Position numbers and translations under genes: made by a program. A stretch of DNA of 64,000 nucleotides from Myxococcus xanthus (GTDB taxonomy: Bacteria > Myxococcota > Myxococcia > Myxococcales > Myxococcaceae): contig NZ_FNOH01000003.1 of NCBI RefSeq assembly GCF_900106535.1, positions 558,001 to 622,000 of the forward strand. The letters are read 5' to 3'. Shown here in pieces: positions 1 through 64,000 of the stretch. Under the pieces are notes generated by a model that saw only the letters and a list, made by a program, of their open reading frames with translations, did not search any database and was not told where the DNA came from. Position 1 is the first letter of the stretch, and each line of letters begins with the position of its first letter.

Positions 1-80
1 CGGGCCTGGTCCAGGGTGATGGGTGTACCGGAGTCCGAGGGAGCGGCGGCCAGGGCGACCGCGATCACGAAGGCGTTCAT
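1..80 (-). CDS. TolC-like outer membrane efflux protein, N-terminus only (cut by window edge)
   Basis: Only the first 26 codons are inside the window. They read as a short signal peptide (MNAFVIAVALAAAPS) followed by TPITLDQA, which resembles the ITLDEAL-type opening of the first helix in outer membrane efflux (TolC) proteins. The ATG at 80-78 overlaps the stop of the upstream YIP1 gene in an ATGA junction, so the two are probably co-translated. A TolC homologue next to a polytopic membrane gene would fit an export operon continuing beyond the edge. The call rests on a short stretch and is an inference; another exported protein is possible. Confidence 0.45.
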   Translation of the reverse strand, partial: MNAFVIAVALAAAPSDSGTPITLDQA

Positions 81-781
81 TGCGCACCTGCCTGGGCGGG
101 AAGGCCGATGAGGAAGATGCCCGCGTACATGGCGTACAGCGCCACCGCCAGCAGCACCGCACGCCCACGACTCATCCCGGTGGCGGCGGAGAAGCCCAGC
201 CCCAGCAGGCCCGTGCTCCAGAGGTTGAAGAAGTCCACGGTGGACGCCACGCGCTGCATCTTCGGACTCAAGCCTTGCAACACGGCTCCCAGGTTCGACG
301 GTACGAGGTTCATCACCCGCGCCATGGTAATGGAGTGCTGCGCCGCGACGCAGAGGGTCAGGATGAGGTGGTAGAGCGCGATGGGCAGTAGCGCCAGCAC
401 GGCCGCGGACAGCAACTGCTCGAAGGACGCGGGCCGGTCGAAGAGCCAGCTGACCACCCACAGGATGCAGGCCAGGAGCAGCGCCATCAGCGGCATCAGG
501 ATGACGCCCTTGGCGATGCCACCGACCAGCGCCTTTCGCGACTCCGTTTGGATCTTGTCCGTGAGGTCCGCCTCCGACAGCCCCATCAGCTGACCAGAAC
601 CCTGGAGCTGGCGGATGACGTCAGGCGCGACGTCCCAACGGAGGGAAAAGAGCGTCCCGGAAGCGGACACGCACAGGGCCAGGATGAGGAGAGGCCACAC
701 CCAGCGGCGCGCCTCGACGGCAGCACGGGTCCCATCGAGGGGATCGACGAAGACGCGGGCCGGTTGAGCAAGAGAAGTCAT
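77..781 (-). CDS. YIP1 family polytopic membrane protein
   Basis: 234 residues. After a soluble N-terminus with the stretch VDPLDGTRAAVEARRWVWP come about five hydrophobic segments (near residues 30-48, 90-115, 125-150, 180-200 and 210-230), the usual layout of YIP1 domain proteins. Bacterial members have no firmly established role; they often sit beside export systems. I chose the ATG at 781; a longer reading from a TTG at 829 adds 16 charged residues and has no better ribosome site. Its stop overlaps the ATG of a TolC-like gene by 4 bp, which suggests a role with that exporter. It is divergent from the Clp ATPase gene across about 220 bp. Confidence 0.7.
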   Translation of the reverse strand: MTSLAQPARVFVDPLDGTRAAVEARRWVWPLLILALCVSASGTLFSLRWDVAPDVIRQLQGSGQLMGLSEADLTDKIQTESRKALVGGIAKGVILMPLMALLLACILWVVSWLFDRPASFEQLLSAAVLALLPIALYHLILTLCVAAQHSITMARVMNLVPSNLGAVLQGLSPKMQRVASTVDFFNLWSTGLLGLGFSAATGMSRGRAVLLAVALYAMYAGIFLIGLPAQAGAQ

Positions 782-1001
782 ATGGTGGTGGAGGTCTCGG
801 AGCGATGTACGTCGCTCGTCCTCAGGCAATTGCCTGGCCAGCCGAAGAAAGACGCCGAACAGGCAGGCAGCCAGCCAAATTCCGCTGGCGGACGCTTTCT
901 ACTCCAGGGCTTTACGGCACATGTAGCGGCCTGTAGCGGAAATTTTGCCGGACGCCCCAAGAGGGTGTATTGCGCTCGTCTGGTCGCTTGCCGGAGTTCG
1001 A

Positions 1002-3521
1002 ATGGTCGATAGCACGGACCTCGCGCAGGTCCTCCACGAAGCGAATGACATCGCACAGAGCGTGGTTCAGAGGGTCACCTCCGCCCACGTGCTCCTGGCG
1101 CTCTTCACGGTGGAGAACCGTGCACAGCTGCTGCTCAAGGAGCGAGGCGTGGACGAGGACGCCATCCTCCAGCTGCTGACGGCCGCTCCCGCGGAGCCGG
1201 ACAGCCTGCTCCGGGAGCTGCGCGAGAAGACCCGGGAGATCGCCTCCAATGTGGGCTCCCAGGAGGCGGACTGCCTCCACCTGCTCATCGCCGTGGCCCG
1301 GGTGCGCTGCGCGGCCCAGGAGCTGCTGCTGCAGGCCGGGCTGGACCTGGGCGGCCTCATGCGCATGGCGATGTCCTATTTCACCAGTGGTCACATGCCG
1401 CGCCGCCTCCAACTGGGCCGGTCACAGACCCTGGGGCCCCGGCCCGCGAGCCGCCCCCTGGGCGCGCCGCCGTCTCCCCTTCCGGCCTCCGCCATCACGC
1501 TGAGCCTGCCGCGCTCCCGGCCTGGCGCCCCGCCGTCGTCGCCCCCGCCCTTCACCGCGCCGCCACCGCCGCCGCGCTACAGCACGCCCGCGCTGTCGCC
1601 GCGCGATCTCATCGATGTGGACGAGGAGCCGGAGGCGCCGCCGCCCGAGCCCGTGGCACGCGCCGCGCCGTCCCCTGCCCCGACCTCCAAGGCCGCCCCC
1701 GCACCCGCGGGCCGGCAGGCGCAGTCCGCCGCCGCGTCGCCCGTGCTCGACGCCAAGGCCTACCCCCTGCTCACCTCGCTGGGCCGAAACCTGAGCCAGG
1801 CCGCCCACGAGGGCCGCCTGGACCCGGTGGTGGGCCGCGCGCGCGAGGTCGAGGAGGTCATCGACATCCTGGGCAAGCGGCGCACCAACAACCCCTGCCT
1901 GCTGGGCGAGCCTGGCGTGGGCAAGACGGCGGTGGTGGAGGGCGTGGCGCAGCGCCTGCTCGAGCTGCGTGGGTCGCTGTCGGAGAAGGTGCTGGTGGAG
2001 CTGGACATGGCCACGCTGGTGGCCGGCACGCAGCTGCGCGGCTCGTTCTCCGAGAAGCTCAACGCGCTGAAGGAAGAGGTCCGCCGCGCCGAGGGCCGCG
2101 TGGTGGTCTTCATCGACGAAATCCACACGCTGGTGGGCGCGGGCTCCACGGGTGACGGTCCGCAGGACGCGGCCAACGAGCTGAAGACGGCCATGGCGCG
2201 CGGTGAGTTCCCCTGCATCGGCGCCACCACGCACGACGAGTACCGCAAGTTCATCAGCACCGACCCGGCCCTGGAGCGCCGCTTCACCCCCGTGGTGGTC
2301 AACGAGCCCTCCGTACCGGAGACGGTGGAGATCCTCCGCGGCATCATCGGCCGCTACGAGGAGCACCACGGGCTGCGCTACACGCCCGAGGCGCTGGAGG
2401 CCGCGACGTCCCTGGCCAGCCGCTACGTGACGGACCGCTTCATGCCGGACAAGGCCATCTCCGTGGTGGACCTGGCGGGCAGCCGCTGCCACCGCGAGGG
2501 CCGCGACGTGGTGGAGCCCGCCGACGTGGCGCGCGTGGTGGCCAAGCTCGCGGGCGTCCCCGAGGAGCGCCTGCTGATGAACGACTCGTCGCGTCTGCTC
2601 CGGCTGGAGCAGGACCTGGCGGAGCGCGTCATCGGGCACTCGGAGGCAGTCACGCGCATCGCCCGGGTCATCCGCCGCAACTACGCGGGCTTCGCGTCGC
2701 GCCGCCCCATGGGCAGCTTCCTCTTCCTGGGCCCCACGGGCGTGGGCAAGACGGAGATGGCCCGCGCGCTGGCGGACGTGCTGTTCGGCAGCCGCGACTC
2801 GCTGGTGCGCCTGGACATGAGCGAGATGTCCGAACAGCACGGCGTCTCGCGCCTCATCGGCTCGCCCGCCGGCTACGTGGGCTTCGGTGAGGGCGGACAG
2901 CTCACGGAGCCCGTGCGCCGCCGGCCCTCGTCGGTGGTGGTGCTGGACGAAATCGAGAAGGCGCACCGCGAGGTGCAGATGCTCCTCCTCCAGGTCCTGG
3001 AGGAAGGCCGCCTGACGGACGGCAAGGGGCGCCACATCGACTTCTCCAACACCGTCATCGTCATGACGACGAACCTGGGTGCGGAGGCCTTCTCCCGCAC
3101 CGGCCGCCCGGTGGGCTTCGGCGCGGACTCCGCGGGCCCCGGGGACGCCATGGACATGGCATCTTCGGTGGCGCGCAAGGCGCTGCCGCCGGAGCTGTGG
3201 AACCGCATCGACGAACGGCTCCCCTTCCGTCCCCTGGCGGAGGTGGAGGTGGCACGCATCGCCACGCTGCTGCTGGAGGAGAGCAGCAAGCGCCTGACCA
3301 CCGAACGCGGCATTGAATACGTGGCGGGCGACGACGTGGTCGGCCACCTGCTGAAGTCCGGCGGCTTCGACCCGCAACTGGGCGCGCGCCCCATGCGACA
3401 GATGGTGCAGCGGCTGGTGGAGGGCCCCCTCGCGGAGCGCATCCTGTCGGGCGAGTTCGTCACGGGCGACCGCGTGCGCATCGCGGTGAACTCCGGACAG
3501 CTCCAGTTCCAGCGCGAGTGA
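1002..3521 (+). CDS. ClpA/ClpC-like AAA+ unfoldase (two ATPase domains, no middle domain)
   Basis: 839 residues. An N-terminal Clp repeat domain (about 1-135) is followed by a long proline/alanine-rich linker (about 150-250). D1 has Walker A GEPGVGKT near 303 and Walker B VVVFIDEIH; D2 has Walker A GPTGVGKT near 576 and Walker B VVVLDEIEKAH. The D1-D2 junction runs directly from the first AAA small domain into the second, so the ClpB-type coiled-coil middle domain is absent. A GFG near residue 706, after TTNLG, lies where ClpC-type proteins carry their ClpP-docking loop, so partnership with ClpP is plausible but unproven. No clpS or clpP is adjacent. Start: ATG with GGAG upstream, in preference to a TTG 57 bp earlier. 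Confidence 0.85.
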   Translation: MVDSTDLAQVLHEANDIAQSVVQRVTSAHVLLALFTVENRAQLLLKERGVDEDAILQLLTAAPAEPDSLLRELREKTREIASNVGSQEADCLHLLIAVARVRCAAQELLLQAGLDLGGLMRMAMSYFTSGHMPRRLQLGRSQTLGPRPASRPLGAPPSPLPASAITLSLPRSRPGAPPSSPPPFTAPPPPPRYSTPALSPRDLIDVDEEPEAPPPEPVARAAPSPAPTSKAAPAPAGRQAQSAAASPVLDAKAYPLLTSLGRNLSQAAHEGRLDPVVGRAREVEEVIDILGKRRTNNPCLLGEPGVGKTAVVEGVAQRLLELRGSLSEKVLVELDMATLVAGTQLRGSFSEKLNALKEEVRRAEGRVVVFIDEIHTLVGAGSTGDGPQDAANELKTAMARGEFPCIGATTHDEYRKFISTDPALERRFTPVVVNEPSVPETVEILRGIIGRYEEHHGLRYTPEALEAATSLASRYVTDRFMPDKAISVVDLAGSRCHREGRDVVEPADVARVVAKLAGVPEERLLMNDSSRLLRLEQDLAERVIGHSEAVTRIARVIRRNYAGFASRRPMGSFLFLGPTGVGKTEMARALADVLFGSRDSLVRLDMSEMSEQHGVSRLIGSPAGYVGFGEGGQLTEPVRRRPSSVVVLDEIEKAHREVQMLLLQVLEEGRLTDGKGRHIDFSNTVIVMTTNLGAEAFSRTGRPVGFGADSAGPGDAMDMASSVARKALPPELWNRIDERLPFRPLAEVEVARIATLLLEESSKRLTTERGIEYVAGDDVVGHLLKSGGFDPQLGARPMRQMVQRLVEGPLAERILSGEFVTGDRVRIAVNSGQLQFQRE

Positions 3522-4390
3522 TGAGCCCCAGCCCCCGCCCCCGCGCAGGGCCTTCGAAACGGCGCCCACCCGTCGTGATTGTCGGGATGGGCCGCCTGGG
3601 GGGCGCCCTCGGGCTGGCGCTCCAGGCGAAGCGCTGGCCCGTGCGCATCCACTCCCGCACGGATGAAGGCCGCGAGCGCGCGGAAGCGCTCGGCTTGAAG
3701 ACGGCCGCTCCCGCGGACCTGAAGCGGGCCCGCGTCATCCTCCTATGTGTTCCGGACGCGGCGGTACCCGCCGTCGCACAGGCGCTGTCCACCACCCTCC
3801 CCCGCACGGCCGCGCTGGTGCACACGGCGGGCGCGCTCTCGCTCGATGCGCTGGGCACGGCCAAGGGCCGGAGTCGCGGCTCGTTCCATCCGCTCTGCGC
3901 TGTCTCCTCGCCACGTGACTCGCTGGTGGGCAGCACCGTGGCGGTGAGCACCCCGTCACGCACGCTGCGGGAGGTACTGCGACACATGGCGGCGGACGCG
4001 GGGCTCCGCGTCATCGAGGTGCCAGAAGCCCACCGCGCAGCCTACCACGCGGGCGCGGTGCTGAGCGCTGGAGGCCTGGTGTCGCTGGCGGATGCGGCGG
4101 TGGCGGCCCTGGGCGCAGCGGGAATCCCGCCAACGGACGCACTGGCGGCCCTGTTGCCGCTGATGCATTCGGCACTGAGGGGCTTGGAGACCCGGGGTCT
4201 CGCGGGGGGCCTCACCGGGCCCATCGTCCGCGGAGACTCCGGCGTGGTGGCGGCGCACCTGGAGGCGCTCCCCGCGGACGTCGCGCCCCTCTATCGGCTG
4301 CTGTCGCGGCGCGCGCTGGGGCTGGCCGGAGACCGGCTGGAGCCCACGTCGCGCGCCGCGCTGGAACGGCTGCTCAAGCCGTCAGGATGA
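3521..4390 (+). CDS. Rossmann-like and DUF2520 domain protein
   Basis: 289 residues. The N-terminus has a dinucleotide-binding fold, VVIVGMGRLGGALGLAL, followed by HSRTDEGRERAEALG and VILLCVPD, typical of F420/NADP oxidoreductase-like Rossmann domains. The second half (from about residue 125, GSFHPLCAVSS) matches the helical DUF2520 domain, as in ketopantoate-reductase-like proteins of unknown substrate. The ATG shares one base with the stop of the Clp ATPase gene (TGATG), so translation is coupled. Its 3' end overlaps the convergent gene at 4374-5699 by 17 bp. Substrate unknown. Confidence 0.75.
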   Translation: MSPSPRPRAGPSKRRPPVVIVGMGRLGGALGLALQAKRWPVRIHSRTDEGRERAEALGLKTAAPADLKRARVILLCVPDAAVPAVAQALSTTLPRTAALVHTAGALSLDALGTAKGRSRGSFHPLCAVSSPRDSLVGSTVAVSTPSRTLREVLRHMAADAGLRVIEVPEAHRAAYHAGAVLSAGGLVSLADAAVAALGAAGIPPTDALAALLPLMHSALRGLETRGLAGGLTGPIVRGDSGVVAAHLEALPADVAPLYRLLSRRALGLAGDRLEPTSRAALERLLKPSG

Positions 4391-5699
4391 TGGAACCCTG
4401 CAGGGCCTTGCGCACCACGGCCAGGGCCTGTTCGGACGCGGCCTCGGCCTCGGTGAGCCGGCGCAGGGACAGCTCGCCGCCCTGAACCTGCGTCACGGAG
4501 CGCTTCAGGTCGGAGAGCAGCGTCAGCGCGGCCTGCAGCATCTCCTTGCCCTGCGGCGACTCGGTGGCGGGCTTGCCGGCCGCCTTCGCCACGTACTCCG
4601 AGAAGCGCTGGAGCGTCTCCGCCGTCTTCGCGGGGTCGAACTGCTCCAGCAGCGGCTGGATGCGCGAGGCGTTGATGCGGATGAGGCGAAGCGCGCCCAC
4701 CCGGCCGAAGCCCGGGTGCACCAGTCCGATGTCACTCATCTCGAACGCGCCCAGCAGGCCCTCGTCGGGGGCCTTGTGCGCGTGCGGCACCAGGTCCACG
4801 AAGAGCGGCAGCGGGTCCGCGCCCTGGCGGAACATCTCCAGCTCCTCCTCGTCCAGCGGCGGGAAGCTGGCCGGGGTGCCGATGAACAGCAGCGGCAGCA
4901 CCAGGTCGTGCCAGAAGTCCTCGGGCGCCGAGCCTGTCCCACCGATGGTGCCGAACAGGTGCGCCATCAACTCCGCCAGACGCGGCGCGCGCTCGGCCTG
5001 GTCGATGAGCGACTTGGTGGTGTCCAGGCGCTGGAGGGACTGCACGATCTGCCCCTCGAACTGCTGGCGCGCCTCGGGCGGCAGCGGCGGCTGGGTGCGG
5101 CCCAGCGCGTTGCGCACGTCCCGAGCGAGCCCGTCCGGCTTCGTCTCCAGGGCCGTGGCGGCCTTCTTCGGGTCCAGGACGACGAACTGGAGGAACCCGG
5201 GGTCGAAGAGGCGCTGGTAGTCCACCGGCGTCAGCTTGGGCGCCTGGCCTCCCAGGGCCTGCGCCGGGCTGCCGCCAAAGCGGGCCTGCCCCAGCGAACG
5301 GCGGATGTCCGCAGCCAGGTCTTCCAGGCGGGCCAGCTTGCCCTGCCCCAGCGAATCCATCACCGCGCCGAACGGCGACAGCATGATGATGGCCTCCGGG
5401 AAGCCCAGCGTGGCGCCCTCCGGCGAGTCCCGGTTGGGGAACCAGAAGGCCTGGTGCTCCTGGATGAGCCGCAGGGCGAACGCCCCCGCCAGGCCCAGCG
5501 CGAGCGTCTGGTGCTCCGGCTTGTTCACCTGGAACTGGCCGCCCGTCAGCTGCGCGATGGCGGGTTCAATCTCCACCCAGGGAGCCTTGAGCAGATCGAC
5601 TGGCTTGCCGGTGGCCTGCTCCAGGGCAGCGGCGACCTGCATCTGGGCATTGTGAACGTGCTGCGGAACGGGATGCGCCTGGGTGGCGGGTTCGGACAT
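4374..5699 (-). CDS. hypothetical protein, about 440 residues
   Basis: 441 residues, mostly helical and cytoplasmic in character, with no signal peptide or membrane segment. I do not recognise a domain. The start is the ATG giving MSEPATQAHPVPQ; a longer frame to 5858 has unlike composition. Coding bias is strong throughout, so the gene is real. The C-terminus has a heptad-like region (LSLRRLTEAEAASEQALAVVRKAL). Its last 17 bp overlap the 3' end of the convergent DUF2520 gene. It is divergent from the peptidase-propeller gene across about 98 bp, which must hold both promoters. Confidence 0.7.
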   Translation of the reverse strand: MSEPATQAHPVPQHVHNAQMQVAAALEQATGKPVDLLKAPWVEIEPAIAQLTGGQFQVNKPEHQTLALGLAGAFALRLIQEHQAFWFPNRDSPEGATLGFPEAIIMLSPFGAVMDSLGQGKLARLEDLAADIRRSLGQARFGGSPAQALGGQAPKLTPVDYQRLFDPGFLQFVVLDPKKAATALETKPDGLARDVRNALGRTQPPLPPEARQQFEGQIVQSLQRLDTTKSLIDQAERAPRLAELMAHLFGTIGGTGSAPEDFWHDLVLPLLFIGTPASFPPLDEEELEMFRQGADPLPLFVDLVPHAHKAPDEGLLGAFEMSDIGLVHPGFGRVGALRLIRINASRIQPLLEQFDPAKTAETLQRFSEYVAKAAGKPATESPQGKEMLQAALTLLSDLKRSVTQVQGGELSLRRLTEAEAASEQALAVVRKALQGSIILTA

Positions 5700-5797
5700 G
5701 GCGGAATCCAGACTCGGAAATAGGAAGGCGACGGGGCCATCCCTTACCGTGAAATTCGCGGTCGTGGCTACGATTTGTGGCCTGTAGGATGGCCTGC

Positions 5798-8700
5798 ATG
5801 CCCGCTTCCCGCTGGTGGCTTCGCTGGGCTGTCCTCGCCACCTGTTTCCTGCTGACAAACGGCGGGTGTGCCTTCGTCACACCCCGTTTCCCCCAGAACA
5901 TCCAGGCCTCGTTCGCTCGGGACGAGATGCGCAAGCTCACCACGGAGTCCCTGGAGCTCTACTACCCCGCCCAGCTCCGGGGCGCGGCCCTGCGCATGGC
6001 GTCGCGGCTGGAGGGCTGCGTGGCCCGCCTCCAGGAGCAGACGTGGCGGAAGAAGAAGCGGGACCGGGTGCTCGTCTACCTGACGAGCTCCAACTTCAAC
6101 AACGCCTACGTGGTCCCGGACTACGCCAGCACGCCGCAGCAGATGGTGATGCCTTCCCACCTGACGCTGGAGCTGTTCCACCTGTTCAACCTGGGCGAGG
6201 TGGACGTCGGCGACGTGGCCTGCCACGAGGCCGTCCACTACGTGCAGCTCCAGCAGACGGACGGGGTCTGGGGTTTCCTCAACCTCGTCACCGGGGGCCT
6301 GTTCCAGCCCAACTCCTATACGGAGTCGTGGTTCCTGGAAGGACTGGCCACCTACTACGAAGGGCAGTTCGAAAAGGACGCGGGACGGCCCCACAGCCCC
6401 ATCTGGCGCGGCTGGTACGACTCCGTGGTGCAGGCCACCGGAGGACGGCTGAACCCCGGCTACCTGTCCCCCGAGCAGCGCGCGCTGGACCCGTTCGGCG
6501 GCAACTACATCACCGGCATGCACTTCGTGGAGTACCTCGCGAACCGCTACGGGGAGTCGAAGCTGTGGAAGCTGGTGGATGAACAGGGCGGCTCCCTGGT
6601 GCCGCCGCTGGCGGTGACCCTGCGCTTCAAGCGCGTGTACGGGCGGGACATCGGCTCGCTGTTCGCGGAGTACACGCAGTCGCTGCGAGAGAACCTGCAG
6701 GTGCGCGAGCGGCCCTCGGCGCAGCGAACGTGGGTGCCCGACGCGGGATACTTCTCCCGATTGGCCTCGCACGCGGCCAGCCGGGTCACCGCGACGGTGG
6801 GCGTGGGCCGGGAGCGCTACACGCGGTTGACGGTGCTGGAGCCGGATGGCCGCGTGCGTTTCGAACGGCCGCTGGTGGAGCTGCTGCCCGGGCGCCGCTG
6901 GGTGCTGGGCTCCCCGACGCTGGTCAGCGGCATGTCGTTCAGCCGCGATGGCGCGTGGCTGTACCTGGTGATGGCCGACCTGAACACGGAAGGGGGCTAC
7001 ACGGCGAAGCTGTGGAAGGTGGATGCGCGCACGGGTGACGTCGTTCGGCTCTGGGACGACGTGATGGGGATGGGTGGCAGCATCACGCCGGATGGGACGG
7101 CCTACGTCTACGTCCGCGTCGATGGGGATTCGGCCAACGTGGTGCGGCTGGATTTGGAGACGGACACCCGGAAGGCCCTCACCGACTTCGGCGCCAGCAC
7201 CTCCGTGGGGCCGCCCGCGGTCGCTCCGGATGGCGAGCGGGTCGTCTTCCCCCTCTCAGGGGACGCGGGTTGGGACCTGGTCCTGCGGGAAGCGGATGGA
7301 CGCCTTCGGTGGCTGACGCGCGATGGCCGCTTCAACTACTCGCCCAGGTGGATGGATGATGAACGCCTCGTGTTCCTCCGGGAACATGAGGGGCGACTCC
7401 AGGCCCACGTCCTCACGGTGGCGACGCGGGAAGTGGTTCGCATCACGGACGCGCCGCACCTGGTGATGGACGTTCATCCCGTGGGGACCGAGGAAGTGGT
7501 GTTCCTCAACCGGGACGGTCTGAACTTCACCATCGACCGCGCCCCACTGGTGCCCATTGCGCCGACGGAGGCTGACGCTGGCACGGCGCGCGTGGAGGTG
7601 GCAGGGCACGCGGTGCTGGCGCAGGCGCCCCACCCTTCGGCTCCGTCTCCCGAGACCGAACCCGGAGCGCCCCGGCTCCCCGAAGTGCGCACGGAGACTC
7701 CAGCATCGGAATCGGAGCAGACGCCCACGGCCGCACCTTCCGAGTCCGAGTTCGCCGCGTTCCCCATGCCCGGCGCTCCGGTCCAGCCCGATGCGGCGCA
7801 ACCGCCCTCACCGTCAGAGACCGCGCCGGGCCATGGAGCACCGCTATCCGGACAGCCGTCCACCAGCGATGAGGCGTCACCTCCGCCAGGGGCCGCGCCG
7901 GACCACGGAGCGCCGCCCTCCGAGGAGTCGCCCGCCAATACCGCCGAGGGCGCAGTACCTCCACCGCTGGCCCCTCAGTCGGAGCAGCCTGCTACCGAGG
8001 ACACCGCACCGCCGTCCCCATCTCCCGCGGCCGAAGACGCGCCCACGGCGCTCACGGCTCTCGACGGTCCTGTCGAAGCCCCGCCTGACCCGGGCATGGA
8101 GCTCCAGATTCTCTCGGACGAGCCCTACTCGCCGCTGGAGCGCTTGTTCATCCCCGAGCTCCGCGTGCCCTACCTGCTCGCGGGAGCCGACCCCGACAAC
8201 ACGGACGACACGTACACGATGGGCGGGTTGGCCCTGGCGGGACAGGACCGGCTCGGCTTCCACGCGTACTCGCTGCTGCTCTCCTTCGACACGCGAGAAG
8301 ACGCCCCCAGCCTCTCGCTGGCCTACGGCAACGCGCAACTCGCGCCCTGGTACATCCAGGTGTCGGGCGCGTACATCCGCCAGAATCAGCGCACAGATCT
8401 CCAGGCCACGGCCTTCGCCTCGCGCTCGTTCTGGACGACGCCGGTGACCTTCGGCGTGCTGGCGCTGCGCCGCGAGTACGACGCCACGGACCGCTTCCCG
8501 CGCATGCTGACGCGCATCGTCGGCCCGGAGGTCTCCGTGTCGTACTTCGCGGGTGACGCCACGTCCTACGGCAGCACCCAGCGCGGCCTGGGCATGACAG
8601 CGGTCGCGGGTGTGTACCCCGGCGCATTCCTCCGGGACTCCACCATGGGCGATGTGCGCCTGGGACTCGACGCCTTCACGGGGGGCCTTCCCTTCACGGG

Positions 8701-9193
8701 GCGCGACAACCTCCGCCTCACCGCAGTGGGGCGCTTCCTCCCCGGCGCGCCGTCCGGGCTGCTCCAGGTCGGCGGCCTGAGAGCGGGGCAAATCTGGTAC
8801 ACCAACCGCGAGAGCCAGCAGACCGCCCCGCTGCCCCTGCAGTTGCAGCCGGGCATCGCCTTCAGTGAGTACCTGCGCGGCTACGAGGACCTGGAGATTC
8901 GCGCGCGCGACGCGCTCATCGGCTCCGCGACGTACCAGTACCGGGTCCCCATCGACTACGGATGGGCCTCCACGCTGTGGCTCTTCCCGTCCCTCTTCGT
9001 GCGCGACGTCGGCGTCGAGGCCTTCGGCTCGCTGGCCCGCACCGACAACCGCGCCAACCACGCGGCCGTGGGGGCCTCGGCGTCACTGCACCTCACCTTC
9101 GGGCAGGCGATTCCGGTGTCCCTCTATTACCAATATGCCTACCGCTTCGAGCGGGGCCTGGACCACCTGCACCTCGTCGGCTTCGGACTCTGA
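5798..9193 (+). CDS. exported HEXXH metallopeptidase, TolB-like propeller and C-terminal barrel protein
   Basis: 1131 residues. An N-terminal export signal ends in LLTNGGC, a near but non-canonical lipobox. Residues about 40-240 contain HEAVHYVQLQQ (HEXXH near 143) and, about 40 residues on, ESWFLEGLATYYEG, the second zinc-ligand region of gluzincin peptidases (peptidase MA type). Residues about 300-590 carry WD40/TolB-like blades such as SFSRDGAWLYL and SITPDGTAYVYV. A Pro/Glu/Ala/Ser linker (about 600-760) leads to a C-terminal region of alternating hydrophobic strands ending in HLHLVGFGL, resembling a BamA/surface-antigen barrel. It is probably anchored in the outer membrane. I prefer the ATG at 5798 (AGGA upstream); GTG 5777 and ATG 5789 are alternatives. 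Confidence 0.75.
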   Translation: MPASRWWLRWAVLATCFLLTNGGCAFVTPRFPQNIQASFARDEMRKLTTESLELYYPAQLRGAALRMASRLEGCVARLQEQTWRKKKRDRVLVYLTSSNFNNAYVVPDYASTPQQMVMPSHLTLELFHLFNLGEVDVGDVACHEAVHYVQLQQTDGVWGFLNLVTGGLFQPNSYTESWFLEGLATYYEGQFEKDAGRPHSPIWRGWYDSVVQATGGRLNPGYLSPEQRALDPFGGNYITGMHFVEYLANRYGESKLWKLVDEQGGSLVPPLAVTLRFKRVYGRDIGSLFAEYTQSLRENLQVRERPSAQRTWVPDAGYFSRLASHAASRVTATVGVGRERYTRLTVLEPDGRVRFERPLVELLPGRRWVLGSPTLVSGMSFSRDGAWLYLVMADLNTEGGYTAKLWKVDARTGDVVRLWDDVMGMGGSITPDGTAYVYVRVDGDSANVVRLDLETDTRKALTDFGASTSVGPPAVAPDGERVVFPLSGDAGWDLVLREADGRLRWLTRDGRFNYSPRWMDDERLVFLREHEGRLQAHVLTVATREVVRITDAPHLVMDVHPVGTEEVVFLNRDGLNFTIDRAPLVPIAPTEADAGTARVEVAGHAVLAQAPHPSAPSPETEPGAPRLPEVRTETPASESEQTPTAAPSESEFAAFPMPGAPVQPDAAQPPSPSETAPGHGAPLSGQPSTSDEASPPPGAAPDHGAPPSEESPANTAEGAVPPPLAPQSEQPATEDTAPPSPSPAAEDAPTALTALDGPVEAPPDPGMELQILSDEPYSPLERLFIPELRVPYLLAGADPDNTDDTYTMGGLALAGQDRLGFHAYSLLLSFDTREDAPSLSLAYGNAQLAPWYIQVSGAYIRQNQRTDLQATAFASRSFWTTPVTFGVLALRREYDATDRFPRMLTRIVGPEVSVSYFAGDATSYGSTQRGLGMTAVAGVYPGAFLRDSTMGDVRLGLDAFTGGLPFTGRDNLRLTAVGRFLPGAPSGLLQVGGLRAGQIWYTNRESQQTAPLPLQLQPGIAFSEYLRGYEDLEIRARDALIGSATYQYRVPIDYGWASTLWLFPSLFVRDVGVEAFGSLARTDNRANHAAVGASASLHLTFGQAIPVSLYYQYAYRFERGLDHLHLVGFGL

Positions 9194-9255
9194 CTCGGGC
9201 CTGCCCCTCAACCTGCTCGCGAATCACGAACCTCGGTTGAGCACGCGCATGTCGC

Positions 9256-10014
9256 TTACAACCCCTCGTCCTTGCAGAGGTCGTTCTGCAGCTCCGTCAG
9301 CGCCTTCCGCGCCCGCATGGGCTGGCAGGTGTTGGCCAGGAAGTAGGACGAGGCGCCCACCGTCGCACTCTTGAGTCTCGCGCCGAGCGCCGACCAGCAC
9401 CACTCGAACGCCACCTTCCTCGCATCACCCGCGCGGGCATCCGTCGCGGGCAGGTCCAGTGCGGCCAGCACTGCCTCCGCGAGCGCCTCGTCCTTGCAGG
9501 CGCCAGCCTCCTTCCCGCCCCGCACCGCCGAGGCGAAGAGCGGCATCGCGACGTAGGCGAAGTGGCCCCTCTTCACGAGCCGCGCGGCCTGGAGCGTCGT
9601 CTCAGCGCTCGCGTCCACCGTCAGCTCCCGGTACGTGTCGATGCAGCCACTCCGCTCGAGTTCGAGGCAACGCTCCAGGTCCTTCAATCCTCGCGCATCG
9701 CGCGCCGAGGAGAAGCCGGGTGCCTTGGCGAGGAAGGCATACCGCTGCCCCAGAGCGCGCGCCTTCCGGGCGGTGGCGAACGGGTCCTTGTCGTCCGCAG
9801 CCGTGGCCGATTCGACTTCGGCCGTCGCCGCTTCCGTCACGAGCGCACGCCATGTGTCGGAGCGCGTGGCGGGAGGAACCTCCTCCGCGCGCTCCAGCAG
9901 CTCCGCCCAGGACTTCTGCACGGCCAGCGCCCGGAGGTCTTCGAGCGTCGCGGCCGGGCGAGCCAGCACCGGCGCCGCCAGGAGGTACGCCAGCACCATG
10001 GGCAGTCGACGCAT
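9256..10014 (-). CDS. small exported hypothetical protein (third gene of operon)
   Basis: 252 residues with an N-terminal signal (MRRLPMVLAYLLAAPVLARP). The mature part is helical and carries seven scattered cysteines (for example RCLELERSGC, GACKDE, EWCW, NTCQP, DLC), which would suit disulfides outside the cytoplasm. I recognise no family. The ATG shares one base with the stop of the preceding gene (TGATG), so the three genes from 11260 to 9256 are one operon. It ends 62 bp from the convergent peptidase-propeller gene. Confidence 0.65.
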   Translation of the reverse strand: MRRLPMVLAYLLAAPVLARPAATLEDLRALAVQKSWAELLERAEEVPPATRSDTWRALVTEAATAEVESATAADDKDPFATARKARALGQRYAFLAKAPGFSSARDARGLKDLERCLELERSGCIDTYRELTVDASAETTLQAARLVKRGHFAYVAMPLFASAVRGGKEAGACKDEALAEAVLAALDLPATDARAGDARKVAFEWCWSALGARLKSATVGASSYFLANTCQPMRARKALTELQNDLCKDEGL

Positions 10015-10781
10015 CACTTGAGCCTCGCGTCCAGGAACGCGGGCCCCTCGGCCGCGCCCCCTTGAGTGGTGGTGAAGATGAGCGCGTCGGCACCCCGCTC
10101 GAACGCGAGCGCAGGCCCGAAGCGACAGGTGAGGACCGTGACATCCTTCACGGCGACACAGCGAGCCCGGGCCCGCGTCGCGAGCGGCGCACACGCCGCC
10201 CAGACGTCCAGCTCCGCCATCACCGCATCGTCGAAGGTCTTCCAGTCGAACGTGAAGGTCGGTGACGTGCCACACGCCTTGCGCAGCGCCGCCATGGCCT
10301 CGGCGGCGCGCGCGGTGTACTTCTTCTCCAGGTGGGGCCAGGCCTTCTTCTCGAAGGCCGCGATCCGCCCGGACTCCCGTTGCAGCAGGTGCGCGGCAAG
10401 CACTTCGGAGGCAGACGCCTTGCCCGTCGCCTCCTGGCTGAACTTGACGCGGAAGGATGGCTTCCCGGGAACGAAGGCCTCGTAATCGCCAGCGCGCTGG
10501 GACAACAGCACCCAGTCCGCGCCGCGATGACGGACGACGTAATCAACACCCCGCCCCGTGTCCCTGGCTTTGCCGCGCACCGAGAGGCCATCCTGCGCGG
10601 AGTCGGTGCCCTGAAGCCGCAGCACCACCTCCGACGCCTCCCGGGGCGCCAGCGTCACGACCTCGATGGACTGCCCGTCGGTGCCCCGATAGACCTTGAG
10701 GGCCAACGACTCCAGTGACTCCGCCGCCACGGCCCCCTGGGCCCACAGCAGCAGGAGCACCATCGCCATCCTCCGCGCCAT
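10014..10781 (-). CDS. exported hypothetical protein, diverged paralogue of the gene upstream
   Basis: 255 residues with signal peptide MARRMAMVLLLLWAQGAVAA. The C-terminal half contains LRKACGTSPTFTFDW, then WAACAPL, then VTVLTCRFG. The same landmarks, in the same order and spacing, occur in the neighbouring 10784-11260 protein (NEKCGTKLTVKTDF, GSYCEAA, VTGVSCLFG), so the two appear to be old tandem duplicates; this one has an extra N-terminal beta-rich part. The fold is unknown. It lies 2 bp after the upstream gene and overlaps the downstream one by 1 bp. Confidence 0.65.
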   Translation of the reverse strand: MARRMAMVLLLLWAQGAVAAESLESLALKVYRGTDGQSIEVVTLAPREASEVVLRLQGTDSAQDGLSVRGKARDTGRGVDYVVRHRGADWVLLSQRAGDYEAFVPGKPSFRVKFSQEATGKASASEVLAAHLLQRESGRIAAFEKKAWPHLEKKYTARAAEAMAALRKACGTSPTFTFDWKTFDDAVMAELDVWAACAPLATRARARCVAVKDVTVLTCRFGPALAFERGADALIFTTTQGGAAEGPAFLDARLK

Positions 10782-10783
10782 GC

Positions 10784-11260
10784 TCAGTTCAGCGCCTTCT
10801 CGAGGGTCGCCTTGGAGTTGTCCTCGATGTTCGTGTGGTCCACGCTCATGCGGTACGTCAGCGTGCCCTTGTCGAGCGAGAGATTCCGCAGCGTCGCGTC
10901 GTTGGTGCCGTCCTTCTTCTCGGGCGGCTTGACGCCACCGAACAGGCACGACACGCCGGTCACCTTCTTCGCGATCGCCTTCTTGTAGGCCGGGCGCTCG
11001 CACATGCTGGTGATCCCATTGATGGCCGCCTCACAGTAGGAGCCATAGCTCGAGTTCGCCCAGGCCTCCGGCTTGAAGTTCTGGAAGTCGGTCTTGACGG
11101 TGAGCTTGGTGCCACACTTCTCGTTCGCGGCAGCCAAAGCCTCGGAGATCTTCTCCTCGAACGACGCCTTCGCCTCCTCCTGCGCGGGCTTGAGATCCTC
11201 CTCGGCGAAGGCAGACGTCGACAGCAGGGCCACGGTAGCGAACACGAGCTTCGAATTCAT
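10784..11260 (-). CDS. small secreted protein, first gene of a three-gene operon
   Basis: 158 residues. The signal peptide MNSKLVFATVALLSTSAFA has a clear AFA cleavage site, followed by a charged helical stretch (EEDLKPAQEEAKASFEEKI) and a four-cysteine domain with CGTKLTVKTDF and VTGVSCLFGG. The ATG has a GGAG ribosome site 9 bp upstream. Function unknown. The protein is probably periplasmic or secreted with disulfide bonds. The 105 bp upstream, which is unusually A/T-rich for this window, should hold the operon promoter. Confidence 0.7.
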   Translation of the reverse strand: MNSKLVFATVALLSTSAFAEEDLKPAQEEAKASFEEKISEALAAANEKCGTKLTVKTDFQNFKPEAWANSSYGSYCEAAINGITSMCERPAYKKAIAKKVTGVSCLFGGVKPPEKKDGTNDATLRNLSLDKGTLTYRMSVDHTNIEDNSKATLEKALN

Positions 11261-11365
11261 GCGATGTTTCTCCAGGAAAGAACGGCCATCGCGAGTTTCA
11301 AACTGCCCTGGTTTTTACGCAAGGGTATCAACGGAATAGAAGCCCTTTAGCGGGGGACGGCGGCG

Positions 11366-11938
11366 CTACGGCGTCCGCTTCAGGCCATAGAGACCGTGCT
11401 CGCGCGCATAGGCAATGGCGCGCGCGGGCACCAGGTCCGACGGAGCCTCGCCGCGCGCGAGCAGGTCGCGAATCAGCGTCGACGACACCTCCGCCAGCGG
11501 CGGCCCCAATGTGTTCGGCGCCGGGTACCCCGCGCGGTTGAGCACCATCACCCGCGACAGCTCCTCGATGCGGTGGAAGTCCTTCCAATGCGGAAGGTCG
11601 CGCAGGATGTCGCTGCCGATGATGATCGACCAGCGGATGTCCGGATGCCGCGCCACCAGCAGGGTCAGCGTGTCCACCGTGCGGCCGGAGAGTCCCGGCT
11701 CCTGCTCGATCCGGCTTGTCTTCAGCCAGCCCGATGTCTCCGCGCACAGCGCATCACACATGGCGACGCGATGCTCGAAGGGCTCCATCTGCTTGCCGAA
11801 CGGGTGCTGCCAGGACGGCATCAGCCACACCTCGTCCACGTCCTGGGTAGCATGGACGTACGTGGCGGCCATGAGGTGCCCCACATGGGGCGGGTTGAAC
11901 GAGCCTCCGAGGAGCGCGACCTGCACGGCGGGCCTCAC
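11366..11938 (-). CDS. nadD: nicotinate-nucleotide adenylyltransferase NadD
   Basis: 190 residues. It transfers AMP from ATP to nicotinate mononucleotide to make deamido-NAD in NAD synthesis. The nucleotidyltransferase signature GGSFNPPHVGH opens the protein (HxGH near residue 18), and SSTLIRD near 155 is the conserved C-terminal ISSTxIR element. Length is normal for the family. The start is GTG, one base after the TGA of the phosphoesterase-like gene, so it is the last gene of a four-gene minus-strand run that begins with the cyclase. Confidence 0.93.
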   Translation of the reverse strand: MRPAVQVALLGGSFNPPHVGHLMAATYVHATQDVDEVWLMPSWQHPFGKQMEPFEHRVAMCDALCAETSGWLKTSRIEQEPGLSGRTVDTLTLLVARHPDIRWSIIIGSDILRDLPHWKDFHRIEELSRVMVLNRAGYPAPNTLGPPLAEVSSTLIRDLLARGEAPSDLVPARAIAYAREHGLYGLKRTP

Positions 11939-11939
11939 G

Positions 11940-12611
11940 TCACTTGAGGGACAACTTCGGGGACTTCTTCTCCAGGACGATGACCTGGGGCTCCACTATC
12001 GAGTGCCCATCCAGGCGGAACGCGGAGAAGCGCAGGTTCCGGTCCACCTTCTCCAGGAGCGCGCACGTCTGTTCGGCGGCGCCCACCAGTCGCCCCGGCG
12101 TCAGGAAGTAGCGCGGGCCAATCTGAACCACCTTGGGCTCCGGCTCCTTGCCGTGGACGAAGAGCAGCGCGTTGAGCAGGTCATCCCGCGTCAAATCGTT
12201 CTTGTCGTGCACCACGCAGCACAGCGTGTCCCCCATCAGGTCCATGACCTTGTTGTTGATGGAGGGGTCTCTGTACTGGAGCGATTCGCGCTCGGGCACG
12301 CGGATGAAGCGCTCCATGACGAGCCGGCGGTCGTCCTCCGACGCCACGTCCGCCGGAGCCTCCGCGCGTGACGGCGTGCGAGGCAGCGCGTCCTGGCTGC
12401 CCAGCCAGTTCGTCACGTCCGCCAGGAAGTCCGCGTCCGAGTACTCACGCCCGCCCCGGCTCTTCTGCCGCCGCCACAGCACCCATTCATCCAGGTCCGT
12501 GTAGCGCGCGCCCACGAAGAGAAAACGCCGCGCCCCCTTGGAGCGCAGCAGCTCGTAGGCCGCGTCGAAGGCTTCGAGGTCCCCATGGCTGTCGGAGAAG
12601 ACGCCGATCAC
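11940..12611 (-). CDS. metallophosphoesterase-like protein with degenerate metal site
   Basis: 223 residues. The N-terminus, IGVFSDSHGDLEAFDAAYELL, is the first metal motif (DxH) of YfcE/MJ0936-type calcineurin-like phosphoesterases. The second motif, normally GD, reads LFVGARYTDLD. The GNHD and GHTH motifs are missing; near the expected last position the text is GPRYFLTPGRL. About 90 residues in the middle have no phosphoesterase look. It may be an inactive or re-purposed member. GTG start 3 bp after the NamZ stop; followed by nadD after 1 bp. Confidence 0.6.
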   Translation of the reverse strand: MIGVFSDSHGDLEAFDAAYELLRSKGARRFLFVGARYTDLDEWVLWRRQKSRGGREYSDADFLADVTNWLGSQDALPRTPSRAEAPADVASEDDRRLVMERFIRVPERESLQYRDPSINNKVMDLMGDTLCCVVHDKNDLTRDDLLNALLFVHGKEPEPKVVQIGPRYFLTPGRLVGAAEQTCALLEKVDRNLRFSAFRLDGHSIVEPQVIVLEKKSPKLSLK

Positions 12612-12614
12612 GCC

Positions 12615-13835
12615 TCAAGCGTATAGCAGGTAGGACGTCCTGTGACGTGCGAACGTTTCCGTCTGAGCGGAGAACCCCTCCAGCAACCGCTCCAGCGGCC
12701 ACCCCGCTTCGATGCCTCGGCGCACCTGGTCCGTCCCGCAGAGCAGGTCGAAGGCCGGCACGTCCTCGACGAACTCGTAGGCATCCGCGCGCCAATCGAA
12801 CGAGCCCGGGCCAATGTCATGCAGCGTCTGGAAGATGGCGACGCCGGTGCGCAGGGGCTGGAAGGCCTCCCGGTCCGTCACGTGGATGAAGGCGCCGTTG
12901 CAGGACTGCCCCGTGTACTTGTCGAACGTCGGCGTGAAGCCCACGGCCCGGAAGGCGACCCCGGGCAGCTCCTCCTTCGCCAGCCGCGCCAGCAACTGGT
13001 CCGTGTCCACCCACGGCGCCCCGAACTGCTCGAAGGGGCGGCAGGTGCCACGGCCCTCCGAGACGTTGGTGCCCTCGCCCAGACACATGCCCGGGTACAC
13101 CAGCGCGGTGTCGGCGGTGGGCATGTTGGGCGACGGCGAGATGAAGGGCAGCCCCGTCTCCGACCAGAACTGGCCGCGGCGCCAGCCTTCGCACGGCACC
13201 ACCGTCAGCTCGCAGCCGAAGCCCTCCTGGACGTTGAAGAGGCGGGCCAATTCCCCCGCCGTCATGCCGTGGCGGTTGGGCAGCGCGTACAGGCCCACGA
13301 AGGAGCGGAAGCCCTCCCCCACCAGGTTGCCTTCCATCGCCACGCCGTTGAGCGGGTTCGGCCGGTCCAGCACGTAGAAGGGCACACGGGCCTTCGCCGC
13401 GGCCTTCATGGCCAGCGCCATGGTGTAGACGTAGGTGTAGTAGCGGCTGCCCACGTCCTGGATGTCGAAGACGAGCGCGTCCAGCCCCTGGAGTGACTCC
13501 TGCCGGGGCGACAGCGATTCGAAGGTGGAGCCGTAGAGGCTGTACACCGGCACGCCGGTGCGGCGGTCCTTCGCCTCGTCCACGGCGACCATGTACTGCG
13601 CCTCACCCCGGATGCCGTGCTCCGGACCGAAGAGCGCAGCCAGCGTGACGCCGTCCGCGCCCGACAGCAGGTCCGCCAGGTGGCGGAAGCGAGCATCCAC
13701 GCTGGTGGGATTCACGATGGCGCCCACGCGCTTGCCCTTCAACGCGGAGAAGCCCTGCTCCACCCACACGTCCAGTCCCGTCTTCACCTTCGTCACGGCG
13801 TTCCCTTCCTCAGCCAGCCTCGAGGGCCGGCACAT
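12615..13835 (-). CDS. DUF1343 / NamZ-type exo-beta-N-acetylmuramidase
   Basis: 406 residues. DUF1343 proteins include NamZ of Bacillus subtilis, an exo-lytic N-acetylmuramidase (GH171) acting in peptidoglycan recovery. Characteristic stretches are ALFGPEHGIRGEAQ, VFDIQDVGSRYYTY, LDRPNPL and SPNMPTADTALVYPG. No convincing signal peptide is present, which would fit cytoplasmic wall recycling. The ATG at 13835 has AAGGAG 5 bp upstream and overlaps the cyclase stop by one base. A GTG at 13796 also has a strong site (AGGAAGGG) and would remove a non-conserved N-terminal extension; the choice is open. Confidence 0.85.
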   Translation of the reverse strand: MCRPSRLAEEGNAVTKVKTGLDVWVEQGFSALKGKRVGAIVNPTSVDARFRHLADLLSGADGVTLAALFGPEHGIRGEAQYMVAVDEAKDRRTGVPVYSLYGSTFESLSPRQESLQGLDALVFDIQDVGSRYYTYVYTMALAMKAAAKARVPFYVLDRPNPLNGVAMEGNLVGEGFRSFVGLYALPNRHGMTAGELARLFNVQEGFGCELTVVPCEGWRRGQFWSETGLPFISPSPNMPTADTALVYPGMCLGEGTNVSEGRGTCRPFEQFGAPWVDTDQLLARLAKEELPGVAFRAVGFTPTFDKYTGQSCNGAFIHVTDREAFQPLRTGVAIFQTLHDIGPGSFDWRADAYEFVEDVPAFDLLCGTDQVRRGIEAGWPLERLLEGFSAQTETFARHRTSYLLYA

Positions 13836-15151
13836 CAACGCTCCTTGAAGCCCTTGAGCGCGCTTTCCGCGGCCACCTTCGAGTCGCACTTGGAAATGCC
13901 GAACAGGCCCGTCCGCACCCCGTCATCGGGCCCACCGTCGGACTTCAGGTCCTCCAGGGCGCTCACCGCCCGCTTCAACTGGAGCCGGCCTACCGTGGAC
14001 GCGGCATCCGAGCGCACGTCGCATCGCGCATGCGACAGCATCTCGATGAGGCGGTCCTCCGCGGCGCGGCTGCCGGCCTTCACGGCCGTGGCGTAGACCT
14101 TCAGCGCGTCATCGGGCTTGCCCGTCGCTTCCGTCAGACGGCCCAGCAGGAAGTTGCGCCGCCCGGAGTCCTCCTCCTTCATGATGAGGGTCCGGACGTC
14201 CTTGGCCAGCGCGGTCCGCTCCTCCTCCGGCGCCCGCTCCACCGCCTTGATGGCGCGCACCGTCTCGTCGCCACTGAACGCCAGCATCGCGACGCCCGCG
14301 AGCACGACGGCCGCGCCCACGCCCACCAGCGCGCGGTGCTTCTGGACCTGCGGCGGAAGCGTCGCCATGCCGCGCGAAAAGAGCGAACCGCCCACCGTGC
14401 GCGCCTGCCGCCCGAGCTCCGCGGCCTGCTGGCCCAGCACCGTGGCACCCGCGGCCGCGCGTTGGCTGATGACCGCGGCGCCCGCAGCGGCCCGCTGCCC
14501 CAGCACGGACAGGTCCACCTGCGCCCCCGGTGACGAAGCCTCCGACACGCGGGACAGGGCCAGGTTCCCGAAGGGCGGCATCGATTCGGAGCCCGGCGTC
14601 TCGGCGATGGCGCTGGGCGCGGGAGCCTCCACGCGGTACGGCGCCCGGGGCACGTGGAAGACGCGAATCTTCCCCGGGATGCCCTTCAGCTCGTAGGCGC
14701 CCACTTCCTTGGAAGGCACCTCGGCCTTGTTCATCGCCAGGTAGACGGCCTCGGTGAAGTACACCTCGCCCGCCTCGGCGATGCCCTCCACCCGGGCGGC
14801 GATGTTGACGGGCTCGCCGAAGATGTCGTTCCCGTCCAGCCGCACCTCGCCTACGTTGATGGCCACGCGGACGTGAATCTGCTCCGACACCTCCACCGTC
14901 CGGTTGTGGTGCCACAGCCGATCCTGGATGGCGATGCCGCTGAGCACCGCCTGGGTGGGCGATTCGAAGGTGACGAGGTACGCGTCACCGATGGACTTGA
15001 CGATGCGCCCGCCAAACGCCTTGAACAGCGGCGCCAGCAGGGCCTCGTGGACCTGGAGCAGGCGCTGGTTCTCCTCCAGCGTCTGCCGGCTGGTCCGCTC
15101 GGTGAAGCCCTTGATGTCGGTGAAGACGATGGCGAGGTTGGCGGTCTTCAA
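13835..15151 (-). CDS. class III adenylate/guanylate cyclase with C-terminal membrane anchor
   Basis: 438 residues. The catalytic domain is at the N-terminus: IVFTDIKGFT carries the first metal aspartate, KSIGDAYLVTF the second, and GEPVNIAARVE the Asn/Arg transition-state region, so it looks active. After a low-complexity segment with repeated QRAAAGA units comes one membrane helix (about 300-320) and a TPR- or HEAT-like tail of about 110 residues. The order is unusual, since most cyclases place sensor parts first. I use the TTG that gives MKTANLAIVFTD; a TTG at 15205 adds 18 residues. Translationally coupled to NamZ. Confidence 0.85.
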   Translation of the reverse strand: MKTANLAIVFTDIKGFTERTSRQTLEENQRLLQVHEALLAPLFKAFGGRIVKSIGDAYLVTFESPTQAVLSGIAIQDRLWHHNRTVEVSEQIHVRVAINVGEVRLDGNDIFGEPVNIAARVEGIAEAGEVYFTEAVYLAMNKAEVPSKEVGAYELKGIPGKIRVFHVPRAPYRVEAPAPSAIAETPGSESMPPFGNLALSRVSEASSPGAQVDLSVLGQRAAAGAAVISQRAAAGATVLGQQAAELGRQARTVGGSLFSRGMATLPPQVQKHRALVGVGAAVVLAGVAMLAFSGDETVRAIKAVERAPEEERTALAKDVRTLIMKEEDSGRRNFLLGRLTEATGKPDDALKVYATAVKAGSRAAEDRLIEMLSHARCDVRSDAASTVGRLQLKRAVSALEDLKSDGGPDDGVRTGLFGISKCDSKVAAESALKGFKER

Positions 15152-15219
15152 AGCCCGCGCAGTGTATGCGCCACCGTCGATGGTGCAATCGCAACTGCGT
15201 ACCAAATGACCGCTCGCTG

Positions 15220-15948
15220 TCAGCGACGTGATGGTTTGAGGTCACGCATTCGCCGCTTCGGAGGGGCTTCCAGCGCCGCGCGGACCCGCTCCGCGAGCTG
15301 GGGCCGCCCCGTGCGCGTGTAGAAGTCGGCGAGCCGCCGGAGGACCAGCGGACTGGCCGGCTGGAAGCCTCGCGCCGCCAGCAGCTCCTTCTCCGCGTCC
15401 AGCAGGCGCTCCTGCTTCTCCAGCACCTCCGCCAGCTGGAGGCGCACCTGCACCCACTCCGGCTTCAGCCGCGCCAGGTAACGCAGGTGCAACTCCGACT
15501 TGAGCAGGTCCCCCATGTCCAGCCAGAGCGTCCCGAGCCGGAAGCGGGCCTCCTCGTAGGAGGCGCGCAGTTGCACGGCCTGCTCGTACGCCTGGACGGC
15601 CTGCCGGCGGTCATCCCGCTCCTCCCACAACAAACCCCGCAGGTACCAGGCGCGGGGATTATTGGGAGCCTGCTGGAGCGCGGCGTTCAGGTGGGACTCC
15701 GCCTGCTCCAGCGCGCCTCCCGTCTTCAGCAGCAGCCGGGCCATCTCCAACCGGGGCAGCTCCCACGCGGGTTGAGCCCGGACCAGGGCCTCCAGCGCGG
15801 CCAGGGCGCCCACATCATTCCCATCCGCTTCCAGGGCCAGGGCCTCCGGGAGCGAAACCACCGTCCGTGACGAGGCCGGAGTCAGGGCAGAAGGCTCCGC
15901 TGCGTCAGTCGCGCCCGCCAGCAAAGCCACCAGGATGACCCACCTCAT
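15220..15948 (-). CDS. exported TPR-repeat protein
   Basis: 242 residues with signal MRWVILVALLAGATDAAEP. From about residue 35 it is built of tetratricopeptide-like helix pairs (for example AESHLNAALQQAPNNPRAWYL and AYEQAVQLRASYEEARFRL), so it is likely a periplasmic scaffold. The C-terminus is strongly basic (PPKRRMRDLKPSRR). It ends 68 bp before the cyclase gene on the same strand. It is divergent from mutS2 with only about 66 bp between starts. Specific partner unknown. Confidence 0.75.
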   Translation of the reverse strand: MRWVILVALLAGATDAAEPSALTPASSRTVVSLPEALALEADGNDVGALAALEALVRAQPAWELPRLEMARLLLKTGGALEQAESHLNAALQQAPNNPRAWYLRGLLWEERDDRRQAVQAYEQAVQLRASYEEARFRLGTLWLDMGDLLKSELHLRYLARLKPEWVQVRLQLAEVLEKQERLLDAEKELLAARGFQPASPLVLRRLADFYTRTGRPQLAERVRAALEAPPKRRMRDLKPSRR

Positions 15949-16014
15949 GTGCGGCTGATAGCAGAGCCGACCCGGGCGCCTCAATAGATCCTCTTGACGG
16001 CCGAACGGCCGCGC

Positions 16015-18429
16015 ATGAAACCCATGACCGTGCAGATATCGCAAAGAACGCTGGAAGACCTGGGCTTCGCGGATGTGCTCCGCGCGTTGGCGCAACGCTG
16101 CCGGACGGAGCCCGGCAGGGAGCGGGTGCTCGCCCGGCCGTTCCTGGCCACCCCCGAGGCCGTGGCGGAGGCCCTCGCGCTCGTCGCCGAGACCCGCTCG
16201 TTGTCCCAGGAGCAGTTCTCCCTCCCCTTGGGTGGCGTGACGGACCTGCGTACGCCCATCGGCCATGCGGCCAAGGGCGGCATGCTGGAGCCCCGCCAGC
16301 TCATCGACTCGGCGCAGCTCCTGTTCGCCTTCGTCCGCACCCGCGAGGCACTGGACGAACGCCGGGCCCGCGTCCCCCGGCTGGTGGAGATTGCCCGCCG
16401 GATGCCATCGCTGGAGCCGCTGGCTCGCCGCATCGACCAGTGTTTCGAACCGGACGGTGAGATCTCCGACCGTGCCAGCCCGGAGCTGCGCGAAGCCCGG
16501 GACCGCGCACGTGGGCTCCATCGCCGCATCAAGTCGCGGCTCGAGGAGATGCTCCACGATGAGACCTTCCTCCCCAAGCTGCGGGAGAACTACTACACGA
16601 TCCGCAACGGGCGTTACGTGGTGCCGGTGGTGGCCAACTACCGCTCGGAAGTGGACGGCATCGTCCACAACGCCAGCCAGACGGGCCAGACGCTCTTCAT
16701 GGAGCCTCAGGCCATGGTGGGCCTGGGCAACGACCTCGCCATCGCCCAGTCGGAGGTGACCGAGGAGGAGCGCAAGGTGCTCCAGGCCCTGAGCGACCAG
16801 CTCGGCCGGGAGTCGGAGCGCATCCTGGAGGGCCTGGACGCCGTGGCGGAGCTGGACGAGGCCGAATCCGTGGCCATCCTCTCCGCGGACCTGGGCGCCA
16901 GCATGCCGGCCTTCGAGAACGTCACGGAAATGCAGCTGCGGCAGCTGCGCCACCCGCGCCTGGTGCTCAAGGGCGCCGAGGTGGTGGCCAACGACGTGAC
17001 GCTCACGGGCGATGCGAAGGCCCTGGTCGTCTCAGGCCCCAACGCGGGCGGCAAGACGGTGACGCTGACGGGCGTGGGCCTCTGCGCGCTGATGCTCCGC
17101 GCCGGCCTGCCGATTCCGGTGGCCGAAGGCTCTCGGATGCCGCTGTACCGCTCCGTCCACTCCACCGTGGGTGACGCGCAGGACCTGGAGCAGGGCCTGT
17201 CCACGTTCAGCGCGCACGTGGTGATGCTGCGAGACATCATCGGCGCCGTGGGCGAGGGCTCATTGGTCCTCATCGACGAAATCGCCGCGGACACCGACCC
17301 GCGCGAGGGCGCGGCAATCGCCATCGCCGTGCTGGAGGAGCTGATGTCCAAGGGCGTGGTGGTACTCGTCACCACGCACCTGGAGGAGCTGAAGGCGCTG
17401 GCGCACATGGACCCGCGCTTCCTCAACGCGCGCGTGGGCTTCGACTCGAAGCGCATGGCCCCCACCTACCGGCTCCAGATTGGCGCCGCGGGCCAGTCGT
17501 CGGCCATCGAGATGGCGGCGCGCGTGGGCCTGCCCCAGAACGTGTGCGAGCGCGCCCGGGAGCTGTCCGTCAGTGCCGGCGGTCCGCTCACCAAGGCGCT
17601 GGCGGCGGCCGAGGAGGAACGGCGCAAGCTCTACGAGGAGCTGGAACGCGCCCGCGTGGCGGCCCAGGAGGCCGAGGCGCTCCGGGCCGACCTGGAGAAG
17701 CAGAAGCAGTCCTTCGAGCGCGAGCGCCGCGCCCGGATGATGCAGTTCAACGACGACGTACACGCGGCGAGCGAGCACGCGGCGGCGGAAGTTCAGAAGC
17801 TGCTGACGAAGCTTCGAGCCGAGCAGAACGAGAAGGCCCTCGCCGAGGCCCGGCAGCAACTCCAGCAGCGCGCGGATGAGGCGCTGAAGCGCGCCCAGGC
17901 CGCCAAGGCGGAGCTGTTCCAGGTGGAAGCACCTGGCCCGGCCAACCTGAAGGTGGGCGCCTGGGTGCACCACTCGGGGCTGAACCGCGATGTGGAAATC
18001 CTGGAGCTGGCGGACAACCACGCGGTGGTGTCCGCGGGTGGCGCGCTGAAGATGCGCGTGCCCATCACGGAGCTGTCGGGCGCGCGCACGCGCAAGCCGC
18101 AGCAGGCGAAGTTCCCAGAGCGGCAGAAGCAGGATGCGGCGCTCAAGCGCGCGGCCTCCGCGGCCCCCTCCGAGGTGGAGGCCACCCATTTCCGCTGCGA
18201 CGTGCGCGGCATGCGCGCGGACGACGCGCTGGCGGAGCTGGAGTCGTTCCTGGACCGCGGCATGCGCAGCGGAGAAGACGCCGCGCTCGTCATCCATGGC
18301 CATGGCACGGGGGCGCTCAAGCAGGCCATCCGTGACTACCTGGCCGCGTCTCCGTACATCCGCATGTACCGGCCGGGTGAAGGCCACGAAGGCGGCGACG
18401 GGGTGACCGTGGTCGCCCTGCGCGCCTGA
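16015..18429 (+). CDS. mutS2: endonuclease MutS2
   Basis: 804 residues, the normal MutS2 size. A MutS-type clamp/core is followed by the ATPase with Walker A SGPNAGGKT (near 345), SLVLIDEIAADTDP Walker B and TTHLEELKALA. A long coiled coil (about 530-640), a KOW/SH3-like stretch and a C-terminal Smr domain (DVRGMRADDALAELESFLD, VIHGHGTGALKQAI) complete the architecture. It lacks the MutS mismatch-reading domain. Family members act against recombination or rescue collided ribosomes. The start is ATG 16015 or 16024; a TTG at 15994 is less likely. A strong hairpin follows the stop. Confidence 0.93.
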   Translation: MKPMTVQISQRTLEDLGFADVLRALAQRCRTEPGRERVLARPFLATPEAVAEALALVAETRSLSQEQFSLPLGGVTDLRTPIGHAAKGGMLEPRQLIDSAQLLFAFVRTREALDERRARVPRLVEIARRMPSLEPLARRIDQCFEPDGEISDRASPELREARDRARGLHRRIKSRLEEMLHDETFLPKLRENYYTIRNGRYVVPVVANYRSEVDGIVHNASQTGQTLFMEPQAMVGLGNDLAIAQSEVTEEERKVLQALSDQLGRESERILEGLDAVAELDEAESVAILSADLGASMPAFENVTEMQLRQLRHPRLVLKGAEVVANDVTLTGDAKALVVSGPNAGGKTVTLTGVGLCALMLRAGLPIPVAEGSRMPLYRSVHSTVGDAQDLEQGLSTFSAHVVMLRDIIGAVGEGSLVLIDEIAADTDPREGAAIAIAVLEELMSKGVVVLVTTHLEELKALAHMDPRFLNARVGFDSKRMAPTYRLQIGAAGQSSAIEMAARVGLPQNVCERARELSVSAGGPLTKALAAAEEERRKLYEELERARVAAQEAEALRADLEKQKQSFERERRARMMQFNDDVHAASEHAAAEVQKLLTKLRAEQNEKALAEARQQLQQRADEALKRAQAAKAELFQVEAPGPANLKVGAWVHHSGLNRDVEILELADNHAVVSAGGALKMRVPITELSGARTRKPQQAKFPERQKQDAALKRAASAAPSEVEATHFRCDVRGMRADDALAELESFLDRGMRSGEDAALVIHGHGTGALKQAIRDYLAASPYIRMYRPGEGHEGGDGVTVVALRA

Positions 18430-18459
18430 CCGCACCCGCGATACGGACTGAAGCATCCA

Positions 18460-18500
18460 GGGCCGGAGGTGGCTGGAAACGGCTGCCTCCGGCCCTTCGT
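18460..18500 (+). terminator. hairpin terminator after mutS2
   Basis: Perfect 10-bp inverted repeat GGGCCGGAGG / CCTCCGGCCC (18460-18469 and 18486-18495) with a 16-base loop, followed by TTCGT. It lies 30 bp after the mutS2 stop. The T-run is weak, as is usual in very GC-rich genomes. The rest of the 188-bp gap to 18618 shows nothing else. Confidence 0.6.
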
Positions 18501-18617
18501 CTGTCAGGCCAGCCCGCGCGACTGCCAGCGGAGCCGCGGTGTCCACGAGTTGGAGCTTGAAGCATTGGAGCTGCATCGGCGCCAGCGCATGTCAGGCGCG
18601 GCGACGGAACTGGTGGC

Positions 18618-19418
18618 CTAGCTTCGAGACACGTCGCGACCAAACACCTGGCGGATGCGCTCCAGATCCGCCGGTGTGACATGGAGCAGCGAGTGCTTGG
18701 GCGACACCACCGCGAGCACGTATCCGCCGAGCACCCAGGCACGGGCGCGATACTGGGCGAAGTTGCGGAAGAGGCAGCCGTAGCCTCCCGCGACATGCCC
18801 CTCGAAGGCGTCGACCTCCAAGACCTCGAACGGAGCGGTGAGCCCGCAGCGCAGGGCCTTGGAGAGCGCTTCCTTCATGGTCCAGATGACGTTCGCCGCC
18901 AGCTCGCCGCCGCCGGGCGCGTGACGGACCATGGCCAGTTCGCGCTGCGGCATCACGGATTCGAAGACGTCCGTCCGTTCAGGAGAGAGCTGCTCGACGT
19001 CGACGCCAACGATGTGCTCCGGCCCACACGCAACCGCTGCCGCCACCGAGCGCGCGTGGCTGAGAGAGACCACGGGCGAATCCCCTCCCGCGCCCTTGAC
19101 CACCGGATGTTCGAAGACGCCGGGCGCGATTTCGACCGCGTGCATCGGTACCTGGATGCCGAGCCCGCCGAGGGCGCGTTTGGCTGCGTAGCGCCCCAAG
19201 AAGAACCCGAGCCGCCGCGAGTCCGCGCGAAAGCCCTCCAGTCGAACCCGCTCATTCGGATGGAGCAGTGCCAGTTGCGCATCGTTGATGGCCGCAGCGG
19301 ACTCCTGATGGACACAGGCGAGCACCGCCGGCACCGGCACACCGTGGCGCACCATGCCGAGCGACACCGTCGCGGAGGACTCCAGTCCGAGCGGGTCGTG
19401 ATGGTCAGAGCCGGTCAT
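18618..19418 (-). CDS. 4'-phosphopantetheinyl transferase (Sfp type)
   Basis: 266 residues. It should move the phosphopantetheine arm of CoA onto carrier proteins. Family motifs present: FFLGRYAAKRAL, SLSHARSVAAAVA, VGVDVEQ (magnesium Asp) and WTMKEALSKAL (WxxKEA). Length and double-domain layout match Sfp-type enzymes that serve polyketide and peptide synthases rather than the shorter AcpS. No synthase gene is in the window, so it may act on carriers encoded elsewhere. It is divergent from the ATP-grasp gene across 158 bp. Confidence 0.88.
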   Translation of the reverse strand: MTGSDHHDPLGLESSATVSLGMVRHGVPVPAVLACVHQESAAAINDAQLALLHPNERVRLEGFRADSRRLGFFLGRYAAKRALGGLGIQVPMHAVEIAPGVFEHPVVKGAGGDSPVVSLSHARSVAAAVACGPEHIVGVDVEQLSPERTDVFESVMPQRELAMVRHAPGGGELAANVIWTMKEALSKALRCGLTAPFEVLEVDAFEGHVAGGYGCLFRNFAQYRARAWVLGGYVLAVVSPKHSLLHVTPADLERIRQVFGRDVSRS

Positions 19419-19576
19419 GGCGCTGGATTCTGTGTCAACCCGCCCAGGACCTCAATCACAGCCGAGCCCCTGGCGCAGGGTGAAATCACGGCAGTGTCGT
19501 CAGATACCCGGCTCACGCGGAAAGCCGTCAGTTGGCGCACACCGCGAACGTCCCGACGCCTTTCTCCGAGGCCACC

Positions 19577-20344
19577 ATGCATTGGGTCGTCCAGCACAAC
19601 CTGTTCAACGAGCCGGGCTTCCACACGCTGATGGGCGTGCTGCGGCGCGGCGAGATTCCGCACACCGTCGTGAAGGTCATCCCGTTCGATGGCGGTGTCG
19701 AGCCGACTGTCGACGTCGACGGGCCCGTCATCGTGATGGGCTCCCTCAGCCTGACACGTTACGCGAAGCGGAGAGGCTGGACGCCGGGCGCGTTCCTCAA
19801 CGACAACTTCGACTTCCGGATCTGGCGCGAGAAACTGGGCCACCACCTGCTCAACGCCGATGCCCAGGTCCACCGCTTCGGGGACGTTCCACCGAGGGAG
19901 GGCCCCTTCTTCATCCGCCCCTGCCTGGACGACAAGTCCTTCTCCGGCATGGTGACCACGTGGGACGACTTCAACGCGTGGCGGGCGAGCGCCCTCGCAT
20001 TGGGCGAAGGCGCCACGGTCGATGCCGACACCTGGGTGGCCGTCAGCCCGCTGAAACACATCCAGCGTGAGTACCGCATGGTCGTCGTCGACGGACGTGT
20101 CGTCACTGGCAGCCGGTACAAGCTCGGGGACCGCGTTGCGTCGTCTCCCGAGGTCGAGCCCGACGTGCGCGACTTCGCCCAGGCCATGGCCGACACCTGG
20201 ACGCCAGACCGGGCCTACGTCCTGGACGTCTTCATGCACGACGGCGGCCTGTACGTCGGGGAGCTCAACAATCTCAACGCGGCGGGATTCTACGCCTACG
20301 ACGTCGCGAAGATGGTGGACGCCATCGAAGCAATGCCCTGGTAG
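19577..20344 (+). CDS. ATP-grasp domain protein (DUF4343-like)
   Basis: 255 residues. The fold is suggested by FFIRPCLDDKSFSG (nucleotide lysine region), REYRMVVVDGRVVTGSRY and, near the C-terminus, VLDVFMHDGGLYVGELNNLNAAGFYAYD, which supplies the acidic/Asn metal ligands seen in ATP-grasp ligases. Such short single-domain ATP-grasp proteins occur widely and their substrates are unknown. The ATG at 19577 gives MHWVVQHNLF; an upstream TTG at 19532 is unlikely. It could be a peptide-modifying ligase, but there is no precursor peptide or partner nearby. Confidence 0.75.
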   Translation: MHWVVQHNLFNEPGFHTLMGVLRRGEIPHTVVKVIPFDGGVEPTVDVDGPVIVMGSLSLTRYAKRRGWTPGAFLNDNFDFRIWREKLGHHLLNADAQVHRFGDVPPREGPFFIRPCLDDKSFSGMVTTWDDFNAWRASALALGEGATVDADTWVAVSPLKHIQREYRMVVVDGRVVTGSRYKLGDRVASSPEVEPDVRDFAQAMADTWTPDRAYVLDVFMHDGGLYVGELNNLNAAGFYAYDVAKMVDAIEAMPW

Positions 20345-20378
20345 CTCGGTCCGGGCATCGCTCCGCGCGTGTCGCGGC

Positions 20379-20846
20379 TCAGGACACGCGCTGGTGCTCC
20401 GCGAGCACGTCGTCCAGAGCCTGGGCCTGCAGCTTCACGTCGGGATCCGAGTCCGACAGGGCCTTCGCGGTGTGAACGCGAGCACGCGCGGCGTCCGACT
20501 TCGCCAGGGCCATGGCCATGAAGAGGTGCGCCCGCGTGTCCTCGGGGTGAGCCTCCAACACAGGCGTGAGGACCTGTACCGCCCGTACGTCCTCTTCCCG
20601 CTCCAGCAGTGCCATGGCCAGGTCGTGCGCCGGGCCCGGCTCCGACGGTGCCCGAGCATGGGCGTGCTCCAGCAGTTCCACGGAGCGTACGCGCTCACCC
20701 GCCAGATCCAACACGCGAGACAATCCGTGCATCACCGCCACGTCTCCGGGGGACTTGCGCAGCGCCTCTTCCAGCAGACGGCGGGCTTCGCCCACATCCC
20801 CTGCGTCCAACCGGGCCATTCCGTCGCGATAAAGGTCCGTTCCCAC
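20379..20846 (-). CDS. TPR-repeat protein
   Basis: 155 residues of tetratricopeptide-like helix pairs (ARRLLEEALRKSPGDVAVMHG, AVQVLTPVLEAHPEDTRAHLF), cytoplasmic, without signal or membrane segment. The start is GTG at 20846, chosen because AGGAG lies 6 bp upstream; a TTG at 20915 would add an unlike segment. The gene is convergent with the ATP-grasp gene (34-bp gap) and divergent from the phospholipase-like gene. The partner is unknown. Confidence 0.75.
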   Translation of the reverse strand: MGTDLYRDGMARLDAGDVGEARRLLEEALRKSPGDVAVMHGLSRVLDLAGERVRSVELLEHAHARAPSEPGPAHDLAMALLEREEDVRAVQVLTPVLEAHPEDTRAHLFMAMALAKSDAARARVHTAKALSDSDPDVKLQAQALDDVLAEHQRVS

Positions 20847-20947
20847 TGAGCTCTCCTGGCACCACGCGGTGCGTCGGTCATTTCCACGCAACTTCAAGTC
20901 TACAAACTGCGACAAACTGAGAGGAAGCTTTCCCCCCGGACTTCATC

Positions 20948-21541
20948 ATGCTCGTTCGCAACGCCCCCGTCTCGGCCCGCCGCCCGGCGAACTCCCCCTC
21001 GGAGTCGCCCGCCGCGGAGAAGCCCAACGCCGCCGCGGCTCCCGCGGCCATCCACCAGAAGGACTCGTTCAGCAACACGACGACGGCGCTCCAGCGCACG
21101 GCGAAGGTGGGTGCGGCGCCCGCGGGCGACCACGGCAAGCTGATGATGGAGTACCTGACCGGCGCCCGCCCTCCTCCGGCGGACTTCGAGAAGGTCATCG
21201 GCTACAAGCCCTACGCCATCCAGACGCCGCACGGTCAGCGGATGCAGGACCCGCTGGGCTACGCCTCCGTCCCGCTGAAGATCGGCCCGGACAAGGAGTT
21301 CGACCCCGCGGCCAAGACGCACGACTACGGCTACGACCTGCTGCGCTACTTCGACAAGAAGGGCACGCCGCTCGGCCCGGATGCACGCAAGGCCGCCGAC
21401 GCCCTCTTCCGCAAGGACATGTTCGACTACGCGAACGACCAGAAGGGCGCGCTGAACCGCTTCAAGTACCGCTCCTGGGCGCAGATCTACGCCACCGCGG
21501 TGGAGCTGAACTCGAAGCGGCAGGGCAACGGCCCTCCGTGA
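20948..21541 (+). CDS. hypothetical protein with phospholipase-A2-like HD-x-GY motif
   Basis: 197 residues. The first 65 are low complexity (Ala/Pro/Ser), without a signal peptide. The remainder contains GPDKEFDPAAKTHDYGYDLL: an Asp-rich lead-in followed by HDYGY, which resembles the catalytic HDxGY helix of bacterial and fungal phospholipase A2 proteins, with DARKAADALFRKDM after it as in the second helix. There are no cysteines at all, so the disulfides typical of secreted enzymes are absent. The function is therefore tentative: lipid hydrolase, effector or an unrelated helical protein. A strong hairpin follows. Confidence 0.5.
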   Translation: MLVRNAPVSARRPANSPSESPAAEKPNAAAAPAAIHQKDSFSNTTTALQRTAKVGAAPAGDHGKLMMEYLTGARPPPADFEKVIGYKPYAIQTPHGQRMQDPLGYASVPLKIGPDKEFDPAAKTHDYGYDLLRYFDKKGTPLGPDARKAADALFRKDMFDYANDQKGALNRFKYRSWAQIYATAVELNSKRQGNGPP

Positions 21542-21565
21542 ACCCCGTGTAGGTTGCCGGGGCGT

Positions 21566-21593
21566 GCGGCGCGGAGTCGCTTCTCCGCGCCGC
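21566..21593. terminator. bidirectional hairpin terminator between convergent genes
   Basis: Perfect 11-bp inverted repeat GCGGCGCGGAG / CTCCGCGCCGC around a 6-base loop, 25 bp after the phospholipase-like gene and 10 bp after the convergent sigma54 regulator gene. It can fold on both strands. No T-run is present. Confidence 0.6.
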
Positions 21594-21602
21594 TCGATGC
21601 GC

Positions 21603-22955
<1,353 letters not shown>

Positions 22956-22958
22956 GGC

Positions 22959-24281
22959 TCAGGCTCCTCTCGCGGGAACGGTGAGACGGAACTCCGCGCC
23001 GCCGCCCGCATGGCTCCGCGCGCTCACCGTGCCGCCGTGCAGTTCGACGATGCGGCGGGTGATGGCCAGCCCCAGGCCCACGCCGCGCATGCGGCCCGTG
23101 ATGAAGGGCTCGAAGATGCGCTCCTCCTCCCCCGCGGCGATACCGGGCCCGTGGTCCTTGACCGTGAACACCAGGGACGAGTCCTGCCGCTCCACGGTCG
23201 CCTCCACGCGCTGGCCTTCGGGGCTGGCCTGGACGGCATTGCGCAGCACGTTTTCCAGCGCCTGCTGCAACCGGCCCGCGTCCAGAGGCCAGGGCGTGCG
23301 GTCCGGCAGATAGCGAGCCTCCACACGCGCCGCGCCCGTGCTCTCCACCGCCGCGCGGAGCACGTCGTTGGGGTCCGCCTCCACGCGGCGAAGCTCACCG
23401 CTGGCCACGAAGCCCAGCAGGTCATTCATCAACTGCTCCAGCCGGACGGCCTCCGACACCACCCGGTCCGCCTTGGGCGCCAGGACGGCGTCACGCTCCA
23501 CGCGCTCGGCGAGCAGTTGCGCATGCCCCTTGAGCGAGGCCAGGGGATTGCGAAGCTCATGCGCCAGCACCGCGGACATGGTGCCCAGGGCCGCAAGCCG
23601 CCGGCCGCGCTCCAGTTCCTCCGACAGCGCCTCCCGCTGCGCCAACGAGCGCGAGAAGGCGAAGGCCAACACCAGGATGCCCACGCACGAGGCCACCGCC
23701 ACGCCCAGCAGACGCTGCGAGCGCGACTCCAACGCCAGGGCGGTGAGCGGCTCGAACTCGTAGACAATGCGCAGGTGCTTGCGCGGCTCCAGGGAATCGC
23801 CCTGCGCCGACATGGCGCGGACCTCCTCCTGTGTCAGGGGACCGAAGGCGGGACGGGGCCGGCGGAGGCGGCTGACCAGGCGCGCGCGCGCGCCTTCGAC
23901 CACCAGCGGCGATCCCTCATGCAAGAGAAGCCGCCCCAGCTTCACCTCCCCGGCTGACGCCAGCACCTGGTCGTCATCCACGACGGCCACGTAGCGCAGG
24001 CCGCCCTCCCGGTGGGCTGCCAGGAAGGCGTTCAGCGCGGACGGGTCCGGGAGCCCCTCCGTGTCGCGGAAGGCCTCGAAGCCGGCGACCATGATGACGT
24101 TGGCCATGCCCCGGGTGACCAGGGCGGACGACTCCAGCGCGGTGTTCCGGATGAACAGCGCCGCGGATATCAGCACCGCGCACATGAGCACCGCCGCCAC
24201 CCAGGGCGCTCGAGGCCCAAGCGGCCGCCACCAGGGAGCGCCGCTCACCGCCGACCTCCGCCGTGGGGACTCCAACTCCAT
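22959..24281 (-). CDS. membrane sensor histidine kinase
   Basis: 440 residues. Two membrane segments (about 30-50 and 210-232) bracket a roughly 160-residue periplasmic sensor of no recognised family. The kinase core has the H-box [15 protein letters not shown]-box [12 protein letters not shown]1 DHGPGIA, an F-box FEPF and G2 GVGLGLAI, all intact. The ATG at 24281 has GGAGGT 5 bp upstream. It forms a two-gene unit with the NtrC-type regulator and is divergent from the efflux operon, so envelope damage or a toxic compound is a reasonable guess for the signal. Confidence 0.9.
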
Positions 24282-24315
24282 CGCACACCTCCACAGGCTG
24301 CGAACTCTGCATGCG

Positions 24316-24334
24316 GAGTGCGGAATCCGCACTC
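24316..24334. promoter_or_regulatory. palindromic candidate operator near the kinase start
   Basis: GAGTGCGGAATCCGCACTC: 9-bp perfect arms around a central A, 35 bp upstream of the kinase ATG. Its core TGCGGAATCCGCA recurs exactly at 24587-24599 beside the efflux promoter. The shared core suggests binding of the NtrC-type regulator and autoregulation (inference). The 412-bp spacer 24282-24693 contains no gene that I can support. Confidence 0.6.
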
Positions 24335-24586
24335 TCTTCTGTCGGTGCCGCGCGCCTCGGGAGCCGTCGGTCGTCCGAGCATGAGAGGGTGCATGGGGCG
24401 TTCTCCTGGGGGTGGAGGGCGGCCATGTGGCCGCTGGCAGGGCGAAGGAGCAGGCGCGAAACCTCGGCGCGCCCACAGGTCGCCCTGCCCAGTGCAATCA
24501 CGGGGCCCAGGCCCGCTGTTCAGGCTCGAAGCGCGCGGGCCCTGGGGAGGCCCCGAGGCGTGCATGCGAAGATGGCCGGCATCGCA

Positions 24587-24620
24587 TGCGGAATCCGCAC
24601 TCGCACTGCGGTTCCCGCAG
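24587..24620 (+). promoter_or_regulatory. paired candidate enhancer sites for the efflux operon
   Basis: TGCGGAATCCGCA (24587-24599) and CTGCGGTTCCCGCAG (24606-24620) are two inverted repeats with closely similar half-sites, about 19 bp centre to centre, so nearly on the same helix face. They lie about 70-100 bp upstream of the predicted start point, the usual place for sigma54 activator binding sites. Confidence 0.6.
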
Positions 24621-24662
24621 GCCCGGCGCCACTTTCCCTCCACATTTCCACGGGTTGGGCCG

Positions 24663-24678
24663 TGGCAAGGCAAATGCA
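24663..24678 (+). promoter_or_regulatory. sigma54 (-24/-12) promoter of the efflux operon
   Basis: TGGCAAGGCAAATGCA has the invariant GG and GC exactly 10 bases apart and agrees with the TGGCAC-N5-TTGCA consensus at most other positions. Transcription should begin about 12 bp beyond the GC, near 24689. It sits directly upstream of the tolC-like gene and downstream of the paired palindromes. Confidence 0.7.
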
Positions 24679-24693
24679 GTGGCCCGGCTTGCG

Positions 24694-26034
24694 ATGAAAA
24701 ACGCACAGACACCGTGGTGGAAGCGGCAACCCTACCGGATGACGGCCCTGGCCCTGGGCTTCCTCGGGCTGGTGACGGCGCCCGGCGTGGGTCTGGCCCA
24801 GGCAACGACGACGATGACGACGGTCTCCCTGGAGGAAGCCATCGCCCGGGCGCTGAAGACGAGCCCCCAGGTGGCGCAAGCCGCCGGCACCGTCACCACG
24901 ACGGGGGCCGCCGAGCGCAGCGCGTTTGGAGCCTACCTCCCCAACCTGTCCGCGAGCGCGAACACCTCGCTGGCCAGCAGCCAGCGCCTGGACCCCACCA
25001 CGGGGGCGGTGTTCAACGCCCCCAGCGACACGTACAGCGCCGGCTTGTCGGCCTCGTGGAACGTCTTCACCGGTGGCCAGCGCGGCGCCACCAGCAAGCA
25101 GGCCCAGGCGCGCTCTAGCGCCGCGCGGGCCGGACTGATCGCGCAGCGCGCGTCCGCGGTGCTCGACGTGGAGCGTTCCTATTACGAAGTCCTCCGCGCC
25201 GGGGGCCTGGAAGAGGTCGCCGTGTCCCGCATCGAGCGCGCGAAGCAGAACGCGGAGGCCGCGGATCGGCGACTGGCGGTGGGCTCGGCGACGCGCTCCG
25301 ACGTGCTGCGGGCGAAGTACGACCTCACCGCCGCGCAGGAGGCCCTGCTCTCCGCGCAGACCCAGCACGCCGCCGCGGCCCTCTCGCTGGGCCGGCTCAT
25401 CGGCGAGGACGGACCGGTGGACGCACAGCCGTTGGAGCTCCAGGACGTGTCCACCTTCGCGCTCACCGACGAGGCGCTGACGGACGAAATCACCGCCCAG
25501 GCGCCGTCCATCCAGGCCGCGGAGGCGGACCTTCGGGCGGCCGAAGCCAGCGTGAAGGTGGCCAGGTCGTCCTACCTGCCCACGGTGCGTCTGTCCGGCG
25601 GTTATGACTGGTTCAATGACGAGCCCGCGCTCAACGGAGGCCGCACGAGCTGGTCGGTCCGGATGGGCCTGTCCTACCCCATCTTCGACGGCTTCGTTCG
25701 CGAGGAGCGCGTGGTGAGTGCGCGGACGCAGGCGTCGGTGGCCCAGGCCACGCTGTCGGATACCCGGCGCGCGCTGCGCTCGAGCGTGGGAACGTCCCTG
25801 AACCAGCTCAAGCTGGCGTCGAACCGCATCGCCCTGGCCACGGAGTCCGTCGCGGTGGCCCAGGAGGACCTGAAAGTGCAGCAGGAGCGCTACAAGCTGG
25901 GAGCCACGACCATCATCGAGCTGCTGACGTCCCAGGAGAACCTGGTGACGGCGGAGATCAACCTGGTGGCCTCCCGCTTCGACTACCGGATTGCGCGCGC
26001 GGAGCTGGAAGCGCTCGCGGGGAGGCCGCTGTGA
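24694..26034 (+). CDS. TolC family outer membrane efflux protein
   Basis: 446 residues. A signal peptide ([18 protein letters not shown]) is followed by two repeats of long helices and outer-membrane strands typical of Tol[18 protein letters not shown], the strand [17 protein letters not shown] and its partner [19 protein letters not shown]. It forms the outer channel of a tripartite exporter. The ATG at 24694 would leave a leader of only about 5 bases from the predicted sigma54 start; ATG 24739 is a credible alternative that still keeps the signal peptide. The 3' end overlaps the ATPase gene by 4 bp (GTGA). Confidence 0.9.
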
Positions 26035-26777
26035 GCACGTCCACCCATCCCCAGCAGCAGGCGGGCACGGGCCCCGCGCGGGACATCTCCGACGTGGTCA
26101 TCCGCGTGGAGGGCCTGCGCAAGGACTACACGATGGGCTCCGAGGTGGTGCGCGCGCTGCGCGGCGTGGACCTCACCATCCGCCGCAACGAATACGTGGC
26201 CGTCATGGGCCCGTCCGGCTCCGGCAAGTCTACCTTCATGAACCTCATCGGCTGCCTGGACGTCCCCAGTGAAGGCCAGTACTGGCTCAATGGCCAGCCG
26301 GTGGCGGGCATGTCGGAGAACGCGCTGGCCCGCATCCGCAACCGGGAACTGGGCTTCGTGTTCCAGAGCTTCAACCTGCTGCCCCGCGCCTCCGCGCTGG
26401 ACAACGTCGCCCTGCCCCTCATCTACGCGCGCATCCCCAAGAAGGAGCGGCGCGAGCGCGCGGCGGCGATGCTGGACAAGGTGGGCCTGGGCGCGCGGAT
26501 GGACCACCGGCCCAATGAGCTGTCCGGCGGTCAGCGCCAGCGCGTGGCCATTGCCCGCGCGCTCGTGACGCAGCCCGCCCTGCTGCTGGCGGACGAGCCC
26601 ACGGGCGCGTTGGACAGCCGCACGGGTGAGGAGATCATGGCCCTCTTCGGCGAGCTGCATGGCCAGGGCCAGACGCTGATGCTCGTCACCCACGAATCGG
26701 ACATCGCGGCGCATGCGCAGCGGGTGCTGTTCCTGAAGGACGGCGTCATCGAGCGGGACGAGCGGAATCGGGACTGA
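26031..26777 (+). CDS. ABC transporter ATP-binding protein (MacB/LolD type)
   Basis: 248 residues. Complete ABC ATPase: Walker [12 protein letters not shown]-loop FVFQSFNLL, signature [15 protein letters not shown], Walker [13 protein letters not shown] and H-loop VTHE. The subfamily is that of MacB and LolD, where the ATPase powers a mechanotransmission permease rather than moving substrate itself. GTG start inside the TolC stop codon. It should pair with the permease at 28298-29503 and the adaptor between them. Confidence 0.93.
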
Positions 26778-26822
26778 ATATTCGCCACGCTCGCTGCGTG
26801 GGCCAGGGAACGGGAGGTCGTC

Positions 26823-28271
26823 GTGAGCAAGACGAAAAAGTGGATCATCTCAGGCAGCGCGGCGCTCCTTCTCGGCGCGGGCGTGTACGTCACCCAGCGC
26901 GGCGAGGAGCCCAAGACGAACGAGCGCTCGGCGGCGGTGGCCGTGGTGGAGCGCCGGGACATGGAAGTGGTGGCCGAATCCGCGGGCCTGGTGGAGCCGC
27001 TGCGCGTCGTGGAGGTGAAGTCCCAGGCCTCCGGTGAAGTGCTGAAGGTCCACTACGACACGGGCGACACCGTTGCCGAGGGCACGCTGCTGGCGGAAAT
27101 CGAGCCGCGCGACGTGCAGAACGCGCTGGCGCAGGCCCAGGCCGACCTGGAGTCCGCGCGGGTGCGGCTGAACACGACGGAGGCCCAGCGCCAGCGCATG
27201 GAGGCGCTGCGCAAGGACGGCTACGTCACGCAGCAGGAATACGAGACGGCCGTGGACGCGTCCGCGACGGCACGGGCCACCAAGGTGCGGGCGGAGACGA
27301 ACCTCCAGTTGGCGCGTGAGCGCAGCCGGGACGTCACCATCCTCGCACGCAGCCCCGGCACCATCCTGGAGCGGACCATCCAGCCGGGCGTCATCATCGC
27401 CTCCGCCACCAACAACGTGTCCGGTGGCACCGCGCTGTTCAAGATGGCGGACCTGTCGGTGATGCAGGTGCGCGCCAAGGTGGACGAGACGGACGTCGGG
27501 CAGATCAAGCCCGGCCAGAAGGCGCGCGTCACCATGGAGGCCTACCCGGGCCGCACCTTCATCGGCGAGGTGGTGAAGATTGAACCGCAGGCCCTGGTGG
27601 AGCAGAACGTCACCCTCTTCCCGGTGCTGGTGCGGATGGACAACCCGGACGGCCTGCTGCGGCCGGGCATGAACGCGGAAGTGGCCATTGAAATCTCCCG
27701 CCGCCGCAATGCCCTCACCGTGCCCAACACCGCGGTGGTGGGCGTGCGGGATGCCCGGAGCGCCGCCGCCGCGGTGGGTGTTTCCGAGGAAGCGCTGCGC
27801 GCGGTGATGCGGCCGCCGGGAGCCCCGAACCGCCCGGGCGCGCCGTCCGGACCGACGACGGTGTCGGCCGTGGGAGAAGCCGGCGTGGGCGCCACCGCCG
27901 CGGTGGCCAATGGCGCCGGGCCGGGCGCGGTGCCCGCGAGGGGCCAGGGCGGCATGGGTGAAGGCCAGGGCGGCGGAGGCCAGGGCCGCGCGGGCCGCCG
28001 GGCGCGCGAGGATGTCCAGGGCGCGACGGATACGCGGCAGGGCGTCGTCTTCGTGCAGAGCCCCACCGGTCCGCAGCCCCGGCGCGTCACCCTGGGCCTG
28101 AGTGACTGGGAGAGCACGGAAGTGGTGAGTGGCCTGGAGGATGGCGAAAAGGTGGTGCTCATCACGGTGGCGAAGCTCCAGAAGCAGCAGCAGCAGAACA
28201 CCGAGCGGATGCGCCAGATGTCAGGCGGCGTGATTCCCGGCGCGGGTGGTGGCCCGCGCGGGCCGCGCTAA
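26823..28271 (+). CDS. periplasmic adaptor subunit (HlyD/MacA family)
   Basis: 482 residues. One N-terminal membrane helix, a lipoyl-type half motif (VVEVKSQASGEVLKVHYDTGDTV is its core region), a helical hairpin (about 85-150), the second lipoyl half and a beta-barrel with ADLSVMQVRAKVDETDVGQI. Such adaptors bridge the inner permease and TolC. A Gly/Pro/Ala-rich insert of about 100 residues (about 320-420) interrupts the C-terminal membrane-proximal domain and is unusual for MacA. GTG start with GGGAGG upstream. Confidence 0.9.
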   Translation: MSKTKKWIISGSAALLLGAGVYVTQRGEEPKTNERSAAVAVVERRDMEVVAESAGLVEPLRVVEVKSQASGEVLKVHYDTGDTVAEGTLLAEIEPRDVQNALAQAQADLESARVRLNTTEAQRQRMEALRKDGYVTQQEYETAVDASATARATKVRAETNLQLARERSRDVTILARSPGTILERTIQPGVIIASATNNVSGGTALFKMADLSVMQVRAKVDETDVGQIKPGQKARVTMEAYPGRTFIGEVVKIEPQALVEQNVTLFPVLVRMDNPDGLLRPGMNAEVAIEISRRRNALTVPNTAVVGVRDARSAAAAVGVSEEALRAVMRPPGAPNRPGAPSGPTTVSAVGEAGVGATAAVANGAGPGAVPARGQGGMGEGQGGGGQGRAGRRAREDVQGATDTRQGVVFVQSPTGPQPRRVTLGLSDWESTEVVSGLEDGEKVVLITVAKLQKQQQQNTERMRQMSGGVIPGAGGGPRGPR

Positions 28272-28297
28272 CCCCAGCCCCATCAGGAGGACACGTC

Positions 28298-29503
28298 ATG
28301 GGTGAAATCATCCGGGTCGCATTCGATGCGGTCCTCGCCAACAAGCTGCGGTCGCTGCTGACCATGTTGGGCATCGTCATCGGCATCGCGGCCGTCATCA
28401 CCATGGTCGCGCTGGGCGAAGGGGCGCAGCGCTCGGTGGCCCAGCGGCTCCAGGGACTGGGCACCAACGTCCTCACGGTACGCCCGGGTCAGGCGTTCAC
28501 GGGCGGCATGATTCGCGCCCAGGCGTCGATGACCATCGACGACGCGGAGGCGCTGCGGGAGAACGCGCGCCACATCCAGGCCGTGGCGCCGGAAATCGAG
28601 TCGCGCTTCCAGGTGGAGTACGGCGCGAAGAACGCGAACCTGTCCGTCGTGGGCACCTGGCCGGACTACTTCCACGTCAACCAGGGGCAGATCACGAACG
28701 GCCGGCTCTTCACGGACGCGGAGGACAAGGGCCGCCGCCGGGTGGTGGTGCTGGGCGCCCTGGCCGGTGCGCAGCTGGGCCTGACGGACACCGCATCCCT
28801 GGTGGGCGAGTCCATCCGCATCCGGGGCATTCCGTTCGAGGTCATCGGGGTGCTGGCCGAAAAGGGCGCGCAGGGCTTCAACAACCCGGATGAGAGCCTC
28901 TACATCCCGCTGTCCACCGCGCAGTTCCGCGTCATGGGCAGCGACCGCATCCGCTCCATCGCGGTGCAGGCCGTGAGCGACACGGCCATGGACGACGCGA
29001 TGGCGGAGATCGACCAGAAGCTCCGGCGTGAGCACCGGCTGCGCCCGGAGCAGCCCGCGGACTTCAACATCCGCGACCAGGCCTCGCTGCTCAACACCAT
29101 GCAGGAGACGACGCAGACGTTCTCCCTGCTGCTGGCCGGCATCGCCGCCATCTCCCTGCTGGTGGGAGGCATTGGCATCATGAACATCATGCTGGTGTCG
29201 GTGACGGAGCGCACGCGCGAGATTGGTCTGCGCAAGGCGCTGGGCGCCACCGGCACGGACATCATGCTCCAGTTCCTCGTGGAGTCCCTGGTGCTGTGCC
29301 TCGCCGGAGGAACGCTGGGCCTGCTGCTGGGCATGGGCGGCGCGGCGATGCTCCAACGCATGGCGGGCTGGACGGTGGTGGTGGCACCCGAGGCCATCAT
29401 CGTGGCCATCGCCTTCTCGGCGACCGTGGGCGTGTTCTTCGGCATCTGGCCGGCGCGGCGCGCGGCGAGCCTCGCGCCCATCGAGTCGCTCCGTTACGAG
29501 TAG
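28298..29503 (+). CDS. MacB-type ABC transporter permease
   Basis: 401 residues. First membrane helix within the N-terminal 40 residues (LLTMLGIVIGIAAVITMVAL), a large periplasmic MacB-type core (about 50-270), then three C-terminal helices with GGIGIMNIMLVSVTERTREI and the end motif PARRAASLAPIESLRYE. It works by mechanotransmission with the ATPase at 26031. Unlike E. coli MacB the ATPase is a separate polypeptide. AGGAGG ribosome site upstream. Fourth and last gene of the sigma54-controlled operon. Confidence 0.93.
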   Translation: MGEIIRVAFDAVLANKLRSLLTMLGIVIGIAAVITMVALGEGAQRSVAQRLQGLGTNVLTVRPGQAFTGGMIRAQASMTIDDAEALRENARHIQAVAPEIESRFQVEYGAKNANLSVVGTWPDYFHVNQGQITNGRLFTDAEDKGRRRVVVLGALAGAQLGLTDTASLVGESIRIRGIPFEVIGVLAEKGAQGFNNPDESLYIPLSTAQFRVMGSDRIRSIAVQAVSDTAMDDAMAEIDQKLRREHRLRPEQPADFNIRDQASLLNTMQETTQTFSLLLAGIAAISLLVGGIGIMNIMLVSVTERTREIGLRKALGATGTDIMLQFLVESLVLCLAGGTLGLLLGMGGAAMLQRMAGWTVVVAPEAIIVAIAFSATVGVFFGIWPARRAASLAPIESLRYE

Positions 29504-29542
29504 CCGGTGTCCGTCTGCGGGCCTGACTCGAGGAGGGACGAC

Positions 29543-29606
29543 ATGGCGGATGACAAGCGAATCGCGTGCATCGTGGGGAGCGGGAAGCCCGCACCTGACA
29601 TGGCGT
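29543..29606 (+). other. orphan translation start, possible gene remnant
   Basis: A GAGGAGGG ribosome site is followed by ATG and about 20 codons (MADDKRIACIVGSGKPAPDM) with the G/C-ending codon bias of real genes here. Beyond 29606 the frame continues to a stop at 29782 but loses codon bias and runs antisense to the response regulator gene. It may be the 5' stub of a former fifth gene of the efflux operon, or a short peptide. No family recognised. Confidence 0.25.
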
Positions 29607-30161
29607 CTACTTCCGGCCGCCGAGAATGTGCTGGAGGAGCTGGCGCGAGATGCGGAGCAGCTTCGCGGCCCCGCGCACGCTCCCTTCGGATTTCGCCAGG
29701 GCCTCGTCCACCAACGTGTCGCGGACGAGGCTCTCGAAGCCGTGCAGAGGCACCCGTCCCGCGCTCGCCCGCAGCGCGGTGACCAGATCGGGGGGACGCG
29801 CCAGCGTCTCCAGCCAAACGGACTCCAGCCGCGCGAGGTCCAGCGGCTTGGGAAGGAAGGCACGCACGCCCTCCTGCGCGAGTTGGAAGGCCTGCTCCGC
29901 CGTCGCCGTCCCGCTGATGGCGATGACATGCGGCAGCGGCTCCAGCTCACACAGCGGCGCCAGCAGCTCGATGCTGTCCCCATCTGGAAGGCTGACATCC
30001 AGGATGACGGCGTCGGGCGCATCACATTGGAGGACCTGACGCGCCGCGGCGAGCGAAGCCGCATGGGTGCACCGCTCGACGCGAGAGCGCAACGCCTCCT
30101 CGATCGCACGCGCAAGACGCGTGGCGTCCTCGACGACCAGGAGATGTCGGACCCGCCCCAC
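29607..30161 (-). CDS. response regulator with Fis-type HTH (ActR/RegA-like)
   Basis: 184 residues. Receiver domain with acidic pocket LLVVEDATR, phospho-acceptor Asp in AVILDVSLPDGDS and Lys in FLPKPLDL, then a short Fis-type helix-turn-helix at the C-terminus (GSVRGAAKLLRISRQLLQHIL). This layout without an AAA+ domain matches ActR/RegA/PrrA-type regulators that use ordinary sigma factors. The start is GTG 30161 or TTG 30170; neither has a clear ribosome site. It is divergent from the histidine kinase with only about 10-20 bp between start codons. Confidence 0.85.
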   Translation of the reverse strand: MGRVRHLLVVEDATRLARAIEEALRSRVERCTHAASLAAARQVLQCDAPDAVILDVSLPDGDSIELLAPLCELEPLPHVIAISGTATAEQAFQLAQEGVRAFLPKPLDLARLESVWLETLARPPDLVTALRASAGRVPLHGFESLVRDTLVDEALAKSEGSVRGAAKLLRISRQLLQHILGGRK

Positions 30162-30180
30162 CCATGGCAACTTACCATGA

Positions 30181-31515
30181 ATGCCTGAGAGTCCTCGACC
30201 GCTGGCGCTGGAGCAGATGGCGCAGCGGGTGCTGTCCGACGCTTCGAACGAGGGCGAAGCGCTGGTCAGCGGGGGCCGGATTGTCTTCTGTGCCCTCATC
30301 CTGACGCGCTTCCTGGCGCTGGGTGGCGCCCACGCCGAGGGCGGTGCCGCGGCGGCATGGCTCCAGCTTCCCCTGCTGCTGGGCAGCATCGCGGCGTCAG
30401 TGATGGCGCTGTGGGCGGCTCGGCGGCGGATGTTCGGCGCGAAGCTGCTCGTGGCCTCCACGGTGCTGGACGCCGTCTTCGCCCATGCGTCCCTCCTCTC
30501 CACGGTGCTCTGGCATGGCCCTCACTACACCGGCCTGCTGCGAATGCCAGACCCCGCGGCGGCCATCGCGGTGGCCTTCATCACCGCGCTGCGGCTGTCG
30601 CCCTCGGCCGCTTGGATTGGGACGGCGGCCAACCTCCTGTTGATGGCGGGTCTGACGGCGGTCGACCTCCACGTCAATGCAGGGCAGTCCACCTACGGGG
30701 CGAAGGAGCTGATGCTCCTGTTCATCTTCATCGGCAGCGCGGGCGTCTTCGCCTCGGTGATTTGTGGCATTGCACGGCGGCTGGTCCTGGAGGCCGGAAC
30801 CGCGAGTGTCCACATGGAGCGTGCACGCACGAACCTGCGCGCGCTGCTGCGCGAGCACCATGACGTGCGCACGTTGCTGTCCGCGGCGAGGCTGCGCGCC
30901 GACCTCCTCCTCCGCGAGCCCCTGAGCGCCAGCGCGCCCGGCCATGCGAGCGCCCTGGTCGAGGACCTGGGAGAGCTGAGCAGCTTCATCGAGAGCGTGA
31001 AGGCCCGGACCCTGAGCGAGCTGACTGTGATTGAAGATGCGACGGCGGTGAACGTGGGCGCCACGCTGCGCCGTGCCATGGAGGTCGTCCAGGCGAGGTT
31101 CGCCCGGGTCCGGTTCGAGTTGGAAGGAACAGCGGGCCTGGCGCGTGCCGCCGCCAACGACGTCAGCGTCCGGATTGTCGGTGGAGAGCGAGGGCTCACG
31201 CACGTGGTCACCAACCTGTTCGTGAACGCCTGTGAGGGTGATGGCCGGCAAGGCGCGCGCACGGTTCGAATCAGCGTGGAGCCGAACCCGGCGCTGCACC
31301 GCGTCCTGCTCAGCGTGAGCGATGATGGACCGGGCTTCCGACCGGGGCTGCTGGAGGGGGAACGCCCCCGGGCCGGTACGACCAAGCCAGAGGGCGCTGG
31401 GCTGGGCATGCTCCTGGTGAGCGGGCTCGTCGAGGCAAGCGGCGGCACCTTGCGCGCCTGCAACCCGCCCGAGGGAGGCGCGCGGGTCGAAGTCACACTG
31501 CCCACCAGCGGGTAG
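30181..31515 (+). CDS. membrane histidine kinase
   Basis: 444 residues. The first 200 residues are hydrophobic, with five or six membrane helices and no large periplasmic domain, so the sensor is probably membrane-embedded. A likely phospho-acceptor region is REHHDVRTLLSAARLRADLL (near 225), followed by N-box VVTNLFVNACEG, G1 SDDGPGF and G2 GAGLGMLL. The H-box is atypical but the ATPase is intact. Its partner is probably the ActR-like regulator transcribed away from it. The 3' end overlaps the convergent DUF4105 gene by 23 bp. Confidence 0.83.
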   Translation: MPESPRPLALEQMAQRVLSDASNEGEALVSGGRIVFCALILTRFLALGGAHAEGGAAAAWLQLPLLLGSIAASVMALWAARRRMFGAKLLVASTVLDAVFAHASLLSTVLWHGPHYTGLLRMPDPAAAIAVAFITALRLSPSAAWIGTAANLLLMAGLTAVDLHVNAGQSTYGAKELMLLFIFIGSAGVFASVICGIARRLVLEAGTASVHMERARTNLRALLREHHDVRTLLSAARLRADLLLREPLSASAPGHASALVEDLGELSSFIESVKARTLSELTVIEDATAVNVGATLRRAMEVVQARFARVRFELEGTAGLARAAANDVSVRIVGGERGLTHVVTNLFVNACEGDGRQGARTVRISVEPNPALHRVLLSVSDDGPGFRPGLLEGERPRAGTTKPEGAGLGMLLVSGLVEASGGTLRACNPPEGGARVEVTLPTSG

Positions 31516-32800
31516 AGCCGCGGGCCCCTTCCCTCGCCCCGGCGGCAGGAGCAGGCGCCGTGGATGGCCGGCGCAACCGCCAGGCGTGAGCGAGCCCCAG
31601 TCCGAGGTTCGCCACCAGCCACAAGGCCATGGGCCTGCGGTTGTCCTGGTCGAATGAGGGCAAGAGCTTGAGCACCACCGCGAGCAACGAACCCGCCGCG
31701 AGCAGCCAGACGCATCGGCGTGCCCAGCGCTCCGCGCGCTCACTGCCGGACATCATGAGGATGCCCAGCGGAAGCAGTCCGAAGGCAAGCGGATTGGCCA
31801 GCAACAGGTTCTCATTGCCCTGCATGACATCGAGCCTGGAGAACAGCATCAAACCACCCAGCGCCACGCCCGCCGCGCCGAGCGTGAGCCCGAACACGGC
31901 GTGATAGAGGCCGAAGAGAATCTGGAACATCCGGTGCGTGCCACGCCCACGCAGGAACGCGAGGATGATGGCCAGGGCCGCGCCTCCTGCGCCAAGCCCC
32001 CAGGCGGAGGTTCCTTCCCAGCCGGCGTCGACAGGAGCGGACGCGTCCATGGACGGGGATGAGGCCCCCTCGCGATTTACCAACGGGATGCGCCTGCCGG
32101 AGCCATCCACGTAGGACACTCCCATGAGCAGCCTGGCGAGCTCCCGAGGCAGGAAGGCCTCCTCCCATTGAGTCGCGGGCGCGTCCACGGCGTCGTTCAG
32201 CCATAACATCAAGAGCAGCTCCGACACCGGATGCGTCTGGATGTATCGCCGGAGGAGCTCTCGTTGGGTGGCACGTGCCGGCTCCGTGAGCGCTTCCCGA
32301 AGCGCGCCACCCAATGCCTCATCAAGGACGTCCCGCACACGCGTCGCGCAGTTGTCCTTGAGCGGGTGATAGGCATATTCACGCGAAGCGGGCTGGACGT
32401 CTCGCTCCAGCCGAGCCAGGAGCCGTTGACGCTGCTCCACCGTGAGCATGAGGTCCTGCACGTCAATGGACCGCGCCAGTGCGCGGTACAGCAGGAAAGT
32501 CCGCTCCACGGACAGGCGCGCCGCCCAGAACGTCGGCCGGCCCAGGAGGAAGCGGACCGGTCCCCCATTCGCGATGGACGTCGTGCCATAGCTGTAGAGA
32601 AGGCCTTTCTTCAGGCGCGTGTCCTCGACCCACAGCGCGCTGTGACCGAAGCGCTGGTGCATGTCCGCGCCGGGGCCAATCGTCACCAGCCGGATGCGCA
32701 GGGACTCCGGATGTCCGCCAAAGCCCTCGGGCGGGGGCGCGGCGAACGCCGCCGCGCGGAACAGGGCCACGACCAGGATGAGCACCGCGTGTCTCGCCAT
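31493..32800 (-). CDS. DUF4105 (Lnb N-terminal periplasmic domain) membrane protein
   Basis: 435 residues. A signal peptide precedes a DUF4105 domain with FGHSALWV, a YGTT strand and YHPLKDNCATRVRDVLDEAL, containing the His and Cys positions of this NlpC/P60-like papain-fold group. The C-terminal third has about four membrane helices. DUF4105 includes the N-terminal part of lacto-N-biosidase accessory proteins; its chemistry here is unknown. ATG at 32800 chosen for the signal peptide MARHAVLILVVALFRAAAFA. Confidence 0.8.
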   Translation of the reverse strand: MARHAVLILVVALFRAAAFAAPPPEGFGGHPESLRIRLVTIGPGADMHQRFGHSALWVEDTRLKKGLLYSYGTTSIANGGPVRFLLGRPTFWAARLSVERTFLLYRALARSIDVQDLMLTVEQRQRLLARLERDVQPASREYAYHPLKDNCATRVRDVLDEALGGALREALTEPARATQRELLRRYIQTHPVSELLLMLWLNDAVDAPATQWEEAFLPRELARLLMGVSYVDGSGRRIPLVNREGASSPSMDASAPVDAGWEGTSAWGLGAGGAALAIILAFLRGRGTHRMFQILFGLYHAVFGLTLGAAGVALGGLMLFSRLDVMQGNENLLLANPLAFGLLPLGILMMSGSERAERWARRCVWLLAAGSLLAVVLKLLPSFDQDNRRPMALWLVANLGLGLAHAWRLRRPSTAPAPAAGAREGARGSTRWWAV

Positions 32801-32961
32801 CCCAGGGCAATGCCCCACGCCCGCGTGGTCAGGGCAGTGCAAAAAGATTGGCAGTGTTCACGTGAAACGCGCCAAGGCAGGGTCCCTATCGGCTCGCGGG
32901 CGGCGTGCAGCGAGCCAATGACACACACGCCCACTCCCGAATTAGCAAGGAGAAGTCTCAC

Positions 32962-33483
32962 ATGAACACGACCCACACTCCGACCACGTATTCCAGGCGC
33001 TTCGTGGCTGCCGTCACAGCCACCCTGGCCGTGGCCATGCTCCTCATGACCCCTGGCAAGGCACACGCCGTGGATGGTGACCGGCAGGTGACGCACCTTC
33101 GTGTCCGCATCGTCACCGGAAGCGACGACCTGCGCAAAGCGAGCAACGCCTTCGCCGAGTTCAGCTACACGGCGATCAATGGCAGCCACATCTCCATCAG
33201 CCAGAACCTGAACAACGGCGCGAACTGGCCCAACGGGTCAACGCGCACCGTGGATGTCGAACTCCCCGACGGCGTCCTCTACAGCAACATGCGCGAGTTC
33301 GCGATCCGGTTTCAATCCGGGCAGTCCAACCCCTTCGAGACCGGTGACAACTGGAACCTGAACGACATCCGAGTCACCGCTATCCTGGACGACGGGTCGG
33401 AGACCATCATCGTGCAGGACTCCGGCAACCCCTACCACCGCTTCAAGAGCGACGTGAACACCCGGCGCGCCTGGGTGCTCTGA
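32962..33483 (+). CDS. secreted hypothetical protein, beta-rich
   Basis: 173 residues. A long signal peptide ends in KAHA before VDGDRQ. The mature 135 residues have alternating strands (VTHLRVRIVTG, RTVDVELPDG, DIRVTAILDDGSETIIVQD) and look like a small beta-sandwich, with no cysteine. I do not recognise the family. AAGGAG lies 9 bp before the ATG. The 160-bp divergent spacer contains the palindrome TTCACGTGAA at 32857-32866, a possible operator. Probable extracellular or periplasmic protein. Confidence 0.7.
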   Translation: MNTTHTPTTYSRRFVAAVTATLAVAMLLMTPGKAHAVDGDRQVTHLRVRIVTGSDDLRKASNAFAEFSYTAINGSHISISQNLNNGANWPNGSTRTVDVELPDGVLYSNMREFAIRFQSGQSNPFETGDNWNLNDIRVTAILDDGSETIIVQDSGNPYHRFKSDVNTRRAWVL

Positions 33484-33510
33484 CGTCGCCGCGGGGACGG
33501 CTCAGATGCG

Positions 33511-34266
33511 TCAGGTGCCTCCCCGCTCGAAGGCCTCCACATCCTGGTAGTACCGCTCCACCTGTGCCTGGGTCGCCGCCTGGGTGTAGACCTCGGCACG
33601 CGGACGTTCGATGGAATCGAGGATGACTGTCGCGGCATCCTCGACGCGCTGAGCCCCTGGCAGCCCCCGCGAATCGGGCCCTCCGCCAAGCGCGTTGTCC
33701 CCGAATGCCGTTGCGACCACGCCGGGCATCACCACCGTCACGGTGATGCCCGGGTACGTCTCACGCAGCTCCTGGCGCAGGCAGGCGCTGAGCGCGTTGA
33801 GCGCATGCTTCGCCGCGCTGTACGCCGAACGGTGGGGAACGATGGGCAGCCGCCCCAGGGTGCTGGAGACATTCACCAACTGCCCGGCGTCGCGCGACTG
33901 GAAGTGCGGCAACACCGCCTGCATCCCGTACAAGGCGCTGTTCACGTTGTCGCGCCACATGGTCTCCAGGTCCTCGTCCGTGAGCTCCGCCACGGAGCGC
34001 GTGATGCCTCGCCCCGCGTTGTTCACCCACACGTCGATGCGGCCAAATCGGGCGAGCGCGGCGTCACGGAGCCGCTCCATGTCCGCGCGCCGGGTCGCGT
34101 CCGTGACCACGGCGAGTGCCTCGTGCCCACACTGGCCGGCCACCACTTTCAGCTCCGCCTTGCGGCGCGCGGCCAGCACCAGCCGGGCGCCCTTCGCGGC
34201 CGCTTGCCGCGCCAGCTCCGCGCCAATGCCGCTGCTTGCTCCAGTGATGACGATGACCTTGTCCAT
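33511..34266 (-). CDS. short-chain dehydrogenase/reductase
   Basis: 251 residues. Classical SDR: coenzyme motif TGASSGIGAEL, the NNAG motif in VWVNNAGRGI, the catalytic Ser in NVSST and YSAAK with the catalytic Tyr and Lys. An Arg pair after the second strand (AARRKAE) favours NADPH. Substrate unknown. Two ATGs lie 6 bp apart (34272 and 34266); with GGGAGG just upstream the second has better spacing. It is convergent with the secreted protein gene (27-bp gap). Confidence 0.88.
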   Translation of the reverse strand: MDKVIVITGASSGIGAELARQAAAKGARLVLAARRKAELKVVAGQCGHEALAVVTDATRRADMERLRDAALARFGRIDVWVNNAGRGITRSVAELTDEDLETMWRDNVNSALYGMQAVLPHFQSRDAGQLVNVSSTLGRLPIVPHRSAYSAAKHALNALSACLRQELRETYPGITVTVVMPGVVATAFGDNALGGGPDSRGLPGAQRVEDAATVILDSIERPRAEVYTQAATQAQVERYYQDVEAFERGGT

Positions 34267-34426
34267 GTCCATGGTCCTCCCAGGCTGACGCGTGTGCCTC
34301 TATCAGGCGCCCTGACGCCCCGCGAGCCCGGCAGCCCCCCGGTGGAGGGCGCTTCGCATCCCCGGCGCCAGGCTCATCGCGGGCCGTGCCGTGGTACCGT
34401 GAGGCCCCTCCCGCGCCCCTTCCGTC

Positions 34427-35626
34427 ATGCCGCTGCGACTCTTCTCCTTTTCGATGCTCATCGGGCTCGGCGCGGTGCTGGGCCACCTGTATGTGTACCG
34501 TCGGCTGGTGCGCCCCCTGGTGCAGGGCCGCATGCCTCGGCTGCTGGCCATCGGCGTGCTCGTGCTGATGACGGGCGTGCTGGGGAACCGGCGCACCGTG
34601 CTGGACCTGCTTCCGGAGAGCGCCGAAGGGCTGCTCACCATGGCGGTGTACACGTGGATGGGCGTGGCGCTCTGCCTCGTCATCGCCCTGCTCCTGACGG
34701 ACGCCGGCCGGGGGCTCACGGCCCTGGCAAGACGGCTGCGGCCACACGCCCCTCCCGCGCCTCCCGCGCCAGCATCCAGCCCCACCGTGGACGAGGACCG
34801 GCGGCGATTCCTGGGCCAGGCCGTGGCCGGTACCGCCTTCGTCGCGGGAGGCGGGCTGGCCGCCTACGGAAGCTGGCGCGCTTTCTCGCCGCCGCTCATC
34901 ACGGAAGTGGCGGTGAGGATTCCCAAGCTGCCCAAGGCCCTGGACGGACTGAGCATCGTGCAGCTCACCGACATCCACGTAGGCCACTTCATCCAGCGCC
35001 GCTACATGGACGCGCTCGTCCAGCAGGCCAACTCGCTGCGCCCCGACCTGTTCGCCATCACGGGAGACCTCGTGGATGGCGACGTGGCCTCGCTGGGCGG
35101 CCACGTGTCCGCGCTCGCCGCGCTGAAGTCCCGCTACGGCAGCTACTTCGTCACCGGGAACCACGACTACTACTCGGGTGACGAGGAGTGGTCGGCCTTC
35201 CTGGAGTCACTCGGCATCTCGGTGCTGCGCAACCGGCACGTCCCCATCGGTGACAAGGGCGCATCCTTCGACCTGGTGGGCGTGGATGACTGGAGCGGAG
35301 GTCGGCGGCGCAACAAGAAGGGTTACGACCTGGAGCTGGCGCTCGCGGGGCGGGATTCCGACCGCGCCGCGGTGCTGCTGGCGCACCAACCCGCGAACTT
35401 CAAGGTGGCGGCGGAGTGCGGCGTGGACCTGCAGATTTCGGGGCACACCCACGGTGGACAGCTCATGCCCATGACGATGCTGATTGGTCTGGCGTGGGAG
35501 CACTCCGCCGGGCTGTACGCGCACGGTGACTCCAACATCTTCGTCAGCCGTGGCTGCGGCTTCTGGGGACCGCCCATGCGCGTCGGCAGCCCGCCAGAGC
35601 TGGTCAAGCTCGTGCTGACAGCATGA
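34427..35626 (+). CDS. membrane-anchored metallophosphoesterase (YkuE/YaeI-like)
   Basis: 399 residues. The N-terminal 110 residues form three membrane helices. Then comes an RRRFLGQAVAGTAFVAGG segment, which looks like an internal twin-arginine-type signal anchor, and the phosphoesterase domain with all metal motifs: TDIHVGH, GDLVDG, GNHDYY, LLAHQP and SGHTHGGQ. Relatives act on UDP-sugar lipids or phospholipids at the membrane. The active domain is probably periplasmic, though this depends on the topology of the RR segment. Confidence 0.85.
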   Translation: MPLRLFSFSMLIGLGAVLGHLYVYRRLVRPLVQGRMPRLLAIGVLVLMTGVLGNRRTVLDLLPESAEGLLTMAVYTWMGVALCLVIALLLTDAGRGLTALARRLRPHAPPAPPAPASSPTVDEDRRRFLGQAVAGTAFVAGGGLAAYGSWRAFSPPLITEVAVRIPKLPKALDGLSIVQLTDIHVGHFIQRRYMDALVQQANSLRPDLFAITGDLVDGDVASLGGHVSALAALKSRYGSYFVTGNHDYYSGDEEWSAFLESLGISVLRNRHVPIGDKGASFDLVGVDDWSGGRRRNKKGYDLELALAGRDSDRAAVLLAHQPANFKVAAECGVDLQISGHTHGGQLMPMTMLIGLAWEHSAGLYAHGDSNIFVSRGCGFWGPPMRVGSPPELVKLVLTA

Positions 35627-35728
35627 CGCGCTGGGACATCCGGTGCGCGGCCTGCCTGCTCACCAGGGAGCAGGCCATCGGGCGAAGGGCCGCGGCGGCT
35701 CGACTTCGGGTATGCTCCCCGGCAAATC

Positions 35729-35763
35729 AGGACCCGTGAGGGTGGGTCCTCAAGAATCTTGAG
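35729..35763 (+). promoter_or_regulatory. two adjacent hairpins in the leader of the TPR lipoprotein gene
   Basis: AGGACCC / GGGTCCT (35729-35735, 35744-35750) is followed immediately, sharing two bases, by CTCAAGAATCTTGAG (35749-35763), whose last bases are part of the GAGAGG ribosome site. The two structures compete for bases, so the second could hide or expose the ribosome site. Purely structural evidence. Confidence 0.4.
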
Positions 35764-35773
35764 AGGCACAGAT

Positions 35774-36559
35774 ATGAAGCGCCTGGGAAAAGTCGGTCTG
35801 CTGGTCGGAGCGCTCACGCTGGGCGGCGCAGTCGTCGGGTGTAAGGCTGAGGACGACACCGCGAAGAAGCAACGCATCGTCGGCAGCGACCACCTGAGCA
35901 AGAAGGAGTTCAAGGAAGCCGCCGCGGCCTACGCGCTGTCGCTCCAGGCGGACCCCAAGCAGGAGAAGGTCTGGGAGAAGAAGGCCTTCGCCCACATGCA
36001 GATGGGGCAGATGAACGAGGCCGCCGAGGCCGTCCTGAAGATGGGCGAGCTCAAGACGACGCCCGCGGAGAAGGCGGAGATCTACCGGACGCTGGCCAGC
36101 ATGTACATGACCGGCGGCACCACCGAGGACGCCGAGAAGTACTTCAACGAGGCCCTCAAGCTGGAGCCGAAGGACGAGGCGTCGCTCGGGTGGATCGCGG
36201 AGATCTACGCGCAGCGCGGCGGCGCCCGCTCCATGGGCGCGCCCATCATCAAGGAGTCCCTGGAGAAGTCGCTCAGCTATTACGACCAGGTCATCGCCAT
36301 CAACCCCAACTCCGCCAACACCTACCTCAACAAGCGCGTGGTGATGGGCCGGCTGATGGAGTTCGAGCGGCAGCAGAAGGAGATGGCGCTGTCCGAGGCG
36401 GCCGAGAACGCGAAGAACAAGGAAGTCGTCGCCGAAGCGACGGCTCGCGCCGACGAGCACCAGAAGCGCATGGACGAGTACCAGGTGCAGTTCGCGGAGA
36501 TGACGAAGAAGTTCGGTGAGGCACAGAAGGCCGCGAAGGCGGCGGCGCCCGCGCAGTAA
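35774..36559 (+). CDS. TPR-repeat lipoprotein
   Basis: 261 residues. The lipoprotein signal peptide has a canonical lipobox (VVGC, Cys near residue 23). The mature part is tetratricopeptide repeats (about 35-200: AAAAYALSLQADPKQEKVWEK, YFNEALKLEPKDEASLGW, YYDQVIAINPNSANTYLN) ending in a charged coiled coil and Ala/Lys-rich tail. It is probably an envelope scaffold or assembly factor. GAGAGG ribosome site 8 bp upstream of the ATG, embedded in a hairpin. A strong terminator follows. Confidence 0.85.
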   Translation: MKRLGKVGLLVGALTLGGAVVGCKAEDDTAKKQRIVGSDHLSKKEFKEAAAAYALSLQADPKQEKVWEKKAFAHMQMGQMNEAAEAVLKMGELKTTPAEKAEIYRTLASMYMTGGTTEDAEKYFNEALKLEPKDEASLGWIAEIYAQRGGARSMGAPIIKESLEKSLSYYDQVIAINPNSANTYLNKRVVMGRLMEFERQQKEMALSEAAENAKNKEVVAEATARADEHQKRMDEYQVQFAEMTKKFGEAQKAAKAAAPAQ

Positions 36560-36586
36560 CCCACCGCAGCCTGCCGGACCGTACAC

Positions 36587-36630
36587 AAGGGCCTGGAACC
36601 GCGAGCCGGTTCCGGGCCCTTCGTGTTTCA
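36587..36630 (+). terminator. terminator after the TPR lipoprotein gene
   Basis: Long interrupted stem: AAGGGCC-T-GGAACC (36587-36600) pairs with GGTTCC-G-GGCCCTT (36608-36621), with a 7-base loop, and is followed by CGTGTTT. It lies 28 bp after the stop codon. Confidence 0.75.
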
Positions 36631-36665
36631 GCCGATGGCGGCCATCTGGATTTCGGGCCCACGAC

Positions 36666-36884
36666 TCAGCGGCGCCGTCTGCCTCCGCCTGCGAGCACCA
36701 TCAGGATTCCGCCCACCAACGCCGCGCCGCCTCCCGCCAGATACAGCGTGGTGCGGTCGGTGTTCCGGCCGGTGATCAACTCCGTGGCCCGCTCCGCGAG
36801 CGAGTCCCGGGCCTTCAGCCCGGACCACAGCAACACGGCGCCCGCGATGGCGAGCATGACACCCAGCAGCCGGACGAAGCTCAC
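36666..36884 (-). CDS. small DUF3185-like membrane protein
   Basis: 72 residues with two membrane helices (FVRLLGVMLAIAGAVLLWSGL and LYLAGGGAALVGGILMVLAGG) joined by a polar loop containing GRNTDRT, as in the DUF3185 family of small membrane proteins of unknown role. The C-terminus is basic (GGGRRRR). The start is GTG at 36884 with AGGAGG upstream. A hairpin separates it from the rnr stop 52 bp away on the same strand. Confidence 0.7.
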   Translation of the reverse strand: MSFVRLLGVMLAIAGAVLLWSGLKARDSLAERATELITGRNTDRTTLYLAGGGAALVGGILMVLAGGGRRRR

Positions 36885-36901
36885 GTTGCCTCCTGAAGTC
36901 A

Positions 36902-36928
36902 CGGGCCTCCCTTGAAGTAGGAGGCCCG
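36902..36928 (-). terminator. hairpin after rnr
   Basis: Perfect 9-bp repeat CGGGCCTCC / GGAGGCCCG with a 9-base loop, 8 bp past the rnr stop and upstream of the DUF3185 ribosome site. It probably ends or attenuates rnr transcription. No T-run. Confidence 0.55.
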
Positions 36929-36936
36929 CATCGGTC

Positions 36937-39900
36937 TCAGCGCTTCTTTCGCCCCGAAGGCGCCTTCTTCTTCGCGGCTCCCGAAGCCTTCGCTGGCTTC
37001 GCGGCACGCGCCACGGCGGGCTTCGCGGCCTTCTTCGACGGCGCCTTCGCCTTGGACTTCGTCGCGGCCACCTTGGTGGCCTTCGCGGCGGCCCGAGCAG
37101 GCGCAGCCTTCTTCGCCTTGGCGGTGGGCTTCTTGGCCTTCGTGGCGGCCGCCTGCCTGGCGCTGCCAGCCGCGACGGTCTTCTTCCGCGCCGGGGTGCG
37201 CGTTGCCTTCGCCACGGCCTTCTTCCGCGCCGCCTTCCGCTTGGGCGCAGCCGCCTCTGCCTCGGGTGCGGGAGTCACGGGCGGCTCGACGCTCACGGGC
37301 TCGGCTCGCACGGGCTCGGCTCGCACGGGCTCCGGGGCCACGGGAATCGGGGTTTCCGTCACGGCCCGGCTGGGAACAGGTGGGGGCGCTTCAACGGGCG
37401 CCTCGGGCGGCGGGCGCGGGGGCTCCATCGAGAATGCCCTGTCGTCCTCGGACTCGCGCCCGGGCTTGGGCGCGGGGAACCGGGGCCCTGGGCCGCCCTG
37501 CGGCTTCGGCTTCTGGAACGACCGGCCGTGAGAAGGACCGCGGGGTTCAGGCCCACGCTGACGCTGGGACGCCAACGCGCGAATCCGGTCGAAACCCGGG
37601 TGTGGAGACCGGGAGGCGTCTTCGCCCGCCGGCAATTCCCATGGAGCGGGCGCGGACGGCGCTTCGGGCGGAAGCGGCTCGGCCGTTTCAGCGGACACGG
37701 GCGCCGGTGCCTGCCGCTCCGGGCGGATGAACGTCCTGCGCTTGGGCCACGCGGGCGACTCGGCACGAGGAGGTTCCTGTCCTTCTGGCGCCCTGGGCGG
37801 GAACCGAGGCTCCTTCCGGTGCGGCGCGGACTCCTCACGACGGCCCTCGCGGGAGAAGCGTCCGCGCGGGCGGCCCGGCCCCGTCTCCTCGTATTGCCCG
37901 GAGGGCGCGCCCCGGCTCGCGGCGGCGGCTTCCCGTTCGCGGCGGCCCGGACGCCCTGCCCGCTCCCGCCGGCCATCCCGCTCGCGGTGCGACGGCGCCT
38001 CGGCCGTCCATGCCTGACGCCGCTGCGGCTGCTCGCCCCGCGTCGCGACACGGCTCAGCGGCGCCTCGCCGTCGAACTGGAGCGCCTCGAAGTCGATCTT
38101 CTTCGCCGTCACGTTCACGGACGTCAGCCGCACCCGCAGCTTCTGTCCCACGCGCACCCGGCGGCCATTCGCGTACACCAGGGAGTGCGTCAGCTTGTCC
38201 AGCTTCGCCCCGGGCCCCAGCGTCTCGGCCTTCACCAGGCCTTCGACGTGCACCTCGTCCAGTTCGACGAAGAAGCCGAAGTCGGTGATGGCCGCCACGG
38301 TGGCGGCGAACTCCTCGCCCACGCGGTCCTTCATCAGCAGGCACGCGTAGAAGGACACCACCTCCCGCTCGACCTGCATCGCCGCGCGCTCACGTTCGGA
38401 GCACTGAGCGGCCATGTCCTCGAGCTGGTCCTCCTCGCGCTCCAGCATCGACTGCGAAGGCTTGCGCCCCTTCCGGGCCCAGTGCGCCTTGAGCAGCCGG
38501 TGCACCAGCAGGTCCGGGTAGCGGCGGATGGGTGACGTGAAGTGCAGGTAGTGCTCGGCGGCCAGGCCGTAGTGGCCCACGCGGGACGACGTGTACACGG
38601 CCTGCATCATGGAGCGCAGCAGGAGCTGGTTCAGCGCCCGCTGCTCCGGGTGGCCTTGGAGCTGGCTGACGAAGGCATCCAGTTCCTTCGACGACACGCC
38701 GTCCTCGACGCGCATCTTGAAGCCGTAGGCCTCCGCCAGCGCGGCGAACGTGGCCAGCTTCTCCGGGTCCGGCTCGCCGTGGAACCGGTACACCGTGGGC
38801 AGGCCCTCGTTCTGGAAGAAGGTCGCCACCGCCTCGTTGGCGGCGAGCATGCACTCCTCGATGAGGCGGTGGCTGTCCTTGCGCTCGCGCTTGTCCATGC
38901 GCGCGGGCAGGCCGTCCTCGTCCAGCACCACCTTGTGCTCGGGCAGGTCGAAGTCGATGGCGCCGCGCTCCTTGCGCATCTTCATCAGCGCGCGGGCCAG
39001 CGACATCAGCCGCTCGAAGTGGGGCTTGTGTGCGTTGCGGTGCGGCACGTCCTTGCCGTCGAGGACGTCCTGCACCTCGTTGTACGTGCACCGCGCCACG
39101 CTGCGCATCACCGCCGGATACAAGTCGTAGGAGCGACGGTGGCCCCGGCGGTCGAACGTCATGTCCGCCACCATGCACAGCCGGTCCTCGTCCGGGCGTA
39201 GAGAGCAGATGCCGTTGCTCAGCCGCTCCGGCAGCATGGGCAGCACCCGGTCCGGCAGGTACACGGACGTGGCGCGACGCAGCGCCTCCGCGTTGAGCGC
39301 ACTGCCTTCCCACACGTAGTGCGTCACGTCCGCGATGGCCACCACCAACCGCCACCCATCCGCCCGGTCCTCCACGCAGACAGCGTCGTCGAAGTCGCGC
39401 GCGTCCTCACCATCGATGGTGATGAGGGGAATGGCGCGCAGATCGCGCCGGTGCTCGCCGCGGACCTCTTCCTCGGTCACCGTCACCGCGTAGCGGTCCG
39501 CCTCGGCCATGACCTCCGGCGGGAACTCGTCGGAGAACCCCTGCGAGTAGGCAACGCCCAATACCTCGGCGCTCGGAGTGCCGGGCTTGCCCAGGGAGCC
39601 GGCGACCTCGCCGTGCAGCCCCCGGTCCGGGTCCAGCATCTGGGCACCAATGCCCAGTTGGACCTTCACCAGGTCCCCTTCGCGCGCCATCTGCGTCAGC
39701 GGCACACGGATGGGGCCGGGCAAGCTCGAATCCGTGGGGTACACCACGGCGTAGCGGCCCTTCACGACGTAGGTGCCCACCGCCAGCTCGCGACGGCGCT
39801 GCACCACCCGGACGATCCGGCCCTCCAGGCGAGGAGGCCGCCCCGAGACGGCCACCACCACCCGGTCATTGTCGAGCGCGCGCTGGGCCTCGTGCGGCGG

Positions 39901-40485
39901 CAGGAAGACGTTGTCCCCTTCCCCCGACAGCGGATGCACGAAGCCGAAGCCATCCCGGTGGACGTGGAGGATGCCTTCTAGCAGGCCATCCTCTTCGACC
40001 TCGCTGAAACGGCCCCGGCGGCCGGGCCACTCCGCCCGCTCCTGCCGGAAGCCCCCTCCATGCTTCGAAGCGCCCCGGCGCTCACGCCCTGGGCCCCGCT
40101 CCTGCCAGCCCGCGCTCTTGCCGCGCGCCCCCGGCTCATGCCGGCGGGCCGCGAAGCCACCAGGGCCCGCCGCGCGCTGCCCGGCATGCCGAGGTCCGCG
40201 GTCCGGCCCGCCCTCGCGGGGCCCGGCGGCGTCGCGCTGACGCCACGCCATGGGAGCGCCCTGCTCCCTTGCACGCACGTCGGCCTCGCGCCGCGATGGC
40301 TGCCGGGGCACGAAGCGCTTGCCGTCCTTGAGGATGTCGCCCTGACGGACGAGCTCGCGCAGGGCGCGCTTGAGCTCCGTCTGTTGTCCGGGGTGCAGGC
40401 CCGCGAGCCGGAGAAGCTCCTTGATGCCCAGCGGGTGGTCTGCTTCAGCGAGGATCTGCTTGAGAAGGTCTTGAGAAAGGCTCAC
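36937..40485 (-). CDS. rnr: ribonuclease R with long histone-H1-like C-terminal extension
   Basis: 1182 residues against about 750-830 in most bacteria. Order: winged-helix N-terminus (1-60), an Arg/Gly-rich insert (about 62-160), cold-shock domains (165-300), the RNB catalytic domain with IDGEDARDFDDAV (metal aspartates near 358-367) and SPIRRYPDLLVHR, an S1 domain (about 715-800, ITDFGFFVELDEVHVEGLV), then roughly 380 extra residues. The extra part is first Arg/Pro/Glu-rich and then about 100 residues of Lys/Ala repeats like eukaryotic histone H1 tails (TAKAKKAAPARAAAKATK). It is a processive 3'-5' exonuclease that handles structured RNA. The tail probably adds RNA or DNA binding. Confidence 0.93.
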   Translation of the reverse strand: MSLSQDLLKQILAEADHPLGIKELLRLAGLHPGQQTELKRALRELVRQGDILKDGKRFVPRQPSRREADVRAREQGAPMAWRQRDAAGPREGGPDRGPRHAGQRAAGPGGFAARRHEPGARGKSAGWQERGPGRERRGASKHGGGFRQERAEWPGRRGRFSEVEEDGLLEGILHVHRDGFGFVHPLSGEGDNVFLPPHEAQRALDNDRVVVAVSGRPPRLEGRIVRVVQRRRELAVGTYVVKGRYAVVYPTDSSLPGPIRVPLTQMAREGDLVKVQLGIGAQMLDPDRGLHGEVAGSLGKPGTPSAEVLGVAYSQGFSDEFPPEVMAEADRYAVTVTEEEVRGEHRRDLRAIPLITIDGEDARDFDDAVCVEDRADGWRLVVAIADVTHYVWEGSALNAEALRRATSVYLPDRVLPMLPERLSNGICSLRPDEDRLCMVADMTFDRRGHRRSYDLYPAVMRSVARCTYNEVQDVLDGKDVPHRNAHKPHFERLMSLARALMKMRKERGAIDFDLPEHKVVLDEDGLPARMDKRERKDSHRLIEECMLAANEAVATFFQNEGLPTVYRFHGEPDPEKLATFAALAEAYGFKMRVEDGVSSKELDAFVSQLQGHPEQRALNQLLLRSMMQAVYTSSRVGHYGLAAEHYLHFTSPIRRYPDLLVHRLLKAHWARKGRKPSQSMLEREEDQLEDMAAQCSERERAAMQVEREVVSFYACLLMKDRVGEEFAATVAAITDFGFFVELDEVHVEGLVKAETLGPGAKLDKLTHSLVYANGRRVRVGQKLRVRLTSVNVTAKKIDFEALQFDGEAPLSRVATRGEQPQRRQAWTAEAPSHRERDGRRERAGRPGRREREAAAASRGAPSGQYEETGPGRPRGRFSREGRREESAPHRKEPRFPPRAPEGQEPPRAESPAWPKRRTFIRPERQAPAPVSAETAEPLPPEAPSAPAPWELPAGEDASRSPHPGFDRIRALASQRQRGPEPRGPSHGRSFQKPKPQGGPGPRFPAPKPGRESEDDRAFSMEPPRPPPEAPVEAPPPVPSRAVTETPIPVAPEPVRAEPVRAEPVSVEPPVTPAPEAEAAAPKRKAARKKAVAKATRTPARKKTVAAGSARQAAATKAKKPTAKAKKAAPARAAAKATKVAATKSKAKAPSKKAAKPAVARAAKPAKASGAAKKKAPSGRKKR

Positions 40486-40592
40486 GGTGGGGTCGCGGCT
40501 CGGCCGCTACGGGAACGGGTAAGCCCGAAGCGGCCGGACGGGAACCCCCCGGCGACCGGCCGCCCCCCGGAACCTGCTCCGGGCGACGACCC

Positions 40593-41972
40593 TCAGGGCT
40601 TGACCGTGACGTTGATTTTGAAGGAGCGGTCCACCAGGCCGGGCGACAGCGCCTTGGCCAGGAAGAACTCCACATCGAAGGCGCCCGGGTTGCGCGGGGT
40701 GAAGAAGAACTCGCGGGTACCAGGACCGTCCTCGGGCGCGGGCTCGAAGTTGGCTTCGCGCAGGCCCACGCGCTTGGCCACCGTGGGCTCGATGGCCCAG
40801 GTGAAGCCGGGGTGCTCGGGCAGGCGCACGGTGAGGCCGTGGTTGAGGCGCACGTCCACGGACGTGGGGACCTCTCCCTCGATGTGCACCAGCTCCATCT
40901 CGTCGCGAGACACGGCGCGCGCTTCGGACGGACGCAGCTCCACGTTCTCCGCCATGATGCGGCCGCCCCAGCCGGACGTCTTGTCGACGACGCCCTGCAC
41001 CTGGAGCGTGTACCCGACGTGCTTGCGCAGGGCCTTGCCAGCGGCCTTGCCCTCGATGATGAACGATACCTGCTGGCGCGTGCCGCCATTGGACACGACG
41101 AGCACGAACTCCTCGCCCGTCATCTCCAGGTTGCCACGCACGCCCGCGAAGCCCTTGATGCCCGCGCCCATGCCGGCCGCCGTCACCATGGAGACCTCAC
41201 CGGGCGACAGGTAGCGCAGCCGCGCCTCCGTCTCCGCCGGGGCGGCCTCCACCACCTCGGCATCCGGCTTCTTGGCCGAGTACTTGCGAACGTCCACCAC
41301 GCCAGCGTGGTTGGTCGTCTTACGGATGAGCCCGCTGACGGAGACCTTGTGGTCCACGTAGGCCGGGAGGACTTCCTGATCCGGGCCCTGGAGGAGGAAG
41401 GTCAGCTCGCGCTTGTCGCGGCCGACGACCACCAGGTGCGGCATGTCATTGGTGACCACCAGGCGGCCCTTGAGGCTGCCCTCGCCCGTGACGCCGCGGC
41501 CTTCGCCGGCCGTCAGCAACTGCTCCATTTCACGCTTGGTGAGCGGCTCGCCCGGAGGCGGCAACTTGGTGGCGCGAGGACGGGGCTTCTCCACCGGAGG
41601 GGCGGCGGGTACCGCGCTCGCCTTCGCCGCCTTGGCGCTCGCGGCGGACTTCGCCGCGGGAGGCGCCTTCGCCGGAGGTGCCTTCGGGGTCTTCGCTGCC
41701 GGGGGGGCGGCCTTCGCTGCCGAGGCCGTCTTCCCAGCGGGCGCGGCCTTCTTCGCGGTGGCCTTCTCCTGCACGGCCTTCTTCACCGCGCTCTTGGCCC
41801 CCTTCGTTACGTCCGATGCCGCTTTCGCCAATTTCGTCGCCGCCTTCGCCGCCCGCTTGGAGGCGTTCTTGATCAGATCCAGCCGGGCAGCGGAGTCCTT
41901 CTTCGCAGCGGGCTTTGCGCCAGCCTTGCCAGCGGGAGTCGTCTTCTTGGCCCCGGACTTGGGCTTGGCCAT
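40593..41972 (-). CDS. histone-H1-like N-terminus fused to beta-rich domains (I42-like C-terminus)
   Basis: 459 residues. The first 140 are Lys/Ala/Pro repeats (KNASKRAAKAATKLAKAASD, KAPPAKAPPAAKSAA) resembling histone H1. Then two related beta-rich segments (about 165-225 and 250-345), each beginning with a strand like GRLVVTNDMPHLVVVG or GNLEMTGEEFVLVVSNG. The last 100 residues (VRLPEHPGFTW, GTREFFFTPRNPGAFDVEF) resemble chagasin/I42 protease-inhibitor folds. The function is unknown; a nucleoid- or RNA-binding protein is plausible. It has a near-consensus promoter and an AAAGGAG site. The rnr gene, with its own histone-like tail, follows 107 bp downstream on the same strand. Confidence 0.7.
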   Translation of the reverse strand: MAKPKSGAKKTTPAGKAGAKPAAKKDSAARLDLIKNASKRAAKAATKLAKAASDVTKGAKSAVKKAVQEKATAKKAAPAGKTASAAKAAPPAAKTPKAPPAKAPPAAKSAASAKAAKASAVPAAPPVEKPRPRATKLPPPGEPLTKREMEQLLTAGEGRGVTGEGSLKGRLVVTNDMPHLVVVGRDKRELTFLLQGPDQEVLPAYVDHKVSVSGLIRKTTNHAGVVDVRKYSAKKPDAEVVEAAPAETEARLRYLSPGEVSMVTAAGMGAGIKGFAGVRGNLEMTGEEFVLVVSNGGTRQQVSFIIEGKAAGKALRKHVGYTLQVQGVVDKTSGWGGRIMAENVELRPSEARAVSRDEMELVHIEGEVPTSVDVRLNHGLTVRLPEHPGFTWAIEPTVAKRVGLREANFEPAPEDGPGTREFFFTPRNPGAFDVEFFLAKALSPGLVDRSFKINVTVKP

Positions 41973-42059
41973 CGACGCAGTCTCCTTTAGAGTTCCCGTG
42001 TCCTTTCAACGGGTTGGCGAACCTGCCCAGAGGGCAGGCAAGCCTCGCGATCACCGTTG

Positions 42060-42088
42060 CTTGTAACGATGATCAGGTAGGCTGTCAA
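42060..42088 (-). promoter_or_regulatory. sigma70-type promoter for the histone-like gene
   Basis: On the minus strand TTGACA (42088-42083) and TACAAG (42065-42060) are separated by 17 bp, in one of the most A/T-rich patches of the window. The predicted leader then contains the hairpin CCTGCCC/GGGCAGG (42022-42038) before the ribosome site. Confidence 0.6.
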
Positions 42089-42167
42089 ACTAACACTTGA
42101 TTATCTCACGGACTTTGTTCGTGAACGGGTTCAAGCCACAAAGCCACGGCATGGCTATAAGCCGGGC

Positions 42168-43400
42168 ATGAACGACTCCGCCACATTGCTGCCGGAAGAA
42201 GAAGCCCGGTCGCAGATCCTGGCCCTGTGCGCGCCCCTTCCCTCCGAGTGGCTGCCCCTGGATGACGCACTGGGACGCGTGCTCGCCGAGGATGTGACGG
42301 CGCAGCGGACACTCCCTCCCTGGGACAACTCGGCCATGGACGGCTACGCGGTGCGCAGCGCGGATCTGGCGGGTCCCCTACCCGTCCGGCTCATCGTCGG
42401 AGAGACCATCTACGCCGGCGCGGTGGGCCACCAGGCGCTGGCCTCCGGGGTATGCGCCCGCATCATGACGGGCGCTCCCCTCCCCGCGGGTGCGGATGCG
42501 GTGGTGATGCGAGAGCGGACACGGCCCGTGGTCCAGAGCGGCGCGGATCAGGTCGACATGCTCGAAGCGGTGGCCCCGGGCCAGTTCGTGCGGCCCCGGG
42601 GCGAGGACGCTCGGGAGGGACAGGTGTTGCTGGCACGCTGCACGCCGCTGGGCATCCCCGAACTGGGCCTCCTCTGGGCCCAGGGCCGACAAGCCGTGCC
42701 AGTGTCGCGCGCACCACGAGTGGCCATCCTCTCCACGGGCGACGAGTTGTGCCACGCGGACGAGCCACCCAACGGCCGCATCGTGGACACCAATGCTCCG
42801 TCCCTGGCGCTGGCGGTCCGCCGCGCGGGCGGCATTCCCACGCAATTGGGCATCGCTCGGGATACGCGCGACGCCGTACTGGCCGCGCTTTCCCGGCTGG
42901 ACGGGTTCGACGTGGTGCTCACCAGCGCGGGGGTGTCCGTGGGCGAGCGCGACTACGTGAAGGAAGTGCTGGCCGAGTTGGGCGTGGAGCAACACTTCTG
43001 GCGCGTCGCCATCAAGCCGGGAAAGCCGCTGGTGGTGGGCCGTCGTGGCGCCACGCTGTTCTTTGGACTTCCGGGTAACCCCACCTCCTCCCTGGTGACG
43101 TTCGAGCTCTTCGTGCGCCCAGCCCTCCGCAAGCTGCTGGGGCATGCGCAGGTGGGGCCTGGGCGCGTAGCCGGACGCCTGGAAGGCAAGCTTTCCAAGC
43201 CCTCCGGCCTGGCGCATTTCGTCCGCGTCACGGCTGCTTGGAGAGAAGGCAACCTGTGGGCCCGTCCGCTGGCGACACAAACGTCTGGTGCCCTGCGTTC
43301 TGCGGCGGCGGCCACCCACCTGCTGCATTTCCCTCGGGAAGCCAGCAGTTTGACGGAGGGGGACGCGGTAGAACTGCTTCCGCTCTCATGGGTGGCCTGA
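42168..43400 (+). CDS. moeA: molybdopterin molybdotransferase MoeA
   Basis: 410 residues. It inserts molybdate into adenylylated molybdopterin. Recognisable are LPPWDNSAMDGYAV, MTGAPLPAGADAVVM, AILSTGDEL, the substrate loop SAGVSVGERDY and PGNPTSSLVTFELF. Domains II, III, I and IV follow in normal order and length. A -10-like TATAAG lies only 8 bp before the ATG, so the mRNA leader may be very short. It is divergent from the histone-like gene. moaA begins near the right edge of the window, so cofactor genes are scattered. Confidence 0.95.
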   Translation: MNDSATLLPEEEARSQILALCAPLPSEWLPLDDALGRVLAEDVTAQRTLPPWDNSAMDGYAVRSADLAGPLPVRLIVGETIYAGAVGHQALASGVCARIMTGAPLPAGADAVVMRERTRPVVQSGADQVDMLEAVAPGQFVRPRGEDAREGQVLLARCTPLGIPELGLLWAQGRQAVPVSRAPRVAILSTGDELCHADEPPNGRIVDTNAPSLALAVRRAGGIPTQLGIARDTRDAVLAALSRLDGFDVVLTSAGVSVGERDYVKEVLAELGVEQHFWRVAIKPGKPLVVGRRGATLFFGLPGNPTSSLVTFELFVRPALRKLLGHAQVGPGRVAGRLEGKLSKPSGLAHFVRVTAAWREGNLWARPLATQTSGALRSAAAATHLLHFPREASSLTEGDAVELLPLSWVA

Positions 43401-43433
43401 GGAACGAAGGACGCCGTGGAGCATCCTCTTGGG

Positions 43434-43457
43434 GGCTCGTGCTCGAAAGCACGAGCC
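43434..43457 (+). terminator. hairpin between moeA and ribA
   Basis: Perfect 10-bp stem GGCTCGTGCT / AGCACGAGCC closed by a CGAA tetraloop, 33 bp after moeA and 59 bp before ribA. It probably ends moeA transcription. I looked for the conserved FMN riboswitch blocks before ribA and did not find them. Confidence 0.55.
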
Positions 43458-43516
43458 GCCTTGACTTGAGAACCTGAGGACTCCAAACAGGGGCCCGCAT
43501 CTGGAGAGGACTCAAC

Positions 43517-44191
43517 ATGTCGGACACACGCTCACCTCAGGTCCTTCCGACCCGTAAGCACACGCAACACCTGGAACGGTTCTCGGAGGCGGACATCCCG
43601 ACCGAGCGCGGCTCGCTGCGGACCATCGTGTTCCGGGACAAGCGCAACGGGCGGGAGCATGTCGCGCTCGTGGTGGGACAGGTTTCAGGACACGAGGGTG
43701 TGCCGGTGCGCATCCACTCCGAGTGCCTCACGAGCGAGGTCTTCGGCAGCCTGAAGTGCGACTGCCGCGAGCAACTGGACCGCTCGCTCGACTTCATCAC
43801 CCAGGCGGGACAGGGCGTCGTGCTTTACCTGCGGCAGGAGGGGCGCGGCATCGGCCTGGGGAACAAGATCAAGGCCTACGCCCTGCAGTCCAAGGGCCTG
43901 GACACCTACGAAGCCAACCGGCAGCTGGGTTTCGCGGACGACCTGCGCACCTACGACATCGCGGCGGAGATGCTGCGGAGCCTGGATGTGCGCTCGGTGG
44001 ACCTGATGACCAACAACCCGCTGAAGATCGCGGGCATGGTCGAAGAAGGCATTCCCGTCCGGCGTCGAATCCCTTCCCGGACCGAGCACAATCCGCATAA
44101 CGTCGACTACCTGAGGACGAAGCGCGAGCGTACGGGGCACCTGATTGAGCTCTTCGCCGAGGACGACGACACGGAAGCCAAGACAGGCTGA
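43517..44191 (+). CDS. ribA: GTP cyclohydrolase II
   Basis: 224 residues. It opens GTP to the diamino-pyrimidine that starts riboflavin synthesis. The zinc site is CLTSEVFGSLKCDC; GTP-binding and catalytic segments are YLRQEGRGIGLGNKIKAY, DLRTYDIAAEMLRSLDV and LMTNNPLKI. It is a stand-alone RibA, not the RibAB fusion (no butanone-phosphate synthase domain). GAGAGGA ribosome site upstream of the ATG. The metallo-beta-lactamase gene starts 49 bp downstream. Confidence 0.94.
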   Translation: MSDTRSPQVLPTRKHTQHLERFSEADIPTERGSLRTIVFRDKRNGREHVALVVGQVSGHEGVPVRIHSECLTSEVFGSLKCDCREQLDRSLDFITQAGQGVVLYLRQEGRGIGLGNKIKAYALQSKGLDTYEANRQLGFADDLRTYDIAAEMLRSLDVRSVDLMTNNPLKIAGMVEEGIPVRRRIPSRTEHNPHNVDYLRTKRERTGHLIELFAEDDDTEAKTG

Positions 44192-44240
44192 GAAGCCCCT
44201 CACGAGGCGACGGAACACCGTCGCGCGCAACCAGGTCCGC

Positions 44241-45074
44241 GTGCCCTTCGAGGTGCGCTTCTGGGGTGTGCGCGGCTCCATTCCTTCACCGGGCGCGCAC
44301 ACGAAGCGCTACGGCGGAAACACGCCCTGCGTGGAGGTCCGCTGCGGGGACGAGCTGCTCATCTTCGACCTGGGCACCGGCGCGCGCGCGCTGGGGCATG
44401 CGCTGGTGGCGAAGAAGAAGCCGGTGAAGGGCTCCATCTTCATCTCGCACTACCACTACGACCATCTGCAGGGCCTGCCCTTCTTCGGGCCCATGTACCT
44501 GCCCACGAGCGACCTGACTGTCTACGGCCCGGCGCGGCACGGGCAGTCGGTGAAGCAGCTCCTCAGCGGGCAGATGGTGCCGCCGTACTTCCCGGTGACG
44601 GCGGACGGCGTGTTCCGGGCGCAGCTCACGTACACGGACCTGGCCGCCACGCAGACGCTGAAGCTGGGCCCGGCGACGGTTCACACCATTGAGCTGAACC
44701 ACCCGGGCGGCAACATGGGCTACCGCGTCGAGTGCCAGGGCCGCTCGGTGGTGTACGCCACCGACCTGGAGCATGGCAGCGACATGGACGCGGCCTTCTA
44801 CGCGTTCGCCCAGGACGCGGACGTCCTCATCTACGACGCCATGTACACCGAGGACGAGTACCACGGCCGCACCGGGCCGGCTCGCACCGGCTGGGGCCAC
44901 TCCACCTGGCAGGCCGCCGTACACGCGGCGGACGAGGCTGGGGTGAAGAAGCTGGTGCTCTTCCACCACGACCCGTCACGAGATGACGCGGGAATGGACC
45001 GGCTGCTGCGTCAGGTGCGCAAGCACCGCCCCGACGCCATCGCCGCTCGCGAGTCCCTGGTCATCAAGCTGTAG
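44241..45074 (+). CDS. metallo-beta-lactamase-fold hydrolase
   Basis: 277 residues. Typical opening VRFWGVRGSIPSPGAHTKRYGGNT, metal motif SHYHYDHLQG, then ELNHPGGNMGYRVE, YATDLEH and LFHHDPSRDD. This set matches the MBL/phosphodiesterase-like group common in myxobacteria and cyanobacteria, whose substrate is usually unknown; cyclic nucleotides are one possibility. The start is taken as GTG 44241 (MPFEVRFWGVRGS) since the upstream frame inside ribA has no good start. The 3' end overlaps lipB by 11 bp, convergent. Confidence 0.82.
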   Translation: MPFEVRFWGVRGSIPSPGAHTKRYGGNTPCVEVRCGDELLIFDLGTGARALGHALVAKKKPVKGSIFISHYHYDHLQGLPFFGPMYLPTSDLTVYGPARHGQSVKQLLSGQMVPPYFPVTADGVFRAQLTYTDLAATQTLKLGPATVHTIELNHPGGNMGYRVECQGRSVVYATDLEHGSDMDAAFYAFAQDADVLIYDAMYTEDEYHGRTGPARTGWGHSTWQAAVHAADEAGVKKLVLFHHDPSRDDAGMDRLLRQVRKHRPDAIAARESLVIKL

Positions 45075-46137
45075 CGCGCTTCACCGTCTCCCGCAGGCCC
45101 TGGAAGGGCAGCCGCTCCAGGGCCGTGGGGACGTCCACCCACTCGAAGGCGTCGTGCTCCGCGCCCAGGCGCACGTCCGCGTCCGGCGGCACGTGGACGG
45201 CGAAGCCGTTCTCCTCCACGAGTTGCGGTGGCAGCGCCTCTCCCAGGGCGAAGGCGTGGCGGTAGTCCAGGTCCACCAGCGGCACGCGGAGGCCTGTCTC
45301 CTCCTCCAGTTCCCGCGCCGCGGCCTGCGCTGGCGACTCACCCGCTTCGAGCCTCCCGGTGAGGACCTGCCAGAAACCGCCCCGCTCCGGGCGACGGCGC
45401 ACGAGCAGCACCCGTGCTTCGGGACCACGGCCCTTCACCACCGCGATGCTCACCGTCCGCATCGGCGGCGGCGCATCCACGCGCTCGCTGTCGAACACGG
45501 TGCAGAAGCTGTTGGCGATGGCCTCTTCCACCTCCGCCATGGGGAGCGCGCGGCCCAACTCCCGCTGCATGGACGTGACACCTGCTTCTCGGATGCCACA
45601 CGGGACGATGAGCTGGAAGTGGTCCAGGTTCGTGTTCACGTTGAGCGCGAAGCCGTGCGTGGTGAGCCAACGCGACAGGTGCACGCCAATGGCGGCGATC
45701 TTCCGCGCGTCCGGAGCACCTTCCGCGCCAATCCAGACGCCGGGCCACTTGGGGATGGGGCCCGCGGTGATGCCCCACTGGGCCAGCACCTGCATGACGG
45801 AGCGCTCCACGTCGCGCACGTAACGGCGCACGTCGCGTCGGTCCTCCGGCAGCAGGAAGATGGGGTAGCCCACCAGTTGGCCGGGGCCATGGTAGGTGAC
45901 GTCGCCGCCACGGTTGGTCTCGAAGACCTCCGCGCCCTCCTTCGCCAACTGCGCGTCGCTGGCGACGATGTTCTCACGCTTCGCGGCACGGCCCAGGGTG
46001 AGGATGGGCGGGTGCTCCAAGAGGAGCAGCACATCGCCGGAGAGCCCCTGGCGGCGCGACTCGCTGAAGAGGTGCATCAGCGCGAGCCCGTCCTCGTACT
46101 CCACTCGGCCCAGGCGGTAGACGGTGATGGTGTTCAT
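45064..46137 (-). CDS. lipB: octanoyltransferase LipB fused to a C-terminal Nudix hydrolase
   Basis: 357 residues. Residues 1-215 are LipB, which moves octanoate from acyl carrier protein to lipoyl domains: RGGDVTYHGPGQLVGYPI, RKIAAIGVHLSRW (catalytic Lys) and VPCGIREAGVTS (catalytic Cys). From about 228 a complete Nudix domain follows, with the box GRLEAGESPAQAAARELEEE(TGL) fitting GX5EX7REUXEEXGU. Most LipB proteins are 210-250 residues and lack this. The Nudix part is nearest in look to MutT or dihydroneopterin-triphosphate hydrolases; its substrate is unknown. The ATG overlaps the stop of the zinc-finger ATPase gene by 4 bp. Confidence 0.92.
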   Translation of the reverse strand: MNTITVYRLGRVEYEDGLALMHLFSESRRQGLSGDVLLLLEHPPILTLGRAAKRENIVASDAQLAKEGAEVFETNRGGDVTYHGPGQLVGYPIFLLPEDRRDVRRYVRDVERSVMQVLAQWGITAGPIPKWPGVWIGAEGAPDARKIAAIGVHLSRWLTTHGFALNVNTNLDHFQLIVPCGIREAGVTSMQRELGRALPMAEVEEAIANSFCTVFDSERVDAPPPMRTVSIAVVKGRGPEARVLLVRRRPERGGFWQVLTGRLEAGESPAQAAARELEEETGLRVPLVDLDYRHAFALGEALPPQLVEENGFAVHVPPDADVRLGAEHDAFEWVDVPTALERLPFQGLRETVKRATA

Positions 46138-47726
46138 GACGTTCGCTTCTTTCGAGCCTTCCGCGTGGGCGAGGGCTTCACGGTGGGCGCCAGGCTCCAC
46201 GTTCCCGTGGGTACCCGGTTGAGGAGGGCATGCAGCTCATGGCCGGCGCGCGGCGAGCGGCTGGCCTCCTGGGCCAGCGCCATGAGCACTTCTTCGGAGA
46301 CGGAGACCGCGGGCTCTCGCGAGGCCAGGCGCTGGCGGGCAATCTCCACGAATTCAGACGGTGTGGGCACCTGGAGCGACAGGAGCACCTGCACGTGCTC
46401 CAGAATGTCCGTGGGCACGGTTCCGCGCACGGCCTGAGTCAGCGCGGCGGTGGTGGACACGGAAACACTGTATGCGTCTCCGCGCAGGCTCAGGCCCCGA
46501 GCCTCCGTGCGCATGCCCCTCGCGCTCAGCAGGACGACGGGGCGGCTGTCCCGGGCCAGGAAGGCCTGCAGGGCCGCGTGTGACGTCGCGTCCAGGCGGT
46601 CCACATCCTCCACCAGCAGCGTGCGCGAGGAAGCCGTCAGGTCCAGGTCCGCGACGGGGGTGATGACGCCCACGGCCTCTCGCTGGAGCTGCTGGAACCA
46701 GACGCTCTTGCCACTGCCTTCGGGCCCGATGACCAAGAGGGTCCGCGCGTGGGCCTCGAGCGACTGCGTCAGCAGCGCCTGCGTCACGCCCTGCCCCACG
46801 AGCCCCAAGGCAGGTGTCACGGGCCGTTCCGGCCGCGACACCGTGGGCGGAGGCACCAAAGTGACGTCGCCCAGCAGCGATTGCGACTCGAACAGGCAGT
46901 TCTTGCAGATGAACGCGCCCGCAGGCCCCGCGACCAGGCCCCCCGTGTCCGTACGCGGACGGCAACAGAAGGAGCACCATGCGTCGAGCGCGGCATCCGC
47001 ACGCGTAGGGCCGCGCTCGACGAGCCGAGCCTCTCTGCGACGCCGAGGCTGGGCATCCGTGAGGATGTCCTCTCCTGCGGGTGCTTCCTCTGCCTCACCC
47101 GCCATTCGAGATGACGCAAGCTGCGTCGTGGGCTCCTCGACGCCCAGAAGTTCCTGCTCGCCCACGCCATCACCCGGTATGGACGCAACGCCGCCCCGCA
47201 CGTCCACAGTCGCATCCGGTGGCGACGAGGAATCTTCCGCCCCTGCGACCACCCCCGCGATGCGCGCAATCTGCGCTTCGAGCCGCTGCAGATCTTCCGC
47301 GACCTCCGTCTCGATGACCCAGGCCTGGGCGGCGTCGCGCGGCGCGTCGTCACCGGCGTGCAGGGCCGCCTCGCGCAGCGCATCCTCGATGAGCCGCTGC
47401 CGGTGGACGACGTCCGGCAACACCTCCGACTCCAGGGAATGCACCACCCCGGACGCAGGCAATGCCTCTTCGTCGTCAGCGTCTGCCCCAGACCGCGTGA
47501 GCGAAGGCTCCGGCATCCACTCCAGCCGGTTCACCGCATCCGCGATGTCCGCGCGGCTGCCGTCCAACCGCTGCGCATGGCGAAGCAACTGCAACGCGCG
47601 GGACGGATTACCTGCCTGTCGGCACAGCTCCGCCGCTTTCTGCAGGCACTCCACCGCACGGGCCACGTCTCCCTGTGTCTCGGCGGACTGCGCGGCGCGG
47701 ATCAGCTCGCGAGGGTTCTCGGCCAT
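46134..47726 (-). CDS. unknown protein with ClpX-type zinc finger and P-loop ATPase domain
   Basis: 530 residues. N-terminal TPR-like helices (10-70: AVECLQKAAELCRQAGNPSRA), an acidic low-complexity middle, then a four-cysteine finger CSFCCRPRTDTG...FICKNCL resembling the ClpX N-terminal zinc domain (near 255-285). A P-loop domain follows with Walker A IGPEGSGKSVWF (near 340) and Walker B-like TLLVEDVDRLD, then sensor-like LLSARG. It is not ClpX: no pore loop or ClpP loop can be seen. The tail is basic (PSPTRKARKKRTS). Stop overlaps the lipB start (ATGA), so they are co-translated. Confidence 0.65.
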   Translation of the reverse strand: MAENPRELIRAAQSAETQGDVARAVECLQKAAELCRQAGNPSRALQLLRHAQRLDGSRADIADAVNRLEWMPEPSLTRSGADADDEEALPASGVVHSLESEVLPDVVHRQRLIEDALREAALHAGDDAPRDAAQAWVIETEVAEDLQRLEAQIARIAGVVAGAEDSSSPPDATVDVRGGVASIPGDGVGEQELLGVEEPTTQLASSRMAGEAEEAPAGEDILTDAQPRRRREARLVERGPTRADAALDAWCSFCCRPRTDTGGLVAGPAGAFICKNCLFESQSLLGDVTLVPPPTVSRPERPVTPALGLVGQGVTQALLTQSLEAHARTLLVIGPEGSGKSVWFQQLQREAVGVITPVADLDLTASSRTLLVEDVDRLDATSHAALQAFLARDSRPVVLLSARGMRTEARGLSLRGDAYSVSVSTTAALTQAVRGTVPTDILEHVQVLLSLQVPTPSEFVEIARQRLASREPAVSVSEEVLMALAQEASRSPRAGHELHALLNRVPTGTWSLAPTVKPSPTRKARKKRTS

Positions 47727-47818
47727 ACGGGGAGAGCCTAACCGGCTCGGGGCACCCGCGCGCGGCCCTCGAACGCGGGCCCCAGCATCAGGCGCTTCCC
47801 GGCCCGGCTCCAGGGCCA

Positions 47819-47844
47819 CCACGCCCCTCACGTCAGGGGCGTGG
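47819..47844 (-). terminator. hairpin terminator after the E2 gene
   Basis: Perfect 10-bp repeat CCACGCCCCT / AGGGGCGTGG with loop CACGTC, 20 bp past the E2 stop and 93 bp before the zinc-finger ATPase gene on the same strand. No T-run. Confidence 0.6.
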
Positions 47845-47863
47845 ACCTGCCACGGCGCTCACC

Positions 47864-49114
47864 TCACGCCATGGCCAGGAACAGCAGGTCCGGCTTCTCC
47901 AGGTACTTGATGATTTCGTACGTGAAATCCGCCGCCACCGAGCCGTCGATGACGCGGTGGTCGCACGACAGCGACAGGTTCATCATGTCGCGCACGACGA
48001 CCTGGTCCCCCACCACCGCCGGGCGCTTCTTCAGGCGGTGCACGCCCAGGATGCCCACTTCAGGGTGGTTGATGATGGGCGTGGCGAACAGGCCGCCGCT
48101 CTGCCCCAGCGAGCTGATGGTGAAGGTGCCGCCCGTCAGCTCCTCCATCTTCAGCTTGCGGTCACGCGCGGCGGCGCCCAGGCGGGCCGTCTCACGCGCC
48201 AGCTCGGCCAGCGTCAGCCGGTCCGCGCTCTTCACCACCGCCACGGTGAGGCCGTCCGGCGTCGCCGCCGCCATGCCGATGTTGAACTCGCCGCGGACCA
48301 CCAGCTCCTGCGACGCCTCGTCGAAGTTCGCGTTCAGGTGCGGGAACTTCTTCAGCGCCGCCACCGTCGCCTTGATGATGAACGGCAGGTAGTTGAGCTT
48401 GATGTTCTCACCGGCCGCCGCCAACTGCGCGTTCAGCCGCGCGCGCAGGGCCACCAGCTCCGTGGCGTCCACTTCCTCGACAAAGGCGAAGTGCGGCGCC
48501 GTGAACTTCGACCGCACCATCTTCTCCGCGATCTTCTTGCGCAGGCCCCGAAGCGGAACGCGCTCGTCCGCCGCGCCCGAGCTGACGGCAGGAGCCGCGG
48601 GACGCGCCTTCTGCTCGGCCGGAGCCGCGACGACGTTCTTCTCGCCACCCTCCAGCGCCGCCACCACATCCGCCTTCGTCACGCGGCCCTGTGGCCCCGT
48701 GCCGGCAATCGACGCCAGGTCCAGCCCGTGCTCGCGCGCCATCCGCCGCGTCACCGGCGTGGCCAGCACCTTGGACGCCGAGGCAGGCGCACCACCGACA
48801 TGGCCACCCGCCACGGGCGCCGCCGCTGGCGCGCTGGCCTCGGAATGACCACCGGCCTGCGCCGGCGCAGCGCCCTCCACCTCCAGGGTGACGAGGAGCT
48901 GGTGCACCTTCGCCATGTCGCCTTCATTGCCATGCGTCTTCACGACACGGCCCGCCTTGGGAGCGGGAACGGTGACGGTGGCCTTGTCCGTCATCACCTC
49001 GGCGAGCACCTGGTCTTCCTTGACGGAATCCCCTGCCTTCACGTGCCACTTCACCAGCTCACCCTCCATCACGCCTTCACCAAGGTCGGGGAGCTTGAAT
49101 TCGAAGATCGCCAT
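47864..49114 (-). CDS. 2-oxo acid dehydrogenase E2 (dihydrolipoamide acyltransferase)
   Basis: 416 residues. One lipoyl domain at the N-terminus with the modified Lys in VMTDKATVTV (near 44), an Ala/Pro-rich hinge, a peripheral-subunit-binding domain (about 113-150, ATPVTRRMAREHGLDLASI) and the catalytic domain ending in SCDHRVIDGS (His and Asp of HxxxDG). The lipoyl context GEGVMEGELVKWHVKAGD resembles branched-chain E2, but pyruvate E2 cannot be excluded. No E1 gene is in the window. lipA lies 60 bp upstream and lpdA (E3) beyond it, all on the minus strand. Confidence 0.92.
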   Translation of the reverse strand: MAIFEFKLPDLGEGVMEGELVKWHVKAGDSVKEDQVLAEVMTDKATVTVPAPKAGRVVKTHGNEGDMAKVHQLLVTLEVEGAAPAQAGGHSEASAPAAAPVAGGHVGGAPASASKVLATPVTRRMAREHGLDLASIAGTGPQGRVTKADVVAALEGGEKNVVAAPAEQKARPAAPAVSSGAADERVPLRGLRKKIAEKMVRSKFTAPHFAFVEEVDATELVALRARLNAQLAAAGENIKLNYLPFIIKATVAALKKFPHLNANFDEASQELVVRGEFNIGMAAATPDGLTVAVVKSADRLTLAELARETARLGAAARDRKLKMEELTGGTFTISSLGQSGGLFATPIINHPEVGILGVHRLKKRPAVVGDQVVVRDMMNLSLSCDHRVIDGSVAADFTYEIIKYLEKPDLLFLAMA

Positions 49115-49174
49115 GGGGTCGTCTTTCCGGGAAGCAGGGGTGTTGGGTCAAGCCATGAATCGGAGCGTCAAAGC

Positions 49175-50104
49175 TCAGCCGAGCCGCTCGAGCCGCTCGC
49201 GCTCCATCAGGCCCTTCATGAAGAACTCAGCGGCCCGGTAGCTGGACCGCACCAGCGGACCGGAGGCCACGTAGAGGAAGCCGTAGGACTCGGCCAGCGT
49301 CTTGTACGCCTCGAACTGCGCGGGCGTCACGAAGCGCTCCACGCGCAGGTGGTACTGCGACGGCTGCAGGTACTGGCCCAGCGTCAGCACGTCCACGCCC
49401 ACGTCGCGCAGGTCCTTGAACGTCTGCTCCAGCTCCGCGTCCGTCTCCCCCAGGCCCACCATGACGGACGTCTTGGTGTACAGGCCCTCGGGGCGGTTCT
49501 TGAGGTACTCCAGCACGCGCAGGGACTGGTGGTACTTCGCGCGCCGGTCACGGACCGTCGGCGTGAGGCGCTCCACCGTCTCCACGTTGTGCGCCACCAC
49601 GTGGGGCTTGGCCTCCGCCACGGTGGTCAGGTCCTTCTCCACGCCCTTGAAGTCCGGGATGAGCACTTCGACGATGGTGCGCGGGCTCTCCCGGCGCAGC
49701 TCGCGGATGGCGGAAGCGAAGTGGCTGGCGCCGCCGTCCGGCCGGTCATCCCGGTTCACGGACGTGACGACGATGTACTCCAGGTCCATCTCCTTCACCG
49801 CCTGGGCCAGATGGATGGGCTCCATCGGATCCAGCGGAGGAGGCGCGCCGACCTTCACGTGGCAGAAGCGGCACGCGCGCGTGCACACCTCGCCCATCAG
49901 CATCACCGTGGCGGTGCCACCGCCCCAGCACTCGGCGATGTTCGGGCAGCGGGCCTCTTCGCACACCGTGGCCAGCTTGGTGCGCTTCACGATGGCTTTG
50001 ACCCGCTCGTAACCTTCTCCGTGCGGGAGCCGCACCTTCAGCCACTCCGGCTTGCGGGTGGTCTCAGTCACCTGGGGCAGAGGGAACCGGTCGGGAGTCG
50101 CCAT
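49175..50104 (-). CDS. lipA: lipoyl synthase
   Basis: 309 residues. Radical SAM enzyme that puts two sulfurs on octanoylated lipoyl domains. It has both iron-sulfur sites: the auxiliary-cluster motif CEEARCPNIAEC and the radical SAM motif CTRACRFC. The C-terminal RSSY serine ligand is present. Normal length. Together with lipB (45064) and the E2 substrate it forms a complete endogenous lipoylation set in one block. Confidence 0.97.
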   Translation of the reverse strand: MATPDRFPLPQVTETTRKPEWLKVRLPHGEGYERVKAIVKRTKLATVCEEARCPNIAECWGGGTATVMLMGEVCTRACRFCHVKVGAPPPLDPMEPIHLAQAVKEMDLEYIVVTSVNRDDRPDGGASHFASAIRELRRESPRTIVEVLIPDFKGVEKDLTTVAEAKPHVVAHNVETVERLTPTVRDRRAKYHQSLRVLEYLKNRPEGLYTKTSVMVGLGETDAELEQTFKDLRDVGVDVLTLGQYLQPSQYHLRVERFVTPAQFEAYKTLAESYGFLYVASGPLVRSSYRAAEFFMKGLMERERLERLG

Positions 50105-50304
50105 GGATCGCGGGCCTTCTATGGGTTGGACGGAGGACGTTCAAGCGGAAGCCACTGACGCGAGGCGTCAGCATCCACCAGTCGTCCGCCAGTTGTCGCC
50201 TCTCTACTAATGCCCCCGGTTCCTGGGGACAGGCCCGGAGCATCTGCGAGGGCGGCTAGGCAGGGGACCGTCACCTCGCGCGGCCGCGGGGGCCGGAAAT
50301 ACGA

Positions 50305-50335
50305 GGGGCCGTCCACGGCACACCGGGACGGCCCC
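50305..50335 (-). terminator. hairpin terminator after lpdA
   Basis: 10-bp perfect stem GGGGCCGTCC / GGACGGCCCC with an 11-base loop, 27 bp past the lpdA stop on the minus strand. The rest of the 257-bp gap to lipA (50105-50361) shows no gene; it should carry the lipA promoter. Confidence 0.6.
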
Positions 50336-50361
50336 TGGGACTGCGAGCGAGGCGCCGCCGC

Positions 50362-51759
50362 CTAGAAGTGGCGCGGGTGGCCCAGCGTGGCCTCGGCACC
50401 CTCGTGCACGATTTCCGAGAGCGTCGGGTGCGCGTGGATGGTGTTGGCCAGCTCCTCGGTGGTGATCTCCAGCTTCAGCGCGACACACGCCTCGGCCAGC
50501 AGCTCCGTCGCGTGCGGCCCGATGAGGTGCACGCCGAGGACCTCGTCGTACTTCCGGTCCGACACGATCTTGATCATGCCGGTGGCCTCGTTGGAGATGG
50601 AGGCCTTCGTCACGGCGCCCATCGGAGCGATGCCCACCTTCACATCGTAGCCGCGCTCCTTGGCCTTCTTCTCCGTCAGGCCCACCGAGGCGACCTCGGG
50701 GTAGCAGTACGTGGCAGACGGCGTCAGGTCGTAGTTGATGGGCTGCGGGTTCTTCCCGGCGATGTGCTCCACCGCCACCACGCACTCCGCGCTGGCCATG
50801 TGCGCGAGCATCGGCGTGGGGATGATGTCGCCCACGGCGTAGACGTTCGGCTCGGAGGTGCGCAGCATCGAGTCGACCTTGATGTAGCCGCGCTCGGCCT
50901 GGATGTTCGTCTTGTCCAGACCCACGTCCTCGGTGACGGGCGAGCGGCCCACCGCCGACAGGAGGATTTCCGCCTCCAGCGTCTTGGTCTCGTTGCCCAC
51001 CTTCATGGTGACGCGCACGCCGTCCGCCGTGTGCTCCACCTTCTCCACCGCGGAGCCGGTGTGCACGTCGATGCCGCGACGCTTGAAGATCTTCTCCAGC
51101 TCCTTGGAGATGTCCGCGTCCTCGATGGGGAGCAGCGCGGGCATGTACTCCACGATGGAGGTCTTGCTGCCCACGTGGTTGAACACGGAGGCGAACTCAC
51201 AGCCCACCGCGCCGGCGCCCAGCACGATGATGCTCTTGGGGACGCGGTCGATCTGCAGGATGGAGTCGCTGTTCAGCACCCGCTTGTGGTCCACGGGGAC
51301 GTTGGGCAGGGACTTGGGCACCGAGCCCGTGGCGAGGATGATGTTCTTCGCCTCCAGGACCTGCTTGGAGCCGTCCGCGGCGGTGACCTCCACCTTGCCC
51401 TTGCCGGCGATGCGGCCGTGGCCCTTCACCACCGTCACCTTGTTCTTCTTCATCAAGAAGTCGATGCCGTTGGCACCCTTGGTGACAATCTTGTCCTTGT
51501 GCTTCATCGCGTTGGGCCAGTTGATGGCCGGGCTGCTCACGTCAACGCCGAAGTCAGCCGCTTCGCGGACATGGTGGAACAGCTCCGCGGTCCACAGCAG
51601 GGACTTGGTCGGGATGCAGCCGCGGTGGAGGCAGGTGCCGCCCAGCCGCTTGTCCTTCTCGATGATGGCCGTCTTCAGGCCCAGCTGACCCGCGCGAATG
51701 GCGCCCACGTAGCCGCCGGGGCCCGAACCGATGATCACCACGTCGAACGTCTCAGCCAC
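50362..51759 (-). CDS. lpdA: dihydrolipoyl dehydrogenase (E3)
   Basis: 465 residues. It reoxidises dihydrolipoamide of 2-oxo acid dehydrogenases using FAD and NAD. FAD site IGSGPGGYVGAIRAGQ, redox disulfide CLHRGCIPTKS, NAD site LGAGAVGCEFASVF, and the C-terminal His/Glu pair in HAHPTLSEIVHE. All catalytic residues are present. The start is GTG with GGAGG 5 bp upstream; the frame reaches further but without a good site. It heads the lipoate block and is divergent from the membrane protein at 51840. Confidence 0.96.
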   Translation of the reverse strand: MAETFDVVIIGSGPGGYVGAIRAGQLGLKTAIIEKDKRLGGTCLHRGCIPTKSLLWTAELFHHVREAADFGVDVSSPAINWPNAMKHKDKIVTKGANGIDFLMKKNKVTVVKGHGRIAGKGKVEVTAADGSKQVLEAKNIILATGSVPKSLPNVPVDHKRVLNSDSILQIDRVPKSIIVLGAGAVGCEFASVFNHVGSKTSIVEYMPALLPIEDADISKELEKIFKRRGIDVHTGSAVEKVEHTADGVRVTMKVGNETKTLEAEILLSAVGRSPVTEDVGLDKTNIQAERGYIKVDSMLRTSEPNVYAVGDIIPTPMLAHMASAECVVAVEHIAGKNPQPINYDLTPSATYCYPEVASVGLTEKKAKERGYDVKVGIAPMGAVTKASISNEATGMIKIVSDRKYDEVLGVHLIGPHATELLAEACVALKLEITTEELANTIHAHPTLSEIVHEGAEATLGHPRHF

Positions 51760-51839
51760 GCACGCCTCCGTAATTATTGCGGATGGAACCCGGGTGGGCT
51801 GATAACCCCCGGTCCCGGTTGGAATCAAGGAGTTTGCTC

Positions 51840-52976
51840 GTGCGCCGTTTCCCGCTCCGAACCCTCCTCTTGATGTTCGTAGCACTCATCGCCTTCGGGC
51901 GCCTGTGGTGTGTGACGCACCAGGAGGAAGCGCCCAGTCCACGGCCCGGGCGCATGGCCCAGGCGGGTAACGCCCCGGCCGGGGCCCCCGACCCCTCCTC
52001 CGCCCCCGAGTGCCGGACGCTGGAACGGGCCCTCGAAAGCGCCCTCCGCACGCCCCAGGACACCCGGGTCCTGGACGAAGCGCGCCAGCAGCTCGACGCA
52101 TGCCGTCAGCCGCCCGTTCGCGCCTGCGCGCTGGGCGTGGCCCTGGACGCCCGGTCGCCCTTATCCGAGGGAGAAGCCACACCGCTGCGTGGCCTGCTGG
52201 CCAGCCTGTGTGAGCACTGCCCGCCGGCCGCCAATTCGTGCGCCCGGGCCGTGGGGCAGGCCCTGCTGAATGCCGCGGTGGGGCCGAATGCCGATGTCGC
52301 GAGCGCGAAATGGAACCTGGAGCATGCGGGGCCAGGCCTGGGTGGGGCTTGTGCCTCGCTCGTCCAGTTGGGGCTCGCACCCGCAGCCCAGTCAGACCTC
52401 ACCGTACGACCCCCGGTGCTCGCACTCGCCGGGGAGCTGGCGCCTCACTGCTCGCAGGCAGGCTTCCTAGATGACGCGCTGCTGCGCGCCGCCGCTGTGA
52501 ACCTCGTGGCGCCCACGCCCGCGCTCGTCGCCCTGGCCGCGGTGCCCATTCCTCCCGAGACGAGCGCCATGAAGCCGGACCGGATTGAAGGCACCGAGCC
52601 CAGCTTCCAGGCGTTCGACCGGGACGAGGACACCGGGGTTCCGGTCGGCAAGGCGCTCAAGACCAAGCGATGGGAGGCGGACGGCGCGCTGCGCGCGAGC
52701 TACGCGCCCACGCTGAAGCAGCTCGTATCGGTGAGGATCCGCGCCACGGGCCCGGGAACGGTGCGCGCCATCGTCCGGACGCAGCAGGGCGTGGGCTTGA
52801 AGGACCCGGAGAAGGACTTCGCCTTCGTCAACCCCACCGTGTGCCGTTTCACCGGCACGGGTCAGTGGGAGCAGTGCCCGCTCCAGGTGCCGCTGCGCGA
52901 CGTGGACGCCGTGAGCGTCTTCCCCGAGCGCGCGGACACCGAACTGAAGGAGCTGGAGGTCCACGGCGCCCGCTGA
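51840..52976 (+). CDS. membrane-anchored hypothetical protein
   Basis: 378 residues. One N-terminal membrane helix (TLLLMFVALIAFGRLW), then a Pro/Ala-rich spacer and an exported region with about a dozen cysteines arranged in short helical repeats (RACALGVAL, LCEHCPPAANSCARA). The last 130 residues are beta-rich (LVSVRIRATGPGTVRAIVR, GQWEQCPLQV), with a jelly-roll look. No family recognised. GTG start with AAGGAG 8 bp upstream. Divergent from lpdA across 80 bp and convergent with the next gene (18-bp gap). Confidence 0.65.
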   Translation: MRRFPLRTLLLMFVALIAFGRLWCVTHQEEAPSPRPGRMAQAGNAPAGAPDPSSAPECRTLERALESALRTPQDTRVLDEARQQLDACRQPPVRACALGVALDARSPLSEGEATPLRGLLASLCEHCPPAANSCARAVGQALLNAAVGPNADVASAKWNLEHAGPGLGGACASLVQLGLAPAAQSDLTVRPPVLALAGELAPHCSQAGFLDDALLRAAAVNLVAPTPALVALAAVPIPPETSAMKPDRIEGTEPSFQAFDRDEDTGVPVGKALKTKRWEADGALRASYAPTLKQLVSVRIRATGPGTVRAIVRTQQGVGLKDPEKDFAFVNPTVCRFTGTGQWEQCPLQVPLRDVDAVSVFPERADTELKELEVHGAR

Positions 52977-52994
52977 AGGCGCCGCCGACCGACG

Positions 52995-53444
52995 TCAGGC
53001 GACGAGGCCGCGCTCCTTGGCCAGTGTGAAGAGTGGCGCGGCGTCCTTCTTCAGCACCGCGCTCACGTCCTTGACGATGGAGTCACCCGACTTCGCGACC
53101 GACAGGAAGTTGTCGAAGGTGCGCGTGAGGATGAGCACGCCGGAGATGATGACGCGCTGAAGGTTGTGCTGCAGGTCCGTGCCTTCATAGATGAGCCACG
53201 CCTGCTCCACGCAGGTGCGGCGGGCATCCATGAGGAACTGGTTGAGGACGGTGCGCTCGTTCGCGTCGGGCACCTTCGACTTCGAGCTCACCGACCCCAC
53301 GTAGATGAGGTTCGTGTTGAGCCGCGCCGCAGCTTCCTGCATCTGCGCCAGCACCAGCGTCACGTCCTCCTTGGTCGGAGGATTCTCCCAGCGGGAGAAG
53401 ATGACTCGGTCGATGATCTCCGCTTTGTAGGTAGGGCCGTTCAC
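52995..53444 (-). CDS. small cytoplasmic hypothetical protein
   Basis: 149 residues, mixed alpha/beta (NLIYVGSVSSKSKVPDANER, CVEQAWLIYEG, VIISGVLILTRTF). It is reminiscent of STAS-like or roadblock-like small regulatory folds, but I cannot assign a family. No signal peptide. The GTG start at 53444 has GGAGG upstream, in a 267-bp spacer before the his operon end; that spacer holds no other gene I can support. Confidence 0.6.
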   Translation of the reverse strand: MNGPTYKAEIIDRVIFSRWENPPTKEDVTLVLAQMQEAAARLNTNLIYVGSVSSKSKVPDANERTVLNQFLMDARRTCVEQAWLIYEGTDLQHNLQRVIISGVLILTRTFDNFLSVAKSGDSIVKDVSAVLKKDAAPLFTLAKERGLVA

Positions 53445-53711
53445 GATGCCTCCGGTGAGGCGAGCGCCTGACCGGCACCCGCCCGGCTTGCCACGCTGCC
53501 GTGCGGTCGGATCTGTAGCAGGAACACTCCATTCGTTGAAGTGCACGACACCTGAACCGGCATTCATTTGGCCCGGCAACACAGTCCTGTCCTGCAGCGG
53601 AAACGGACAAATCCACTTGGACCGACACGGACACTCAGGGAAAACACGTATACGCCCGCGTCATCTCCAGGATTCACCGGTTCCTGTCGTACAGCGGACA
53701 TGCGCGGCGGA

Positions 53712-54320
53712 TCAGCGCGAAGCGCGCCTGGCGAGGACTGCCTTCACGTCGTCGAGCGAGAGGCCCAGGGGCCGGACCGCGACGAGCACGTGGTAGAGCA
53801 CGTCCGCCGCTTCCTCCGCGGCGCGTGACGGGTCCACGTCCGCGCACGCCGTCACCAACTCCGCGGCCTCCTCGCCCAGCTTCTTCAAGCGCAGGTTGCG
53901 GTCCTCCAGCAGGCGGCGTGTGTAGCTGGGAGGCGCATCATCGGGCCGCTCCGCTGGTGCGGCGCGCCGAGCGAGCGTGTCATCCAGCGCGCTCAGTGCA
54001 TCCCAACGGCCCGGGCCGAAGCAGGTCTTCGTCCCCAGGTGACACGCAGGGCCCGCCTTCGCCACGCGCGCGAGCACCGCGTCACCGTCACAGTCGGCGC
54101 GGAGCGCCACCACGCGCTGGACGTTTCCACTGGTGGCGCCCTTGTGCCACGGGCCGCGCGTGCGCGACCGGTAGTGCATCTCCCCCGTGGCCAGCGTGCG
54201 CTCCAGGGCTTCCCGGTCGGCATGCGCCACCATCAACACGTCACCGGTGCTCGCGTCCTGCGTGACGACCGTCACCAGTCCGTTGCCCTTCGCGAAGTCG
54301 AGCGCGTCCAGGTCGAGCAT
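53712..54320 (-). CDS. hisI: phosphoribosyl-AMP cyclohydrolase / phosphoribosyl-ATP pyrophosphatase
   Basis: 202 residues, the HisIE fusion doing the second and third steps of histidine synthesis. The HisI part has MHYRSRTRGPWHKGATSG, the metal-binding RADCDGDAVL and CHLG with its zinc cysteines. The HisE part (about 120-202) has KKLGEEAAELVTACAD and EEAADVLYHVLVAV. Last gene of the nine-gene his operon; its ATG shares one base with the hisN stop. Confidence 0.95.
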   Translation of the reverse strand: MLDLDALDFAKGNGLVTVVTQDASTGDVLMVAHADREALERTLATGEMHYRSRTRGPWHKGATSGNVQRVVALRADCDGDAVLARVAKAGPACHLGTKTCFGPGRWDALSALDDTLARRAAPAERPDDAPPSYTRRLLEDRNLRLKKLGEEAAELVTACADVDPSRAAEEAADVLYHVLVAVRPLGLSLDDVKAVLARRASR

Positions 54321-55099
54321 CAGCGTGTCTCCACGGCGCCGAGCCGCTCCCGCACCACGCGCGCCATGGCCGCGTTGGTGGCGATTCCATTTCCGCCGAA
54401 CGCGGTCCGCCGCCCCGTCCAGTCGGTGAACACACCGCCGGCCTCCTCGATGATGGGCTGCAAGGCCGCTCCATCCCAGGGGGACAGCAGCTCATCCACC
54501 ATGACCTCCGCGCGCCCGGTGGCGACCAACAGGTAGCCGTAGCAATCCCCCCAGGTGCGGTCCACGGCCGCATCCCGCGCGAGCGAGCGCCAGGCGGCCC
54601 CGCGCTCCGGGTACACCGGGAAGCGCTCATCCGTGGACAGCACCACGGCCTGGGACAGCTCCGCCTGCGTGGACACCGCCGCGCGCTGGTCGTTCCAGAA
54701 GCAGCCCCGCCCCGGCGCGGCCACCAGCAACTCACTCACCGCGGGGAAGTACGCGGCCCCCACGAGGATGCGCTCGCCCTCCGCCAGCGCCACCAACGTG
54801 CCCCACAGTGGGACACCGCGGATGAACGTCTTCGTCCCGTCAATGGGATCCAGAATCCACCGGCGCTTCGCGCCCGGACGTGTCTCGCCGAACTCCTCGC
54901 CCAGGATGCCGTCCTGGGGGAAGCGCGCTTCCAGCCACTCGCGCGCACGGGACTCCGCCGTGCGGTCCGCCACCGTCACCGGAGAGCCGTCCGACTTCGT
55001 GTCCACCGCGATGCCACCGCGGAAGAACCCCAACGCCGCGTCACCCGCTATCCGCGCCACCTCGGCGGCGGCCTGCATCAGATTACCCGAGTCCGTCAT
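54320..55099 (-). CDS. hisN: inositol-monophosphatase-family histidinol-phosphatase
   Basis: 259 residues. Lithium-sensitive phosphatase fold: metal ligands in [17 protein letters not shown] and [17 protein letters not shown]. The family includes HisN histidinol-phosphatases of actinobacteria as well as inositol phosphatases. Position between hisF and hisIE, 4-bp and 1-bp overlaps, and the lack of a phosphatase domain in this HisB argue that it removes phosphate from histidinol phosphate. Specificity is inferred from context. Confidence 0.85.
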
Positions 55100-55857
55100 G
55101 TCAGGCTCCGAATGTGAAGGCCGCTCTCGCGGAGCAGCGCCTTGATGGCGCCCACGGTAGTGACGCCGTCGTGAAGGATGCCCGCGACCAATGCCGCATC
55201 AGCGCCTCCCTCCTGGAATGCAGCCCGGACGTGCGCCGCGCTGCCCGCGCCGCCCGAGGCGATGACGGGCACGTCGACCGCTTCCGACACGGCCCGCGTC
55301 AACGCCAGGTCATAGCCCGTCCGCGCGCCATCCCGGTCGATGCTGGTGAGGAGCACTTCCCCTGCCCCGCGAGCCACACACTCACGCGCCCAGGCCACCG
55401 CGTCCAGGTCCGTGGGCTTCCTGCCGCCATGGGTGTAGACGCGCCAGCGGTCGCCGTCTCTCTTCGCGTCGATGCTGGCCACCACGCACTGCGCACCGAA
55501 GCGCTCCGCGCACGCGGTGAGCAGCGCCGGGTTGGCCACCGCCGCGGAGTTGATGCTCACCTTGTCCGCGCCCGCACGCAGCGCCCGGCCCACGTCATCG
55601 ACCGTGCGCACCCCGCCGCCGACAGCCAGGGGAATGAAGAGCTGCTCGGCGGTGCGCCGCACCAGCTCCCACAAGGTGTCCCGCTCCTCGGCGCTGGCGG
55701 AGATGTCGAGGAACGTCAGCTCATCCGCCCCCTCCGCTTCGTAGCGCCGGGCCAATTCCACCGGGTCACCCACGTCGCGAAGTCCCTCGAACTGGACGCC
55801 CTTCACCACGCGTCCGCCCTTCACGTCCAGACAGACGACGAGCCGCCGCGTGAGCAT
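55096..55857 (-). CDS. hisF: imidazole glycerol phosphate synthase, cyclase subunit
   Basis: 253 residues, TIM barrel. [14 protein letters not shown] carries the first catalytic Asp, [10 protein letters not shown] and [12 protein letters not shown] the first phosphate site, [15 protein letters not shown] the second catalytic Asp and VIASGGAG the second phosphate site. It works with HisH glutaminase encoded in the same operon. ATG one base inside the hisB stop; the stop overlaps hisN by 4 bp. Confidence 0.97.
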
Positions 55858-56393
55858 CACTTCACCTCCAGGGACACGGAGCCCTTCATGCTGAACACCG
55901 AGCCGGAGTCCACCATGGCATCCCGCAGCGCCAGCCCCAGCGCCTTGAAGGACGCCTCTGTCGCGTGGTGGCTGTCCTTTCCGCGCAGCACCCGCAGGTG
56001 CAACGTCACCCGGGCGTGCTCGCTGAACGAGCGCATCCAGTGCTCGTAGAGCCGGTTCTTCAACGGGCCCTGGTAATAAAAGCGCCCCCCTGCATCCAGA
56101 CAGGCCTGCACCAGCGCGTCGTCCATGGGAATGGTGCGCTCGGCGAAACGCGCGGCCGTGGCTGGAATCACCTGCTGCACCGCCGTGCCCAGCGTGATGG
56201 CCACGTCCTCCATCACATGGTGCGTGAGGTCCCCCCGCGCATGCAGCGAGAGGTCCAGCCCCGCGTAGCGCGCGAAGGTGGCCAGCATGTGGTCGAAGAA
56301 CTTCAACCCCGTGTCCACGTTCGTGACGCCCTTGCCCGGCGCCAGCTCCACCCGGACCTGCGTCTCCTTCGTCTCCCGAATGACAGTGGTCAT
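55857..56393 (-). CDS. hisB: imidazoleglycerol-phosphate dehydratase (monofunctional)
   Basis: 178 residues. Manganese ligands lie in [27 protein letters not shown] and [14 protein letters not shown], the two-repeat signature of the dehydratase. The N-terminal HAD phosphatase domain of the enteric bifunctional HisB is absent, which explains the separate hisN phosphatase. Overlaps hisA by 4 bp and hisF by 1 bp. Confidence 0.97.
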
Positions 56394-57106
56394 CCCGCGA
56401 ACTCCCGAGCGACTGCGCTCGCATCCAGCCTTCCGGTGTACAGCGCCATGCCAATGACGGCCCCGTATGCGCCCGCCGCCGCGAGGGCCCGCAGGTCCTC
56501 CATCGTCGTCACGCCACCCGACGCGTACAGACGGTGCCGGCTGGTGCTCGCCACCTCCCGCATCAACGGCAGGTCCACTCCCGACAACTGGCCCTCCTTG
56601 TGGACCGCCGTCACGAGCAGGCCCCCCAGCGGCAAGGGCTCGAAGGCCGCCAGCACCTCCCGGATGTCCCGATGGCTTCCCGCCGTCCAGCCTCGCGTCA
56701 CCACCTCTCGCCCCTTCACGTCCGCGGCCACCACCACCCGGCCGGGGAAGCGGTTGGCGATGTCCGCCAGCCAGCCGGCGTCTTCGATGGCGCGAGTTCC
56801 CACCACCACGAACTCGGCTCCGCCTGACAGGACGGTCTCCACCCGGTCGGAATCGCGCACGCCGCCGCCCACGGAGAAGGTGAGCCCTCGCTCGTAGGCG
56901 GTCAGTTGGAAGATGGCGTCCGCGTTGGAGCCCTTGCCCAGCGCCGCGTCCAGGTCCACGACATGGAACGCGCGGAAGCCGTGACGGCGCCACTGCTTCA
57001 ATGCCTCCAGCGGTTCCTCCACCCGGACCTTCTCCGCCGCGTACGAGCCGCCCACGAGTTGGACACACGCGCCCTCGCGCAGATCGATGGCTGGAATCGC
57101 AATCAC
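56390..57106 (-). CDS. hisA: phosphoribosylformimino-5-aminoimidazole carboxamide ribotide isomerase
   Basis: 238 residues, TIM barrel paralogous to His[18 protein letters not shown] with the catalytic Asp, [20 protein letters not shown] (phosphate), [16 protein letters not shown] and [15 protein letters not shown] start overlapping the hisH stop by 4 bp (GTGA). Confidence 0.97.
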
Positions 57107-57696
57107 GGCGCCACCTCCCGCAGGAAGGCCTGCACGAAGCGCACGCCCGCCGTGGAGGACTTCTCCGGGTGGAACTGCACACCCACCACCCTTCCCCTGC
57201 GCACCGCCGCCGGGAAGCGGTCCGCCTCGTGCGTCGTCCACCCCGTCACCACCGAAGCATCCGCGGCGCGGCAGACGAAGCTGTGCGCGTAGTACACGGT
57301 GTCCAGCCGCGCACCCGCCAGCGTGCGTTCGTCCTCAACCTGGTTCCAGCCAATCTCGGGCACTCGCTTCGCCGCCAGCCGTTTCACCCGGCCCGCGAAG
57401 TAACCGAGGCCGGCGCCCTCGCCTTCGTCACTGCCTTCGAAGAGCAACTGCATGCCCAGGCAGATGCCCAGGCACGGCAGGCCCTGCTCCAGTGCCGCGC
57501 GCATGGCTTCGCGCCCCGGCTCGAGCCGCGCCACCGCCGCACCGAATGCGCCCACCCCCGGCAGCACCAGCACGTCGGTGTCCAGCGCACGCAAGGGGTC
57601 CTCCTGGACGCGCACCTCAGCGCCCGGCACCGTGGCCAGCGCCTTGGCCAGCGAGTGGAGGTTTCCCGCGCCGTAGTCGAACAAGGTGACTCTCAT
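57103..57696 (-). CDS. hisH: imidazole glycerol phosphate synthase, glutaminase subunit
   Basis: 197 residues, class I glutamine amidotransferase. The nucleophile is in PCLGICLGMQLLFEGS, the His/Glu pair in GVQFHPEKS. GYFAGRVKRL and VYYAHSFV are typical HisH segments. It supplies ammonia to HisF. Overlaps hisC by 4 bp. Confidence 0.97.
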   Translation of the reverse strand: MRVTLFDYGAGNLHSLAKALATVPGAEVRVQEDPLRALDTDVLVLPGVGAFGAAVARLEPGREAMRAALEQGLPCLGICLGMQLLFEGSDEGEGAGLGYFAGRVKRLAAKRVPEIGWNQVEDERTLAGARLDTVYYAHSFVCRAADASVVTGWTTHEADRFPAAVRRGRVVGVQFHPEKSSTAGVRFVQAFLREVAP

Positions 57697-58730
57697 CGCA
57701 GCGCCTCCCGCAGCGCCGCCAGCGCCGCCTCCATCAAGGGCCAGGGCCCCACACCGATTCGGAGCGCGTCGCCCACGCCCGTCAGCGCCTGGAACGCCCG
57801 CACATTCACGTCCCGCTCTCGCATCCGCTCCGCGACCGCCAACGCGCCCGGCAGCGGCACCATCAGGAAGTTGGCTTCCGATGGCAGAGGCGTCAGACCC
57901 AACGACACCAACTCGCCGCGCAGCCGCTCGCGACAGGCGACGGCTTCCTCCGCACGGGCTCGCACCCAGTCCGCGTCACCCTTCAGCACCGAGACGGCCA
58001 CGGCCTCCGCGACACTGGTGAGCTTGTAGGGTCCGCGAGCCTTCTCGAGCTCCGCCACCAGTTCGGGCGCTCCGACGCCCCACCCGACTCTCAGCCCCGC
58101 CAGCCCGAAGGCCTTGGAGAAGGTGCGCGTCACCAGGACATTCGACCGCCGTCGCGCCAGGTCGAGGAAGTCCTTCCCCGGCGCGAAGTCCGCATAGGCC
58201 TCATCGATGATGACGATGCCAGGTGCGTCCTCGACAACACGCTCCACCGCCGCCCGCGACAGCGCGGTGCCTGTGGGGTTGTTGGGCGAGCACAGGAAGA
58301 TGACCTTCGCCCCCGTGCCGAGCAGTGCGTCCGCATCCACATCGAAGTCCGGCTTCAACGGCACCGGCACGCCCTCGAGTCCGTTCACCTTGGCGAACAA
58401 CGGCACCATGACGAAGGTCGGGTCCTGATAGGCCAGCGTGTCCCCGGGCTCCAAGAAGGCGCGCAGCGCCGAGTCGATGACATCATCCGAGCCACAGCCC
58501 GTCGTTATCTCGTCGGGCGCCGCTCCAATGGACGCAGCCAGCGCCCGGCGCAGGTCCGGGGCATAACCCCGCGGATAACGCGGTACGCGGGACACGGTGG
58601 TGGCAAGAACCCGCTCCACGGAGGGCGGAACGCCAAAGAGGTTGGTGTTGTCACTCAGGTCCACCCGGCACGGCCGCGTCGAAGGCGCGTACAGCGGAAT
58701 GTCCCGATACGAAGCCCGCCTGGGAATCAT
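57693..58730 (-). CDS. hisC: histidinol-phosphate aminotransferase
   Basis: 345 residues, fold-type I PLP enzyme. SDNTNLFGVPPSV opening, GCGSDDVID phosphate cup, CSPNNPTGT, IIDEAYADF and the Schiff-base Lys in TRTFSKAFGLAGLRVGW. Length and order normal. Overlaps hisD and hisH by 4 bp each. Confidence 0.95.
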   Translation of the reverse strand: MIPRRASYRDIPLYAPSTRPCRVDLSDNTNLFGVPPSVERVLATTVSRVPRYPRGYAPDLRRALAASIGAAPDEITTGCGSDDVIDSALRAFLEPGDTLAYQDPTFVMVPLFAKVNGLEGVPVPLKPDFDVDADALLGTGAKVIFLCSPNNPTGTALSRAAVERVVEDAPGIVIIDEAYADFAPGKDFLDLARRRSNVLVTRTFSKAFGLAGLRVGWGVGAPELVAELEKARGPYKLTSVAEAVAVSVLKGDADWVRARAEEAVACRERLRGELVSLGLTPLPSEANFLMVPLPGALAVAERMRERDVNVRAFQALTGVGDALRIGVGPWPLMEAALAALREALR

Positions 58731-60040
58731 GGCCGCCCCCAGGCGCGCGCGGCGTCCGCGTGCGCGAAGAGACCTTCACTGTCGGCCAGCCGCCCCACGT
58801 CCTCCGCAAGAGACGCCGCCGCCGTGGGCGCGACGCGCTGGTAGGTGGTCCACCGGTAGAAGTCGAGCAGGTTGAGTCCCGAGTACGCCCGCGCCAACCC
58901 CGCCGTGGGCAACACGTGGTTGGAGCCGGTCATGTAATCGCCGTAGGCCACCGACGAGCGCTCACCCAGGAAGACGGTGCCCGCGTTGCGCACCTGCCCC
59001 AGGTCCTCCCGCGGCGACGCGGTGGCGATGAGCAGATGCTCCGGAGCAAAGTCCGCCACGAAGGGCCAGGCTTCCTCCAGGGACGCCACCGTCAGCACCG
59101 CGCCGCGAGAGCCCAGGGCCGACGTGACGATCTCCCACCGCTTCGCGCGCTCGGCCTGCCGCTCCACCTCCGCGGCGATGGCGTCCGCCAGCGCGTCCCC
59201 CAGCGCCAGCGTGACACAAGCCGCCTCTGGGTCATGCTCCGCCTGAGCCAGCATCTCCCGCGCCACCGCGGCAGGGTTCGCCGTGTCGTCGGCCACGACC
59301 AGGATTTCACTGGGGCCCGCGGGTGCTTCAATCGCCACCGCGCCCACCACCTGCAGCTTGGCCTCGGCCACATAGGCATTGCCCGGCCCCACGATGCGGT
59401 CCACGCGCGGCACGCTTTCCGTGCCATGGGCCATGGCCGCCACCGCGCCAGCGCCGCCCAGCGAGAAGACTCGGTCCGCGCCCGCCAGAGATGCCGCCGC
59501 CAGCACGCTGGGGTGTGGCAATCCATCGGGCCCCGGCGGCGAGCACACGATGACCTCGCCCACGCCCGCTACCTTCGCGGGCACCACCCCCATCAGTACG
59601 CTGCTGGGGTACACCGCGCGGCCTCCCGGTGCATACACCCCCACGCGGCCCAGCGGATCCGGCCGCCGGCCCACGAGCACACCGGGCTCGGTTTCGACCT
59701 CCACCCATTGCGGCTTCTGCGGCGCGTGCGCCAGGGCGATGTTGCGGGCCGCTCGGGCCAGCGCGTCCCTGACCGATGGCTCCAATCCGGCGAGCGCCGC
59801 GGCACAGACCTCTCGCGGAACCTCCAGCGCCGTCAGCTCCACGCGGTCGAACTGCCGCGCGAGTTCGAAGAGCGCCTGGTCCCCTTCCGCTCGCACGCGG
59901 GCGATGATCTCCCGCACGCGCAGCGCGACGCGGGCATCGGATCCAGTCGCGCGGTCCAGCAGACGCCGGACGTCCTCCCGAGCAAGAGCGGACAGAGGAC
60001 CGCGGTACCTCAGGGTCGACGAAGCAAGGAAGGCCGTCAT
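58727..60040 (-). CDS. hisD: histidinol dehydrogenase
   Basis: 437 residues. GRVGVYAPGGRAVYPSS, VDRIVGPGNAYVAEAK, IEAPAGPSEILVVAD, the metal/active-site stretch QAEHDPEA and the C-terminal SNHVLPTAGLARAYSGL are diagnostic. It performs the last two oxidations to histidine with NAD and zinc. Overlaps hisG and hisC by 4 bp. Confidence 0.97.
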   Translation of the reverse strand: MTAFLASSTLRYRGPLSALAREDVRRLLDRATGSDARVALRVREIIARVRAEGDQALFELARQFDRVELTALEVPREVCAAALAGLEPSVRDALARAARNIALAHAPQKPQWVEVETEPGVLVGRRPDPLGRVGVYAPGGRAVYPSSVLMGVVPAKVAGVGEVIVCSPPGPDGLPHPSVLAAASLAGADRVFSLGGAGAVAAMAHGTESVPRVDRIVGPGNAYVAEAKLQVVGAVAIEAPAGPSEILVVADDTANPAAVAREMLAQAEHDPEAACVTLALGDALADAIAAEVERQAERAKRWEIVTSALGSRGAVLTVASLEEAWPFVADFAPEHLLIATASPREDLGQVRNAGTVFLGERSSVAYGDYMTGSNHVLPTAGLARAYSGLNLLDFYRWTTYQRVAPTAAASLAEDVGRLADSEGLFAHADAARAWGRP

Positions 60041-60897
60041 GCCATCAACCTTTCAATGCGGGTGACGAGGATGCCCTCGCAGCCCAGTGCCTTCAGCGCG
60101 TTGATGGTGCGGTAGATGGTCTTCGCCGGCACCACCGCGTGCACGGCCACGAAGTCACCACCGTCCAGCACGTCCACCACGGTGGGACCATTGAGGCCCG
60201 GGAGGACTTCGCGCACCCGGATGAGCGAATCCTTCGGCACGTTGGCCATCAGGTAGCGCTTGTCGCGCGCCGCCAACACCGAGCCCAGCGCCTGCTTCAG
60301 CTCGTCCAGCTTCTGCTGGGTGTCCACCGGATTGCCCTTGCACGCCACCAGCCGCGCGCTGGACTCCAGCACCGTGCCGACCTCGCGCAGGCCATTCATC
60401 TTCAGCGTGGAGCCGGTGGACGTCAGGTCCACGACGATGTCCGCGATGCCCAGATGGGGCGCAATCTCCGCCGCGCCCGATACTGGTACCACCGCCACCC
60501 GCTGCCCGCGCCTGGCGAAGAACTCCTGCGTCAGCCGGGGGAAGCAGGACGCGACCCGCATGCCCTCCTTCACGTCTTCCGGCGAGGCGAAGCCGCCCTC
60601 CTCCCGCGCCGCCACCACCAGGCGACACCTGCCGAACTCCAGGTCCATCAGCAGGTCCAGCTCACGTCCGGACTCACACACCAGGTCCCAACCGGTGACA
60701 CCCGCATGCGCGGCGCCGTCCGCCACGAACTCCGGGATGTCCTGGGCGCGGACGAAGATGGCCTCGAACTCTCCGCCCAATGACGCGGTGAGCGCGCGCT
60801 CACCCCGGGCCCGCACCTCCAGGCCCGCGTCATTGAACAACTCCCGTACTTCGTCCGAGAGGCGGCCTTTGTTGGGCAGAGCAATCTTCAGCAGCAT
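60037..60897 (-). CDS. hisG: ATP phosphoribosyltransferase, long form
   Basis: 286 residues. The first and committed step. Catalytic region with IALPNKGRLSD, AGVTGWDLV and ADIVVDLTSTGSTLKMN, followed by a C-terminal regulatory domain (about 205-286, RYLMANVPKDSLIRVREVLPG) of the long HisG type that binds histidine for feedback inhibition, so no HisZ partner is needed. AAGG ribosome site. First structural gene of the operon, 43 bp after the attenuator terminator. Confidence 0.96.
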   Translation of the reverse strand: MLLKIALPNKGRLSDEVRELFNDAGLEVRARGERALTASLGGEFEAIFVRAQDIPEFVADGAAHAGVTGWDLVCESGRELDLLMDLEFGRCRLVVAAREEGGFASPEDVKEGMRVASCFPRLTQEFFARRGQRVAVVPVSGAAEIAPHLGIADIVVDLTSTGSTLKMNGLREVGTVLESSARLVACKGNPVDTQQKLDELKQALGSVLAARDKRYLMANVPKDSLIRVREVLPGLNGPTVVDVLDGGDFVAVHAVVPAKTIYRTINALKALGCEGILVTRIERLMA

Positions 60898-60939
60898 GGG
60901 GGACCTTCGAGACTGCGAGGAGACAACGGCCCGAAAACG

Positions 60940-60970
60940 AAAAAAGGCCCGTCCTGGGGGGACGGGCCTT
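60940..60970 (-). terminator. his operon attenuator (intrinsic terminator before hisG)
   Basis: On the minus strand AAGGCCCGTCC (60970-60960) pairs perfectly with GGACGGGCCTT (60954-60944) around a 5-base loop and runs into six T (60945-60940). It is the clearest intrinsic terminator of the window and lies between the histidine-rich leader and hisG. A competing hairpin, TGGGTG/CACCCA (61018-61013 and 61000-60995), covers the leader stop codon. Confidence 0.85.
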
Positions 60971-61003
60971 CGGTCGCTGCGGCAGGTGCCGAGGTGGGTG
61001 CGT

Positions 61004-61096
61004 CTAGCGTCTCACCCAGGCATGCGCATGGCGAACGGTCCCGTCGGGGCCGAGCCGATGATGCGCATGGTGATGGTGAAGGGACGCGGAGAGCAT
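61004..61096 (-). CDS. hisL: histidine-rich his operon leader peptide
   Basis: 30 codons. After M-L-S-A-S-L it reads HHHHAHH at residues 7-13, with two more His at 23 and 25: eight His in 30, in front of a terminator and hisG. This is the standard plan of his attenuation: stalling on scarce His-tRNA lets an alternative fold form and prevents termination. No strong ribosome site is visible; the likely promoter is so close that the message may be almost leaderless. The gene name is by analogy with enteric hisL. Confidence 0.85.
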   Translation of the reverse strand: MLSASLHHHHAHHRLGPDGTVRHAHAWVRR

Positions 61097-61103
61097 CGCA
61101 GCA

Positions 61104-61132
61104 TGAGTAACGACAAAGCGCCCCGCCGTCAA
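61104..61132 (-). promoter_or_regulatory. candidate promoter of the his operon
   Basis: TTGACG (minus strand, 61132-61127) is a good -35; 17 bp further is TACTCA (61109-61104), a poor -10. It would start transcription within a few bases of the leader ATG. This is the only -35-like element in the short space between hisL and the divergent thiO. Confidence 0.35.
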
Positions 61133-61195
61133 CCGGGCCCGGGGAGCGCCCGCGCAACGCTTGCAAACACCCGCGCGTGCGAGCAGGAAGCGCCC

Positions 61196-62314
61196 ATGCA
61201 AGTCGCGGACGTCATCATCGTGGGTGGGGGCATCATGGGCTGCGGCATCGCGCTGCGGCTGCGGCAGGCCGGAGTGCGCGTCGTCGTGCTGGAGCGCTCC
61301 ATTCCAGGTGCGGAGGCCTCCAGCGCGGCGGCGGGAATGCTCGCGCCCCAGATGGAGTCCGACGGTCCGGGCGCCTTCCTGGAATTGTGCCTGCGCAGCC
61401 GCGGCCTCTATCCCGCCTTCGCCGCCGAGCTGCGCGAGCTTTCCGGCGTGGACGTGGCCTACCGGCCCTGCGGCATCCTCAAGGTCGCCTTCAACGAGGC
61501 CAGCCTGCACCACCTGGACGCCACGGTGGCGTGGCAGCGTGGCATGGGCCTCCGGGCCGAATTGCTCGACGGCGCCGCGGCCCGCGCCCTGGAGCCTCGC
61601 CTTTCCGCGAAGGCCGTGGGCGCCGCGCACTTCCCGGATGACCATCAGTTGGACAACCGGCTCCTGGTGCGAGCCCTGACGATGGCCGCCGCCCGGCTGG
61701 GCGCGGAGTTCCGCAGCGGCTACGTGCGCGGCGTGGTGCAGGAGGGTGGCCGCGCGGTGGGCGTGGACCTGGACGGCGAGCTGCTGCGCGCCGACGCGGT
61801 GGTGCTGGCCGCGGGCTCCTGGTCCGCCCTGGTCCACGGCGCCGGCGTGGAGGCACGGGCGGTGCGGCCCGCGCGCGGGCAGATGGTTCAATTCCAGACA
61901 CGCCTGCCCCTGCTGGACCGCATCGTCACGTCCGAGAAGGGCTACCTGGTCCCGCGCGCGGACGGCCGCGTCATCGCTGGCAGCACCATGGAGCTGGTGG
62001 GCTTCGACAAGCAGGTGACCGCGGCGGGGCTGGCGCGCATCCTCGACATGGCCCTGGAGCTGTGCCCGGAGTTGGGCTCGGCGCCCGTCACGGAGACGTG
62101 GGCGGGCTTCCGGCCGTGGACCGAGGACAAGCGGCCCTACCTGGGTGAAGGCCCCGTGCCCGGGCTCTTCCTGGCCACGGGCCACTTCCGAAACGGCATC
62201 CTCCTGGCCCCCATCACCGCGAAGCTCGTCGCGCAGGCCGTACTGGGTGAGCGTCCCGCCGTGGACCTGGCCCCCTTCCGGTACGATCGCTCGCCCGCCC
62301 AACCCCGCACCTGA
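61196..62314 (+). CDS. thiO: glycine oxidase ThiO (FAD-dependent amine oxidase)
   Basis: 372 residues. FAD-binding IIVGGGIMGCGIALRL, ERSIPGAEASSAAAGML, then YLVPRADGRVIAGSTME, WAGFRPWTEDKRPYLG and ATGHFRNGILLAP, which match glycine oxidases that supply iminoglycine for thiazole synthesis of thiamine. No other thi gene is nearby, so another DAO-family substrate is possible. ATG with AGGAAG 7 bp upstream. Divergent from the his leader across 99 bp. Confidence 0.85.
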   Translation: MQVADVIIVGGGIMGCGIALRLRQAGVRVVVLERSIPGAEASSAAAGMLAPQMESDGPGAFLELCLRSRGLYPAFAAELRELSGVDVAYRPCGILKVAFNEASLHHLDATVAWQRGMGLRAELLDGAAARALEPRLSAKAVGAAHFPDDHQLDNRLLVRALTMAAARLGAEFRSGYVRGVVQEGGRAVGVDLDGELLRADAVVLAAGSWSALVHGAGVEARAVRPARGQMVQFQTRLPLLDRIVTSEKGYLVPRADGRVIAGSTMELVGFDKQVTAAGLARILDMALELCPELGSAPVTETWAGFRPWTEDKRPYLGEGPVPGLFLATGHFRNGILLAPITAKLVAQAVLGERPAVDLAPFRYDRSPAQPRT

Positions 62315-62521
62315 CGCAACCCGACGTCAAGGGTGGGAGCCGTTCCCCTGCCTCCTCGGACGCGGGGGGCACGAGCGAGCGGGCGGTCCCGCCGCCTGAT
62401 TCAGAGGGGCGGACAGGACGCGGAGCATGCCTGTCCCACCCACCGCCAGGGGTCGTCCCCTCGCCAGGCCCCTCAATCGATCAGCCGTGAACCCTGATCC
62501 GATGGTAAATTCCCGTACGCG

Positions 62522-63796
62522 TTGGCCAATGAATCCCGGAAACCTCTAGAATCGCTCGCTGTGGAAGCCATCCCCCCTGCCCCACCCCGAATCCTCATCG
62601 TCGATGATGACGACTCCGTACGAGACGTCATCTCTGTCCTGCTACGTGAGGAAGGCTACAACTGTGTCGTCGCCAACGGGGCCGAGATGGCCCTGGACCT
62701 GGCGGGCGAGGAGGAGACGCCGCTCGTCATCAGTGACATGAAGATGCCGGGCAAGGACGGCCTCTGGCTCCTGGAGAACCTCCGCGAGCGGCTCCCCGAC
62801 ACCTCCGTCATCATGCTCACGGGCTACGGTGACACCGAATCGGCAGTGGACTGCCTGCGCCGCGGCGCGGTGGACTACCTGCTCAAGCCACCCAAGCTCA
62901 CGGACCTCATCCGGGCCATCGAGCGGGCGCTGGCCAAGCGCCGCATCGAGATGGCCCGCAAGCGCTACCAGAAGAAGCTGGAGCGCAAGGTCCGGGACAG
63001 GACGGCCGAGCTGCGCAGCGCCCTGCGCGACATCGCCAACACGTACCAGAACACGCTGCTGGCCCTGGTGGCCGCCCTGGACGCGCGCGAGCACGAGACG
63101 AGCGACCACTCCCAGCGCGTGGTCAGCTACACGTCCGCCATCGCGCAGCGCATGGGCATCCAGGGCAAGGAGCTGGAGGAGATCGGACGCGGCGCGCTGC
63201 TGCACGACATCGGGAAGATTGGCGTGCCGGACGCGGTGCTGCTCAAGCCGGGCAAGCTCACCCCGGACGAGTGGCTGGAGATGCGCAAGCACCCGGACAT
63301 CGGCTTCCAGATGATCCAGGCCATTCCGTTCCTGGACACGCCTGCCTCCATCGTCCTTTCGCACCAGGAGCGCTGGGACGGCGCCGGCTATCCGCGCAAC
63401 CTCCAGCGGCACGAAATCCACATCGGCGCGCGCATCTTCGCCGTGGCGGACACGCTGGACGCGATGACGAGCGACCGGCCCTACCGCAAGGGCACGACGT
63501 TCACCAACGCCATCCAGGAGATCAAACGCTGCGCCAACACGCAGTTCGATCCGGAGGTCGTGCGGGCGTTCCTCGACATTGGCGAGGAGGGGCTGATCCG
63601 CATCAAGCAGGAGATGGCGACGAAGAAGCTCCAGCTCCCGCAGGCCGAGCAGGACGCCCATGACGCCGAGGCGGAGCTGGCCCGGCTCACGGATCTGGAC
63701 GACGACGTGGACGCCGCCGTGCCTGGGCACTCCGCCAGTGACGAGGACGAGCCCAAGTCCGCCGTCGTTCGTTCGGTGGCTGGCAACAAGGGGTGA
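62522..63796 (+). CDS. response regulator with HD-GYP phosphodiesterase domain
   Basis: 424 residues. A receiver domain (25-140, phospho-acceptor in [12 protein letters not shown]), a coiled-coil linker (about 140-175) and an HD-GYP domain with [16 protein letters not shown] and [11 protein letters not shown] follow. HD-GYP proteins usually hydrolyse cyclic di-GMP; metal and GYP residues appear intact. An acidic tail follows. The start is uncertain: TTG 62522 or GTG 62561, neither with a clear ribosome site. No histidine kinase is adjacent, so the partner is elsewhere. The 207-bp gap upstream shows only weak hairpins. Confidence 0.88.
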
Positions 63797-63852
63797 GCCT
63801 GGCTGGAAGAGATGACCGCACGGGGGGCGGCTGTTATGAGGACAGGTCCGCC

Positions 63853-64000
63853 GTGACGACACCTGCCCTCCAGCCCCCGCCTTCCGCGTTGGCTCCGCCC
63901 CTGCTGGACGCGCAGGGGCGGCGGATGACGTACCTGAGGCTGAGCATCACCGACCGGTGCAACTTCCGGTGCAGCTACTGCTCGCCCGCTTCGTGGGGTG
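63853..64000 (+). CDS. moaA: GTP 3',8-cyclase MoaA, N-terminus only (cut by window edge)
   Basis: The first 49 codons are inside the window. After a proline-rich start they contain [16 protein letters not shown], the CxxxCxxC radical SAM cluster motif in the form characteristic of MoaA, the first enzyme of molybdenum cofactor synthesis. GTG start. It pairs functionally with moeA at 42168. The C-terminal part, which distinguishes MoaA from other radical SAM proteins, is not visible. Confidence 0.8.

Follow-up and report, generated by a model that had tools for sequence, protein, structure and literature searches.

One of the closest known counterparts of the element analysed here is the histidine attenuator of enteric bacteria (hisL; Rfam family His_leader). 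Like it, the element upstream of hisG in our Myxococcus xanthus sequence (a stretch of 64,000 nucleotides, hereafter the window) combines a short leader peptide carrying a histidine run, a pause-type hairpin, an alternative antiterminator and an intrinsic terminator before hisG. Unlike the enteric case, no 5′ UTR or Shine–Dalgarno site is predicted, an alanine interrupts the His run, its codon lying in the helix arm of His-Ala-His codons, and the frame has 30 codons with a long conserved tail and matches no Rfam family at gathering score. Comparative work by Vitreschak (2004) and by the group of Lyubetsky reportedly covers such attenuators across a wide range of proteobacteria, myxobacteria possibly among them. 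Predicted his attenuators of Firmicutes have a leader peptide with three to five His codons and a terminator and antiterminator before his genes (PMC9413887), but they belong to different lineages, and the accessible text of that article makes no mention of leaderless initiation. The available portions of two further papers report no conserved RNA structure upstream of his operons in Actinobacteria (PMC1262725) and place a his leader peptide in bacilli, with Myxococcus unmentioned there (PMC2965389).

The preliminary description of the locus had singled out an almost leaderless start as a departure from the enteric case. A leaderless start is indeed predicted, but leaderless leader peptides are already known from other operons, namely S. 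meliloti trpL and, going by the portions of the sources available, Streptomyces, so the element varies a known principle and does not introduce a new one. Polycysteine leaders are said to have been described in mycobacteria by Canestrari in 2020. Leaderless leader peptides of Streptomyces lividans, eight of them listed in the accessible part of the source, do not include one for his (PMC8079986). These actinobacterial leaders, as far as the available text describes them, are likewise leaderless, amino-acid-rich ORFs before biosynthetic or related genes, but they concern other amino acids. In S. meliloti, the accessible sections describe a trpL leader RNA (rnTrpL/peTrpL) that begins at the ATG of the leader ORF and mediates ribosome-dependent attenuation (PMC7298713); unlike the present element, that attenuator involves tryptophan, a 14-aa peptide and trpE(G), and a trans role is reported for it. 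Among the matches listed in literature searches on his attenuation (Myxococcus, deltaproteobacteria, Gemmatimonadetes, hisG), leaderless leader peptides and comparative his attenuators, the element was not named, nor did it appear among those listed for leaderless starts mapped in M. xanthus. Attenuation of his operons and leader peptides that lack a 5′ UTR are each known; within the available parts of the sources, their combination is unreported for these lineages among the matches listed.

Leader and terminator of the hisG operon

The leader ORF, the terminator, hisG and the rest of the his operon all lie on the minus strand. The features, in window coordinates, are as follows.

61127..61132, minus strand: −35 element TTGACG (of the 70 family sequences that show the complete pattern, 67 have TTGACN and 3 have CTTGC/TTTGC variants)
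61104..61109, minus strand: −10 element TACTCA, of which TA alone is constant, 17 nt after the −35
61004..61096, minus strand: leader peptide ORF, 30 codons with 8 His, probably leaderless; counterpart in 71/71 genomes with long HisG
61058..61078, minus strand: putative regulatory His run HHHHAHH (codons 7–13), read from the sequence
61021..61069, minus strand: predicted pause (1:2) hairpin of the minimum-energy fold, CATGCGCAT (61069–61061, His run) with ATGCGCATG (61029–61021, later His-Ala-His codons)
61032..61045, minus strand: predicted antiterminator 5′ strand GACGGGACCGTTCG, which can pair with 60972–60961
60961..60972, minus strand: predicted antiterminator 3′ strand CGAAGGCCCGTC; shares bases with the terminator 5′ arm
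60943..60971, minus strand: intrinsic terminator, 12 pairs, loop CCCCA, T-tract 60945–60940
60037..60897, minus strand: long-form hisG, which opens the operon (scores above cut-off for TIGR00070 and TIGR03455)
53712..60040, minus strand: hisD, hisC, hisH, hisA, hisB, hisF, hisN and hisIE, several overlapping by a few bases

A 30-codon frame with eight His, an 11-bp stem followed by a T run 43 bp before hisG, and a nine-gene operon had been reported previously, and all three were recovered. The frame (61096–61004, −) encodes MLSASLHHHHAHHRLGPDGTVRHAHAWVRR and ends at a TAG stop. The terminator, GAAGGCCCGTCC-CCCCA-GGACGGGCCTTT, has 11 Watson–Crick pairs and one G–T pair with T-rich sequence after it, and ends about 43 bp 5′ of the hisG ATG (60897); a pattern scan of 1001 bases on both strands found two terminator-like sites against a shuffled mean of 0.4, the longer of them being the his terminator. 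The gene order, hisG-D-C-H-A-B-F-N-IE, fits the operon as proposed. hisN, encoding a histidinol-phosphatase (TIGR02067), occupies 54320–55099 (−) between hisF and hisIE. A thiO-type glycine oxidase gene (TIGR02352; 61196–62314, +) is divergent from the operon, and the two share 100 bp of intergenic DNA that holds the his leader promoter. In the 9.26 Mb genome, the degenerate string CAYCAYCAYGCGCAYCAY was found a single time, at the his leader.

Of 145 genomes of the order that were searched for HisG, 109 gave a match, and upstream DNA was examined in the 71 genomes with HisG at least 66% identical (the window's included) and in 10 of the other 38 matches. All 71 belong to one family (f1), which we take to be Myxococcaceae in the GTDB sense, including Archangium. 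Conservation of the His run in relatives, proposed earlier as a check, was borne out: a His-rich leader precedes hisG in 71/71 family genomes with long HisG, its stop lying about 97–132 bp before hisG, and the leader is present at the loci named Myxococcus, Pyxidicoccus, Corallococcus, Archangium and Hyalangium (the set has no locus named Stigmatella). For the other HisG types of the order, none of the 10 loci fetched (of 38) had a His-run leader, G091 contributing one chance-like frame. Across the phylum (195 genomes), long HisG with E ≤ 1e-40 was limited to family f1, with 72 matches of which one was the odd G091 (35% identity). Window HisG is 99.65% identical to that of Myxococcus xanthus strain AM003 (L001). 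A record labelled Comamonas sp. KCTC 72670 (L003) carries a Myxococcus-type HisG (91%) and the attenuator, and its label is probably wrong. Within family f1, the HisG search found no match in G049–G051, G053, G131 and G132, some of which share a genus with attenuator-bearing genomes; these may be histidine auxotrophs, carry a divergent HisG or be incomplete assemblies.

Codon usage in the His run was counted in 50 distinct sequences. In about 10 of these the anchor fell on Pro and not on Ala, and throughout the set a His adjoins the anchor by construction, so only third-base counts were used. At the His codons two and three before the Ala, CAT and CAC are about equally frequent, and directly before it CAT stands in 47/50, a pattern that fits selection for His codons together with a pairing constraint where they would form a helix. 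In G121, a one-base deletion behind the His run gives a different peptide from there on and leaves the RNA segments in place; the part that follows the run therefore appears to be conserved as RNA.

Predicted start of the leader transcript

Across the family, a TTGAC-type −35, a spacer of 17–19 nt, TA and about 11 nt precede the leader start codon in 70/71 genomes; G068 has the −35 and the GTG, with the TA missing. The distance from TA to start is 11 nt in 56/70 and 10–13 nt in 69/70, the single 14-nt distance being that of G129, where our script chose an internal TTG. If the T of the −10 is taken to be position −12, the start codon falls at +2 for a distance of 11 and at +1 for a distance of 10; in the window, transcription is predicted to start at 61097 or 61096. 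The start codon is GTG in 60 of the 70 leaders, ATG in 9 (all of the M. xanthus group, at the same place) and in one the script-chosen TTG. Since the start codon is at +1 or beside it in 70/71, as judged from the −35 and TA, translation of the leader peptide very probably begins on a leaderless RNA. An almost absent 5′ UTR, as noted in the preliminary description, thus holds as a sequence prediction, supported by a promoter-to-start spacing that is nearly fixed in the family.

An attenuator with an ordinary 5′ UTR, in which transcription would start further upstream, initiation would be conventional and the promoter-like spacing would mark something else, is unlikely. It would sit well with the poor −10 of the window (TACTCA; beyond TA, this element is weak in the family too), where a strict sigma-70 scan of the region gave no site, but badly with the spacing shared by 70/71 family members and with the T found at the sixth −10 position, at the same distance, in 57/59 promoter-bearing leaders of Gemmatimonadota. 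In-frame upstream start codons do occur in many loci; against conventional initiation at these, an SD-like motif (GGAG, AGGA or GAGG) precedes the leader ORF in just 3/70, and the family alignment has little conservation upstream of the −35.

Predicted alternative pairings in the leader RNA

The leader and terminator RNA folds at −79.1 kcal/mol (z −6.39), more stable than all 200 shuffles. Inner stems of the predicted pause hairpin enclose GACGGG. This in-frame motif (Asp-Gly codons), with the bases that follow it, can pair with the terminator 5′ arm and its upstream extension, and GACGGG and its partner CCCGTC were found in 68/71. In the window GACGGGaCCgUUCG can pair with CGAAGGCCCGUC, in G098 GACGGGUUCGaUCGC with GCGACGAAggCCCGUC, and in G130 GACGGGCUUgCGCGC with GCGCGAAGCCCGUC. 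A stem over the stop codon, described previously, stood in part: some pair encloses the stop in 70/71 local folds (55 nt), but the minimum-energy fold of the whole leader pairs the stop region elsewhere. In the folding model, the most important structure before the terminator would be the in-frame hairpin of His codons and not the stop-codon stem.

We modelled folding with the ribosomal A site on each codon in turn, the 3′ edge of the ribosome 13 nt past the first base of that codon and the terminator 3′ arm absent. Over the 71 genomes, the mean probability that the terminator 5′ arm pairs with the leader was 0.79 with the ribosome on the His run (0.25 in the lowest genome), 0.13 in ribosome-free RNA and 0.000 with the ribosome at the stop. 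All three folding criteria were passed by 63/71 genomes in the model. Six of the eight failures (G105, G110, G122, G130, G123 and G087) pair at 0.5 or above without a ribosome; the other two are probably G073 and G075, in which the run was assigned to an early, isolated His. When codons after the His run were shuffled, pairing was 0.53 versus 0.80 for native leaders, and native was higher in 67/71. This modelled difference is moderate though consistent, which G+C-rich RNA would lead one to expect.

Covariation was assessed in an alignment of 46 of 70 distinct sequences, from which near-duplicates and the seven most divergent sequences (G122, G129, G130, G123, G135, G052 and G087) were left out. 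Terminator cells were paired in 100% of cases, with both-sided changes at two pairs. In the outer pause helix (helix 1) 97% of cells were paired; two pairs had changes on one side, and two other pairs had unpaired cells. The inner pause helices (2–4) were 83–87% paired, with both-sided changes at one pair. The antiterminator was 92% paired, compared with 14–52% when slid, and showed no column covariation in the 46 aligned sequences because its core, GACGGG/CCCGUC, never varies. Column covariation supports the terminator and not the antiterminator. Leader-by-arm swaps anchored on GACGGG/CCCGTC, which used 68/71 genomes (G122, G123 and G087 were dropped, the motif pair not being found there), gave 178/20000 permutations with 23 distinct combinations, and 243/20000 over 14 lineages; unanchored swaps over 16 lineages were weak (816/20000). 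The anchored swap tests give the antiterminator modest support.

Together, the conserved leader and terminator and the folding model support the earlier proposal of his attenuation before the hisG operon, and we put the probability that the element is a ribosome-mediated his transcription attenuator at about 0.9. RNA polymerase would start at the leader start codon or one base before it, and a ribosome would load on the 5′ end of the RNA without a Shine–Dalgarno site. When charged His-tRNA is ample, the ribosome would reach the stop, GACGGG would stay covered or paired and the terminator would form. When it is scarce, the ribosome would stall on HHHHAHH and open the hairpin of His-Ala-His codons; the freed GACGGGaCCgUUCG would pair with the terminator 5′ arm, and transcription would proceed into the nine his genes. 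Of this scheme, the analysis shows the sequence elements with their conservation, the near-constant spacing from promoter to start and the logic of the folds; the true 5′ end, ribosome stalling and the histidine response are inferred.

The strong conservation of a His-rich peptide could also be read as a constitutive terminator accompanied by a non-regulatory, metal-binding His-rich micropeptide or by a trans-acting small RNA, and the accessible part of the S. meliloti work describes a terminated leaderless attenuator RNA and its peptide as acting in trans (PMC7298713). We consider this very improbable: the exact HHHAHH coding pattern is unique to the his leader in the genome, folding is coupled to ribosome position in the model, and the G121 frameshift loses the C-terminal half of the peptide with the RNA kept. 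A metabolite- or protein-sensing RNA (riboswitch or T-box) with an incidental His run is scarcely credible, for although the leader is as strongly structured as its z score of −6.39 indicates, the run is constant in 71/71, Rfam gave no gathering-score match in 20 loci, and the window region had just seven weak, sub-threshold matches up to E 10, with His_leader absent from them.

Counterparts in Gemmatimonadota and other lineages

Beyond Myxococcaceae, two Gemmatimonadota contigs have HisG 63–64% identical to that of the window, and Roseisolibacter has 69%. We sampled 200 genomes from the phylum of L028, of which 87 had a homologous HisG at E ≤ 1e-40, and applied a loose leader criterion (a frame of 12–48 codons with at least three His lying close together). 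By this criterion a putative leader precedes hisG in 76/87; of the 11 without one, 3 have contigs ending within the upstream DNA and 8 have full upstream sequence. A −35 matching 5–6 of 6 positions plus TA at leaderless spacing accompanied 58/76 leaders versus 1/1554 other start codons on the same fragments, a comparison somewhat favoured by our taking the best of the His-frame starts as the leader start. Seventeen of the 76 lack a strong promoter, several of them showing a weaker −35 (TTGCGC, for example). His attenuators of a similar and apparently leaderless kind were observed upstream of Gemmatimonadota hisG among L025, L028 and L143–L229.

A terminator was found behind 71/76 of these leaders. 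In the folding model, the 71 gave 0.71 with a stalled ribosome versus 0.00 at the stop, with a ribosome-free mean of 0.50, and 26/71 passed all three folding criteria; given this ambiguous ribosome-free state, the pause hairpin may be weaker in Gemmatimonadota. Some of the peptides (HHHAHHGHGPTGRG, for example) are similar to HHHHAHHRLGPDGT, the terminator core GGCCCGTCC is found again, and the gene order hisG-D-C-H is common to the named contigs L025, L027 and L028.

In a HisG tree of 62 rows, which included the best 30 Gemmatimonadota matches plus L025, L027 and L028 and was rooted with an outgroup of four spirochaetes on very long branches, Myxococcaceae formed a clade (100/98) among Gemmatimonadota, and the Gemmatimonadota rows needed two changes in 200/200 bootstrap trees; the fork uniting Myxococcaceae with most Gemmatimonadota was weak (83/91). 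This placement of Myxococcaceae HisG suggests that the his operon and its attenuator may have moved together between Gemmatimonadota and Myxococcaceae. More tentatively, and with the odds somewhat against so full an account, the leaderless his attenuator could be a single inherited device, brought into Myxococcaceae along with a his operon of Gemmatimonadota type and functioning in the two phyla alike. Leaderless 70S loading would then be a functional part of it: the ribosome would engage at the emerging 5′ end, so that the first ribosome would already be reading the His codons, which form the pause hairpin that it must open.

Spirochaete hisG loci L029–L031 have short His-run frames upstream and L032 has a shorter one by eye, with terminator-like hairpins after these frames, also by eye. 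Inspected by eye, L029 shows an AAGGAG site within a 5′ UTR and is therefore not of the leaderless type. A narrow scan around ilvB-, leuA- and trpE-like genes of the window's genome, in which no gene match reached the family cut-off, found no comparable leaderless attenuators, and phage records gave no match.

If the attenuator reading is true, his attenuation would extend to Myxococcaceae and Gemmatimonadota, for which no such report appears among the matches listed, and leaderless initiation would be part of a classical attenuator in these lineages. The two sets of leaders (71 + 76) supply about 150 natural variants for dissection. The element also opens to test how the first ribosome and RNA polymerase are synchronised without a 5′ UTR, and it may be an example of regulatory sequence carried from one phylum to another along with its operon.
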